Below, in pieces: positions 1 through 47,308 of a stretch of DNA of 47,308 nt. Below the pieces are notes generated by a model, which was not told the DNA's origin, searched no databases, and saw only the letters and a list, made by a program, of their open reading frames with translations. The first letter of the stretch is position 1. Every line of letters begins with the position of its first letter. The position numbers and the translations under genes are program-made. Source of the DNA: a virus; the IMG/VR virus record IMGVR_UViG_3300042691_019039, positions 1-47,308 of that record; one strand, given 5' to 3'.

Positions 1-1
1 A

Positions 2-82
2 TATGTAGTTAAGTGGAATGACCCGGAGTATCAAATTGAATGGCCAACAACAAATCCAATATTACAAAAAAGAGACAAATGA
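2..82 (+). CDS. C-terminal fragment of RmlC-like dTDP-sugar 3,5-epimerase
   Basis: Only the last 26 codons are in the window; the 5' part lies upstream. The frame starting at base 2 reads through WNDPEYQIEWP, then NPIL and a K/R/D-rich end before TGA at 80-82. This tail resembles the C-terminus of dTDP-4-dehydrorhamnose 3,5-epimerases (cupin fold), where an N-D-P-x-x-x-I-x-W-P motif and a later N-P-I-L are typical. The family epimerises 4-keto-6-deoxy nucleotide sugars. The stop overlaps the ATG of the next gene (ATGA at 79-82), which implies translational coupling. The fragment suggests that the glycan cluster extends upstream of the window. The call rests on a short tail, so an epimerase-like cupin of other specificity is possible. 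Confidence 0.6.
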   Translation, partial: YVVKWNDPEYQIEWPTTNPILQKRDK

Positions 83-708
83 TAAAAAATTTAGAACAAT
101 ATCCAATAGTAAGGGATATAACACAAACTGCAGAAATTCTAATCGATTTTGAAAACCTAATAGTAAAGCATTGGGAAGAAGGTAAAATCAGAGGACCAAT
201 CCATTTATCAAATGGAAATGAAGAACAATTGATAGAAGTTTTTAAAAGAATAAAAACAACAGATTGGGTATTTAGTACATGGCGTTCTCACTATCATGGA
301 TTACTTAAAGGTATTTGTCCTGTTTGGATGGAAGAAGAAATTTTAAAAGGAAAATCAATTACACTTTGTAAAGTTGATGAAAATTTTTACTCATCAGCAA
401 TTGTAGGTGGTACTCTTTCAATAGCATTAGGAGTTGCAACGGGAATTAAAGCAAACGGTGGTGATGAAAAAGTTTGGTGCTTTATAGGTGATATGAGTTT
501 TGAAAGTGGAATATTTTATGAGGTTCACAAATACGCAAGAAACTTTAATTTACCTTTATACTTTGTAGTTGAAGATAACGGAGTATCAACGTACACCCCA
601 ACCGAAGCTACTTGGAAAACAAAAAGAGAAATTCCAGAAGATGTAATTCATTATACATACAAATCAAAATATCCACATTACGGAAGTGGTAAATGGGTAG
701 TATTTTAA
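79..708 (+). CDS. TPP-dependent enzyme, E1-alpha-like (PP-domain) subunit
   Basis: The 209-residue product resembles the alpha subunit of two-component thiamine-diphosphate enzymes (pyruvate/acetoin dehydrogenase E1-alpha, transketolase N-half). Visible are RSHYHG at residues 69-74, an SSAIVGG stretch near 105-111, and the TPP/Mg motif running from GDM (137-139) to EDN (165-167), the usual GDG-x(about 26)-NN pattern. It is far shorter than the roughly 320-residue E1-alpha family and holds little beyond the PP domain. I chose ATG 79 over the in-frame ATG at 40 because 79 overlaps the upstream stop as ATGA and removes a non-homologous extension. The expected partner Pyr-domain subunit is encoded at 8521-9060, at the other end of the cluster. 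The substrate is unknown; a ketol or acyl transfer in sugar synthesis is inferred. Confidence 0.8.
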   Translation: MIKNLEQYPIVRDITQTAEILIDFENLIVKHWEEGKIRGPIHLSNGNEEQLIEVFKRIKTTDWVFSTWRSHYHGLLKGICPVWMEEEILKGKSITLCKVDENFYSSAIVGGTLSIALGVATGIKANGGDEKVWCFIGDMSFESGIFYEVHKYARNFNLPLYFVVEDNGVSTYTPTEATWKTKREIPEDVIHYTYKSKYPHYGSGKWVVF

Positions 709-709
709 T

Positions 710-1909
710 ATGTTATACAACGATACATTACATAATTTTGATAAATTCATACAAGAGTGGGATTTAGAAACCGAATACGTTTTATTTGGTGCAAGTAAAG
801 AATGCGTTCAATTTATTCGTAGTATGGATATCCTAATGGGTGATGGTGTATTGAAAATTAAATGTATAGTTGACCATAATGTAAAAGATAGAGAAACCAT
901 ACAAAACATAAATGATATCAGTTCTGCATATCACCAATCAAAAGAAATTAAAATAAATAGAACTAACATTCCATTAATTCATATTGATGATTTTGATTTT
1001 AATTCGCAAGTTATTATTACAACCGATGTGTTTAAACAAAAATATAAAGATTATTTGGAAAAAAATAATGTGAAATGGACTTGGTATAAAAATATAGTAT
1101 CAATCTGGCCATACAAACATTTAAATAAAGTACACATATATCAAACGGATGTATTAGTTACAGAAAAATGTACATTAAATTGTTCACATTGTAATATGTT
1201 TATGCCACATTTTGAAGCACCAATTCATAGAGATTTAAAAACAATAACAGATGATATTGATTCGTTTTTTAATACGGTTGATTATGTTAGTATTTTCCAT
1301 TTAGTTGGTGGAGAACCATTTTTATATCCAAATATAGAAAATGTTGTTAGGCATATTATTACAAATTATATACATAAAATAGATAAATTAATAATCACAA
1401 CAAATGGAACTATTTTACCAAAAGATAGTATGTTAGAATTATTAAAAATAAATGATGTAATTTTAAGTGTAAGTGATTATACGGATAAATTAGAAAACAT
1501 AAAAGGAAAGGTTTTAAAGGTATTGAATGTTTTTAAAGCAAAAAATATAAATCATTATGTTCGTAATGAAATTGAATGGTATGATTTTGGTGATTTAAGA
1601 GTAAAAGTAGGTAGAACAGATGATGAATTAATAAAACATTTTGATAGTTGTACTGCACCATTTAGAGGATTAAATGATGGTAAGTTTTATTATTGTCATC
1701 TAAACACATCGGCAGTTAGAACAAATCTATTTCCATTAAATGATAATGATTATGTTTCTATAAATGATGTATCAAAAGAAGATTTAATTAAGTTTGATTT
1801 GGGATATACAAATTTAGGTTATATAACATTCTGTGACAATTGTAACGGATGTAATACGGGGATTAAAATACCTGTGAGTTATGAAAAGCAAGGAATAAGA
1901 GATTTATGA
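710..1909 (+). CDS. radical SAM protein with N-terminal nucleotide-binding-like domain
   Basis: The 399-residue protein has a canonical radical SAM CxxxCxxC cluster (C154, C158, C161, in CTLNCSHC) followed by GGEP at 200-203, which contacts the SAM amino group. The C-terminal CDNCNGC (C375, C378, C381) could bind an auxiliary Fe-S cluster, as in SPASM/twitch proteins. The first 130 residues resemble a small Rossmann-like domain (EYVLFGAS near 22-29) of the kind seen in sugar acyltransferase-associated proteins; this is weaker. Such enzymes in glycan clusters make radical-based epimerisations, dehydrations or C-C bonds. The gene begins 2 bases after the preceding stop and overlaps the next gene by 4 bases, so it is cotranscribed with its neighbours. 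Its substrate is not predictable. Confidence 0.85.
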   Translation: MLYNDTLHNFDKFIQEWDLETEYVLFGASKECVQFIRSMDILMGDGVLKIKCIVDHNVKDRETIQNINDISSAYHQSKEIKINRTNIPLIHIDDFDFNSQVIITTDVFKQKYKDYLEKNNVKWTWYKNIVSIWPYKHLNKVHIYQTDVLVTEKCTLNCSHCNMFMPHFEAPIHRDLKTITDDIDSFFNTVDYVSIFHLVGGEPFLYPNIENVVRHIITNYIHKIDKLIITTNGTILPKDSMLELLKINDVILSVSDYTDKLENIKGKVLKVLNVFKAKNINHYVRNEIEWYDFGDLRVKVGRTDDELIKHFDSCTAPFRGLNDGKFYYCHLNTSAVRTNLFPLNDNDYVSINDVSKEDLIKFDLGYTNLGYITFCDNCNGCNTGIKIPVSYEKQGIRDL

Positions 1910-2343
1910 CAGTAATAATTGATATAGATGACACACTTTCTTTAGCCGGTGAAAGATTTAAACTTGCAACAAAATCAGATGGAAAAATAGATTGGGATGT
2001 TGCACATAATCCCGAATTGGTAAAAAAAGATAAACCAAATTTACCAATGATTGATTTAGCAAAACGATATAAAAAGGCCGGATTTAAAGTTGTAATATTA
2101 ACAGGTAGACCAGATACAATAAGAACAACAACAGAAGAATGGTTGGATAAATATAGTATAGAATATGATGAATTATATATGCGAAATAAAAAAGAACATT
2201 ATTTAAAAGCTGATGTTTTTAAAAAAGGAATTTATGAAATATATTTAGATGATGTATTTTGTGCATATGATGATGATGAAGAAATAATTCAAATGTGGAA
2301 TAGTTTAGGAATACCCGCTTTCAAAGTGTACCCAATCCAATGA
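1906..2343 (+). CDS. HAD-superfamily phosphatase (polynucleotide-kinase-phosphatase-like)
   Basis: The 145-residue protein shows HAD motif I DIDDT (nucleophile D6, acid D8), motif II TGRPD (T66) and late acidic motif LDD (D115, D116), with K101/K106 as candidate motif III lysines. The compact, nearly capless arrangement resembles the phosphatase half of phage polynucleotide kinases and small nucleotide phosphatases. It would dephosphorylate a sugar phosphate or nucleotide. It overlaps the radical SAM gene by 4 bases and the next gene by ATGA, so it belongs to the same transcript. Given the neighbours, a role in sugar-phosphate processing is more likely than nucleic-acid end repair, but the sequence cannot decide. 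Confidence 0.8.
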   Translation: MTVIIDIDDTLSLAGERFKLATKSDGKIDWDVAHNPELVKKDKPNLPMIDLAKRYKKAGFKVVILTGRPDTIRTTTEEWLDKYSIEYDELYMRNKKEHYLKADVFKKGIYEIYLDDVFCAYDDDEEIIQMWNSLGIPAFKVYPIQ

Positions 2344-3338
2344 CGGAAGTAGATAATCATATGAAAAAATTATTAGATAAAAAAGATTTAAGAAATCCAA
2401 TATCTTTTGAAGAATTAGGTTATGCCTATTTAGGTCCTTTGGTATTTAATTTTTTTGCATGGTTAAAAAATGAAATAGAAGATTGCGATTTAATTCTATT
2501 CAATTCTAGAGAAGGATATTTTTTTCAACAAATATATGAAATATTTAAATTAAAATATAAATTACCAAATTCTGTTTATTTTAAAACGTCCAGGAAGTTA
2601 TCATCTATTGTATCATTTATTACTAAAGAGGATATTTACAAAACATTTGAGTTGCACCGATTCGAAGGTATGTTATCAAATTTGTTAAAAAACAGATTTG
2701 GAATTGAACCTAAAAATTTAGAAGATAAATTTATAAATACAGCAGATAGCATTCCAAATATAGATGAATTTGTTGATGCTATTTTAGAAAATTCAAAAGT
2801 AGTTAGAGACGAATATCTTAACTACATTTCATCTATTATAGGTGATGCAAAATCTCCGATGATGATTGATAGTGGGTTTCAAGGAATGACGCAATATAAT
2901 ATAGAAAAAACTTATGGATTAAAATTTAAAGGTAGATATTTTCTATACAAAGGTAATCCAAATTTGCAAGATGTTGAAGGATTTTATGACTTTACAGAAT
3001 CTAACTTACAGAAAAATTTAATTTTTTTTGAATCTATTTTTATAGACAACATTGGTAGTTATGTGGATTTTAAAAACGGTAAATTTATAAACGAACCATT
3101 TGATGAAAAACTTCAATTTTTTTTAGAAAAAAAATTTATAATATTGGGTATCAAAAATTTTGTAAATGATATGTTGCAGTTTAATTTAGAAATAAAAGAA
3201 TTGGATTGGAAATTTGCAGATAGTATTTTTGATTTAATGTGTAAGAAAAATTATATAAAAAATGAAAAACTATTTGATATTTTTTTGCACGATAATTATT
3301 ATGTAAGAGATAATATAAAAAAAATTAATAGATTATAA
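2340..3338 (+). CDS. COG5610-like protein of polysaccharide clusters
   Basis: The 332-residue protein carries signatures I associate with COG5610-type predicted hydrolases found fused to or beside glycosyltransferases. These are an N-terminal YLGPLVFNFFAWL helix (near 30-42), an LFNSREGYF block (R57-E58-G59, the place of the usual ARDG), SVYFKTSRK with S84-R85, and later DSGFQGMTQ (the place of a D-x-G-x-G-S-x-Q block). The family is linked to surface polysaccharide synthesis but its reaction is not well established. The Asp of the usual RDG is Glu here. The start overlaps the HAD stop as ATGA; a second in-frame ATG at 2361 is possible. I am fairly sure of the family and unsure of the function. 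Confidence 0.55.
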   Translation: MTEVDNHMKKLLDKKDLRNPISFEELGYAYLGPLVFNFFAWLKNEIEDCDLILFNSREGYFFQQIYEIFKLKYKLPNSVYFKTSRKLSSIVSFITKEDIYKTFELHRFEGMLSNLLKNRFGIEPKNLEDKFINTADSIPNIDEFVDAILENSKVVRDEYLNYISSIIGDAKSPMMIDSGFQGMTQYNIEKTYGLKFKGRYFLYKGNPNLQDVEGFYDFTESNLQKNLIFFESIFIDNIGSYVDFKNGKFINEPFDEKLQFFLEKKFIILGIKNFVNDMLQFNLEIKELDWKFADSIFDLMCKKNYIKNEKLFDIFLHDNYYVRDNIKKINRL

Positions 3339-3341
3339 TTT

Positions 3342-4733
3342 ATGTGGGGAGAAAATTTTAAAATAGTTTATACGGATTGGTTAATTACCGATGGTGAAAA
3401 AAGACCATTTGGAAATGGAATACACCCAGTAATTAGAGAATTTATTCAACATATTCACAAAAATAAACTTAATATAGATTATTATAAAATATTTCAATAC
3501 GAACAGAAAGAAAAAGGTATACCTTTTGACCATTCCGAATTATTAAATTATTTTAATAGAAATTTTCCTAAAAATGTTGTTTCATTAAATCAAATCCATG
3601 ATGATGAATTTACATATATTTACCCATTAGAAATAAAAGATACACTATCCGCTTTAAATAAACAAAATAATTTTGAACACAATGGAGAAAATTATAGTTG
3701 GCATTTGAGAAATATATTACCACAAAAATTAGTAAATTATATAAAATCAGGAAAAGTAAAAATTTTAGTAAGTGTAATACATGACCCATTATATGATTCA
3801 CATAATATTAGTTTGTTTGAAAAACAAATGAGTAATTTAGGAATATCAGGTTCTGATATTATATTTTTGGGTGGTAGCAATTTTACAGAATATTATGAAA
3901 AGCATAAAGAAAGTAAAGTAAAAATATACAACGGACATTTGTTTTTGAGAGGATACGCTGATATGATGAAAACATTTCCATCAATTGGTAATTTGGGATA
4001 TATGTGTGAATTAGCAAATGAATCCGATTTAGATTTTAATAAAATAAGACCTTATAAATTTTTATGTAATAATAAAACTATGACAAAACCACATAGGTCT
4101 TGTATGGGTTACTTTTCTATAAAATATGATTTATTAAAAGATGGATTATTTTCATTTATACAAAAAATAGATAAACAAACTTTATATACTCACATTTATT
4201 CAATTATAGAAAACCCAAATAAAGAATATATTGAAAAATTAGAATCTATATTGCCATATGAATTAGATACTCAACATTTATCTACAAATGAAAAAACATC
4301 ATTTGGAGCAACAAACAATAAAAAAGAGTGGTATTCAGAAACATATGTAAATTTAGTTACTGAAACATTTTTTGGCACAAATGTGTTTTTATCTGAAAAA
4401 ATATTTAAACCACTTTCAAATTTACAACCATTTATAGTATTGGGTGATTATGGCACACTTGCTGAATTAAAAAGATTGGGTTTTAAAACATTTGAACCAT
4501 TTATAGATGAAAGTTATGATTTAGAAATTGACCCAAAAATAAGAATAATAAAAATTGAAAAAGAAATTGAAAAATTAGCAAATAAATCTATTGAAGAAAT
4601 ACATGAGTGGTACTATTCAATAAAAGATATACTTATTTATAATCAGAATCATATGTGTTCTTTTGAAACGTATGAATGTTATGAAGAAATATTTGAAAAA
4701 ATTAAATTAGATTACGAAAAAGAAAAACAATGA
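3342..4733 (+). CDS. glycosyltransferase-like protein, paralogue of 9195-10622
   Basis: This 463-residue protein is not assigned with certainty. Its C-terminal third has VTETFF, then SEKIFKPL (S351-K353), QPFIVLG, LKRLGFKTF and FIDESYDLEID, ending in a helical I-E-K-E-I-E-K segment and IYNQNHM. The same blocks in the same order recur in the gene at 9195, so the two are paralogues. The E-x(n)-SEKI-x-K-P-x(n)-P-F-I pattern resembles the nucleotide-sugar-binding half of GT-B folds, including GT10 fucosyltransferases. A sugar-transfer role fits the surrounding epimerases. It starts 3 bases after the previous stop and overlaps the next gene as ATGA. Confidence 0.5.
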   Translation: MWGENFKIVYTDWLITDGEKRPFGNGIHPVIREFIQHIHKNKLNIDYYKIFQYEQKEKGIPFDHSELLNYFNRNFPKNVVSLNQIHDDEFTYIYPLEIKDTLSALNKQNNFEHNGENYSWHLRNILPQKLVNYIKSGKVKILVSVIHDPLYDSHNISLFEKQMSNLGISGSDIIFLGGSNFTEYYEKHKESKVKIYNGHLFLRGYADMMKTFPSIGNLGYMCELANESDLDFNKIRPYKFLCNNKTMTKPHRSCMGYFSIKYDLLKDGLFSFIQKIDKQTLYTHIYSIIENPNKEYIEKLESILPYELDTQHLSTNEKTSFGATNNKKEWYSETYVNLVTETFFGTNVFLSEKIFKPLSNLQPFIVLGDYGTLAELKRLGFKTFEPFIDESYDLEIDPKIRIIKIEKEIEKLANKSIEEIHEWYYSIKDILIYNQNHMCSFETYECYEEIFEKIKLDYEKEKQ

Positions 4734-5731
4734 AGTTTACAGGAAAAAAAGTTATTGTAACCGGCGCAAACGGATTAGTCGGATTACCAGCAGTTAAAAA
4801 ATGTTTAGATGAAGGTGCAGCAAAAGTATATGCAGTAGACCTTCGTATTAGTGATAACCTAAAATGGTTACAATCCAATTATGGAAGTGATAAATTAGTG
4901 TTAGTAAAAACTGACCTTACTTATTTATCACATTGTGAAGACCTTTTTACAGGAGAAAAAATTGATATCGTATTACATATAGCAGGTGTCAAAGGTTCAC
5001 CGGCCCGTTCTTCAACTCAACCGGCGGATTATCTATTCCCAATGTTGATGTTCAATACCAATATGATTAAAGCATCATTTGATGCAAAGGTTGATTGGTT
5101 TGTATATCTTTCATCCGTTGGTGTATATAAGCCGGCAGATATAATGAATGAAGAAGATACATGGAATCAGGAAGAAACATGGGCATCTACTCCATCTCGT
5201 TTAGATTGGCATCCAGGTTGGACAAAAAGAATGGGTGAATTGACATTGGATTCATTAAGAGTTCAGTATGGTTGGACAAACTATACGGTTATTAGACCTT
5301 CAAACATTTATGGTATTAACGATAACTTTGCACAAGATGCAACCGTTATCTCATCTAACATTTGGAAGTGTTTCAATGTAGATGGTGATGATATGGTATG
5401 TTGGGGAAATGGTTCATCAAAGAGAGATTTTGTATTTGGTGATGATGTTGCACAGGCATCTATTGATGTAGTTAAAAAAGAAGTTAGAGATATTATTAAC
5501 TTTGGTTGTGGAGAAGCAGTAACAATTAAAGAAACAATTGAAACAATAAACGAATGTTACACCGAATTAACAGGCAAAACTAAAAATATTGTTTGGGATG
5601 AAACGAAAACAAATGGTGACCCAATTCGTTGTTTGGGTGCAAAGAGACAAGAAAAATATGGTATTTTACCGCAAACAACTTTGAAAGAAGGTATTCTAAA
5701 ATCAATGAGGGAATATAAAAATAGGTTATAA
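4730..5731 (+). CDS. extended-SDR NAD-dependent epimerase/dehydratase, copy 1
   Basis: The 333-residue protein starts with the extended-SDR Rossmann motif TGANGLVG (T11-G18), has VDLR as the cofactor-binding acidic strand end, SSVGVY for the catalytic Ser region, and VIRPSNIYG after the active site. These enzymes epimerise or dehydrate nucleotide sugars using bound NAD(P). The active-site Lys is K166 in GWTKRMGE, but the residue four positions before it, normally Tyr of YxxxK, is P162. That may disable the standard proton relay. The gene overlaps both neighbours (ATGA upstream, TAATG downstream) and is followed directly by an SGNH hydrolase gene, an arrangement repeated at 6792-8518. Confidence 0.88.
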   Translation: MKFTGKKVIVTGANGLVGLPAVKKCLDEGAAKVYAVDLRISDNLKWLQSNYGSDKLVLVKTDLTYLSHCEDLFTGEKIDIVLHIAGVKGSPARSSTQPADYLFPMLMFNTNMIKASFDAKVDWFVYLSSVGVYKPADIMNEEDTWNQEETWASTPSRLDWHPGWTKRMGELTLDSLRVQYGWTNYTVIRPSNIYGINDNFAQDATVISSNIWKCFNVDGDDMVCWGNGSSKRDFVFGDDVAQASIDVVKKEVRDIINFGCGEAVTIKETIETINECYTELTGKTKNIVWDETKTNGDPIRCLGAKRQEKYGILPQTTLKEGILKSMREYKNRL

Positions 5732-6786
5732 TGAAACACATAGTAGTATCTGGCTGTTCTTTCACTCATAACAATAGAACGAATATAAGAAATGAAAGGC
5801 AATGGGAAATCGATAGTATATATGAGTGGACTTGGGCCGGGTGGTTACAAGAAACTTTAAGAACTACACACATTGTACATAATTACGGGTCTATAACAAA
5901 TGATAATAAAACAATTGCACGTTCTATTATTTACAAAGTTTCGGATTTGTTAAAAGATGGAGTAAATCCTGATGATATTATCGTCATAGCACAATGGACA
6001 ACATTGACTAGAAATTCATTTTTTATAACTCCAGAAAAATACCAATCAGTAAACCCAGCTACAATATATAAAAAAAATGGAGAAGCTTGGGCACATACTA
6101 CCGATTATTTGATAGAAGGTAAAGATAAAAAATCACCATATCAGCAAGGATATTTTCATTTAACCGGTGGATATAACGCCGTAAATAATCCAATTAATAT
6201 TGATTCATTAACATTTGAATGGTTTGATAAAATAATGAACCATACAGAAAGATATTTTGAGTGGTTTGAATATATTAATATGCTTTTAGATTTTCTTAAT
6301 AATAGAAGTGTAAATAAAATAAAATTCTTTTGTATGAATAATAATTTTAGTAAAAATTATTTGCATCCAAAATCAAATCCACCACATTATCATACCAAAG
6401 AACATGAATCAGTATATAAATGCATTATAGAAAATAAAGATATTTGTAATACTTGGGAACAAAAAGAACTGGAATTTGAAAACTCATATGTAAAATCTTA
6501 TGCAGATAAAATAGATTTTAAAAAATATTTTTGGTTTTTTGAAGAAAATTCATTACATTTGTTTGGTGGTTTAATTGAATGGTCAATAAGAAATTTTGAT
6601 TACAATTTGGAAGATGACACATATATGAACAATAAATTACCAAAAGTATTGTGGCGAGAAATGAATGGTATGAGTTTGGATGAACAAAAAAAGTATTTAG
6701 AAAGAAGTTGGTATGGACACACATCATCTATATTAACTAAAAAATTTGTAAATGATGTAGTTTTAAACTGGGAAATATTTAAATAA
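5731..6786 (+). CDS. SGNH/GDSL-hydrolase-like protein, copy 1
   Basis: The 351-residue protein opens VVSGCSFT (G8-C9-S10-F11-T12), matching block I of SGNH hydrolases where Ser10 would be the nucleophile, followed by a NYGS stretch in the block II area and an IVIAQWTT strand. The C-terminal ENSLHLFGG offers a candidate His. Blocks III and V are weaker than in copy 2, so activity is uncertain. SGNH proteins in glycan clusters add or remove acyl groups such as acetate on sugars. The start codon shares one base with the upstream SDR stop (TAATG), so the two are translated as a coupled pair. It is longer than copy 2 and only the N-terminal block is clearly shared. Confidence 0.55.
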   Translation: MKHIVVSGCSFTHNNRTNIRNERQWEIDSIYEWTWAGWLQETLRTTHIVHNYGSITNDNKTIARSIIYKVSDLLKDGVNPDDIIVIAQWTTLTRNSFFITPEKYQSVNPATIYKKNGEAWAHTTDYLIEGKDKKSPYQQGYFHLTGGYNAVNNPINIDSLTFEWFDKIMNHTERYFEWFEYINMLLDFLNNRSVNKIKFFCMNNNFSKNYLHPKSNPPHYHTKEHESVYKCIIENKDICNTWEQKELEFENSYVKSYADKIDFKKYFWFFEENSLHLFGGLIEWSIRNFDYNLEDDTYMNNKLPKVLWREMNGMSLDEQKKYLERSWYGHTSSILTKKFVNDVVLNWEIFK

Positions 6787-6791
6787 TTTAT

Positions 6792-7784
6792 ATGAAAAAA
6801 ACAGACAGAATTTTAGTTACAGGAGCAAGTGGTTTTATCGGCTCACACCTATTAAGATTATTATGGGAAAAAGGATATAGAAACCTACGTTCAACATCTT
6901 TTAGTAGAGATTTAAGAAATGATTTTGAAGGAACGGTGGAAGTAGAACATTTGAGAGGAGATTTACAGAATGCAGAGTTTTGTCAATTAATTAGTAAAGA
7001 TATTGATGTTGTATTTCATTGTGCAGCAAACACATCAAACGCATTAGATACGAAATACAATCCACTTTTACACGTTACACCAAATGTGGAAATGAATGTG
7101 AACTTAATGGAACAAAGTTGGAAAAACGGAGTTAAAAAGTTTTTGTTTATTTCATCTAATACAGTTTACCCTGATATGGGAAATGATTGGTGTACGGAAG
7201 ATATCAATGTTCATGCAACACCGATGGTACCTGTATATAAGGCAGTGGGTGGTATGAAAAGATATTCAGAAACACTTTGTGATTTCTTCTCAAACCAAAT
7301 TCACAATCCAATGCAGTGTTTGATTGTAAGACCTTCAAATGCATTCGGACCAAACGATAAATTTGATTATGAAAAGTGTCACGTTACACCTGCAAATATT
7401 CGTAAAGTGGCAGATGGTTTAAATCCAATTCCTATTTGGGGTGATGGCTCTGATGTAAGAGACCTATTACACGTTGAAGATATGGCAGATGGTTTTATCT
7501 TTGTAGCAGAAAATTTTGACACATATAATATTTTCAATGTATGTTATGGTGAAGGGTTTAGTGTAAATGAAGTATTGGGTTGGATTAAAGAATTAGATAA
7601 CAACACAAATCCAGTTGAGTATGTAAACAATAAAGCGCCAATGATTCCTGTAAGATTACTTTCATCTAAAAAAATTAACGAAGCAGGTTGGAAACCAAAG
7701 AGAGATTTGAAACAGGCATTAAAGGAAACAATTGAGTGGTACAAAGCAAATAAACATCAATATAATCCAAATTCAAAACCATAA
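6792..7784 (+). CDS. extended-SDR NAD-dependent epimerase/dehydratase, copy 2
   Basis: The 330-residue protein has TGASGFIG near residues 10-17, AANTS after the third strand, ISSNTVYPD around the catalytic Ser/Thr, and VRPSNAFGPND, all characteristic of nucleotide-sugar epimerases and dehydratases. The active-site Lys is K156 in VGGMKRYSE; the Tyr of YxxxK is replaced by V152. It is a distant homologue of the SDR at 4730 rather than a recent copy. It starts 5 bases after the previous stop and overlaps the following SGNH gene by one base, repeating the SDR-SGNH order. UDP-glucose 4-epimerase-like folds fit best; the substrate is unknown. Confidence 0.88.
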   Translation: MKKTDRILVTGASGFIGSHLLRLLWEKGYRNLRSTSFSRDLRNDFEGTVEVEHLRGDLQNAEFCQLISKDIDVVFHCAANTSNALDTKYNPLLHVTPNVEMNVNLMEQSWKNGVKKFLFISSNTVYPDMGNDWCTEDINVHATPMVPVYKAVGGMKRYSETLCDFFSNQIHNPMQCLIVRPSNAFGPNDKFDYEKCHVTPANIRKVADGLNPIPIWGDGSDVRDLLHVEDMADGFIFVAENFDTYNIFNVCYGEGFSVNEVLGWIKELDNNTNPVEYVNNKAPMIPVRLLSSKKINEAGWKPKRDLKQALKETIEWYKANKHQYNPNSKP

Positions 7785-8518
7785 TGGGAAATATTGTATT
7801 TGCAGGTTGTTCTTATACTTGGGGACAAAGTCTTTGGTATCATGGAAATTTTGAAAATGATATTCACCCAAAAGATGGCATGTTTTATGGTGATATGATT
7901 TGTCCAGAATGCATGGATTATATGATAGAAAATCGATTCGCTACTCAAGTTGCAAAACACTTTGGTAAGGAAGCAAGAGTAAGAGCAAAAAACGGAGGAA
8001 GTAATCAATCTATTTTACATTTTTGTAATGAAGCAATTGATAAAAACACAGAATTAATTATTATACAAACTACACATTTTCTTCGTGATAAATTAAGTGT
8101 AACAGAGCAAATAGAAGCTTACGAAAAGTTTGTTGAAAAGATGGAATCAAAAGATATACCAGTAAGATTTATACATTGGATGTGTATAGATTTAGAACAT
8201 GAAGAATATGAGTTGATTAAAAATGATAATTGGTTTGATGGATATTTTAGAGAAAATAGAGTCCACTCACAGATTATTAAAGATAGAACTATTTTATTGG
8301 ATGGTGATTTTAATTTTTGGAAATGGACAGAGTTAGGTGCAGCAATACGATATTATAGCAAGGAAAAATATTCTGAAATTGAAAAAAGAACAATAGTTGG
8401 TTATTTTGGCCATCCTGAAACTGCAAATCATAGAGATAGCCACTTTAGTATATATGGACACAATGTAGTTGCGGAATCTATTATAAATTATATAAAAGAA
8501 AATAAACTATTAAAATAA
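7784..8518 (+). CDS. SGNH/GDSL hydrolase or acyltransferase-like protein, copy 2
   Basis: The 244-residue protein has clearer SGNH features than copy 1: block I FAGCSYT with Ser10 in the nucleophile position, NGGSNQS at 70-76 (block III-like, N74), a strand LIIIQTTHF, and a C-terminal DSHFSIYGH with D218 and H220/H226 for the catalytic acid/base. In glycan clusters such proteins act as O-acetyl esterases or transferases on sugars. No signal peptide is seen, so the product should be cytoplasmic and act on nucleotide sugars or lipid-linked precursors. It shares one base with the upstream SDR stop, forming the second SDR-SGNH pair, and is followed after 2 bases by the TPP-enzyme Pyr subunit. Confidence 0.7.
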   Translation: MGNIVFAGCSYTWGQSLWYHGNFENDIHPKDGMFYGDMICPECMDYMIENRFATQVAKHFGKEARVRAKNGGSNQSILHFCNEAIDKNTELIIIQTTHFLRDKLSVTEQIEAYEKFVEKMESKDIPVRFIHWMCIDLEHEEYELIKNDNWFDGYFRENRVHSQIIKDRTILLDGDFNFWKWTELGAAIRYYSKEKYSEIEKRTIVGYFGHPETANHRDSHFSIYGHNVVAESIINYIKENKLLK

Positions 8519-8520
8519 AA

Positions 8521-9060
8521 ATGGAACAAAAATTATCACCATACAAAGATGAACTAACAAAAGCAATGACATTTCTTGCCGAAAAAGAAGATACAATTTT
8601 TATAGGACAACAAATAGTTTATGCAGGAAACCCAATGAGTACAACTTTAACAGAAGTACCAAAAGAAAAAATGATTGAAGTACCTGTTATGGAAGAAACC
8701 CAAATGGGTATGAGTTTAGGATTAGCAATTACAGGCAAAACTGTTATTTCGTTTTATCCTCGTTGGGATTTTTTAGTATCAGCTGCAAATCAATTGATAA
8801 ATCACGCAGATAAATTTGAACATATGACTGGCAAAAAAGCGAATATATTAATTCGTGTTGGCGTTGGTAGTAAAGACCCATTAGATCCAGGAATTCAACA
8901 TAGAAATGATTATAGTAAGGAATTTAAATCTATATTACAATATACAAATGTGCATGAATTAAAAAAAGTTGAAGATATTTATAAAATGTATACAACATGC
9001 TATGAGCAAGGTGGAATACACATTTTAGTAGAATGGCCTGAATTATATTACAAAAATTAA
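8521..9060 (+). CDS. TPP-dependent enzyme, E1-beta-like (Pyr-domain) subunit
   Basis: The 179-residue protein matches the pyrimidine-binding domain of transketolase and E1-beta subunits. VPVMEETQMGMSLGLA (residues 54-69) carries the Glu (E58 or E59) that activates the TPP aminopyrimidine; then come FYPRWDFL, a helix AANQLINHADKF and IRVGVGSKDPLDPGIQH. The C-terminal transketolase_C domain of full E1-beta (about 330 residues) is absent. With the PP-domain subunit at 79-708 it would supply the two domains a minimal TPP enzyme needs, although the genes are separated by about 7.8 kb. It might transfer a two-carbon or acyl unit during branched or chain-extended sugar synthesis; that part is inference. 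Confidence 0.82.
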   Translation: MEQKLSPYKDELTKAMTFLAEKEDTIFIGQQIVYAGNPMSTTLTEVPKEKMIEVPVMEETQMGMSLGLAITGKTVISFYPRWDFLVSAANQLINHADKFEHMTGKKANILIRVGVGSKDPLDPGIQHRNDYSKEFKSILQYTNVHELKKVEDIYKMYTTCYEQGGIHILVEWPELYYKN

Positions 9061-9065
9061 TTAAT

Positions 9066-9194
9066 ATGTTAAAAAAATTACCTATTATTTCTTTTTTCAT
9101 TAAATGGTATGAAACATATAAAATGAAAAAGAAAATTCAAAAAAAATTAGAAGAACTTAAAAAAAGAGACCCTTTTATTTATAAAAACTTCTAA
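9066..9194 (+). CDS. small basic protein (42 aa), function unknown
   Basis: This short ORF fills the gap between the TPP subunit and the glycosyltransferase-like gene exactly: ATG at 9066 is 5 bases after the previous stop and TAA at 9192-9194 abuts ATG 9195. The product begins with a short hydrophobic stretch (LPIISFFIKW) and continues as a Lys/Glu-rich helix (KKKIQKKLEELKKRD) ending in PFIYKNF. The exact fit and protein-like helix argue for a real gene. It might be a membrane-associated or coiled-coil adaptor; I do not recognise a family. Confidence 0.6.
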   Translation: MLKKLPIISFFIKWYETYKMKKKIQKKLEELKKRDPFIYKNF

Positions 9195-10622
9195 ATGAAA
9201 AATAAAGAATTTGTTTTTGGATACGATGTAATGACTTATAATGGCGAACAGCCTAATTGTTTAAATCCAAAATTTTTAAATACAATATATACTGCATCTG
9301 ATTTTTACTTTTCAGATTCTCTTGAATTTTATGCAAAGAGATGGAATACTCATTGGGCAATTTACAATAGTAATATGTACAATGATTTTGTTCAAAAAAA
9401 ATCTATATTTGAAATAATAAATGATAAAAAATTAGGAAAAAATTATAAATGGTTTTATCCAATTGAACCATTCGCAAGTTTAGAAAACTTTTTTGGAAAC
9501 GGTGATTTTTATAATGAGTTTTTATTAAACAGAATATCAAAACCGGCATTAAATGAAATTGTAAACGGAAATGGTAATTTGTTAATAAATTATGTTTGCG
9601 ATGGTGGAGTGGCTTTTAGAACAGAAAATTTTGAAAAAATAATAAACTTTACAAAAAGTAATAATATACCAGATGAAAAAGTATATTTTGTATTTGCAGA
9701 CTTTAAATTAAAATCTAATTTAGAAAAATTAGGTGTAAACTATAAAGTTATGGATTATAGTTACAATATGATTGGTAAAGCGCAAGAATTTTATAATACT
9801 TTAACATATGCGGAATATTCTTATTGGGGAAACGGTTCATACGAACCACAATTTGGAACAATCGAACCAAAAAAGAATACAGCTGTAAAATCCGAAGAAT
9901 TTTTAGAAAGTATAGGAAAAGATAAAAAAGATTTTTTATTGTTAAATAGACATTGGAAACTACATAGATTACTTTTATTGAGTCAATTACACAAAATAGG
10001 ATTTGAAAAAAGTTTAGTTTCTTGGGATAATAAATTTGCTTTTCAATTAAATAGAAATGAATTCTTACAATATGATACTAATGAAGAATTTTTAAATCTA
10101 ATGACAGAAACTTCATCTTTATTGGACATAGATGATTTAACAAAAATAGCGGGTTTTGGATTTGAAACTAAAGATATTTACTTAAAAACATATTTGAGCA
10201 TAGTTACAGAATCTGTTTTTTTTCAAGAAGAGAATCATTTTCCAAGCGGATATCTTTCTGAAAAAATATGGAAACCAATCGGACATTGCCAACCATTTAT
10301 ATTAGCAGGACCTGCAAAATCATTAGAATATATTAGAAATAGATTTGGTTATAAAACATTTCATCCGTATATTGATGAAAGTTATGATTTAGAAATTGAT
10401 GATTTTAAAAGATTAGAATTAATTCAAAAAGAAATAGAAAAATTTTCAAATAAAACTAAAGAAGAAAAAGACGAATTTTTGAATAATATAAAGGATATAT
10501 GTCTATATAATCAAAAACTATTTTTAGAATATGGTTTAAATAGTTGGAAACATAACGAAGAAAATAAAGAGATGACAAAAGTAATAAGTTTTTTGTTAGA
10601 TGATAAAAAGACATTAATTTAG
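9195..10622 (+). CDS. glycosyltransferase-like protein, paralogue of 3342-4733
   Basis: The 475-residue protein shares its C-terminal third with the gene at 3342: IVTESVFF, SEKIWKP (S355-K357), CQPFILAG, FGYKTFHPYIDESYDLEID and a helical tail with LYNQK. The N-terminal two thirds are unlike the paralogue at the level I can see, as expected when the acceptor half of a GT-B enzyme diverges. The middle reads DFLLLNRHWKLHRLLLLSQL, a block reminiscent of nucleotide-sugar transferases. A glycosyl-transfer role is inferred from the fold-like motifs and context. It is the last gene of the glycan cluster; a TATATTTATA-like motif follows directly. Confidence 0.5.
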   Translation: MKNKEFVFGYDVMTYNGEQPNCLNPKFLNTIYTASDFYFSDSLEFYAKRWNTHWAIYNSNMYNDFVQKKSIFEIINDKKLGKNYKWFYPIEPFASLENFFGNGDFYNEFLLNRISKPALNEIVNGNGNLLINYVCDGGVAFRTENFEKIINFTKSNNIPDEKVYFVFADFKLKSNLEKLGVNYKVMDYSYNMIGKAQEFYNTLTYAEYSYWGNGSYEPQFGTIEPKKNTAVKSEEFLESIGKDKKDFLLLNRHWKLHRLLLLSQLHKIGFEKSLVSWDNKFAFQLNRNEFLQYDTNEEFLNLMTETSSLLDIDDLTKIAGFGFETKDIYLKTYLSIVTESVFFQEENHFPSGYLSEKIWKPIGHCQPFILAGPAKSLEYIRNRFGYKTFHPYIDESYDLEIDDFKRLELIQKEIEKFSNKTKEEKDEFLNNIKDICLYNQKLFLEYGLNSWKHNEENKEMTKVISFLLDDKKTLI

Positions 10623-10623
10623 G

Positions 10624-10632
10624 ATATTTATA
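10624..10632 (+). promoter_or_regulatory. ATATTTATA motif, candidate late promoter
   Basis: An exact ATATTTATA occurs in the 13-base gap before the 1323-residue gene. It lies only 3 bases from the ATG at 10636, so if it is a -10 element the transcript would be leaderless or would serve a start further in. It is the first member of the motif series found in structural-region gaps. Confidence 0.4.
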
Positions 10633-10635
10633 TGT

Positions 10636-13600
10636 ATGAATTTAGTAGAAGTAGATAAACCCGTAATAAAAAAGACCGTAGTAGTATATTCAGGTCGTTT
10701 TCAACCATTTCATAAAGGGCATTATGCATCTTATGAAAAATTGGTTTCAAAATTCGGTGCGGAAAATGTATACATTGGAACATCCAATGACCAATCAGGC
10801 CCAAAATCCCCATTTTCATTTAAAGAGAAAAAAGAGATTGCAACTAAAATGTTTGGGATACCTTCATCCAAATTCGTACAAATTCGTAATCCATACCAAC
10901 CTGTAGAGATATTGAAAAAATTTGATGGACAAACAACACAATATATTGCAGCAGTTGGTGAAAAGGATGCAACTAGATTGCAAGGAAATTATTTCAAACC
11001 ATATAAAGGAAAAGCAGGATATGGTTATGAAGAAATTGGTTATGTATACGCAGTACCTGCAGAACAAAATCCTATTAGCGGAACGGATGTTCGTAAATGG
11101 TTAGGAGCAACGGATAAAGAAAAGGCTAAAAAGGGATTCTTAAAAGCATATCCAAAATTTGATAAAGAAGTATTTAAAATGATAACAGGTAAACTTAATG
11201 AAAATTTTATAAAAGGTTATCCATCGAAAGAAGATGTAAAAAAGATACATAGTAATAACGATAAGTTTAGAGCAACGGCAACTACCGATGATTCTTATGT
11301 ATATGACCCAATTTCAGAATTAATTGGAAGAGTTGCTGCAGAACAAATGTTTAATGATTTTTTAGCAGAATATTTGAAAGAAGCACCTAACAAAGCATTA
11401 GACCAAGATATTACATATACAAATGTAAAAGGACAGCAAAAGAAAATAAAAGCAAGAGATGCGTTAAGATTACCAAAAGACCATCCGGCACATATACAAG
11501 CTAAAAAAATAGCAGGGCCTGATGATGCTCCGGTTTCAGAACCAAAAGCAAAAGAAGAACCGGGTAAAGCAGCACAGGCAGCAGCTAAACCGGCCCAATC
11601 CGGCCAACCTGTTAAGAAAGACCAAACGCAGCAGGGTAAATCGGATAAAGCAGCTGCAGGTGGAGAACAAGGACCACCACCTGAACAAAAATTAAGTGGT
11701 GCAGAACTAAAATCATCTGCAGAAACTTCACCAAAAGAAAAGGCGTCTGCAGAAAAAGAAGAAAAAGTTAAACAGGCATTGGATAATGCAAGAAAAGGTT
11801 TATCCGATGAAGATAATCAAACCATAGATAAAGTAAATAATCCCGATTCTCCTGAAAGAAAGGGAATGATGGATAATGTTAAGAATGGTTTTAAAAAATT
11901 TGGTAAAGGGATTGTAAAATGGTGGAATCATCAAACTGAAATGGTTGGTGGTACAATGGGTGCTATTAAAGATATAGCTACAACCGGAAAATTAGGAGCA
12001 GTTAAAGATAAAGATGGTAAAAATAGACATTGGAGTGAATTCGCATCCGTTGGTAGAGGTGGAGGTCCTGAATGGGAGGAAGTTGAAGTTGATGAAAAAG
12101 ACCATCACGGACATCCTACCGGAAAAAAGAAAATAGAAAAAAGACCAAAGGTATCTGAATATGCTTCGGATGAAGAAAAAGAATTATTTAATCAGTCTTG
12201 GGAAAGAAGTAAAAAACAAAAAAAAGATTGTAAAAACTTTGCAATAACTGCTGGTCTATTATTAGGTTCTATGGCATTGGGTGGAGCAGGAGTTGCAGCT
12301 ATTAAAGCGGCAACCGCAGGTGCAGGTGCAGGTGCAGTAGGTGCTGCAGCAGGTAGTGGTGCAGCAGGTGCATTTACACACGGTGCAGCAGGATTTGGTA
12401 TACATTTGGGTAAAGATATTGCAAAACATGCTACATTGGAAGCAATGGGTATGGGTGGGGTGAGCGCAGCGGGAACAGGTGCTGCATTATCAACCGCTAC
12501 TTTGGGTATTTTAGAAAATATTGATGATAAAGGAGGAAATAGTAAGTTTCTTTTAAATGTAATGCAGAAAGTTATGGAAAAAATGGAAAAATATAAACTT
12601 TCCGATGAACAACTTTTAAAATCAATAGAAGATTATACAAAAAATAAACCAAAGCAAGATGCAGCAGATTTATTAAAAGAAAATCTTTCAGAAACAAAAC
12701 AACAATCCATTCAACACTTTGTAGAGTTTGCAACAAAAAGATTAAAGTTAAAAGAAACTCCAAAAATAAGTTTAGTAGGTGGTAGAGAATTTGCAGAAGT
12801 AAAGAGTAGTTTAGGTGGTTTTAATCCTGATACTAAAGAAATATATGTTGCAACCGAAGGTAGATTAACAGCAGATATATTAAGAACACTTGCACATGAG
12901 ATGGTTCATAGAAAGCAAGATGAAATGGGATTAGTTAGAAATCCAGAAACTGATGGTAAAGATGGTTCCCCAATTGAAAATCAGGCACATGCAGTAGCAG
13001 GAATCTTAATGAGAGAATATGGTAGAATTAATAAACAAATTTATAATGAAGATATTAATGTAGATGTTGATAAAGGTGATACCGTTTTAATGGGTAAATT
13101 TAAGAACAAAAAAGTACAAGTTAAAGATATTAGTAAAGACCAACATGGAATGCCAACTATAAACGGAAAGCAAGCAACCACATTTCGTAAAGTAGATGAA
13201 ATGGGTAGTAATGATGTTCACCTTACTAATGTAATGAAATTATACAGAAACGCAACATTTCGTAAAAGAATAAATGCATATCTTTTTGGTAGAGCAAATA
13301 TGCCGGCAAATCCAAATGCAGTAGCAAGAGAATTGAGGAATATGGATTACAAAGAGATAACTCAAATGGAAAAAGAGTTAAATATTCAACCTGATTTAAA
13401 TGAAGGATTGTTATTAGAAGGTGGAGCATATGGACATATGTCGCATCCGTTTGATGATATGGATTTAACATTTGGAGACTTAAAAAATATAATTACAGGA
13501 GCACTTAATGGTGATTTGGGAGTTGTTAGAGAAAAAACCGATGGACAAGCACTTGCAATAAGTTGGAAGAATGGTAGATTGATAGCAGCTAGAAATAAAG

Positions 13601-14607
13601 GACATTTACAAAATGCAGGAGCAAATGCTATGGGTATAGAGGATGTTGCATCTAAATTTGGTGGTAGAGGTGGATTAACCGATGCATATAACTTCGCAAT
13701 GAAAGACCTTTCCGCAGCAATAAGTTCACTTTCAGAAGCACAAAGAAAAAAAATATTTAATGAAGGTAAATGTTTTATGAATTTAGAAGTAATCTGGCCA
13801 CAAAGTGTAAATGTTATTCCTTATGGACAAGCTCTTTTGGTTTTTCATAATACAACTTGTTATGATGAAAGAGGTGTAGCGGTTGGAGCAGACCAGGGAG
13901 CATCATCTACATTAGCAGGAATGATTAAACAAGTGAATGCGGACGTACAATCTAAATATACAATTCAAGGACCTCCTATTACAGAAATTCCAAAAAATGA
14001 AGATTTGAGTTCAAAGCAAGGAAAATACCTTTCTAAACTTAAAAAATTACAATCAGAATTTGGATTGAGTGATGGTGATACGGTTGCAATGTATCATCAA
14101 AGTTGGTGGGAAAATTTTGTAGATGAAAAATGTCCTGTAAAAGTTGATAAACTTACAAAAGAAGCATTGGTTAGAAGGTGGGCATTTGGTGATAAAAGTT
14201 TTCGTTTAAATACGATATCAAATCCAAAAATACAAGAGTGGGCTATGGATAATGATAAAGTAAATGTAGCAAAACAACAAAAAGATAATATTAAACCATT
14301 TGAAGATATATTTTTAGGAGTTGGAGCAGATGTATTAGATTTTGTTGGAAGTGTATTGACAGTGCATCCCGAAAAAGCAATTAGAGCAATTAAAAGTAAA
14401 TTTAAATCAATTGCATCTGATGTGAGAAGTGGTGGGGATAAAACAAAAATACAAAAATTAAGACAAGAATTAAAAAGATTAAATAGTTTAGGTGGAATAG
14501 ATAGAGTAGTAGCATCTGAAGGTATTGTATTTTTCTATAACGGAAAAACTTATAAACTTACAGGTACATTTGCACCACTTAACCAAATTTTAGGATTATT
14601 TTATTAA
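10636..14607 (+). CDS. multidomain protein: cytidylyl/NMN-adenylyltransferase-like, zinc-peptidase motif, ligase-like domain
   Basis: This 1323-residue protein joins several recognisable modules. Residues 15-190 form a nucleotidyltransferase: GRFQPFHKGH with HxGH at 26-29 and ISGTDVR at 147-153, as in NMN adenylyltransferases and cytidylyltransferases. A Lys/Ala/Glu-rich linker (about 290-390) follows, then a Gly/Ala-rich hydrophobic stretch near 536-630 that could cross a membrane. HEMVH at 754-758 with E781/H785 in ENQAH fits a zincin peptidase. Residues about 930-1323 look like an ATP-dependent ligase/nucleotidyltransferase: KTDG (K967, motif I), E1051, EGIVF (E1295, motif IV) and YKLTG (K1307, motif V). 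It opens the packaging/head module. A virion-packaged enzyme injected with DNA is an attractive guess. The ATG at 10632 is out of frame. Confidence 0.75.
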   Translation: MNLVEVDKPVIKKTVVVYSGRFQPFHKGHYASYEKLVSKFGAENVYIGTSNDQSGPKSPFSFKEKKEIATKMFGIPSSKFVQIRNPYQPVEILKKFDGQTTQYIAAVGEKDATRLQGNYFKPYKGKAGYGYEEIGYVYAVPAEQNPISGTDVRKWLGATDKEKAKKGFLKAYPKFDKEVFKMITGKLNENFIKGYPSKEDVKKIHSNNDKFRATATTDDSYVYDPISELIGRVAAEQMFNDFLAEYLKEAPNKALDQDITYTNVKGQQKKIKARDALRLPKDHPAHIQAKKIAGPDDAPVSEPKAKEEPGKAAQAAAKPAQSGQPVKKDQTQQGKSDKAAAGGEQGPPPEQKLSGAELKSSAETSPKEKASAEKEEKVKQALDNARKGLSDEDNQTIDKVNNPDSPERKGMMDNVKNGFKKFGKGIVKWWNHQTEMVGGTMGAIKDIATTGKLGAVKDKDGKNRHWSEFASVGRGGGPEWEEVEVDEKDHHGHPTGKKKIEKRPKVSEYASDEEKELFNQSWERSKKQKKDCKNFAITAGLLLGSMALGGAGVAAIKAATAGAGAGAVGAAAGSGAAGAFTHGAAGFGIHLGKDIAKHATLEAMGMGGVSAAGTGAALSTATLGILENIDDKGGNSKFLLNVMQKVMEKMEKYKLSDEQLLKSIEDYTKNKPKQDAADLLKENLSETKQQSIQHFVEFATKRLKLKETPKISLVGGREFAEVKSSLGGFNPDTKEIYVATEGRLTADILRTLAHEMVHRKQDEMGLVRNPETDGKDGSPIENQAHAVAGILMREYGRINKQIYNEDINVDVDKGDTVLMGKFKNKKVQVKDISKDQHGMPTINGKQATTFRKVDEMGSNDVHLTNVMKLYRNATFRKRINAYLFGRANMPANPNAVARELRNMDYKEITQMEKELNIQPDLNEGLLLEGGAYGHMSHPFDDMDLTFGDLKNIITGALNGDLGVVREKTDGQALAISWKNGRLIAARNKGHLQNAGANAMGIEDVASKFGGRGGLTDAYNFAMKDLSAAISSLSEAQRKKIFNEGKCFMNLEVIWPQSVNVIPYGQALLVFHNTTCYDERGVAVGADQGASSTLAGMIKQVNADVQSKYTIQGPPITEIPKNEDLSSKQGKYLSKLKKLQSEFGLSDGDTVAMYHQSWWENFVDEKCPVKVDKLTKEALVRRWAFGDKSFRLNTISNPKIQEWAMDNDKVNVAKQQKDNIKPFEDIFLGVGADVLDFVGSVLTVHPEKAIRAIKSKFKSIASDVRSGGDKTKIQKLRQELKRLNSLGGIDRVVASEGIVFFYNGKTYKLTGTFAPLNQILGLFY

Positions 14608-14618
14608 ATTAAACAGTT

Positions 14619-15287
14619 ATGCAAAAAAGAACAAGTTGGGACCAAACAAACAAACACATTCACAAATCTCGTAAAAAGATTATCGACACCGTATTTGGTA
14701 GAGAAGATAATACTCAAAGAGTTTTTGGTTACGAAAAAGAGGCAGAACAAAAAAGAGAAGTTGGTGAAAAATGGACAGATAGTAATGGTAAAGAATGGGA
14801 ACAAAGAGAGGGTTATGTTGCATCTGTAAATACATTTGATGATGTAAGAGAATATCTGAAAAAAATTACAACTTGCAAAAATGAGGATTGTAAAACTCCA
14901 AAATATTCCCAAGCAGATAAAAAATTAATAGTAAGGGCCGGATATTGTGTAGATTGTAATAGAAAGTATGAACAAAAGTTAAAAGATGATGGGACATATC
15001 CTTTTTATGAAGATTACAAAATAACTTGCAATAAGTTAGCATATTTAAGAGATTATAAACAAGAATTAGAAGATAATTTAAAATATGTAACAAAAGATTA
15101 TCAGATGGTATATGAGACGGGGCATGTTGAAAATTGGAAATGGGATATAGATATAGATAAAGTAAAAGCAGACCTTAAAAAAGATATTGATAGTTCTTAT
15201 GAAGCATTAGAATTATTATTAAATAGAAAATTGTTATTGGAAGATAAGTTACGTGAATTAAAACATCCAGAAATTATAAAAAATTAA
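14619..15287 (+). CDS. zinc-ribbon and coiled-coil protein, function unknown
   Basis: The 222-residue protein has a basic N-terminus, a putative four-Cys zinc-binding site (C86, C91, C110, C113; CxxxxC and CxxC arms) and a helical, charged C-terminal half likely to form a coiled coil. Its position two genes before the large terminase makes a small-terminase or packaging-accessory role possible, but I see no diagnostic gp16 signature. It is separated from the preceding gene by 11 bases and from the next by 2, so it is expressed with the packaging genes. Confidence 0.6.
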   Translation: MQKRTSWDQTNKHIHKSRKKIIDTVFGREDNTQRVFGYEKEAEQKREVGEKWTDSNGKEWEQREGYVASVNTFDDVREYLKKITTCKNEDCKTPKYSQADKKLIVRAGYCVDCNRKYEQKLKDDGTYPFYEDYKITCNKLAYLRDYKQELEDNLKYVTKDYQMVYETGHVENWKWDIDIDKVKADLKKDIDSSYEALELLLNRKLLLEDKLRELKHPEIIKN

Positions 15288-15289
15288 TT

Positions 15290-15946
15290 ATGAAAAAACA
15301 TTTAACATTTAAAAACATTGCCATAACGGCATTGATTATTTACATTCTTTTACAATGGTTTAATCCTGGAGGAGTTATGCCTGGTGGAAGAACTATCAAA
15401 ATTGATGGTAAAAAGTATGAAGTTATTAAACACACAATCGATACCGTTGAGGTAGAAAAGACCAAAGTTGTAACTAAAAAAGGTAAAGATATTATACATG
15501 AAATTATTGATGTAGATACTTTAGTTCTTAAAGAATTAGTAAACGTAGATAGTGCGGCTATTCTTAAAGATTATCTTTCAAAAGTAATTTATAAAGATAC
15601 CTTATTCCTTCCTGATTCATTAGGAACGGTTGCATTGGTTGATACTATTACTAAAAACAGAATTTTAGGTAGAACATTTGATGCAAAAGTTAAGCAAAGA
15701 GAAATAAAAGAAACTCTTATTGTTAAAGAACCAGCTAAAAACCAAGTTTATTATGGTTTGAATGGTGGATTTAATAAAGCAGATGTTGTATCTCATGTTG
15801 GTGCAGGATTGATGTTAAAAACCAAAAAAGATAAACTATATCAATTTGGTTTAGGTGTTACGAATAGAACAGTTGATGGAACTAATGGTTCTCTTTCTCC
15901 GTTCATAAATTTTGGAACATATTGGAAAATAAAAATTAAAAAATAA
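15290..15946 (+). CDS. membrane-anchored protein with beta-rich C-terminus
   Basis: The 218-residue protein begins with a short basic segment followed by one hydrophobic helix (IAITALIIYILLQWF, about 10-24), consistent with an inner-membrane anchor. A middle region of short strands with repeated Thr/Val/Asp follows, and the C-terminus has alternating beta-type sequence (VYYGLNGGF, VGAGLMLK, YQFGLGV, PFINFGTYWKI). A topology with a TM anchor and a periplasmic part would fit an i-spanin-like or envelope-interacting role. No cysteine lipobox is seen. The stop shares one base with the terminase start (TAATG). The function is not established. Confidence 0.6.
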   Translation: MKKHLTFKNIAITALIIYILLQWFNPGGVMPGGRTIKIDGKKYEVIKHTIDTVEVEKTKVVTKKGKDIIHEIIDVDTLVLKELVNVDSAAILKDYLSKVIYKDTLFLPDSLGTVALVDTITKNRILGRTFDAKVKQREIKETLIVKEPAKNQVYYGLNGGFNKADVVSHVGAGLMLKTKKDKLYQFGLGVTNRTVDGTNGSLSPFINFGTYWKIKIKK

Positions 15947-17553
15947 TGAGTGTTCAAGGGCAACCAAAGAAAACACTTAAAGAGATAATTGCTGAAGAAT
16001 ATCGTAAATGTGCGCTAGACCCCGTTTACTTTATGAAAAAATATTGTGTGATTCAGCATCCGGTGAGAGGGAAAATACCCTTTCACCTTTATCCTTTCCA
16101 GGAAGAATGTATGACCGATTTCAAAGACAATCGTTTCAATATTATTCTTAAAAGTAGACAATTGGGATTATCAACCCTTTCTGCTGGTTTTATTCTTTGG
16201 AAAATGTTATTTAACCAAGACTTTAACGCATTGGTTATTGCAACAAAAGTAACAGTAGCTAAAAACCTTGTAGAAAAGGTTAGAGTAATGCACGATTTAC
16301 TTCCTGTTTGGTTGAGAGATGGTGGTAATAGTTCTGTTGAAGATAACAAACTATCACTTAAATTAAAAAATGGTTCTCAAGTAAAAGCAATTGCATCCTC
16401 ACCTGATGCCGGACGTTCGGAAGCACTTTCTCTACTTGTTGTGGATGAAGCAGCATTCATTAGAGATATTGATGAGATTTGGTTATCAGCACAATCAACA
16501 CTTTCAACGGGTGGTTCTGCAATCGTATTATCAACTCCAAATGGTGTGGGTAACTGGTTCCATAAAATGTGGGTAGAGGCAGAAAGTGGAACAAATGGAT
16601 TTAATACTATTAAACTACATTGGACTGTACACCCTGAAAGAAATCAAGAATGGAGAGATGAACAAACTCGTATTTTAGGACACAAAGGAGCAGCACAAGA
16701 ATGCGATTGTGACTTCATTGGTTCCGGTGATAACGTAATTGACCCACAATTATTGTTATGGTACAAGGAAACATACATTATGGACCCGGTAGAAAAAAGA
16801 GGATTTGATGGAAACCTTTGGGTATGGGAACATCCAAATTATAATAGACAATATATGGTTGTAGCCGACGTTGCTAGAGGTGATGGTTCGGACTACTCGA
16901 CAGCACAAGTTATTGATATTGAAGATTGTTCGCAAGTAGCAGAATACAAAGGAAAGTTAGATACTAAAGACTTTGGAAACTTCCTAACAGCATTAGCCAC
17001 CGAATATAACAATGCACTTTTAGTAATAGAAAATTCAAACGTAGGTTGGGCAACGATTCAACAATGTATAGATAGACAATATGGTAATCTATTCTATATG
17101 AGTCAGGATTTAAAATATATTGATGTTGAAAAACAAATGAACAATCGATATTACAGAGATGATAAAAAAATGGTGGCAGGATTTAGTACAACAACAAAAA
17201 CCAGACCTCTTATTATTTCAGCATTAGATACTTACATGAATGAAAAAGAAATTCTTATTCGTTCATCTCGTTTAATTGATGAGTTATTTACATTCATTTG
17301 GAATAGTGGTAGAGCAGAAGCTATGAAGGGTTATAATGATGACTTGACGATGGCATTGGGTATCGGTTTGTGGGTTCGTAATACAGCATTGAGATTAAGA
17401 CAAGAAGGTATTGATTTAACAAAATCAATGTTGGGTTCTTCTCAAGTAAAAAGATATGAAGGTTTAATGACCGTGAATCATTTAAAGAAAAATCCTTATG
17501 AAATGGAATTGAAAAGAGGTGAAACGGAGAATTTACATTGGTTATTGGGATAA
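15946..17553 (+). CDS. terminase large subunit (gp17-like)
   Basis: The 535-residue protein has the full architecture of a phage packaging motor. The ATPase has a deviant Walker A at 69-77 (KSRQLGLST, with K69 ahead of the loop and Leu at the usual Lys position) and Walker B LLVVDE (D167, catalytic E168), with STPNG as the coupling motif. The RNase-H-like nuclease has acidic residues D308 (VVADVARGD), E362 (LVIENSN) and D465/D466 (GYNDDLTMA). It cuts concatemeric DNA and pumps it through the portal. The length is close to the T4 family (about 610). It is translationally coupled to the upstream gene by TAATG. Confidence 0.95.
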   Translation: MSVQGQPKKTLKEIIAEEYRKCALDPVYFMKKYCVIQHPVRGKIPFHLYPFQEECMTDFKDNRFNIILKSRQLGLSTLSAGFILWKMLFNQDFNALVIATKVTVAKNLVEKVRVMHDLLPVWLRDGGNSSVEDNKLSLKLKNGSQVKAIASSPDAGRSEALSLLVVDEAAFIRDIDEIWLSAQSTLSTGGSAIVLSTPNGVGNWFHKMWVEAESGTNGFNTIKLHWTVHPERNQEWRDEQTRILGHKGAAQECDCDFIGSGDNVIDPQLLLWYKETYIMDPVEKRGFDGNLWVWEHPNYNRQYMVVADVARGDGSDYSTAQVIDIEDCSQVAEYKGKLDTKDFGNFLTALATEYNNALLVIENSNVGWATIQQCIDRQYGNLFYMSQDLKYIDVEKQMNNRYYRDDKKMVAGFSTTTKTRPLIISALDTYMNEKEILIRSSRLIDELFTFIWNSGRAEAMKGYNDDLTMALGIGLWVRNTALRLRQEGIDLTKSMLGSSQVKRYEGLMTVNHLKKNPYEMELKRGETENLHWLLG

Positions 17554-17556
17554 TCT

Positions 17557-17566
17557 TATATTTATA
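17557..17566 (+). promoter_or_regulatory. TATATTTATA motif, candidate late promoter
   Basis: A full 10-base match lies in the 20-base gap between the terminase and the next gene. It ends 7 bases before ATG 17574, the distance expected for a -10 element of a nearly leaderless transcript. Confidence 0.45.
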
Positions 17567-17573
17567 AGTTGAT

Positions 17574-18671
17574 ATGACACAATTGAAGAATATATTGAAA
17601 GAAGATTTGAATAAGTGGTTTAAAGAAAAGTGGGTCAACATTGGAAAAAAGGTCGATGGAAAACACCCACCATGCGGAACTTCTGGAGAAAAAAGTGGAT
17701 ATGCAAAATGTGTTCCAGCTGCAAAAGCTGCCGGAATGAGTAAAAAAGAAAAAGAATCTGCAACTCGTAGAAAAAGAGCTGCACAAAACAAAGCGGGCAG
17801 AGGTGGTAGTGATAGTAAAGGGCAAGGCAAAACACCAATATATGTGTCAACCAAACCTAAAAACGAAGATTGGAGTGAAAAATATAAAAGAAGTATAGAT
17901 TGTAATAATCCAAAGGGTTTCAGCCAAAGAGCACATTGTCAAGGAAAGAAAAAAAATGAAACTATGAATATAGAAGAAAAATTAAATCTATTTTTAGAGA
18001 AGAATTGCCCAACTGATCCAGGTAAATGGGCAGCATCTAAAGCAGCAGCAAAATCTAAATTCGATGTTTATCCATCTGCATATGCAAATGGTTGGGCTGC
18101 AAAGAACTACAAATCAAAAGGTGGTGGTTGGAGAACTTGCAACGAAAGTTTAGGAGAATTAAACGCATTGCATGAATGTTGGGATGGGTATAGAGAAATT
18201 GGTGGTAAAATGAAAAATGGTAAAATGGTTCCAAATTGTGTACCTGTAAAAGAAAATATAAACGAAATGAGATTAGTAAGTTTGATGCCAGTTAATGGTA
18301 AAAATATTAAAGAACAAATTGATGAGGTAGAAGAATATGATGTGGAAAATGAACAAGATATGAAAGAATTTGTTCAATTTATGAAAGAATATACAAGAGA
18401 ATTAAATGAAGCAGGATGTCCTTGTGTTTTTGAAGCAGAGTATCAGGGTAGAAAAGTTCAGTTGGGTAAACCAATGGCAGGTGATGTAAAGAAATTTAAA
18501 GTTTATGTTAGAAACGGTGAAGGTAATGTAGTAAAAGTAAACTTTGGACAGAAGGGTGTAAAAATTAAAAAATCAAACCCGGATAGAAGAAGAAGTTTCA
18601 GAGCAAGACACAATTGTGATAACCCAGGACCAAGATGGAAAGCGAGATATTGGAGTTGCCGCAAGTGGTAA
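17574..18671 (+). CDS. Cys/Lys-rich protein with DUF5872-like N-terminus
   Basis: The 365-residue protein strings together short Cys- and basic-rich modules. The N-terminal WVNIGKKVDGKHPPCG and YAKCVPAAKA resemble DUF5872 proteins. Next come DCNNPKGFSQRAHCQG, SKFDVYPSAYANGWAAK, HECWDGY/NCVPV, an acidic helix, and a C-terminal arginine-rich RARHNCDNPGPR/YWSCRKW end. Such modules recur in uncultured phage proteins near head genes. Basic Cys-rich composition suggests nucleic-acid or zinc binding. Its N-terminus MTQLKNILKE resembles that of the gene at 23789 and matches the T4 prohead-protease cleavage rule (LxE), so packaging into the head is possible. It lies between terminase and portal. Confidence 0.6.
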   Translation: MTQLKNILKEDLNKWFKEKWVNIGKKVDGKHPPCGTSGEKSGYAKCVPAAKAAGMSKKEKESATRRKRAAQNKAGRGGSDSKGQGKTPIYVSTKPKNEDWSEKYKRSIDCNNPKGFSQRAHCQGKKKNETMNIEEKLNLFLEKNCPTDPGKWAASKAAAKSKFDVYPSAYANGWAAKNYKSKGGGWRTCNESLGELNALHECWDGYREIGGKMKNGKMVPNCVPVKENINEMRLVSLMPVNGKNIKEQIDEVEEYDVENEQDMKEFVQFMKEYTRELNEAGCPCVFEAEYQGRKVQLGKPMAGDVKKFKVYVRNGEGNVVKVNFGQKGVKIKKSNPDRRRSFRARHNCDNPGPRWKARYWSCRKW

Positions 18672-18719
18672 TTTGGTAAACCCAAAAAAATTTCGTATAT
18701 TCTAAAAAATTTTATATAG

Positions 18720-20459
18720 ATGGCAGATAAATCAATATTTGGTAGGTTACAAAAATTATTTTCAACTAATACCATAATTCGTAAAACTCCGGAAGGTGTT
18801 AAAGTCGTTGATACCGATGAATATCAATCAATGACTACAAACCTTGTGGACCGTTTTATGAAATTAAAAGTATCTAATTATGCAGGTGGAGTAGAATCTG
18901 GATTAGCATACCAGCAAGTTCGTATCGACCTTTTCAGAGATTATGATTCAATGGATATGGACCCAATTATTTCAGCAGCACTTAATACATATTCAGATGA
19001 GTGTACTGCCAGAAATGAGTTTGGTAATGTTCTTAAAATTCATCACGAAGATGATAATGTAAAACAAATACTTGAAAATCTTTTTTACGATATTCTTAAT
19101 ATAGAACACAACCTTTGGATGTGGACTCGTAATTTGGTGAAGTATGGTGATTTTTATTTACAATTGGAAATGGCAGAGGGATTGGGAATTATAAATGTAC
19201 TCCCAATGTCTACTTACGAAATGAGTAGAATTGAAGGATTTGACCCAATGAATCCACAGAGAGTTAAGTTTGTATACGCACCTTATCAAAATCCATACAA
19301 TGCGGTAGGACAAACTGCAAAGAAAGAATATGAAAACTATGAGGTTGCACACTTTCGTTTGAATGGTGACGCGAATTTCCTCCCGTATGGTAAATCAATG
19401 ATAGAGGGAGCAAGAAGAGTTTGGAAACAATTATCTCTTATGGAAGATGCTATGTTGATTCATAGAGTAATGAGAGCACCTGAAAAGAGAATATTTAAAA
19501 TTGATGTTGGTAACATTCCACCAAATGAAGTGGATAACTACATGCAGAAAATTATCAACAATTCTAAAAAAGTTCCATTTATTGATGAGAGAACAGGCGA
19601 ATATAATTTAAAATATAATATGCAAAACCTTATTGAAGATTACTATATGCCAGTTCGTGGTAGTGATAGTGGTACATCAATTGATACTTTAAAAGGTTTA
19701 GAATATAATATGATTGATGATATTAATTATCTTAAAGGTAAAATGTTGGCAGCACTTCAAATACCAAAAGCATTTTTGGGATATGAAGAAGAAACAAATG
19801 GTAAAGCAACGTTAGCCGGAATGGATGTTCGTTTTGCAAAAACTATTGAAAGAATTCAAAGAATAATGATTTCTGAATTAACAAAGATTGCAATAGTTCA
19901 CCTATATGCACAGGGTATTAAAGATGAAAAATTAACATCATTTACTTTAGAATTGACAATTCCATCTAAAATATACGAACAAGAAAAAGTTGAATTATAT
20001 AACTCAAAGGTTCAGTTAATTCAACAAATGCAACAAACTAAAATGTTTTCTAAACCTTGGATGTATGAAGCTATTATGGGAATGGCTAAAGATGAACAAG
20101 ATGATATGACATTGCAAGTATTAGAAGATGTAAAACAACAATTCCGTTTAACATCAATTGAAACTCAAGGTGTAGACCCGGCAAAAGAAACCGGAACAGA
20201 AGGACCTACAAATGTAGAAGAAGAAATTGCAAAAATAAAAGCAGAGTTAGAAGAAGATGGTGTAGGTAGACCTAAAGATTCCGTAAGATATGGTAAAGAT
20301 GACCATCCGGAGGGTAGAGACCCGTTGGGAATTAAAACTCTTAAACAAAAAGAAGGTTCTGTTCAATACAAACCAAGAAAAAATTCATATTTTGAAGTAT
20401 TTAAAGATATGAATGGTGGAAAAAAGAAGATTTTGACAGAGAATTTGGATAAAGAGTAA
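18720..20459 (+). CDS. portal vertex protein (gp20-like)
   Basis: The 579-residue protein looks like the T4 gp20 family. It has an N-terminal region with YQQVRIDLFRDYDSMDMDPIIS, DECTA, a core VKYGDFYLQLE and PMSTYEMSRIEG, then VAHFRLNGDANFLPYGKSM, RAPEKRIFKIDVGN and the helical clip/stem with LQIPKAFLGYEE. The portal forms the dodecameric channel for DNA at one capsid vertex and docks the terminase. The acidic C-terminal 80 residues extend beyond the T4 length (524). It starts with ATG after an AT-rich leader without a Shine-Dalgarno sequence. Confidence 0.93.
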   Translation: MADKSIFGRLQKLFSTNTIIRKTPEGVKVVDTDEYQSMTTNLVDRFMKLKVSNYAGGVESGLAYQQVRIDLFRDYDSMDMDPIISAALNTYSDECTARNEFGNVLKIHHEDDNVKQILENLFYDILNIEHNLWMWTRNLVKYGDFYLQLEMAEGLGIINVLPMSTYEMSRIEGFDPMNPQRVKFVYAPYQNPYNAVGQTAKKEYENYEVAHFRLNGDANFLPYGKSMIEGARRVWKQLSLMEDAMLIHRVMRAPEKRIFKIDVGNIPPNEVDNYMQKIINNSKKVPFIDERTGEYNLKYNMQNLIEDYYMPVRGSDSGTSIDTLKGLEYNMIDDINYLKGKMLAALQIPKAFLGYEEETNGKATLAGMDVRFAKTIERIQRIMISELTKIAIVHLYAQGIKDEKLTSFTLELTIPSKIYEQEKVELYNSKVQLIQQMQQTKMFSKPWMYEAIMGMAKDEQDDMTLQVLEDVKQQFRLTSIETQGVDPAKETGTEGPTNVEEEIAKIKAELEEDGVGRPKDSVRYGKDDHPEGRDPLGIKTLKQKEGSVQYKPRKNSYFEVFKDMNGGKKKILTENLDKE

Positions 20460-20475
20460 TAAACCAATAGAAAAA

Positions 20476-20485
20476 TATATTTATA
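20476..20485 (+). promoter_or_regulatory. TATATTTATA motif, candidate late promoter
   Basis: A 10-base match lies in the 47-base gap after the portal gene, 21 bases before ATG 20507. No -35-like element stands out upstream, as would be expected for a T4-type late sigma that reads only a -10 box. Confidence 0.45.
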
Positions 20486-20506
20486 TCTGATTAATTATAT
20501 CAATTG

Positions 20507-21376
20507 ATGAAAAAAATTAAACATTCGAAATTTAAAAATACAGGTTTTATCTTTGAATTGCTTGTAAGACAGATTACGGCGGAAATAATTTCGTCTAGCA
20601 AATCTGTAGCAGAGACCATTTTAAAAGAAAATTTTAATGGTAAGAAAGAATTATCAAAAGAATTAAAATTATATCAGTATTTGATTAATGAAAAATATAA
20701 TTCAGAATCAAAAGCTGACCAATTTATTAATACAATTTTAGAAGCTAGAAAAAGACTAGATGAAAAGAAATTAATGAAGGAAAAATATAACCTCATTAAA
20801 GAAATCAAAGAAAAATATAACATTGATGAGTTTGTAAAATCACCTGTATCGAATTACAAAGTATTAGCATCTATCTATAAATTATTTGAAGTAGTAACCA
20901 CAGATGAACAATACGAACCAACGGATATCGTTTCTTCTCGTTTTACGATTGCAGAAAATATTATTAACACATCTATACAAAACAAAGACCAAAAAATTAA
21001 AGATGCTGTTTTAGAACAATATAAAAAGCAAGATGAAGATTTGAGAGCAGTATCTTATAAATTGTTAGTGGAATCATTTAACAACAAATATAAAAACTTA
21101 TCAGTAGAGCAGAAAGGATTATTGAGAGAATATATTAATAATATAAATAATACTGGTAAATTAAATGAATATGTGAGTAACGAAGTTTCTAAATTAGTAG
21201 AAAACTTAAAATTGGTTGGTTCTAAAATTTCCGATAAAGTTACAAAAATTAAATTAGCTGAAACAATAGCAAACATTAAAAAAATTAAATCAGTTAAAAA
21301 AATAAAAGAGCAACATTTATCAGCAATGATGATGACATATGAATTATTAAACGAACTTAAAGATAAATTAAAATAA
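20507..21376 (+). CDS. helical head-module protein, function unknown
   Basis: The 289-residue product is almost entirely predicted helix, Lys/Glu/Ile-rich, with an N-terminal KFKNTGFIFELLVRQIT block and a C-terminal basic coiled-coil-like segment (KLAETIANIKKIKSVKKIKE). I chose ATG 20507; the TTG codon just upstream at 20504 is in frame but unlikely. Its place between portal and prohead protease, where T4 keeps the small prohead-core genes 67 and 68, suggests a core or portal-assembly role. No enzyme motif is seen. Confidence 0.6.
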   Translation: MKKIKHSKFKNTGFIFELLVRQITAEIISSSKSVAETILKENFNGKKELSKELKLYQYLINEKYNSESKADQFINTILEARKRLDEKKLMKEKYNLIKEIKEKYNIDEFVKSPVSNYKVLASIYKLFEVVTTDEQYEPTDIVSSRFTIAENIINTSIQNKDQKIKDAVLEQYKKQDEDLRAVSYKLLVESFNNKYKNLSVEQKGLLREYINNINNTGKLNEYVSNEVSKLVENLKLVGSKISDKVTKIKLAETIANIKKIKSVKKIKEQHLSAMMMTYELLNELKDKLK

Positions 21377-21377
21377 A

Positions 21378-21623
21378 ATGGTGAATTATAGAACATTCAA
21401 TGCAAAATTAGTAACATCAGGATCATCTGCATTGGTAGGTAATGCATGGGGAGTATTGCCTGTAAATGGTGTGACCGGAACAATAACATTAGAGGGATAT
21501 GGTACGGGTAGTACAGTTCATCCAACCATCGCATTGGAGCATTTAGCAGCTGGACAACCATTTCCATGTTATGTTAGAAGTATATCAGTAACCAATGGTG
21601 GTTCTGTTTATGTATTAGCTTAA
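21378..21623 (+). CDS. small beta-rich protein, possible capsid decoration
   Basis: The 81-residue protein is rich in Gly, Val, Thr and Ser with short alternating strands (YRTFNAKLV, GTITLEGYG, CYVRSISVTNGG, VYVLA), typical of small virion beta-sandwich proteins. It starts one base after the preceding stop. There is no charged or helical segment and no export signal. A head decoration or cement role is inferred from size, composition and position only. Confidence 0.55.
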   Translation: MVNYRTFNAKLVTSGSSALVGNAWGVLPVNGVTGTITLEGYGTGSTVHPTIALEHLAAGQPFPCYVRSISVTNGGSVYVLA

Positions 21624-21633
21624 ATTATAAAAA

Positions 21634-22230
21634 ATGCCAGCAGTAAGTAAAGCACAACAAAGATTTATGGGTATGGTTCACGCCACTCAAAAGGGTGATA
21701 TGGAAGCACCATCTCCAGAAGTTGAAAAAGCAGCAGACTCTATGAAAAAGAAAGATGCTAAAGATTTTGCATCTACAAAACATGCTGGTCTTCCTGATAA
21801 AAAAGAAGAACAAATACAAAAGATTAAAGAAATCATTCGTAAAATAGTTAGAGAAAGAATGATTGATGAAATGAATGTTACAGGAAATGTACAGGGATAT
21901 AATACACCCCATGCATTTGGTAAACCTGATGATGAAAAAAAGAAAGGAAAAAAAGTAGCTGACTTAACAGGATATTCAGTTGTAAATGAAAATCGTTGGT
22001 TAGAATTAAAAAGAGATGAATCAACGGCACAGGCAAAAATAGGTAGAGGTATTTCAAATATCAATAAACAATTGAAAGAAATGGAAAGATTTCTTAACTG
22101 GTATGGTAAAATTAAGAATGAGAGTGGTGTAGATAATAAAAGTTATTGGAAAAGAACTAATCACCATATTTATGCTATAAAGGAAAGATTAATTAAATTA
22201 GACCAAAAAATCAGACAAATATCAGAATAA
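21634..22230 (+). CDS. DUF3008-like N-terminus, helical C-terminus
   Basis: The 198-residue protein begins PAVSKAQQRFMGMV, then AADSMKKKDAKDFAST and KHAGLP, which matches the DUF3008 pattern common in phage and bacterial small proteins. The rest has a GYNTPHAFG segment and a basic helical C-terminus (GISNINKQLKEMERFLNWYG). The function of DUF3008 is not established; in phages it tends to lie near head genes. The IKEIIRKIVRE helix resembles the N-terminal helix of the next gene (LKELIKQVVKE), suggesting a common binding element. It ends one base before the next gene. Confidence 0.65.
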   Translation: MPAVSKAQQRFMGMVHATQKGDMEAPSPEVEKAADSMKKKDAKDFASTKHAGLPDKKEEQIQKIKEIIRKIVRERMIDEMNVTGNVQGYNTPHAFGKPDDEKKKGKKVADLTGYSVVNENRWLELKRDESTAQAKIGRGISNINKQLKEMERFLNWYGKIKNESGVDNKSYWKRTNHHIYAIKERLIKLDQKIRQISE

Positions 22231-22231
22231 A

Positions 22232-22537
22232 ATGGATATAAAACAATTAAAAGAGCTTATTAAGCAAGTAGTAAAAGAAGAAAACGATTATCAGCAGTTG
22301 TTTAAACATATGTTAGATAAAACAGGTAAATCAATTCCTGATATGTCTGATGCCGAAAAAGTAAAATTCTTTCAAGCGGTAGATAAAGCTGCAAAAGCAA
22401 AATCAGAAGGTAGATTAACTGGTTTGCCAGAAGAACTTACTGATAAGCAAAAACAAATTGATGTGGATAAGGATGGTGAGATTGAAGGTTCGGATTTAGC
22501 AAAATTAAGAGCTAAAAACGAAGAAAAAAAAAAGTAA
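22232..22537 (+). CDS. EF-hand-loop protein (101 aa), likely frameshift leader ORF
   Basis: The protein has an N-terminal helix LKELIKQVVKEE, a middle segment LFKHMLDKTGKSIPDMS and FFQAVDKAAKAKSEG, and a canonical EF-hand calcium loop at 77-88 (DVDKDGEIEGSD: acidic at 1, 3, 5 and 12, Gly at 6, Ile at 8). The zero frame ends in a Glu/Lys run encoded by an A10 tract followed at once by TAA. The -1 frame at that point continues for 135 residues with a membrane helix, so this may be the first half of a 236-residue fusion. It is coupled to the preceding gene, starting one base after its stop. Confidence 0.75.
   Translation: MDIKQLKELIKQVVKEENDYQQLFKHMLDKTGKSIPDMSDAEKVKFFQAVDKAAKAKSEGRLTGLPEELTDKQKQIDVDKDGEIEGSDLAKLRAKNEEKKK
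22528..22537 (+). promoter_or_regulatory. putative -1 ribosomal frameshift site (A AAA AAG then TAA)
   Basis: In the zero frame the heptamer A AAA AAG (22528-22534) is the dnaX-type slippery sequence, within a run of ten A, and the next codon is the stop TAA (22535-22537). Slipping by -1 leads directly into an open frame to 22941. No strong downstream stem is obvious; only a 4-base-pair AACC/GGTT pairing begins about 8 bases later. A homopolymer length error in the assembly would look the same. Confidence 0.45.
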
Positions 22538-22941
22538 ATGAGAACCTTGCCATTGGTTTATTATCCGCACTAGGGTCTATAATCATTGGTAAAGTTATTT
22601 TTTATTATTTGTATGAATTAGCTAGAAAAGGAATATCATATTTTTCTGGTAAAAAAGAATACAAAGAAGCAGTTAAAAAAGTTTTAGATAATCTATCTGA
22701 TAAAAAAGTTTCTGATAGTATTTCTAAAATTGTAGATTCCAAAAGAGGAATTGATATGGGAACTGCAAATGAAATTGTGAATATGGGAGTTGTACAAAAC
22801 CAAATTAAAAAGGCGGTTGATAGTGCAAACGGTGTGATTGACCAAACAGAATTAGAAAACCAACTAAAAACAATCCTAATTAAGTCCTGGACTGATTTAG
22901 GAGATAAGGCGGTTGATAAAGTAAAAAAAGATTTGAAATAA
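22534..22941 (+). CDS. TM-anchored helical protein, -1 frame continuation of 22232-22537
   Basis: The open frame from 22534 encodes VNENLAIGLLSALGSIIIG and KVIFYYLYELARKG, a convincing transmembrane helix, followed by a soluble helical domain (YFSGKKEYKEAVKKVL, SDSISKIVDS, ELENQLKTIL). There is no ATG or GTG upstream in this frame before the stop at 22513; the first usable start is TTG 22609, which would cut the membrane helix. This makes translation by -1 frameshift from the preceding gene the best explanation, with a base miscall in the A10 tract or an ATT start at 22552 as alternatives. It lies directly before the prohead protease gene. The function is unknown. Confidence 0.6.
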   Translation, partial: VNENLAIGLLSALGSIIIGKVIFYYLYELARKGISYFSGKKEYKEAVKKVLDNLSDKKVSDSISKIVDSKRGIDMGTANEIVNMGVVQNQIKKAVDSANGVIDQTELENQLKTILIKSWTDLGDKAVDKVKKDLK

Positions 22942-22942
22942 C

Positions 22943-23533
22943 ATGAATAAAGGATTATTAATAGAAACTCATTTGTTTGAAGCAAAACTTGTAAAGGAAG
23001 AAAATGGAACGTATTTAGTTTCAGGTATTCTTCAAAGAGCAGGCGCGCCAAATCAAAATAATAGAAGATATCCTAGAGAAATCCTTGAAAGAGAGTGTCA
23101 AAAATACGAACAACTTATTAAGGAACGTAGAGCATTGGGTGAATTAGACCATCCGGATTCTCCTGTTATTAATCTTAAAAATGTATCTCATAATATTAGA
23201 GAAATTTGGTGGGATGGTGATGATGTAATGGGTAAAGTGGAAATTCTATCAACACCTTCAGGCAACATCCTTAAAGAATTATTAAAGAATAACATTCGTT
23301 TAGGTATTTCATCAAGAGGACTGGGTTCTGTAAAAGAATTAAATGATGGCACTGTAATGGTGCAAGAAGATTTTGAATTGGTAGGTTGGGATTTCGTATC
23401 TAACCCATCAACTCACGGAGCATTTATGGCACCTGTAAATGAATCAAAGCAGTGGAAACAAATTGCTGAAGAATGTGGTAAGTGGTGTAAATCACAAGAC
23501 CTTATGAGAGAAATTATAATTGAATTAAACTAA
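22943..23533 (+). CDS. prohead core protease (gp21-like)
   Basis: The 196-residue protein has the layout of the T4 gp21 serine-protease family: RRYPREILE near 41-49, GELDHP with catalytic His70, a VMGKVEILSTPSG strand, and RLGISSRGLGS with the nucleophile S123 or S124, then GWDFVSNPS. It would digest the scaffold and trim capsid proteins at (L/I)xE sites before DNA packaging. Its own N-terminus contains LIE (residues 6-8), a possible self-cleavage site. It starts one base after the preceding stop, between the portal and scaffold genes as in T4. Confidence 0.9.
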   Translation: MNKGLLIETHLFEAKLVKEENGTYLVSGILQRAGAPNQNNRRYPREILERECQKYEQLIKERRALGELDHPDSPVINLKNVSHNIREIWWDGDDVMGKVEILSTPSGNILKELLKNNIRLGISSRGLGSVKELNDGTVMVQEDFELVGWDFVSNPSTHGAFMAPVNESKQWKQIAEECGKWCKSQDLMREIIIELN

Positions 23534-23534
23534 T

Positions 23535-23786
23535 ATGGCAAAGTTAATAAATTTAATACCAGGTAGAGAAATCCAAAAAGAAGATTTGGATGATATGGAT
23601 ACAGTATTACCTGGAAAAGTTGAAAGATTTTTAGATAGAGCATTGCAAGTTATTAAATCTTATAATTTGTCTAGAAGAAAAGAACAATATGTAATTGCAA
23701 AATTAATAGATGCTTTGGGAATGACTCCATCGGATTTACAACAGGCAGTTCAAAGATTAAAAAGAAACAAAATTGTAAAGAGATAA
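23535..23786 (+). CDS. small helical protein (83 aa), function unknown
   Basis: The protein is short and mostly helical: an N-terminal LINLIPGREIQKEDL, an acidic turn, then three helices (KVERFLDRALQVIKS, RRKEQYVIAKLIDALG, PSDLQQAVQRLKRN). The last part resembles a winged- or three-helix bundle with a basic tail, but no DNA-binding family is recognised. It starts one base after the protease stop and ends 2 bases before the next gene. It sits between protease and scaffold genes, so a head-assembly role is likely by position. Confidence 0.6.
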   Translation: MAKLINLIPGREIQKEDLDDMDTVLPGKVERFLDRALQVIKSYNLSRRKEQYVIAKLIDALGMTPSDLQQAVQRLKRNKIVKR

Positions 23787-23788
23787 TT

Positions 23789-24199
23789 ATGATAAAGTTA
23801 AAAGATATATTAAAGGAAACCGAAGAGTTTCAACAATTACCTTCTGAAATTAAAAAACACTTTTTAGAGATTATTTCTACCTATGGACAACATAGAGAAA
23901 ATATGAGTAGAAAATCTGATATTAGACAAGTTGCTGAAACATTGGGAGCAATTGCAGATGCAGCACAAGAATATACTTTAAGAGAAGGTGGTGATTGGTT
24001 TGATAGAGTTACTATCAAAAGAAATATGAAAGAGTTAAAATCTTTACAAGAGAAGTTTGAAAAAGAAGCTGTAGAAGCAAAATCACAAGAACAAAGATTG
24101 GAAGCTCTTTATGAAGATATGGGACACGTTTTGGGTAGATATTTTGAAATTGCAGAAATCACCGAAGAACAAATGCACCAAAGATTGGGAATAAAATAA
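23789..24199 (+). CDS. helical protein with ILKE leader, function unknown
   Basis: The 136-residue protein begins MIKLKDILKE, nearly identical to the leader of the gene at 17574 (LKNILKE) and ending in an LxE that fits the T4-type prohead-protease rule. The rest is helical with IKKHFLEIISTYGQH, QVAETLGAIADAAQEY, WFDRVTIKRNMKEL and a final helix. I infer a packaged head-core protein with a capsid-targeting leader. No enzymatic motif is seen. It is followed by the next gene after one base. Confidence 0.6.
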   Translation: MIKLKDILKETEEFQQLPSEIKKHFLEIISTYGQHRENMSRKSDIRQVAETLGAIADAAQEYTLREGGDWFDRVTIKRNMKELKSLQEKFEKEAVEAKSQEQRLEALYEDMGHVLGRYFEIAEITEEQMHQRLGIK

Positions 24200-24200
24200 T

Positions 24201-24572
24201 ATGGAACAATTAGCATCTCTTTTATTACATAGTAGAACACAGGCACATTCATTTCATGTGGGTGTAAAAGGTGTAGGCGCATTATCAGCACATCAGGCTT
24301 TACAACATTATTACGATACCATTGGTGGAATTGTAGATGGATTAGTAGAAGCATATCAGGGACAATATGGTTTGATTAAATTACAAGCCGTTAGTGGTTT
24401 AGATACAAATAATGATATCAAAAACATTATTTCATATTTTGATAAATTAATTCAAGCGGTTGCAAAATTGAGAGAAGATAAAAAATTACAAATGAGTTGG
24501 TTACAAAATGATATAGATAACATTGTAACCCTATTATATCAAACTAAATATAAGTTAGTTAATTTACAATAA
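24201..24572 (+). CDS. DUF5856-like ferritin-type helical protein
   Basis: The 123-residue protein matches what I recall of DUF5856: LASLLLHSRTQAHSFHV, GALSAHQALQHYYDTI, VDGLVEAYQGQYG and C-terminal helices. The spaced His and Glu residues (H10, H16, H19, H31, H36, and E50 in VEAYQG) resemble the metal-binding four-helix pattern of Dps/ferritin-like proteins. A metal-binding or oxidative-protection role is only inferred. It lies between head-assembly genes and the bS21 gene, 3 bases upstream of the latter. Confidence 0.6.
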   Translation: MEQLASLLLHSRTQAHSFHVGVKGVGALSAHQALQHYYDTIGGIVDGLVEAYQGQYGLIKLQAVSGLDTNNDIKNIISYFDKLIQAVAKLREDKKLQMSWLQNDIDNIVTLLYQTKYKLVNLQ

Positions 24573-24575
24573 GTT

Positions 24576-24755
24576 ATGTTGATTATCAATGTTAAGGGTG
24601 GAAATATAGAAGCCGCACTCAAAGATTATAAGAAAAAAGTTCAGAACTCAAAGCAAATTGAGCAATTGAGAGATAGACAAACTTTCACAAAACCATCGGT
24701 TAAGAATCGTTTAAAGATGGAAGAAGCTAAAAGAAAAAACAAATTTTTATATTAA
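24576..24755 (+). CDS. rpsU: phage-encoded ribosomal protein bS21
   Basis: The 59-residue protein is a small-subunit protein S21 homologue: LIINVKGGNIEAALKDYKKK, a QIEQLRDRQTFTKPSVKNR middle and a basic tail ending KNKFLY. The F-x-K-P-S-V-x-x-R pattern and C-terminal Tyr are the form I know from Bacteroidetes bS21, where this protein helps hide the anti-Shine-Dalgarno end of 16S rRNA. Phage-encoded bS21 is known from other aquatic phages. It could replace host bS21 and change which mRNAs are read. It lies directly upstream of the scaffold gene, which has one of the few good Shine-Dalgarno sequences here. Its own start lacks one. Confidence 0.88.
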   Translation: MLIINVKGGNIEAALKDYKKKVQNSKQIEQLRDRQTFTKPSVKNRLKMEEAKRKNKFLY

Positions 24756-24779
24756 TTCTTTAGTTTTCTAAAAAAATAC

Positions 24780-24789
24780 TATATTTATT
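24780..24789 (+). promoter_or_regulatory. TATATTTATT motif, candidate late promoter for scaffold
   Basis: A 9 of 10 match to the gap motif lies 153 bases before the scaffold ATG. If used, it would give a leader of about 145 bases including the hairpin and Shine-Dalgarno below. Confidence 0.4.
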
Positions 24790-24796
24790 ATCAAAT

Positions 24797-24817
24797 ATCC
24801 CATTATTTATATGGGAT
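24797..24817 (+). repeat. perfect 7-bp hairpin with TATTTAT loop in scaffold leader
   Basis: ATCCCAT and ATGGGAT pair perfectly around a seven-base TATTTAT loop. It lacks a following U tract, so it is not a standard terminator. It lies at the 5' end of the gene-free stretch 24756-24942, whose remainder is unusually rich in C and G for this genome and has no other gene. It may be a leader element or a second promoter-motif copy (TATTTATA at 24804-24811). Confidence 0.45.
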
Positions 24818-24929
24818 TTATTATTACGACACAGTTGGTTAATGAATACCCTTCTCTTATAAGGTGTGACCGAACAACCGACAATTATCTATTGGAGTTT
24901 CCTTCCCGAATAACTTCACAAACAAATTT

Positions 24930-24935
24930 AAGGAG
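24930..24935 (+). promoter_or_regulatory. Shine-Dalgarno sequence of scaffold gene
   Basis: AAGGAG lies 7 bases upstream of ATG 24943, ideal spacing. Most other starts in this window have no such sequence, so it both fixes the start of the scaffold gene and marks it as unusual. Confidence 0.75.
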
Positions 24936-24942
24936 AAAAACA

Positions 24943-26202
24943 ATGGCAAATTCAAAATTATTGAAAGAAGCAATTGCCGATGCTAAAGCTGTAAAAGAAA
25001 CTGCATTAGCTAACGCAAAACTCGCACTTGAAGAAGCATTTACTCCAAGACTTCAATCTATCTTATCTCAAAAGTTAAGAGCAGAAGCAGAAGCTGAGGA
25101 AAAAGATGCAGAAAAAGTTGATGAGGAATTAGATTCTACAGGCATTGGTTCTTCTACTTCTAATCCTAAATTAGACGCACATACTGAATTCGAAGGTGGT
25201 TCTACAAAAACTGCATCAGGTGAGCCAGGAGCTCAAGTTGCAGATTTCAAAAAAGTAGCAGATATCAACGAAGAAGATGGTATGGAAATGAGTGATGATG
25301 AAGCTGAAAAGCAAAACGAAATCGCACAATTAAAAGCTAGATTAGCAGAATTAGAGGCAGGAGAAGAGTCTGAAGAAGAAGAAGCTCCAGCAATGGAAGC
25401 TGATGATATGATGGGTATGGGTGATGAAGAAGAAGAAAACCCATTCGCATCAGAAGAAGGTGATGGTGAAGAGTACGATGTTACCGGTGATGAAGAAGAA
25501 GACACCGAAAAAGATGACATGGACTTGGAAGCAATCATCAGAGAGTTAGAAGCACAATTAGGCGATGAAGAATCTGAAGAAGATTCTGAAGAACCAATGT
25601 ATGAAGCAGAAGATGAGGAAGAAAAAGATGCTAAAAACGAAAATTTAGCTGATGGCTCTGAAGCTGGTACAGACAAAGGTGAAGACCCTAAAGTGGTTGT
25701 AACTAACGAAGAAGAAGAAAAGAAAGATGACGAAGAGAAAAACGAAGTTATCGACTTGGAAGAAATCTTACGTGAAATGGAAGCAGATATGAAAGGTGAT
25801 GATGAAGAAAAGAAAGATGAAGCTATTAAGGCTGAATTGAACGAAGCTTACAAAACTATCAAATCTCTTCAAAAAACAATCAACGAAGTGAACTTATTGA
25901 ACGCTAAGTTGTTGTTTGCAAACAAATTATTCAGAGCTCATAACATGACTAACGAACAGAAAGTTAAAGTTATCGAAACTTTGGATAGAACAAAATCAGT
26001 TAGAGAAGTTAAATTGGTTTACTCTACATTAGCAGAGAATTTCAAATACACTACATCTAACAAATCTACTAAAAAATCAATTTCTGAAGGAATCGCTAGC
26101 AAAGCAGTTAAATCTACAAAGCCAGCAGCAGTTAAGCAAGTAATTGCAGAATCTGCAGATTTCGCAGACAGATTTAAGAAATTAGCAGGTATTATTAAAT
26201 AA
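24943..26202 (+). CDS. prohead core scaffold protein (gp22-like)
   Basis: The 419-residue protein is strongly acidic: long Glu/Asp runs at about 130-300 flanked by helical ends, the pattern of phage scaffolds. The C-terminal part has LLNAKLLFANKLFRAHNM, KVKVIETLDRTKSVREVKLVYSTL-type sequence and a FADRFKKLAGIIK end, typical of T4-like gp22 proteins. It would fill the prohead and be degraded by the gp21-like protease. The N-terminus has SKLLKEA, containing an LxE site. I chose ATG 24943, with its Shine-Dalgarno sequence, rather than the in-frame ATG 24811, whose 44-residue extension is translated leader. It lies directly upstream of the major capsid gene, as in T4. Confidence 0.85.
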   Translation: MANSKLLKEAIADAKAVKETALANAKLALEEAFTPRLQSILSQKLRAEAEAEEKDAEKVDEELDSTGIGSSTSNPKLDAHTEFEGGSTKTASGEPGAQVADFKKVADINEEDGMEMSDDEAEKQNEIAQLKARLAELEAGEESEEEEAPAMEADDMMGMGDEEEENPFASEEGDGEEYDVTGDEEEDTEKDDMDLEAIIRELEAQLGDEESEEDSEEPMYEAEDEEEKDAKNENLADGSEAGTDKGEDPKVVVTNEEEEKKDDEEKNEVIDLEEILREMEADMKGDDEEKKDEAIKAELNEAYKTIKSLQKTINEVNLLNAKLLFANKLFRAHNMTNEQKVKVIETLDRTKSVREVKLVYSTLAENFKYTTSNKSTKKSISEGIASKAVKSTKPAAVKQVIAESADFADRFKKLAGIIK

Positions 26203-26233
26203 TTTTTAACAAAAATAATTAAAATTAAGTAAA

Positions 26234-27844
26234 ATGGACTTAAAACAAATTATGACAGGAAAAAACCCACAATCTCTTGTTCTCGAGCAGACTAGAGGTT
26301 TAAAGTCAAAGTGGGAAAAAACTGGCTTACTTGAAGGAGTAGGTTCAGAAACACAAAAGCATGGTATGGCAGTAATGCTTGAAAACCAAGCTAAACAATT
26401 ACTTGATGAAGCAACTAGAACAGGTGTTTCAGCAGGTTCAGAAGAGTGGGCAGGTGTAGCTCTTCCATTGGTAAGAAGAATCTTTGGTTCAATTGCAGCT
26501 AAAGAATTCGTTTCAGTTCAACCAATGAACTTACCATCAGGTCTTATTTTCTATATGGACTTCAAATATGGTTCAAACCCAGCAGGTAACCCAGATTATA
26601 CCGGTTCTTCTATGTTCGGTAATGGTGGTACTTTTGGTAAAGATTCATTAGCACCAGCAGGTAACAAATTGGGTTCTACTCAAGCTGCTGAAGGTGGTCT
26701 TTATGGAGCAGGTAGATTTGGATATACTATCAACAACTCAACATCTAACATTATCGCTACATTTGCATCAGCATCTTTAGCAGATATTGATTATGATTTA
26801 TCAGACGCAACTGTTTCTGCATCTTTTGCAGGTAACACATTGAAGAAAGTTGTTGTAGCATTACCAAATGATGCAGATTGGAATGGTGTAAGAGCATTCG
26901 AACCAACTGCACAAACAGGTTCTGTAACTTTCTATCCACAATACACTACAAAGAATGGTTCAAATGTTGAATTCGTTGCAACTGCAACTGGTTTAACAAA
27001 CTTATCTACTCTTGGTGTATCTTTGGCTTATCACAAGCAACCAACTGATGTTTCTAGAGGTGATTTTGAAGATAGAGGTACTGATTTAGCTATTCCAGAA
27101 GTTGAATTAGAATTAAAATCTGAACCAATCGTTGCTAAAACTCGTAAGTTGAAAGCAGTTTGGACTCCAGAATTAGCACAAGACTTGAATGCATACCATT
27201 CAGTAGATGCTGAAGCTGAATTAACTCAAATGTTATCTGAATACATCTCTTTAGAGATTGATTTAGAAATCCTTGAGATGTTGCAGCAAAATGCATTCTC
27301 AACTGAATACTGGTCTGCAAGAGTTGGATATGAGTGGAACGGTGCATCATTTGCAATCGATTCTAACGCAGCAGCAGCATCTGCATACCAAAAGAACACA
27401 TGGTTCCAAACTTTGGGTATCAAATTACAGAAAATTTCTAACAAGATTCACCAATTGACTATGAGAGGTGGTGCAAACTTTATCGTTGTATCTCCAGATG
27501 TAGCAACAATTTTAGAATCTATGAACGGATTTTCTGCAAACCCAGGTAAGGATGCATTGACTTTCGCAGCAGGTGTAACTAACATTGGTTCAATCTCTAA
27601 CAGATATGATGTTTACAAAAACCCATATATGAAAGATAATGTAATCTTGTTAGGTTTCAAAGGTTCTAACTTCTTCGAAACAGGTGCAGTTTACGCTCCA
27701 TATGTTCCGTTGATTATGACTCCATTAGTTTATGACCCAACTAACTTCACTCCAAGAAGAGGTGTTATGACTAGATACGCTAAGAAAATCGTAAGACCAG
27801 AGTTTTACGGTAAGATTATCGTTGATGGTTTAAACACTTTATAA
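26234..27844 (+). CDS. major capsid protein (gp23-like)
   Basis: The 536-residue protein resembles T4 gp23 (521): an N-terminal helix region WEKTGLLEGVG, AVMLENQAKQLLDE, then WAGVALPLVRRIFGSI and FVSVQPMNLPSGLIFYMDF, and the C-terminal RYDVYKNPYMKDN, YVPLIMTPLVYDP and FTPRRGVMTRYAK blocks. An LLDE^A sequence at residues 56-60 lines up with the T4 maturation site (after Glu65), so about 59 residues should be removed by the prohead protease. It uses an AT-rich start context without Shine-Dalgarno. Codons for this gene use C-ending Asn and Phe more than the neighbours, as expected for very high expression. It forms the capsid hexamers. Confidence 0.95.
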   Translation: MDLKQIMTGKNPQSLVLEQTRGLKSKWEKTGLLEGVGSETQKHGMAVMLENQAKQLLDEATRTGVSAGSEEWAGVALPLVRRIFGSIAAKEFVSVQPMNLPSGLIFYMDFKYGSNPAGNPDYTGSSMFGNGGTFGKDSLAPAGNKLGSTQAAEGGLYGAGRFGYTINNSTSNIIATFASASLADIDYDLSDATVSASFAGNTLKKVVVALPNDADWNGVRAFEPTAQTGSVTFYPQYTTKNGSNVEFVATATGLTNLSTLGVSLAYHKQPTDVSRGDFEDRGTDLAIPEVELELKSEPIVAKTRKLKAVWTPELAQDLNAYHSVDAEAELTQMLSEYISLEIDLEILEMLQQNAFSTEYWSARVGYEWNGASFAIDSNAAAASAYQKNTWFQTLGIKLQKISNKIHQLTMRGGANFIVVSPDVATILESMNGFSANPGKDALTFAAGVTNIGSISNRYDVYKNPYMKDNVILLGFKGSNFFETGAVYAPYVPLIMTPLVYDPTNFTPRRGVMTRYAKKIVRPEFYGKIIVDGLNTL

Positions 27845-27885
27845 TCTTTGAGTAGATTAGATAAGTAATAGACTTATAATAAAAG

Positions 27886-27919
27886 AAAAAGGGAGAGTAG
27901 AAATACTTTCCCTTTTTTT
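27886..27919 (+). terminator. intrinsic terminator after major capsid gene
   Basis: AAAAAGGGAG pairs with the TTCCCTTTTT arm; the inner stem AGTA/TACT is capped by a GAAA tetraloop, and a run of seven T follows the CCC. It lies 41 bases after the capsid stop. This ends the head-gene transcript before the next promoter motif. Confidence 0.88.
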
Positions 27920-27929
27920 GTTTTAATAA

Positions 27930-27939
27930 TATATTTATT
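27930..27939 (+). promoter_or_regulatory. TATATTTATT motif, candidate late promoter
   Basis: A 9 of 10 match lies directly after the terminator and 5 bases before ATG 27945. Its placement after a terminator is what a promoter for the tail module should look like. Confidence 0.45.
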
Positions 27940-27944
27940 TACAT

Positions 27945-28997
27945 ATGAAATGGAACTCTGTACCTACTGAATATTCGATTAAATTCAAAGCATATGATTT
28001 GTATTCTCATAGTGTTGATGACACTAACAGGAGAACCGAATCTCATATATTAGCTAGTCAACCCGATGGTGAGTTTGGGTATTTTAATACAAATCAATTT
28101 GCATTAACGTCATCTAATACATTTGTCGGAAATCAAATCATTTCAGGAAATTTAGCAGTTACGGGTACAATTACAGGTCCAATAATTTCAAATGTAATTA
28201 CTACCGGTTCAATCTACATGACCGGAAGTATTGAAACGGTTGACCACATTGATTTTTTAATTACAGCAAACCCAACACACGAAGAAGGTAGATTACATTG
28301 GTATGATGATGCTAAAACTTTGGCAGTTGATACAGGTCAAGAAAACTTTATGATTGAAGTTGGTGCTATGACGGTTATTAGAGGTAAAAATACAAATAAC
28401 TTTACACTTACAAAAGGTATGGTTGTTTACATAAATGGAGAAGCAGGACAAAGACCAACATTTACAACATCTAGTATGGCAACGGAAGCTTTATCTGCTA
28501 GAACTATGGGAGTCGTTGCTAGTGATATAACATCAAATAATAGTGGATTTGTAGTAATGAACGGTGTATTGAGAAATATAAATACATCAATGTATTCTGC
28601 TAATACTGAATTATACCTTTCATCATCTGGTCAATTTTCAAATCAAATACCTGTTGCACCAAATCACAATGTAAGAGTTGGAAAAGTTCTTTCATCTGCC
28701 GTAAATGGTTCAATATATGTTTATATAATGAACGGATTTGAATTAAACGAATTGCATGATGTTTTAATAAATGGTTCACTAAAAGATGCAGCAACAAACA
28801 ATGGTGGTTCTACACTATATAGAAGTGCAAGTGTTTGGACAAATAACGATAATGTAAGATTAGCACAATCTACTATGGTATTGGCAAGTGTGTCATCCTC
28901 ATATAATTTTGCAGATGATACTGCAGCACAAGCAGGTGGAATACCTTTAGGTGGATTATATCACACATCAGGAACTATAAAGATTAGATTAGTTTAG
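27945..28997 (+). CDS. fibre/baseplate-type structural protein
   Basis: The 350-residue protein contains fibre-type segments: SGNLAVTGTITGP, GSIYMTGSIE, then a beta-rich domain (TLTKGMVVYINGEAG, TMGVVASDI, GFVVMNGVLRNI, LYLSSSGQFS) and a C-terminal ADDTAAQAGGIPLGGLYH/IKIRLV motif that I recall as a common end of Bacteroidetes-phage fibre proteins. It is the first gene after the head-module terminator. A host-contact or virion-surface role is likely; a capsid fibre is possible because it follows the capsid gene. There is no Shine-Dalgarno sequence. Confidence 0.6.
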   Translation: MKWNSVPTEYSIKFKAYDLYSHSVDDTNRRTESHILASQPDGEFGYFNTNQFALTSSNTFVGNQIISGNLAVTGTITGPIISNVITTGSIYMTGSIETVDHIDFLITANPTHEEGRLHWYDDAKTLAVDTGQENFMIEVGAMTVIRGKNTNNFTLTKGMVVYINGEAGQRPTFTTSSMATEALSARTMGVVASDITSNNSGFVVMNGVLRNINTSMYSANTELYLSSSGQFSNQIPVAPNHNVRVGKVLSSAVNGSIYVYIMNGFELNELHDVLINGSLKDAATNNGGSTLYRSASVWTNNDNVRLAQSTMVLASVSSSYNFADDTAAQAGGIPLGGLYHTSGTIKIRLV

Positions 28998-29025
28998 TAA
29001 AATTTTCCCCCTATTTTTTATTTCT

Positions 29026-29035
29026 ATATTTATAG
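29026..29035 (+). promoter_or_regulatory. TATATTTATA motif, candidate late promoter
   Basis: A 10 of 10 match lies in the 66-base gap before ATG 29064, leaving a 28-base spacer. The gap also has a pyrimidine run (CCCCC then T6) just upstream, which may close the preceding transcript weakly. Confidence 0.45.
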
Positions 29036-29063
29036 ATGTATAAATCTATAAAATTATTAATTT

Positions 29064-30272
29064 ATGTCGATAAACACATATTGGTCGGGTTCTGGCACAT
29101 TTGTATCCGGCTCATCCACACCATTTGGTATTTACGATGCGGATTCAACATTTAGAATCGATGCACCAAAAACAGCAGTATGGGTAGCAAAAAGATTAGG
29201 TTATCCAATTGTAAACATTGAATTAGAAAACGAACAAATTTGGGCATGTCTAGAAGAAGCAGTATCTGAATATTCTGCACAAGTTAATCAGTTTAATTTA
29301 AGGAACAATCTTGATATTTTAAAAGGACAACCAAAAGAATCTTCGGGTGGTAGAAGTAATTATTCGCAAACACTTGTAGATGGTTCTTTTTTACCTACAA
29401 CGGTTCGTATGGCACAACAATACGGAACGCTTGCAGGTGTTGGGGGTAATACATCAGTTAAAAAGGGATATGTAAACTTAACAGCATCGGTTCAAATATA
29501 TGATTTATTAACAGAAGCTGTAGATGCATCATCACCAACAAGTTCATCAATATCAGCATCATTAAATTATTCGGGATCTACGATAGATGTTATGAGAGTA
29601 TTTCATGATGCAGTACCAGCAATTACAAGATTTTTTGACCCATATTCTGTTGGAGCACAGGGTACATTAAACCTTATTTCCGAATTAGGATTTGGTAACT
29701 ACTCACCTTCAGCACAATTCTTAATGATGCCTTTATATGAAGATATTTTAAGAATGCAACATATTGAATTCAATGACCATATTCGTAAGTCGGCACATAC
29801 TTTTAATATTGTAAATAATAAATTAGAAATATTTCCTGTTCCTACGGAAAATTCACCTGCAAAGATATGGTTTGAATATATTAGTAGAGATGAATTTGAA
29901 CACAATTCGCAAACAATACAGGCAGATTCGCTTTCAGATTATTCGGATGTTCCATATGATTTTATTCAGTATTCTAATATAAATGATGTTGGCAAACAAT
30001 GGGTTAGAAAATATACATTAGCATTGGCAAAAGAATTATTAGGAGCAATCAGAGAAAAATATAATTCAGTTCCAATTCCAGATGGTGAAGTTCAATTAGA
30101 TGGTGCAGCATTGAGAGCAGAAGCACAGGTTGAAAAGGATGCACTTATTACTCAATTAAGAGAAAACCTTGAAGAATTGAGTAGAAAAAATGTTATGGAG
30201 AATAAAGCACATGAAGCTGACCATCAACAAGAAATGTTAAGAAAAGTTCCACTTAAAATATATGTAGGATAA
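29064..30272 (+). CDS. neck/structural protein (gp13-like, tentative)
   Basis: The 402-residue protein starts with a Ser/Gly-rich stretch, then FRIDAPKTAVWVAKRLGYP, LENEQIWACLEEAVSEYS, a long middle and DPYSVGAQGTLNLISELGFG, LMMPLYEDILRMQHIEFN, and an EIFPVPTENSPAKIWFEYI beta segment, ending in a helical tail. The helical adaptor N-terminus and its place directly before a gp14-like gene suggest the neck or head-completion role of T4 gp13. The similarity is by layout rather than strong motif. It is coupled to the next gene (one-base gap). Confidence 0.5.
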   Translation: MSINTYWSGSGTFVSGSSTPFGIYDADSTFRIDAPKTAVWVAKRLGYPIVNIELENEQIWACLEEAVSEYSAQVNQFNLRNNLDILKGQPKESSGGRSNYSQTLVDGSFLPTTVRMAQQYGTLAGVGGNTSVKKGYVNLTASVQIYDLLTEAVDASSPTSSSISASLNYSGSTIDVMRVFHDAVPAITRFFDPYSVGAQGTLNLISELGFGNYSPSAQFLMMPLYEDILRMQHIEFNDHIRKSAHTFNIVNNKLEIFPVPTENSPAKIWFEYISRDEFEHNSQTIQADSLSDYSDVPYDFIQYSNINDVGKQWVRKYTLALAKELLGAIREKYNSVPIPDGEVQLDGAALRAEAQVEKDALITQLRENLEELSRKNVMENKAHEADHQQEMLRKVPLKIYVG

Positions 30273-30273
30273 T

Positions 30274-30744
30274 ATGCCAAAGTTTTTAGTAGGTAGAGAT
30301 ATAAGTTTCTTAAGAAATGTTGCCAGAGAATTGGTTGAAAAAGTAATGGAGGAAACTTGCGTACTATACAAAATAAATTTAAACGAAACACGTGTTAATA
30401 TTTATGGAGAAGCAATGAATAAAACTTGGCATAGAGGAGTTGAATTGTATTGTGTAATCAGTAAAGAAGCAGAAACAATAGAATACGAAGGATTTGGTCC
30501 ACAAACAAATCAAAATGTTGAATTTCGTTTTGATAGAGAACATTGTAGAGAAAGAAACGCATATCCTGAAATTGGTGATGTTATTTATTTCAATGATTCT
30601 TATTTTGAAATAGATAATACAAATGAAATACAATTTGTTGGTGGATTACCAGGAACTGAAGAGGATAGAAGAAATTGGAGTATTGTTTGTTCCACATTTA
30701 TGGTATCTAAATCAAATCTTAATATTGAAGAAAGAATAAACTAA
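30274..30744 (+). CDS. neck protein (gp14-like)
   Basis: The 156-residue protein has ARELVEKVMEETCVLYKI, VNIYGEAMNKTWHRGVELYC, NVEFRFDRE and YPEIGDVIYFNDSYFEIDN. The I-Y-G-E segment followed by a strand-rich region and G-D-x-I-x-F-N-x-x-Y-x-E-I is the pattern I associate with T4-like gp14 neck proteins. It would close the capsid after packaging and accept the tail. It is half the T4 length (256), so some peripheral elements are missing. It lies between the gp13-like and gp15-like calls, the T4 order. Confidence 0.6.
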   Translation: MPKFLVGRDISFLRNVARELVEKVMEETCVLYKINLNETRVNIYGEAMNKTWHRGVELYCVISKEAETIEYEGFGPQTNQNVEFRFDREHCRERNAYPEIGDVIYFNDSYFEIDNTNEIQFVGGLPGTEEDRRNWSIVCSTFMVSKSNLNIEERIN

Positions 30745-30750
30745 TAATAA

Positions 30751-31896
30751 ATGTCAGTAAATCCATTAAGACCCGACCTTAATAGGGGAAATGAAATAAA
30801 ATCAACAAAAAATGACCTTAAAAAAAGTGTAACGCTATTTGATATAGATTATGCTATGATGTCATATTTGGAAGATACTGTTTTACCGACATTGAAAGAT
30901 GGAAAAGGTGTTGCAGTAAAAATACCTGTTGTATATGGTAATTCAGAAAGATGGAATGGTGCAAGAAGGCAAGGAGTTTTCAGAGATGGCAAAGGTAAAA
31001 TACAATTACCAATACTAATGATTCGTAGAACATCAATTGCAAAAGATGAAACTATGTCAATGCCAAATCGACACATTTCATATCCTGCAATTACTAAATG
31101 GTCAAAAGATAATCGTTACGACCGTTTTACTGCATTGGGTGGTAGTGTAAAACCAAAGTATGAAATTTTTCGAATTGCAATGCCTGATTATGTAGAAGTT
31201 AATTACGATTGTATGTGTTGGACATCATACACAGAACAATTAAATGAAGTAATTGAACAATTAAATTTCGCATCATCATATTGGGGAGATAAAGAAAAAT
31301 TTAAATTTCGAACATCTGTAAATGAATTCAATGTTGTAAATGAAGTTGGTGAAGGAACCGAAAGAATTAATAGAGTAGAATTTTCATTGAATGTAAAGGC
31401 TTACTTATTACCAGAAAAATTTGATGGAGAATTAACTACTAGAAAATCAATGTCTACAAAAAGAGTTGTGGTTGCAACCGAAGTGGATGTTACGAGTGGT
31501 AGTGGTAGATTGGAAGGATTTCTTACTACACCATCACCATACTACGATAATAAAGACCTTATTGATTTTTTATCTATAAATGGTAGTAAAGTACAAAATC
31601 CTATAACAAATAATACAATCACATTTACAGGAATTAAATCTATTAAAACACCACCTTCACTATCATCGGTACTTACAAGTGGAATAATTGTTAGTTATGC
31701 CGATAGTAGTAGTGATTCTTATGATATTAAAGTTTATATAAATGGTACTAGATATTATTGGAATACACATTTTACTGTACAAATGAATTTCAATGCTCCA
31801 AATAGCTTAACTATAAATTTTAATTCTGGAAATTTAGGATTTACAGTTGATAGTGGTGATGAAATTTCTATAACAGGTAAATTTATAGATGTATAA
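30751..31896 (+). CDS. tail completion / sheath stabilisation protein (gp15-like)
   Basis: The 381-residue protein has DIDYAMMSYLEDTVLPTL, VKIPVVYGNSERW, a QLPILMIRRTS strand, VEVNYDCMCWTSYTEQLNEVIEQLNF and INRVEFSLNVKAYLLP, matching the order of elements in T4 gp15 (N-terminal helix, V-P-I-x-Y strand, L-P strand, I-V-E-Q helix, W-S-L/F-S-L strand). About 120 extra C-terminal residues are beta-rich and may be an added immunoglobulin-like domain. It would form the terminal ring that stops tail-sheath growth. It shares one base with the next gene (TAATG). Confidence 0.6.
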   Translation: MSVNPLRPDLNRGNEIKSTKNDLKKSVTLFDIDYAMMSYLEDTVLPTLKDGKGVAVKIPVVYGNSERWNGARRQGVFRDGKGKIQLPILMIRRTSIAKDETMSMPNRHISYPAITKWSKDNRYDRFTALGGSVKPKYEIFRIAMPDYVEVNYDCMCWTSYTEQLNEVIEQLNFASSYWGDKEKFKFRTSVNEFNVVNEVGEGTERINRVEFSLNVKAYLLPEKFDGELTTRKSMSTKRVVVATEVDVTSGSGRLEGFLTTPSPYYDNKDLIDFLSINGSKVQNPITNNTITFTGIKSIKTPPSLSSVLTSGIIVSYADSSSDSYDIKVYINGTRYYWNTHFTVQMNFNAPNSLTINFNSGNLGFTVDSGDEISITGKFIDV

Positions 31897-32225
31897 TGAA
31901 AAGAACACTTTTAGATATAACCCAAAAGATAAGTAGAAAATTGGGTGATGCTGAATTAACACCAAAAGATTTAAATCATCCAATATATTCTATTTGGGAA
32001 GCAAAGGGTTGGAGATTTGTGGATATATTGAGAGAAATAGAAAATAGAACAAATCAAAATAGAATACGAGTTATTATAAATACACAATATATAGGAGCGG
32101 ATGATTATATTGTTGAACAAGGACAAAATGGCCTGATTTTTAAATTTATAAAAAATCAATTTCAATATACATTAGAAAATGATGATTATATTGAGGTAAC
32201 CGGTGATATAGAACAATATGCTTAA
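31896..32225 (+). CDS. small structural-region protein (109 aa), unknown
   Basis: The protein starts with a helix (LLDITQKISRKLGDAEL), then HPIYSIWEAKGWRFVDIL, and a beta-rich end (IRVIINTQY, LIFKFIKNQF, YIEVTGD). I do not recognise a family. It shares one base with the upstream gene and overlaps the next by 8 bases, so translation is tightly coupled, which argues for a role in the same neck or tail assembly. Confidence 0.6.
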   Translation: MKRTLLDITQKISRKLGDAELTPKDLNHPIYSIWEAKGWRFVDILREIENRTNQNRIRVIINTQYIGADDYIVEQGQNGLIFKFIKNQFQYTLENDDYIEVTGDIEQYA

Positions 32226-32856
32226 ACAATTTAATTCAAATGCTAGAAAACTTAATAGAGTTTTAAAACAAATTAATTTAAATAATTTGAGTGGTTCTGG
32301 TTATGTAGATAATGCATTAAGTGATTATTTTATACAAACTTCACTATCAAGTTCATTTGATGGTAGAGATGAAAACGGAAATCCATACCAAGTTGATATA
32401 AATGGTAAACCAATATTAAATGCACAATCTTTACAAGAAATAAGCGCATCAATCCAATACAGATACACAGCATCATTTGATACAACAATACCTACAAAAT
32501 TTAATTCAAATAATAAATCCAATCCAAATCCTACCAAATTAGTAAATAATAAAAATAAAATATCGGATTTTCATAATGAGATTTTAAAATTTAGTGGTAG
32601 AAGTATAAGAAAATCAATTGATGCATTTGATAATACAGGATTTGGTACTCTAACAATTTATAGTTCATCATTGGATTACGGAACAGAGGGAGCATCTCCA
32701 GAAAATTTTGAAATATTAGTTTATGGACTACACGTTCCTGGTCACTATACCGTAAAAGAACAAAACGGAAATGTTGTAATAACTTTGTTGGATAACTACA
32801 TAGATTATGATTCTGTAACTGTAAATGATATTTATGTTATAGGAAAATTTAAGTAA
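32218..32856 (+). CDS. structural protein, unknown
   Basis: The 212-residue protein has a basic helical N-terminus (NSNARKLNRVLKQINLNNL), a Ser/Asn-rich middle with SASIQYRYTASF, and a beta-rich C-terminus (FGTLTIYSSSLDYG, HYTVKEQNGNVVITLLDNYI). This looks like a virion-anchoring helix followed by a small beta domain. It overlaps the preceding gene by 8 bases and is followed after one base by the LamG protein. A connector of fibre to baseplate is possible; no family is recognised. Confidence 0.55.
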   Translation: MLKQFNSNARKLNRVLKQINLNNLSGSGYVDNALSDYFIQTSLSSSFDGRDENGNPYQVDINGKPILNAQSLQEISASIQYRYTASFDTTIPTKFNSNNKSNPNPTKLVNNKNKISDFHNEILKFSGRSIRKSIDAFDNTGFGTLTIYSSSLDYGTEGASPENFEILVYGLHVPGHYTVKEQNGNVVITLLDNYIDYDSVTVNDIYVIGKFK

Positions 32857-32857
32857 A

Positions 32858-33595
32858 ATGGGAATACAATTTTCAAACGGATTTAATATAACGCCTAATA
32901 CCAATTCAGTATTAGGAATTGTAACCCAAAATTTACAATTATATTTAAATGCTGGTAATATAACTTCATATCCTGGTTCAGGAACTTCTTGGACAGATTT
33001 ATCAAACAATGCTTACACTACAACTCTTGTAAATGGAACAGGGTATTCTGCAGACGGTGGTGGAACTTTGACATTTAATGGTGCAACTCATTATGTAGAT
33101 ACCAATCAAAGTTTAGCATCGGAAGAATTTTCAGTTGGTGCATGGTTTAAATCTTCTGCAGCCGGAATCAAAATGATATTATCAAAAGAAACAACTGCAG
33201 GTTGGCCTTGGAATTATAGAATATGGTTAAATGGAGGAACTATTGTTGGAGATGTAGCACAATCAGGAGGAGAAAACGTAAGTGTAACTTCGGTTTTAAC
33301 AAATTATAATAATGGAAATTGGTATAATGTAATGTTTACAAGAAATGATTCAACATTAAGATTATATGTTAATGGTGTTGAGGTTAGAAATGTTTCGGAT
33401 ACTTTAACAGGAACAATTTCAAATTCACAAGAAGTTTGGATTGGACGTTCAGCATTTACAGGTGGTGGTTTAAGTCCAACGGGCAACTATCCATACAACG
33501 GAAGTATATCTGAAATAATGATATATAATAGAGTATTAACTGCAGCAGAAATTTTACAAAACCACAATGCAACTAAATCACGTTTCGGATTATAA
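32858..33595 (+). CDS. LamG/concanavalin-like adhesin
   Basis: The 245-residue protein has the laminin-G-like (LamG_3) jelly-roll pattern: LQLYLNAGNI, SWTDLSNN, TLTFNGATHYVD, FSVGAWFKSS, WYNVMFTRNDSTLRLYVNGVE, VWIGRSAF, NGSISEIMIYNRVLTAAEI. It covers nearly the whole chain after a 25-residue N-terminal tail that probably attaches it to the virion. These domains bind carbohydrates, so it is a candidate receptor-binding or capsule-binding adhesin. No catalytic residues are evident. Confidence 0.88.
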   Translation: MGIQFSNGFNITPNTNSVLGIVTQNLQLYLNAGNITSYPGSGTSWTDLSNNAYTTTLVNGTGYSADGGGTLTFNGATHYVDTNQSLASEEFSVGAWFKSSAAGIKMILSKETTAGWPWNYRIWLNGGTIVGDVAQSGGENVSVTSVLTNYNNGNWYNVMFTRNDSTLRLYVNGVEVRNVSDTLTGTISNSQEVWIGRSAFTGGGLSPTGNYPYNGSISEIMIYNRVLTAAEILQNHNATKSRFGL

Positions 33596-33603
33596 CAAAT
33601 TGG

Positions 33604-33612
33604 ATATTTATA
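33604..33612 (+). promoter_or_regulatory. ATATTTATA motif, candidate late promoter
   Basis: The core 9 bases match, lying in the 21-base gap before ATG 33617 with a 4-base spacer. The close spacing again suggests a leaderless transcript or a role other than promoter. Confidence 0.4.
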
Positions 33613-33616
33613 GGAT

Positions 33617-34060
33617 ATGGCAAACTTAATAAGATTAAAACAAATAGAAAGTGGTTCATCATTAGACACTGCTGCACAAGTAGGAGCAAATTTTAGCCAA
33701 TCTGTTCAAAATGTTGTTAGCGAATCTGCAGCAACAATTCTTTCAGCATCAATCGTAAATGTTGTAGTTAATAATATTGCTGCAGTTTTACCAGATGGTG
33801 TAATATCAGGGGCTGCACAATTAGATGGTTCAACAATAAAAAACTTAACAATTTCAACTGAAAATGCTGACAAATATTCATTGGTTGTTAGTGGAGCTAT
33901 GGCAGTAGTAGATGCGACAAATCTAACAGGAAGTATAGATGGAGAAAATGATACGGTAGTTCCAGGTCAAATTTATTTAGTTACGGGTAGTGTACCACCA
34001 GCAGACCCATACGTTAGTGGAAGTGCACAATCAAATATTATAGACCAGGGAGAATGGTAA
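33617..34060 (+). CDS. fibre-associated structural protein (147 aa)
   Basis: The protein is Ala/Ser/Val/Asn-rich with an N-terminal LIRLKQIESGSSLD and the phrases VISGAAQLDG, LVVSGAMAVVDATNL and YVSGSAQSN. It shares the V-x-S-G-S-A/S-Q wording found in the large fibres downstream, so it probably packs with them or is a short fibre. It has no export signal. It stands between the LamG adhesin and the first large fibre. Confidence 0.55.
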   Translation: MANLIRLKQIESGSSLDTAAQVGANFSQSVQNVVSESAATILSASIVNVVVNNIAAVLPDGVISGAAQLDGSTIKNLTISTENADKYSLVVSGAMAVVDATNLTGSIDGENDTVVPGQIYLVTGSVPPADPYVSGSAQSNIIDQGEW

Positions 34061-34073
34061 ACGGAAAAAAATT

Positions 34074-34083
34074 TATATTTATA
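34074..34083 (+). promoter_or_regulatory. TATATTTATA motif, candidate late promoter
   Basis: A 10 of 10 match lies in the 60-base gap before the first large fibre, 37 bases from the ATG. A GGAG sequence (34105-34108) lies 12 bases before ATG 34121, a second case of a Shine-Dalgarno-like signal. Confidence 0.45.
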
Positions 34084-34120
34084 CATTGAATAACTATAAT
34101 TAACGGAGAATAACTAAAAT

Positions 34121-36640
34121 ATGGCGCAAATAATTAAACACAGACGTGGTAGTTTAGAAGCACTATCAGCAGTCACAGCTTCACTTCAAAAAGGTGAAAT
34201 AATCATAGCTTCGGGTTCATCGAATCTAACAACAACAAATGGAACTTCGATAGTATTTGCAGTACCAGAAAGTGGTTCCGTTCAGGCCGTAAACAGATTT
34301 CTTATAGGTGATAATGCACCAAATACTTTTGCTGCAGGAACATATAATGGAATGGTAAAGGGTGTTCCTTACTATGCAAGTGGTAGTTCCACTCTTTATT
34401 TATTGGGTGAGGGAAGTAATGATATTCCAAATTTAGTTGGTAACATTTCTGTATTCTCTGCATCGGTTGATAGTAGATTAGATGCTGTTGAATCTTCAAT
34501 TGGTGGAGGCGGAGGAACGGGTATTGGTGATAGAGTTGCATCATTGGAAGTAGCATCAGCTAGTTTAAATTCTTTTAGTTCTTCCCAGTTAAATAAAGAT
34601 TCAAATTTAGCAACTTATACAGGTTCAGTTAGTACTAGATTGACAGAAATTGGAGTAGTTAGTGGAAGTTTAATATTATCAGCATCTGCAGCTAATGTTT
34701 CTATTACAAATTTAAATACATTTAGCGGTTCTCAATTAACGCAAAATTCCACTTTAGCAACTTACACAGGTTCACTAAATACAAGACTAACCGAAATTGG
34801 TGTAGTGACTGGTTCATTAATTCAATCCGCATCAGTTGATAGAGTTTCTATTACAAATTTAAATACATTTAGTGGTTCTCAATTAGATAAGGATTCAACT
34901 TTAGCAACTTACACAGGTTCGCTTAATACTAGATTAACCGAAATTGGTGTAGTAACTGGTTCATTAATTTCATCAGCATCAAATCAATTAACAAGATTTG
35001 AAAACTTTACATCATCATTTAGTACTGCATTTGGTTTAAGTGGAGCAAATGTTACTATTAATGGTAACCTAACCGTTGCAGGAACAACTACAGCAGTAAA
35101 TTCTACTACAATTCAATTGGGTGATAATATTATTGAGTTGAATGGTAGTGGTGTAGCAAATGGTGGTTTATTAGTTAAAGACCCGACCGCACCAAATACA
35201 GCAAGTGGTTCATTACTATGGGATTCTACAAACGATTATTGGAAGGCGGGTGTAAAGGATGCGGAAAGTAAAATTCTTTTAGCAGGTGGTGATTCGGTAG
35301 TTTCAGGATCATCTCAAATAAATGTTTATAATACTACTAATTTTTCTACATTCAATAGTACATTAGCAACCATAACAGGTTCTTTAATATCTACAGCATC
35401 TGACCATGAGAGTAGAATCGATACAATTGAAGCATCATTAGGTGGCGGTGGTTCTGTTGGTAGTAGAGTTGCGGGTTTAGAAGCATTAACAGGATCATAC
35501 GCAACTACAGGTTCAAATACATTTGTTGGTAATCAAACTATAAGTGCATCACTTTTTGTAAGTGGTACGGTAAACTTTAATAACGCCGTAGCAGTTAATG
35601 ATGCAAATATGAATTTGACAAATAGTTCTTCATTGAACTTAACTTCAGGTTCTTCAATTTATGTTAATGGTGCAGGTGTAATTAGTGGTTCTATTAGTGG
35701 TATTGGAAATGTAACTGCATATAGTTCTTCCGTTTCTACACAATTAACAAGTATAGGAACATTTACAGGTTCACAATTAACACAAAATTCAACATTAGCA
35801 ACTTATACGGGTTCTGTAAATACAAGATTAACCGAAATTGGTGTAGTAAGTGGTTCGTTAATAAGTTCGGCATCTGCTGATAGAGTTTCTATAACAAATT
35901 TAAATTCATTCAGTAGTTCCCAATTAACTCAAAATACTACATTAGCAACTTATACAAGTTCAGTTAATACTAGATTGACAGAAATTGGAGTAGTTAGTGG
36001 TTCATTAATTACATCGGCATCTGCGGCAAATGTTTCTATTACAAATTTAAATACATTTAGCGGTTCTCAATTAAGTAAAGATTCTACATTAAGTACATAT
36101 ACTGCATCGGTTGAAACTAGATTCAGTACATTAGCAACTACAACGGGTTCTTTAAGTAATAGAATTACCACATTAGAAGGTAGTGGAACTATACAGGGTG
36201 TGGGTACTACAAATAATGTTACTTTTGGAAGTTTAACTACTTCAAATAATGTGACAGTTGGTGGTGATTTGATTGTACAAGGTAATACGGTAACATTAAA
36301 CACTACACAATTAGTAGTTGAGGATAAATTAATTTCTTTAGCAAGTGGTTCAGCAAACGCTACCGCAGCTAATGGAGCAGGAATAGAAGTAATAGGAGCA
36401 AACGCAACGTTTACATACGATTCTACACCAAATGCATGGACTGCAAACATTCCAATTAGCGCATCAGCAGTAACGGCATCTGTTAATGTTCCTGGATTTG
36501 GTTCTTCAAAAAGATTAGCATTTAGAAGTACAATTGGCAATTTAGATTTTGTTGCAGCACCATCAACAAACGGTGATTTAGTACAATGGAATGGTACTGA
36601 TTTTGTAATGAGTAATGTAATTGATGGTGGTTCTTTCTAA
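34121..36640 (+). CDS. large tail fibre protein A (repeat-rich)
   Basis: The 839-residue protein starts with a short basic attachment segment (IIKHRRGSLEALSAV) and continues as a Ser/Thr/Asn-rich fibre. It carries five copies of a TRLTEIGVVSGSLI-type repeat (variants IGVVTGSLI), each followed by SAS and preceded by LATYTGS. Two GNLTVAGTTT / GDLIVQGNTV modules with DNIIELNGSG or EDKLISLASGS resemble those of other phage fibres. It ends FVMSNVIDGGSF without a chaperone domain. It is one of three paralogous fibres. A host-binding role is inferred. Confidence 0.85.
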   Translation: MAQIIKHRRGSLEALSAVTASLQKGEIIIASGSSNLTTTNGTSIVFAVPESGSVQAVNRFLIGDNAPNTFAAGTYNGMVKGVPYYASGSSTLYLLGEGSNDIPNLVGNISVFSASVDSRLDAVESSIGGGGGTGIGDRVASLEVASASLNSFSSSQLNKDSNLATYTGSVSTRLTEIGVVSGSLILSASAANVSITNLNTFSGSQLTQNSTLATYTGSLNTRLTEIGVVTGSLIQSASVDRVSITNLNTFSGSQLDKDSTLATYTGSLNTRLTEIGVVTGSLISSASNQLTRFENFTSSFSTAFGLSGANVTINGNLTVAGTTTAVNSTTIQLGDNIIELNGSGVANGGLLVKDPTAPNTASGSLLWDSTNDYWKAGVKDAESKILLAGGDSVVSGSSQINVYNTTNFSTFNSTLATITGSLISTASDHESRIDTIEASLGGGGSVGSRVAGLEALTGSYATTGSNTFVGNQTISASLFVSGTVNFNNAVAVNDANMNLTNSSSLNLTSGSSIYVNGAGVISGSISGIGNVTAYSSSVSTQLTSIGTFTGSQLTQNSTLATYTGSVNTRLTEIGVVSGSLISSASADRVSITNLNSFSSSQLTQNTTLATYTSSVNTRLTEIGVVSGSLITSASAANVSITNLNTFSGSQLSKDSTLSTYTASVETRFSTLATTTGSLSNRITTLEGSGTIQGVGTTNNVTFGSLTTSNNVTVGGDLIVQGNTVTLNTTQLVVEDKLISLASGSANATAANGAGIEVIGANATFTYDSTPNAWTANIPISASAVTASVNVPGFGSSKRLAFRSTIGNLDFVAAPSTNGDLVQWNGTDFVMSNVIDGGSF

Positions 36641-36664
36641 TAAAAAATAAATAAATAATTTAAA

Positions 36665-36687
36665 GACCCTTCTTCGGAAGGGTTTTT
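36665..36687 (+). terminator. intrinsic terminator after fibre A
   Basis: ACCCTTC and GAAGGGT form a 7-bp stem closed by a TTCG loop (the stable CUUCGG tetraloop), followed by a T run. It lies 25 bases past the fibre A stop and divides the fibre module into two transcripts. Confidence 0.9.
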
Positions 36688-36698
36688 ATTTTATATGG

Positions 36699-36708
36699 TA
36701 TATTTATT
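36699..36708 (+). promoter_or_regulatory. TATATTTATT motif, candidate late promoter
   Basis: A 9 of 10 match lies immediately after the terminator and upstream of the short fibre gene at 36759. Its position, after a terminator, again fits a promoter. Confidence 0.45.
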
Positions 36709-36711
36709 AAA

Positions 36712-36725
36712 GTAGTATATACTAC
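36712..36725 (+). repeat. perfect 14-bp palindrome GTAGTATATACTAC
   Basis: The sequence equals its own reverse complement and starts 4 bases after the TATATTTATT motif, where transcription start would be expected. It could be an operator for a dimeric regulator or a 5' hairpin. It is the only palindrome of this kind I noticed next to one of the motif sites, apart from the motif-based one at 42109. Confidence 0.5.
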
Positions 36726-36758
36726 CCAGTCGTTATATAACTTTAGAATAGACTAAAT

Positions 36759-37406
36759 ATGTCACAAACAATCGTACTGAAACGTTCTGCGTTACCAGGT
36801 AAGGTACCAGATACGGGTTCACTTAATTTGGGAGAAATTGCAATAAATACCTACGATGGTAAGGTATATCTCAAACGTTCAGGTTCGATTGAGTCTATTC
36901 AGTCGTTAGTAACAACTGATTCTATAACCACAGGTTCAATTACACTTACTCAAACCGGTTCATTTGGTGAATTGGTATTAACTCAAGATGCAAATATAGG
37001 TAGAGACCTATTTGTATCTAGAGATATTATTACAAATGGTGATATTGATGTTTTAGGTGATATAACGGGTTCAAATTTATTAGTAAGAGGAAATATTGTA
37101 GCGCAACAATTGATTATTAGTTCTTCGGTAACTAATATGACCACGCAGTTTGCAAGTGGTTCTACATCTTTTGGTGATACGATAACAGATACACACATAT
37201 TTACAGGGTCTATATCGGTTACAGGAAGTATAACAGCTACATCTTTTGTTGGAGATGGTAGTTCGTTAACAAATTTACCACCTGCAGATTTATCATCTGC
37301 AACATTGGAAAGTATAGATGGTAACAACATACCAAACCGCTCAATTGCGGATATATTTTTACAATTAGCCACAGCACAGATAATAGATTTGGATTTTAAT
37401 GATTAG
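36759..37406 (+). CDS. short tail fibre / fibre connector protein
   Basis: The 215-residue protein opens IVLKRSALPGKVPDTGSLNLGEIAINTYDGKVYLKR, a leader I recognise in many phage fibre proteins where it binds the virion. Beta-strand repeats follow (SITLTQTGSFGELVL, IGRDLFVSRDIITNGDIDVLGDI, SISVTGSITATSFVGDGSSLTNL) and a helical trimer-like C-terminus. It probably forms a short trimeric fibre or links longer fibres to the baseplate. It has no S74 domain. Confidence 0.75.
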   Translation: MSQTIVLKRSALPGKVPDTGSLNLGEIAINTYDGKVYLKRSGSIESIQSLVTTDSITTGSITLTQTGSFGELVLTQDANIGRDLFVSRDIITNGDIDVLGDITGSNLLVRGNIVAQQLIISSSVTNMTTQFASGSTSFGDTITDTHIFTGSISVTGSITATSFVGDGSSLTNLPPADLSSATLESIDGNNIPNRSIADIFLQLATAQIIDLDFND

Positions 37407-37408
37407 TG

Positions 37409-37417
37409 ATATTTATA
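37409..37417 (+). promoter_or_regulatory. ATATTTATA motif, candidate late promoter
   Basis: The core 9 bases match in the 31-base gap before fibre B, 20 bases from ATG 37438. Confidence 0.42.
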
Positions 37418-37437
37418 CAAAACAGAAAAGACATTAG

Positions 37438-40400
37438 ATGGCAGCTATATTTACATTAAGAAAAGGTACTTCAAATTATTCAACAATTGCCGATGCGGAA
37501 TTATACTTACATCAAGGTAGTGGTTCTATTCAATTCGGAAGCGGTTCAGGAAACGCAGTTACATTATTACCTTTAAATGTACCTGCAAATGGAAATATTA
37601 GATTAACAGGAGATATAACCGCATCAAACGCATATTTTACAAATAATGTTAGAATTGATGGTAATATTATTTTAGGAGATTCAGCAGCAGGTGATACAAT
37701 TCAATCAATAGGTGTATTTACAACAAATTTAATACCACAAGGTAGTAGAAATGTTGGTTCAACAGATGCATACTGGTCTAATGTATACGCAACATCTATA
37801 TCAGGAGCAATAGCTGCAACGAATGGTGTAATATCAGGTTCGGCACAAATACCATCATTATTACCTTCTGGAATTGTATCGGGTTCATCACAAATAGTAT
37901 TAAGAAGTACAGATGGTTTTTCTGCATACGATTCCGCTATATCAACTATAACGGGTTCATTGATTGCATCTGCATCTACTGCAAAGACAGCAAATGATTT
38001 GCAAGATGTAAACATTATAAATTTAAACTTAACAACGGCAAGTTTAAATACTTCCGTTTCAAACTTAAATTTAACAACTGCAAGTTTAAACACTTCCGTT
38101 TCAAATTTAAATACAGCAACTGCTAGTATTAATTTAACAACTGCAAGTTTAAATACTTCTGTTTCAAACTTAAATACAACAACTGCAAGTTTAAATACTT
38201 CTGTTTTAAATTTAGAATTATTTAGTTCATCACAACTTAATAAAGATTCTGATTTAGCAACTTATACTGGATCAGTTAATACTAGATTGGCAGAAATTGG
38301 GGTAGTATCGGGAAGTTTAATAGTATCCGCATCATCTTTTGAAACAAGAAGTGCAACTTTAGCAACTTATACAGCTTCTGTCAATACAAGATTAACTGAA
38401 ATTGGAGTTGTAAGTGGAAGCTTAATAGCATCAGCATCTGCAGTTTCTACAAGTGTTTGGTATCTAAATCAAACTAGCCAATCGTTAGAAATAAGAAATA
38501 CAACATTGGCAAGTGTAACAAGTTCGTATGATACAAGATGGTCTACATTAGCAAGTTATACCGGTTCCAATGATACTACTAATACAAATCAAAATAGTAG
38601 ATTAACTGCACTTGAAGTTAGTAGTGCTTCGGTTCATGATTATACCGCATCACTTAAAACTGCGTTGGATGTGAGTGGGCAAAATTTGACTGTTTATGGA
38701 AATTTGACGGTTCAAGGAACACAAACCACACTTAATACAAACGAAGTAATTGTTGAAGATAAAACATTAACTTTGGCAAGTGGTTCAACAACATCGGCAG
38801 AAGCAGATGGAGCAGGTGTTCAAATAGCAGGTGCAAACGTAACAATGAGTTGGGATAACTCAAATACTAGAGTTTTATTTAATACTAACTTGGGAATCAT
38901 TGGTTCAATAAGTTCATCTACATTAGTTGGTTTAAATGGTGCAAGTGTAGTATCTTATTCATCATCGGTAACTAATAGATTAACTAATTTAGAATATAAA
39001 TCAGGAAGTGTTGATATAAGATTAACAGAAATAGGTGTAGTATCAGGAAGTTTAATTAATTCAGCATCATCTTTTGAAACAAGAAATCTAACTTTAGCAA
39101 CATATACTGGATCAGTTAATACTAGATTAACCGAAATAGGAGTTGTAAGTGGAAGTTTAATAACATCAGCATCATCTTTTGAAACAAGAAATGCAACTTT
39201 AGCAAATGTAACAAGTTCTATAAATAATAGATTAACCGAAATAGGTGTAGTATCAGGAAGCTTAATAGCATCAGCATCCGCAGTTTCTACAAGTGTTTGG
39301 CATTTACATCAATTTAGTTCATCACAACTTATTAAAGATTCTGATTTAGCAACTTATACAGGTTCGATAAATACTAAATTTGATGATTTAAAAAATTATA
39401 CAGGTTCAGTAAATACAACATTGACTCAAATTGGTGTAGTATCTGGAAGTTTAATTAATTCAGCATCATCTTTTGAAACAAGATTTGGAGCAGTAGCAAC
39501 TATTAGTGGTTCATTAATATCAACTGCATCTAACCATGAGAACAGAGTTGTGGCATTGGAATCAACTGCATCATATTTACAGGGAACTTTTTCTACTTCT
39601 GTTGATAGTAGACTTGATAATTTAGAATCTGCATCATCAAGTTTCAGTTCATCTATACTTAATTTAAATGAATTTAGTTCATCACAACTTACACAAAATA
39701 GTAATTTAGCAACTCATACTGGTTCAGTTAATACGAGATTGACAGAAATAGGAGTTGTTACGGGTTCACTAATAATTTCAGCATCAAACGCAAAAACTAC
39801 AAATGATGCACAAGATATTAGTATTTCCAAACTAAACGATGCAACGGCTAGTTTATTCATATCATCATCTACGTTGACTGCATCGTTCACAGCTTTACGT
39901 TCAGAGTTTAATACATTGACAGCATCTGTTGATCCTGGAAACGTATCATCTCAATTTTCTAATATTAATACAAGATTTACTACATTAGCGACCTTAACAG
40001 GTTCATATGATACTAGATTTACAGAAATTGGAGTTGTTAGTGGTTCTTTAATCACTTCAGCATCAGCAGCAAAGACTACAAATGATACACAAGATGGAAG
40101 ATTAAATAATTTAGAATCCAAATCAGGAAGTGTAGATACAAGATTAACTGAAATCGGTGTAGTAACAGGTAGTTTAATACTATCAGCATCTAATCACCAA
40201 ATATCTATATCAAATTTAAATTCATTTACCGCATCACAATCAACAGCAAGTTTAGTAAATAGATTAAATGCAATAGAAAGTGTAAGTGGAAGTTGGATTA
40301 CAGAAAGTGAAACGGGTTCATATGAAATTAGATTTGCTACAATAGGAACCTACACAGGTTCGGTTGAAACAAGATTGATAGAAGTTAGTGTTGTAACTGG

Positions 40401-42108
40401 TAGTTTAATTGCATCAGCATCAGTAACTAAAACAACAAACGATACGCAAGGTGTTTCAATTACTAATTTAAATTCAACAACTGCAAGTTTAAATACTTCA
40501 GTTTCAAATATTAACTCATTCAGTTCATCGCAATTAACTCAAAATACTGCATTAGCAACTATTTCGGGTTCATTGATTAGTTCAGCATCTGCAGCAAGTG
40601 TTTCAATTGCAGAATTAAATACATATTCGGCATCTCTTAAAACGGCTATTGGAGTTTCAGGACAAAATGTTACTATAAATGGTGATTTAACTGTTGCAGG
40701 AACAACAACTACTATAAATTCGACTACTGTTAATATAGGTGATAACATTATTCAACTTAATGGTACAGGAGCAACTAATGGTGGTTTGGTAGTTAGAGAT
40801 GCAACAGCAGCAACGACAGTATCTGGTTCATTATTATGGGATACTACAAACGATAAGTGGATAGCAGGTCCTTTAGGTTCTGAAGATGATGTAGTTTTAA
40901 GAACATTAGGACAAACACTTACTAATAAAACAATAAGTGGTGCAAGTAATACTTTAACTAATATTGGCAACGCATCTCTTACAAATAGCTCAATAACAAT
41001 AGCAGGAACTTCTACCGCTTTGGGTGGAACTATCACATTAGCAACAATCACCGGAAATAGTGGAATATTATCAGGCTCTGCACAATTGGGTGGAATATAT
41101 GAAACAACCGGTAGAGGTATAGTTAGTGGAAGTTCGCAGATAACACCATTATTACCAGCTGGATTAATTTCGGGATCATCACAAGTAACGGGAATAACAA
41201 ATGCACAATTAGTAAATTCAGCAATAACAATAGCAGGAACTTCTACATCATTAGGTGGAACCATTACTTTAGCAACTATAACAGGTAACTCTGGAATAAT
41301 TTCAGGCTCAAGTCAATTGGGTGGAATATATGAAACTACAGGTAGAGGAATAGTATCTGGTTCATCCCAATTAACAGCTGACTTCGATAGTAGATATCTA
41401 AATACAGGCGGAGATTCCGTTGTATCAGGTTCATCTCAAATAGATGCCACTTTAACTACAAATTGGGCAACAGGCATTAAAACACAACTTAATAGTAATA
41501 CGGTCATATCAGGTTCTTCGCAAGTATATTCAGGTGTAAGTGGTGATATTACAATCGGTTCAAATGGTGTTGCAACAATCGCAAATAATTCCGTTTTACT
41601 TGGAACTGATACCGTTGGCAGTTATGTTGCATCATTGGTAGAGGGTACTGGTGTAACTATAACAAATAATAGTGGTGAAGGTACAACACCAACAATAGCA
41701 ATAGGACAAGCAGTATCAACTTCATCTAATGTTCAATTTGCTTCATTAGGAATTGGAATGGCCGCAAGTGGTACTACCGGTAGAATTGATGCAACAAATG
41801 ATATCGTAGCATTCTCATCTTCGGATAAAAGATTTAAAGATAATATCAAACCAATAGAAAATGCTTTAGAAAAAATACAAAGTGTTGGTGGATATGAATT
41901 TGATTGGAAAGAGGAAAATAAAATAGAGCATGGATATGAAGGACATGATATTGGTGTAATAGCACAAGAAATCGAAGCAATTGCACCAGAATTAGTTCAA
42001 ACTCGTGAAAATGGATATAAAGCAGTAAAATATGATAAGATTGTTCCACTTTTAATTGAAGCGATTAAAGAATTATCAGCGAAAGTAAAAGAATTGGAAA
42101 GTAAATAG
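37438..42108 (+). CDS. long tail fibre protein B with Peptidase_S74 chaperone
   Basis: The 1556-residue protein has an N-terminal FTLRKGTSNYSTI virion-attachment-like segment, then NIRLTGDITASNAYF and IGVFTTNLIP modules, a tandem 14-residue NLNTTTASLNTSVS repeat, and about ten degenerate TRLTEIGVVSGSLI-type repeats. Two GNLTVQGTQTTLN / GDLTVAGTTTTIN modules follow. The C-terminal 95 residues are an intramolecular chaperone (Peptidase_S74): AFSSSDKRFKDNI, IEHGYEGHDIGVIAQE and a final coiled coil. The Ser-Lys dyad is S1462 and K1467 (spacing 5, as in endosialidase), so self-cleavage should occur before S1462. It is a trimeric host-binding fibre by inference. Confidence 0.9.
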   Translation: MAAIFTLRKGTSNYSTIADAELYLHQGSGSIQFGSGSGNAVTLLPLNVPANGNIRLTGDITASNAYFTNNVRIDGNIILGDSAAGDTIQSIGVFTTNLIPQGSRNVGSTDAYWSNVYATSISGAIAATNGVISGSAQIPSLLPSGIVSGSSQIVLRSTDGFSAYDSAISTITGSLIASASTAKTANDLQDVNIINLNLTTASLNTSVSNLNLTTASLNTSVSNLNTATASINLTTASLNTSVSNLNTTTASLNTSVLNLELFSSSQLNKDSDLATYTGSVNTRLAEIGVVSGSLIVSASSFETRSATLATYTASVNTRLTEIGVVSGSLIASASAVSTSVWYLNQTSQSLEIRNTTLASVTSSYDTRWSTLASYTGSNDTTNTNQNSRLTALEVSSASVHDYTASLKTALDVSGQNLTVYGNLTVQGTQTTLNTNEVIVEDKTLTLASGSTTSAEADGAGVQIAGANVTMSWDNSNTRVLFNTNLGIIGSISSSTLVGLNGASVVSYSSSVTNRLTNLEYKSGSVDIRLTEIGVVSGSLINSASSFETRNLTLATYTGSVNTRLTEIGVVSGSLITSASSFETRNATLANVTSSINNRLTEIGVVSGSLIASASAVSTSVWHLHQFSSSQLIKDSDLATYTGSINTKFDDLKNYTGSVNTTLTQIGVVSGSLINSASSFETRFGAVATISGSLISTASNHENRVVALESTASYLQGTFSTSVDSRLDNLESASSSFSSSILNLNEFSSSQLTQNSNLATHTGSVNTRLTEIGVVTGSLIISASNAKTTNDAQDISISKLNDATASLFISSSTLTASFTALRSEFNTLTASVDPGNVSSQFSNINTRFTTLATLTGSYDTRFTEIGVVSGSLITSASAAKTTNDTQDGRLNNLESKSGSVDTRLTEIGVVTGSLILSASNHQISISNLNSFTASQSTASLVNRLNAIESVSGSWITESETGSYEIRFATIGTYTGSVETRLIEVSVVTGSLIASASVTKTTNDTQGVSITNLNSTTASLNTSVSNINSFSSSQLTQNTALATISGSLISSASAASVSIAELNTYSASLKTAIGVSGQNVTINGDLTVAGTTTTINSTTVNIGDNIIQLNGTGATNGGLVVRDATAATTVSGSLLWDTTNDKWIAGPLGSEDDVVLRTLGQTLTNKTISGASNTLTNIGNASLTNSSITIAGTSTALGGTITLATITGNSGILSGSAQLGGIYETTGRGIVSGSSQITPLLPAGLISGSSQVTGITNAQLVNSAITIAGTSTSLGGTITLATITGNSGIISGSSQLGGIYETTGRGIVSGSSQLTADFDSRYLNTGGDSVVSGSSQIDATLTTNWATGIKTQLNSNTVISGSSQVYSGVSGDITIGSNGVATIANNSVLLGTDTVGSYVASLVEGTGVTITNNSGEGTTPTIAIGQAVSTSSNVQFASLGIGMAASGTTGRIDATNDIVAFSSSDKRFKDNIKPIENALEKIQSVGGYEFDWKEENKIEHGYEGHDIGVIAQEIEAIAPELVQTRENGYKAVKYDKIVPLLIEAIKELSAKVKELESK
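38021..38213 (+). repeat. tandem 42-bp coding repeats in fibre B
   Basis: About four imperfect units encode a 14-residue period (NLNLTTASLNTSVS and variants TTASLNTSVSNLN), two heptads each with Leu/Val spacing, suggestive of a triple coiled coil or beta-helix shaft. Unit differences are mostly synonymous, so the repeats are under protein-level selection. Shorter TASLNTSVS runs also recur in fibre C. Confidence 0.8.
41779..41827 (+). repeat. 49-bp exact direct repeat (copy 1) across S74 cleavage site
   Basis: This block in fibre B is identical over 49 bases to 47056-47104 in fibre C; it encodes RIDATNDIVAFSSSD, spanning the S74 auto-cleavage point. Flanking sequence on both sides is diverged at the DNA level. 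Confidence 0.88.
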
Positions 42109-42122
42109 ATATTTATAAATAT
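42109..42122 (+). promoter_or_regulatory. ATATTTATAAATAT palindrome, candidate late promoter
   Basis: The gap motif is here part of a perfect 14-base palindrome that begins directly after the fibre B stop, containing both ATATTTATA and the T4-type TATAAATA. It lies 34 bases before ATG 42157. A GAAGG (42144-42148) lies 8 bases before that ATG, a further Shine-Dalgarno-like signal. Confidence 0.45.
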
Positions 42123-42156
42123 TATACAATAACGTACTAAAAAGAAGGTAAACTAG

Positions 42157-45100
42157 ATGGCACTTAAATTTAGACGTGGGACAACCGCACAGAAATCAGG
42201 TTCGTTAGCATTCGGAGAACCATATGTAAATACTACATTAGGAACATTACAAGTAGGTTTAGATACAGGAGATGTAACATTAGCAACGTTTGGAGCAACG
42301 GCTACAGGTCAATTTGGTGCAATTTCTGGTTCGTCTTTAGAAATTTCAGGTAATGCGGTAGTTTACGGAAATCTTACATTGGGTGGTAACATCACAATAG
42401 GTGACCAAACAGCAGATACGGTTGTTGTATCTGCAAATTTAAGTTCATCACTTATACCTTCAAACGATAATACATTTGATTTAGGTAGTTCATCTAAAAA
42501 ATATAAAGATATATACATAGGTGGAAATATTACTGTCGGCGGAAACGTTGATGGTGTTGATATTTCGGTTCTAAATTCAAATATAAACTCTACAACTGCA
42601 AGTTTAATAATTGAAACTACAAATTTAGAGTTATTCAGTTCTTCACAACTTACACAAAATAGTAATTTAGCAACTTATACCGCATCAGTTGATGGTAGAT
42701 TTACTAATTTAGGAACTTATACAGGTTCAGTAGATACAAGGTTTACCACATTAGCAACCTATACGGGTTCTATTAATACTTCAATAACTAACTTAAATTT
42801 ATCATCCGCATCACAGCAGGTATCGATTGATAATTTAAATTCATTTAGCGCATCCGAAAATAGTAAATCATCGAATTTAGCAACTTATACCGCTTCGGTT
42901 GATACAAGATTTGGTACTTTGGGAACTTATAGTGGTTCAGTAGATACAAGGTTTACCACATTAGGAACTTATACATCATCTCTTGAAACAAGAATGACGG
43001 CTGTAGGAACCGCAACAGGTTCATTAAATACATCGGTTTCCAATTTAAACTCCGCAACTGCAAGTTTAATAATTGAAACTACAAATTTAGAGTTATTCAG
43101 TTCCTCTGTATTGACTAGATTAACCGAAATTGGAGTAGTTAGTGGTAGTTTGATTACATCAGCATCTGCAGCAAAAACCACAAACGATTCACAGGGTGTA
43201 AGTATAACAAATATAAATTCAGCAACGGCAAGTTTAATAATTGAAACTACAAATTTAGAGTTATTCAGTTCCTCACAACTTACACAAAATAGTAATTTAG
43301 CAACTTATACAGGTTCGGTTACTACAAGATTGACTGAAATTGGAGTAGTTAGTGGTAGTTTGATTACATCAGCAAGTGCTGCATCGATAGCAAATATTAA
43401 TTTAAACTCTTATACAAGTTCTCTAAAAACGGCTTTATCCGTAAGTGGAGCAGATTTGACAGTTTTGGGTAACTTAACTGTACAAGGTGATACAACAACA
43501 CTTAATACAACTAATCTTTTAGTTGAAGATAAACTAATTGAATTAGCAATAGGTACAACTGCTTCCGTTGATGCAAATGGAGCAGGTATTTTTATTAGTG
43601 GTGCAAATGCAAGTATTCTTTGGGACCACACCAACTCTACTTTAGATATTAATAAATCAGTTGATGTTGTAGGAAATATTACACTAACAGGAACCGTTGA
43701 TGGAGTAGACGTTTCTGTTTTAAATTCAAATGTAAATTTAACAACTGCAAGTTTAAACACTTCAGTAATAAATATTAATTCTTTTACTTCATCAGCTGGT
43801 GTTAGACTTACAAATTTAGAAACAACTTCTGCAAGTGTTAATACTTCTATAACAAATCTTAACTCATTTAGTTCTTCGGAAAATACTAAATCTACAACTT
43901 TAGCAACCTTAACTGGTTCATATGATACGAGATTTACAACTTTAGGAACATATACAGGTTCAGTAGATACGAGATTTACTACTCTTGCAACCTTAACTGG
44001 TTCTTACGATACAAGACATACGGCTATAGGCACGTACACATCATCTCTAGAAACAAGAATGAGTACAGTAGCAACAGCAACAGGTTCATTAAACACTTCC
44101 GTTTCAAACATAAATTCTACAACTGCTAGTTTAAATACTTCAGTAACGAACTTAAACTCATTTAGTTCATCTCAATTAACTCAAAATAGTACATTAGCAA
44201 CTTATACGGGTTCAGTTAATACAAGGTTGACAGAAATCGGTGTAGTTAGTGGAAGTTTAATAGCATCAGCATCAGCAGCAAAGACTACAAATGATTCACA
44301 AGGAGTTTCAATAACAAACTTAAATTTAACAACTGCAAGTTTAAACACTTCAGTAAGTAATATTAATTCATTTACAGCTTCGGAAAATACTAAATCTTCA
44401 ACTTTAGCTACTTATACAGCTTCAGTAGATACGAGATTTACTACTCTTGCAACCTTAACTGGTTCTTACGATACAAGACATAATACAATAGGTACTTACA
44501 CTTCATCTTTAGAAACAAGAATGACAGCTGTAGGAACTACAACAGGTTCATTAAATACTTCAGTTTCGAATTTAAACTCACATACTGCATCTGCGTTAAC
44601 TAGATTAAGTAATTTAGAAACTGAAACTTCTAATTTAGAATTGACAACCGCAAGTTTAAATACTTCGGTTAGTAATTTGAACTCTTATACAAGTTCTTTT
44701 CCAACAGCAACCGTAAGTTTATCAAATAAAACTATAAGTGGTGCAAATAATACATTGAGTAGTATTGCAAATTCATCTCTTACAAATAGTTCAATTACTA
44801 TTGCAGGAACATCAACCGCTTTGGGTGGAACTATTACTGCGGCTACAATATTACAAGGTACTGGAGTTGTTTCGGGTTCATCACAGGTAGATGTAACAGC
44901 AACTACAAATTATTCAGTAATAAGTGGACAATTTACAGGAGTGCAATCAGCAACCAGTTCATTAAACACTTCAGTTTCTAATTTAAACTCCGCAACTGCA
45001 AGTTTAATAATTGAAACTACAAATTTAGAATTATTTAGCGCTTCGGCAAATACAAGATTTACTACATTAGCAACCTTAACGGGTTCATATGATACAAGAT

Positions 45101-47308
45101 TTACTACATTAGCTACAAAAACGGGCTCAATTGATACTTCAATATCAAATTTAAACTCCGCAACTGCAAGTTTAATAATTGATACTAATAATTTAGAAAC
45201 ATTCACGTCTTCATTTAATACTGCATTTGGATTAAGTGGTGCAAATGTTACCGTTAAAGGTAATTTGACTGTACAAGGTACAACTACTCAAATAGATTCG
45301 ACAGTAGTTAATATAGCAGATAATATTATTCAATTAAATGGTACTGGTGCAACTAATGCCGGTTTAGTAGTTAGAGATGCAACAGCAGCAACTACAACAT
45401 CAGGTTCATTCCTTTGGGATACAACAAATGATTATTGGATAGCAGGTGCTTTAGGTTCCGAATTACCAATAGCAACTACAACAGGTACACAGACACTTAC
45501 AAATAAAACTATAAGTGGTGCATCAAATACACTTTCAAATATTGCGAATGCTTCCCTTACAAATAGTTCAATAACAATAGCAGGAACTTCGGTTTCATTA
45601 GGTGGTTCAATTACTGCGGCAGTTATCGGAAATGCAATTGGAGCATTTAGTGGTTCATCACAAGTAACAGGAATCGGTAATGCACAATTAACTAATAGTT
45701 CCGTAACTATCGGTACAACGGCAATATCATTAGGAGCATCATCAACTACATTAACGGGATTAACTTCAGTAACTTCTACTGGATTTACAGGAGCATTAAC
45801 AGGTAATGCATCAACTGCAACTACTTTACAAACTGCAAGAACAATCAACGGAACTTCATTTAATGGTTCTGCCGATATTACTATTCCAAATTTAGTTTCC
45901 GGTTCATCGCAAATTACTGCAGGTTCAACTACAAACTTTGCAACTGATGTTAAAACTCAACTAAATTCAAATACCGTTATAAGTGGTTCATCACAAGTAT
46001 CACACGATTCAACAACCGGATATTCAGCAAATAGACACGTTGACCATACGGCGGTTTCAATTACAGCGGGAAGTGGTTTAACAGGTGGTGGAGATATTTC
46101 TACAACTAGAACTATTTCAGTAGCAACAGGTGGAGTAACCAACGCAATGTTAGCGGGTTCAATTGCAAATGATAAATTAAGTAATTCAGCAATAACAATA
46201 GCTGGTACTTCGACATCATTAGGTGGGTCAATTACATTAGCAACAATCACAGGAAATAGCGGAATAGTATCCGGTTCATCACAATTAACAACCGATTTTG
46301 ATAGTAGATATCTTAATACAGGTGGTGATTCTGTTGTATCGGGTTCATCACAAATTGATTTAACCGCAACTACAAACTACGCAAGTGGTATTTTGACTAG
46401 ATTAAATGCAGTGGGAGTAGTTTCGGGTTCTTCGCAAATCAATGTTGCATCAACAACTGGTGATATTGCATTAGGAACTAGAACATCTGGTAACTATGTG
46501 GCATCATTAGTAGCAGGAACTAACATTACACTTTCTAATAATACAGGTGAAGGTGCAACTCCAACAATTGGTTTAACGAACAACGCAATTACAATTGCAG
46601 GAACATCTACTTCACTTGGAGGCACAATTACATTAGCAACAATCACAGGTGCAAGTGGAATTATATCAGGTTCATCTCAAATTAGTGGTTTAACAACATC
46701 CAATTTAAGTGGAACCGCAGCGATTACAAACGGACAATTGGCAAACTCTTCGGTGACAGTAACTGCTGGAACTGGTATGAGTGGTGGTGGTTCGGTATCA
46801 TTGGGTGGGTCTGTAACTTTAACTAATGCCGGTGTAACTTCAAATGTAGCAGGTAGTGGTATTTCAGTAAGTGGTGCAACAGGTGCAGTCACAATTACAA
46901 ATACGGGTGTTAGAAGTATTGCAGCAGGTACTGGTGTATCGGTAAGTGCAACAACCGGCGATAGTTGTACAATTTCAATCGGACAGGCAGTAACAACATC
47001 ATCTAACGTTCAATTCAACTCATTAGGTATAGGTATGGCAGCATCCGCTACCGCTGGTAGAATTGATGCAACAAATGATATCGTAGCATTCTCATCTTCG
47101 GATATTCGTTTCAAAGAGAATATTAAACCAATCGAAAACGCAATCGACAAAATCAGAAAGATTAGTGGTAACACTTACGATTGGAAAGAAGAAAACAAAA
47201 TTGAGCACGGATACGAAGGAAATGATGTGGGTGTAATCGCACAAGAAATTGAAGCAGTATTACCACAATTAGTTCAGACAAGAGAAAGTGGATATAAAGC
47301 AGTTAAAT
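42157..47308 (+). CDS. long tail fibre protein C with Peptidase_S74 domain (3' end outside window)
   Basis: The frame from ATG 42157 is in phase with the window's last codons (RESGYKAVK), giving at least 1717 residues; the stop lies outside. I spot-checked the frame at several points rather than every codon. It begins MALKFRRGTTAQKSGSLAFGEP, a fibre attachment leader, then NLTLGGNITIGDQTADTV. The shaft carries repeats including TTASLNTSVSNLN, ASLIIETTNLELFSSS (about five forms) and three TRLTEIGVVSGSLI copies, and GNLTVQGD/GTTT modules. The C-terminus is a second S74 chaperone with S1648 and K1653 and HGYEGNDVGVIAQE. It is a paralogue of fibre B. Confidence 0.9.
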   Translation, partial: MALKFRRGTTAQKSGSLAFGEPYVNTTLGTLQVGLDTGDVTLATFGATATGQFGAISGSSLEISGNAVVYGNLTLGGNITIGDQTADTVVVSANLSSSLIPSNDNTFDLGSSSKKYKDIYIGGNITVGGNVDGVDISVLNSNINSTTASLIIETTNLELFSSSQLTQNSNLATYTASVDGRFTNLGTYTGSVDTRFTTLATYTGSINTSITNLNLSSASQQVSIDNLNSFSASENSKSSNLATYTASVDTRFGTLGTYSGSVDTRFTTLGTYTSSLETRMTAVGTATGSLNTSVSNLNSATASLIIETTNLELFSSSVLTRLTEIGVVSGSLITSASAAKTTNDSQGVSITNINSATASLIIETTNLELFSSSQLTQNSNLATYTGSVTTRLTEIGVVSGSLITSASAASIANINLNSYTSSLKTALSVSGADLTVLGNLTVQGDTTTLNTTNLLVEDKLIELAIGTTASVDANGAGIFISGANASILWDHTNSTLDINKSVDVVGNITLTGTVDGVDVSVLNSNVNLTTASLNTSVININSFTSSAGVRLTNLETTSASVNTSITNLNSFSSSENTKSTTLATLTGSYDTRFTTLGTYTGSVDTRFTTLATLTGSYDTRHTAIGTYTSSLETRMSTVATATGSLNTSVSNINSTTASLNTSVTNLNSFSSSQLTQNSTLATYTGSVNTRLTEIGVVSGSLIASASAAKTTNDSQGVSITNLNLTTASLNTSVSNINSFTASENTKSSTLATYTASVDTRFTTLATLTGSYDTRHNTIGTYTSSLETRMTAVGTTTGSLNTSVSNLNSHTASALTRLSNLETETSNLELTTASLNTSVSNLNSYTSSFPTATVSLSNKTISGANNTLSSIANSSLTNSSITIAGTSTALGGTITAATILQGTGVVSGSSQVDVTATTNYSVISGQFTGVQSATSSLNTSVSNLNSATASLIIETTNLELFSASANTRFTTLATLTGSYDTRFTTLATKTGSIDTSISNLNSATASLIIDTNNLETFTSSFNTAFGLSGANVTVKGNLTVQGTTTQIDSTVVNIADNIIQLNGTGATNAGLVVRDATAATTTSGSFLWDTTNDYWIAGALGSELPIATTTGTQTLTNKTISGASNTLSNIANASLTNSSITIAGTSVSLGGSITAAVIGNAIGAFSGSSQVTGIGNAQLTNSSVTIGTTAISLGASSTTLTGLTSVTSTGFTGALTGNASTATTLQTARTINGTSFNGSADITIPNLVSGSSQITAGSTTNFATDVKTQLNSNTVISGSSQVSHDSTTGYSANRHVDHTAVSITAGSGLTGGGDISTTRTISVATGGVTNAMLAGSIANDKLSNSAITIAGTSTSLGGSITLATITGNSGIVSGSSQLTTDFDSRYLNTGGDSVVSGSSQIDLTATTNYASGILTRLNAVGVVSGSSQINVASTTGDIALGTRTSGNYVASLVAGTNITLSNNTGEGATPTIGLTNNAITIAGTSTSLGGTITLATITGASGIISGSSQISGLTTSNLSGTAAITNGQLANSSVTVTAGTGMSGGGSVSLGGSVTLTNAGVTSNVAGSGISVSGATGAVTITNTGVRSIAAGTGVSVSATTGDSCTISIGQAVTTSSNVQFNSLGIGMAASATAGRIDATNDIVAFSSSDIRFKENIKPIENAIDKIRKISGNTYDWKEENKIEHGYEGNDVGVIAQEIEAVLPQLVQTRESGYKAVK
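47056..47104 (+). repeat. 49-bp exact direct repeat (copy 2) across S74 cleavage site
   Basis: Identical to 41779-41827, within fibre C and spanning its S74 cleavage point. Confidence 0.88.

Follow-up and report, generated by a model that had tools for sequence, protein, structure and literature searches.

A multidomain protein with nucleotidyltransferase, zincin and ligase-like domains beside the packaging genes of a T4-like aquatic phage, and its possible role in RNA repair

The window analysed here is the whole stretch of 47,308 nucleotides of the IMG/VR record IMGVR_UViG_3300042691_019039, which belongs to a T4-like aquatic phage. It contains a single uninterrupted open reading frame of 1323 codons with an ATG start, whose product combines a nucleotidyltransferase (NT), a variable linker, a zincin-type peptidase, a KOW-like module and a ligase-like domain (LIG) (Table 1). 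A first-pass annotation, made from the letters alone, had claimed three enzyme-like domains in one chain and had placed the gene at the opening of the packaging module. Both claims hold, as the frame is intact with its motifs conserved in homologues, and it leads the head and packaging block of the window, followed by the genes for the large terminase subunit, the portal (18720), the head protease and the major capsid protein (26234). The same arrangement is found throughout the family, in which 0.5-1.9 kb separate the gene from the large terminase gene downstream of it in 146 of 148 testable loci. The Microcystis phage Mel-JY01, which is in culture, also encodes NT-LIG. A gene for a PNKP-type phosphatase is located upstream of the reading frame. 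No T4 late-promoter-like TATAAATA was found directly upstream of the gene, and PADLOC gave no match.

Table 1. Features of the multidomain gene and of two genes downstream of it (nucleotide positions within the window, residues within the protein).
Feature	Residues	Position	Strand	Basis
NT/linker/zincin/KOW-like/ligase-like protein, whole gene		10636..14607	+	ORF; full-length homologues
Leader MNLVE, short [LI]xE, probable capsid-targeting and cleavage site		10636..10650	+	[LI]xE in 20/24 distinct N-terminal forms
HIGH-superfamily NT domain (HKGH 26-29, ISGTDVR 147-153)	12-186	10669..11193	+	PF01467, 27.9 bits; PHROG 395; PDB profile matches
Junction 1, LNE, probable head-protease site	187-189	11194..11202	+	[LI]xE in 18/19 distinct forms
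Variable linker of low conservation		11203..12672	+	Conservation profile; composition
Gly/Ala-rich tract inside the linker	about 535-625	about 12238-12510	+	Composition
Junction 2, LKENLSE, two probable head-protease sites	680-686	12673..12693	+	21/23 distinct forms
Zincin (gluzincin-like) peptidase domain		12703..13050	+	Invariant H76, E77, H80 and E103 in peptidase alignment; Foldseek
Zincin motif HEMVH	754-758	12895-12909	+	Third ligand, invariant Glu781, at 12976-12978
KOW-like module (GDTVLMGKFKNKKV...)	806-850	13051..13185	+	Separate gene in pelagiphage HTVC008M
Junction 3, LNEGLLLE before GG, probable head-protease site(s) preceding LIG	921-928	13396..13419	+	196/229 LIG sequences
LIG, ligase-like covalent nucleotidyltransferase domain		13420..14604	+	Invariant motifs; model; Foldseek; hhalign
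Ligase motif I KTDG, putative AMP-accepting Lys	967-970	13534..13545	+	K, D and G invariant
Ligase motifs IV (EGIVF) and V (YKLTG)	EGIV 1295-1298; YKLTG 1306-1310	14518..14565	+	Invariant
Terminase large subunit, conserved downstream neighbour		15946..17553	+	PHROG 2, 6.9e-47; synteny
Head maturation (prohead) protease, candidate for cleavage at LxE		22943..23533	+	PHROG 207, 3.7e-57

The motifs HxGH, ISGTxxR, HExxH, KxDG, EG[IL]V and KLTG recur at corresponding positions in virtually every full-length homologue found. All catalytic residues are kept in 35 non-redundant homologues, where they form invariant or nearly invariant alignment columns, and each domain has a dN/dS well below 1, indicating strong purifying selection. 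A reading of the motifs as products of chance is excluded by this conservation. The present analysis adds to the first-pass annotation ligase motifs Ia and III, the third ligand of the zincin, the KOW-like module and the LxE sites that mark the domain borders.

The NT had been recognized there by its HxGH and ISGTxxR motifs. Residues 17-154 match the Pfam family CTP_transf_like (PF01467) above its gathering cut-off of 21 bits, and together with the two motifs, which are invariant or nearly so, this assigns the domain to the HIGH superfamily. Profile matches in the PDB include NMNAT (3.4e-6) and PPAT (3.5e-5), and the best sequence matches are NadM-type NMN adenylyltransferases. The NCBIfam cut-offs, however, do not assign the domain to the NadM type (29 versus 127 bits for NF002243, 26.2 versus 181.2 bits for TIGR01527), and the NadM profile matches cover mainly the N-terminal half that carries HxGH. 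The NT of cyanophage S-CAM1 shares 29% identity with it (E 0.01).

The peptidase domain shows the HExxH motif and a downstream Glu on the next helix that are characteristic of gluzincins, the two helices spanning residues 67-85 and 101-120 of the model. Its profile found no usable match among PDB sequences. The structure search that had been suggested as a check of this domain relates the model to PprI/IrrE and to selecase/abylysin (Foldseek probability 0.96-0.99). The peptidase is absent from many family members, of which NT and LIG form the constant core, and it therefore appears to be an optional, exchangeable cassette. An earlier suggestion that it processes its own protein is unlikely as a general rule. 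Because the cassette is optional and [LI]xE sites of the gp21 type are present at every domain border, the peptidase is dispensable for explaining the processing.

LIG contains, in the order known from RNA ligases, motifs I (KxDG), Ia, III, IV (EGxV) and V, here KTDG, AARNK (984-988), NLEV (1049-1052), EGIV and YKLTG. Motif V has one Lys instead of the usual KxK, and a long helical insert separates motifs III and IV. The five motifs are invariant among relatives down to 31-39% identity. In L076/L077 a split intein interrupts KTDG, its insertion point falling exactly between K and T; inteins are typically inserted at essential active sites. Searches of Pfam, PHROG and PDB gave no significant sequence match for LIG, and none of 31 LIG members matches the Pfam RNA ligase profile PF09414. 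The AlphaFold model is of moderate quality (pLDDT 64). RNA ligases take nine of its ten best ranks in the PDB, among them T4 Rnl2 (2hvr), 2vug, the 8uce series and 6vte, with non-significant E values of 0.24-0.7 and low TM-scores. In BFVD its own family comes first, followed by named matches that are led by phage RNA ligases. An hhalign comparison with PF09414 members brought motifs I/Ia into register in its first alignment (P 0.0097) and motif IV in its second. Motif order and structure ranking thus point, remotely, to an RNA-ligase fold. To judge from its sequences, LIG represents a large, previously unclassified ligase-like family that appears restricted to viruses. A bacterial or prophage origin was rejected, since among the 84,980 species genomes scanned there were only three short MAG contigs with a match, and these are probably phage.

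The borders between the domains are marked by [LI]xE sites. At junction 1, 31 such sites were observed where 4.7 were expected, and at junction 2, 47 where 9.7 were expected. The homologous sequences are not independent of each other, and binomial figures for the conservation of the sites overstate its significance. At junction 3 the site directly precedes GG in most LIG sequences, and 31 relatives have LLM before GG instead. Within LIG the motif is depleted (34 versus 99.6 expected), while the sites at the N-terminus and at all three junctions are retained through indels. Over the whole protein there is no enrichment (14 versus 10.3 expected), and therefore only the positional conservation of LxE is informative. 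The sites resemble those of prohead proteases and are probable cleavage sites.

Several relatives carry further enzymes in the same chain. In 22 ORFs NT-LIG is fused to an AAA_33/Zeta-type, polynucleotide-kinase-like kinase, and other fusions include a CCA-adding/PolyA_pol head (1.5e-29) and RNase_T (exonuclease) or ParB-like modules. The kinase and CCA fusions belong to a divergent, mostly marine clade outside the clade of the window. Pelagiphage HTVC008M encodes a DUF6267 protein with KWDG, a KOW protein, a kinase and an NT in four adjacent genes, and an NT gene lies within 4 kb of all 45 DUF6267 genes tested. The layouts of the two ligase-like groups are similar (GHMxHPFD...KTDG in LIG, HLEHLED...KWDG in DUF6267), and this had suggested that LIG belongs to DUF6267 (PF19782). 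That assignment was rejected, as there is no Pfam match and two profile comparisons were non-significant (hhalign probability 0.2-0.5); the relation is probably one of functional analogy only.

Evidence from virions comes from cyanophages. A cytidylyltransferase/NMNAT was detected by mass spectrometry in the virions of S-SM1 (PMC3037559), S-CREM2 (PMC10665884) and S-SCSM1 (PMC9602691). In S-CREM2 the virion also contains gp156 (PMC10665884), a Pol-beta-type NTase. ORF90 of S-SCSM1 was considered as a virion-proven DUF6267 protein and rejected, as it gave no match. Among cyanophage NTs, 40 of 41 distinct N-terminal forms fit MKxFxxF[ILV]xE and thereby resemble the capsid-targeting sequence (CTS) of T4, which directs proteins to the capsid and is then removed by gp21. 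The leader of the window protein is shorter than this consensus. Together, the LxE sites, the CTS-like cyanophage N-termini and the published virion data support packaging indirectly. Head packaging, injection and RNA as the ligase target had all been proposed in the first-pass annotation, and comparison with relatives speaks for them.

We favour, with modest confidence, that the protein is an internal head polyprotein which is cleaved, injected and then repairs or modifies RNA. It would be synthesized late, together with the packaging genes, and be drawn into the prohead by its N-terminal leader. A gp21-type head protease would cut at the [LI]xE sites that follow the leader and the NT and at those that precede the peptidase and the ligase, and the freed enzymes would be ejected along with the DNA. 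Once inside the next host, the ligase-like domain would repair or modify RNA in concert with the end-processing enzymes available to each phage. For the window phage these would be the NT and perhaps the PNKP-type phosphatase encoded upstream, and for other phages a PNK-like kinase, a CCA-adding enzyme or an exonuclease. The likeliest targets would be tRNAs or other RNAs cleaved by a host defence nuclease, and repair would precede the expression of phage-encoded repair genes. The zinc peptidase would be an exchangeable effector cassette using the same delivery route. RNA repair is favoured because relatives join NT-LIG to a kinase, a CCA-adding enzyme or an exonuclease, and because of the pelagiphage gene run. 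It is not uniquely assignable to the window protein, since ordinary PF09414 RNA ligases are present elsewhere in the same phage lineages.

An unlikely alternative is that the NT is a genuine NMN adenylyltransferase, which restores from the virion the NAD+ destroyed by Thoeris-type and similar defences, with the C-terminal domain performing NAD-linked chemistry instead of RNA repair. The NadM-type best matches fit this idea, a change of host NAD by the virion NMNAT was proposed for S-SCSM1 (PMC9602691), and phage NAD+ salvage is established (PMC9503650). However, the NT stays far below the NadM cut-offs, phage NadM is always accompanied by NadV (PMC9503650), the window revealed no NadV, no Nudix and no further NAD partner, and the conserved partner is a ligase, the other partners being RNA-end enzymes. 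Less probable still is a DNA ligase associated with packaging. It would stay inside the cell in which it is made, or at the portal, and close nicks in concatemeric DNA ahead of terminase packaging or in the course of it. The near-invariant position just upstream of the large terminase gene would suit such a role, and the ligase motifs are common to DNA and RNA ligases, but the fusions to a CCA-adding enzyme and a PNK-like kinase, the leader with the LxE junctions and the presence of NT relatives in virions argue against it, as do the Kyanoviridae, whose NT/DUF6267 genes are located away from the terminase.

We give little credit to an injected effector polyprotein with an Alt-like takeover function, in which host proteins are modified or cleaved by the peptidase and the NT, while LIG adenylylates a protein or a small molecule. 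Covalent NTase folds can use other substrates, and polyvalent proteins typically contain zincin peptidases and effector modules that can be exchanged (PMC5512222); yet many members lack the peptidase, the constant core is NT-LIG, and the further modules seen in relatives are enzymes of RNA or DNA and not protein modifiers. That the protein is structural or a scaffold with relic enzyme folds seems highly improbable. Its gene lies among head genes and its linkers are long and poorly conserved, but catalytic residues that are invariant across 31-39% identity and the purifying selection on the domains contradict a relic.

A wider and more tentative proposal can also be made. A widespread aquatic T4-like lineage might inject a protease-liberated RNA-repair kit built on a new RNA ligase family, so that RNA cut by host defence nucleases is repaired ahead of any phage gene expression, and exchangeable cassettes (kinase, CCA-adding enzyme, exonuclease, peptidase) might tune it to the defences of the host. 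The NMNAT-like/cytidylyltransferase proteins of cyanophage virions have been detected repeatedly and have so far been missing a role. The family described here supplies probable partners for them in the ligase-like domain, the PNK-like kinase and the CCA-adding enzyme, and suggests a directly testable function, namely RNA repair by enzymes that enter the cell together with the genome. A further prediction is that a single packaged chain can yield several enzymes when cut by prohead proteases. In addition, LIG reveals a large phage ligase-like family that is missing from the libraries searched (Pfam, PHROGs, PDB).

Among known systems, the internal proteins IPI-III and Alt of T4 have a short N-terminal leader, are processed by the head protease and are injected with the DNA, as may be the case for the window protein. 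They are single-function, and none combines several enzymes and ligase motifs in one chain. The T4 enzymes Pnkp, Rnl1 and Rnl2 share the ligase motif set and the logic of kinase plus ligase that is seen in the kinase-fused relatives; in contrast to the proposed delivery they are expressed after infection, and LIG has no match to PF09414.

The cyanophage virion NTs (S-SM1 T4-GC190, S-CREM2 gp154, S-SCSM1 ORF91) are likewise HIGH-type NTs of late T4-like phages with a CTS-like N-terminus, and their neighbours S-CREM2 gp160 and S-SCSM1 ORF93 are related to head genes of the window. They differ in being stand-alone, only distantly similar, without ligase or peptidase fusion, and not adjoining the large terminase gene. 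HTVC008M has the same kinds of modules (a KWDG ligase-like protein, KOW and NT) and LxE near the DUF6267 N-termini, but as separate genes beside DNA-replication genes, and the similarity of DUF6267 to LIG is without statistical support. With at least two unrelated enzyme domains in a protein of a mobile element, the window protein falls under the definition of polyvalent proteins (Iyer et al. 2017, PMC5512222). These also combine several unrelated enzymes per chain, including a zincin-like peptidase, in phages with portal-terminase packaging, and are presumed to be injected. While their processing is ascribed to the peptidase, a prohead protease is likelier here, and the core consists of an NT and an undescribed ligase family.

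The open reading frame at 10636-14607 (plus strand) is one unbroken frame of 1323 amino acids, whose layout was derived from conservation among 35 full-length, non-redundant homologues and the Microcystis phage Mel-JY01. Pfam detects only its HIGH-type nucleotidyltransferase domain (NT; PF01467, 27.9 bits, cut-off 21). The nucleotidyltransferase, HEMVH and ligase motifs claimed by the first-pass annotation are all present and conserved among the homologues. In comparison to six homologues dN/dS is about 0.04-0.16 for NT, 0.07-0.24 for the peptidase and 0.06-0.18 for the ligase-like domain (LIG), while the linker exceeds the domains in most pairs (maximum 0.55).

Segments of the 1323-residue fusion protein
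Segment	Residues	Basis
Leader	1-5	conservation profile
NT	12-186	conservation profile
Variable linker, including Gly/Ala-rich tract	190-679	conservation profile
Zincin	about 690-805	conservation profile
KOW-like module	806-850	conservation profile
Second variable linker	851-920	conservation profile
LIG	929-1323	conservation profile

The fused family was found on hundreds of viral contigs, and in bacterial genome bins on three short contigs. Where a locus extends 5 kb or more downstream, the large terminase follows on the same strand in 146 of 148 cases, at a distance of 0.5-1.9 kb (decile values from 220 loci). NT-LIG also lies upstream of the terminase in Mel-JY01 and in a 484-kb uncultured phage. 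A window protein of 222 residues (14619-15287) with a CxxxxC...CxxC-like pattern, which matches nothing in Pfam, PHROG or NCBIfam, has LIG as its neighbour in 216 of 232 loci.

A DNA ligase associated with packaging is one rival explanation, which this position would suit. The LIG sequence has no significant match in Pfam, PHROG or the PDB. Motifs I (EK[TL]DG), Ia (AARNK/TARNK), III (E), IV (EG[IVL]VF) and V (YKLTG) are kept down to 31-39% identity, and in the AlphaFold model (pLDDT 64) strands carry I, III and IV, the last two being separated by a helical insert. Foldseek searches of the PDB with this model gave RNA ligases at nine of the ten best ranks, with E-values of only 0.24-0.7; in BFVD its own family came on top, with phage RNA ligases among the next named matches (E 0.028 and 0.031). 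Hhalign against PF09414 members aligned motif I/Ia first (P 0.0097) and motif IV second, unprompted. In two compared loci (L076, 5995-12458, and L077) a split intein interrupts KTDG precisely after the K (REK/CIAGDT...VHN/TDGQ). On these grounds LIG is very probably a covalent nucleotidyltransferase of the RNA-ligase type, and we conclude that it forms a separate family of its own.

The free-standing ORF between the intein halves (10592-11323) may, by its sequence, encode a homing endonuclease. Ordinary PF09414 RNA ligases (L402-L406, on the contigs of L129, L008, L057 and L076) occur elsewhere in genomes carrying the fused gene. In a 462-kb phage with a stand-alone LIG, the next gene downstream (L315 9268-11226) contains a ligase-like ENLDGS stretch without the Lys and is possibly a second, degenerate ligase-like family.

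The location of the fused gene in the head operon is one of four indirect lines pointing to packaging. The T4 gp21-type consensus is [LI]xE. Among distinct forms this motif is kept at the N-terminus (20/24), after NT (18/19) and before the peptidase (21/23), and it precedes GG at the LIG junction in 196 of 229 LIG sequences. These sites persist while adjoining residues and spacing vary; inside LIG the motif is rarer than chance (34 observed, 99.6 expected), and taken over all 1323 residues it shows no enrichment. Among the window's products are a head maturation protease and a major capsid protein with QLLDE/A near residue 60, a plausible site. Among freshwater cyanophage NT proteins 41 distinct N-termini were compared, and 40 fit MKxFxxF[ILV]xE if one or two variants at the first position are allowed; S-CREM2 gp154 and S-SCSM1 ORF91 fit it too. 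T4 internal proteins carry an N-terminal capsid-targeting sequence, which is removed by gp21. These NT proteins are included in the published virion proteomes of S-SM1 (PMC3037559), S-CREM2 (with the adjacent gp155 and gp156; PMC10665884) and S-SCSM1 (ORFs 89-93 annotated as virion proteins; PMC9602691). Next to the cytidylyltransferase, the unannotated virion protein gp156 (L400 8013-8726) belongs to the Pol-beta-type nucleotidyltransferases (PF01909, 3.4e-4). We consider it likely that the 1323-residue protein is packaged in the head and injected, and, with somewhat less confidence, that the head protease would cut its junctions.

Two further window products resemble virion proteins: 21634-22230 resembles S-SCSM1 ORF93 and also DUF3008, and 17574-18671 matches DUF5872 and resembles S-CREM2 gp160, which was matched by virion mass spectrometry. 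Both are probably internal head proteins as well.

Restoration of NAD+ is a rival to RNA repair, and the best PDB matches of the NT profile include bacterial NadM/Nudix NMNAT (3.4e-6) and archaeal NMNAT (1.3e-5), followed by phosphopantetheine adenylyltransferase (3.5e-5). Scores against curated NMNAT models lie far under the cut-offs, and the domain is a HIGH-superfamily nucleotidyltransferase. An effector acting on host proteins is another rival, to which the peptidase would be relevant. Its HEMVH is followed, one helix later, by an invariant Glu, and Foldseek matches the model to PprI/IrrE and the abylysin/selecase minigluzincins (probability up to 0.99, E-values of at least 0.008). The order NT-peptidase-KOW-LIG occurs in 83 ORFs; since many others retain NT-LIG without it, the peptidase is an optional module. 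Synechococcus phage S-SRM01 encodes a stand-alone homologue immediately upstream of a stand-alone NT gene.

RNA repair is suggested by the partners of NT-LIG. In a divergent clade the core has several alternative fusion partners. One, in 22 ORFs, is an AAA_33/Zeta-type P-loop kinase (GGPGSGK[ST] in every one with a complete N-terminus); the others are a PolyA_pol/CCA-adding head that brings along its RNA-binding domain (1.5e-29 and 8.7e-7), an RNase_T exonuclease and a ParB-like domain. A phage-like protein of 1907 residues in a Flavobacteriales bin (L396 835-6555) unites a KOW module, the head of a CCA-adding enzyme, NT and LIG in a single polypeptide. In pelagiphage HTVC008M four adjacent genes encode DUF6267 (a KWDG protein), a KOW module, a kinase of the family seen in the fusions, and NT; around 45 DUF6267 genes NT is found in 45, KOW in 38 and the kinase in 33 cases. 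DUF6267 may fill the role of LIG; profile comparisons did not show homology between the two. As is well established biochemically for these families, kinase, CCA-adding enzyme and ligase are together an RNA end-healing and sealing set. RNA repair or modification is the purpose that we favour, if with reserve; packaging, cleavage, ligase chemistry and RNA repair taken jointly are, in the main lines, slightly better than an even guess.

Eight kb upstream of the fused gene, inside a sugar-like gene block, the window encodes a stand-alone HAD phosphatase (1906-2343) which matches the PNKP phosphatase domain (PF25109, 1.2e-18) and may be either a partner that dephosphorylates RNA 3' ends or a sugar phosphatase. 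A sugar-nucleotide gene block is flanked by ORFs 40-708 and 8521-9060, which by eye look as if a thiamine-diphosphate (transketolase-like) enzyme had been divided between them. In Flavobacterium phage Immuto a gene some 9 kb upstream of that for the large terminase (L151 10153-12876) encodes a protein of 907 residues. Its sequence suggests a Pol-beta-like nucleotidyltransferase (GS...DxD) at the N-terminus, together with an NMNAT-like NT and two stretches resembling HExxH.

Both NT proteins in virions and polyvalent proteins have precedents. In the libraries and literature examined, no description was found of a terminase-linked, multiply cleavable fusion which combines a hitherto undescribed ligase family with swappable RNA-repair modules.
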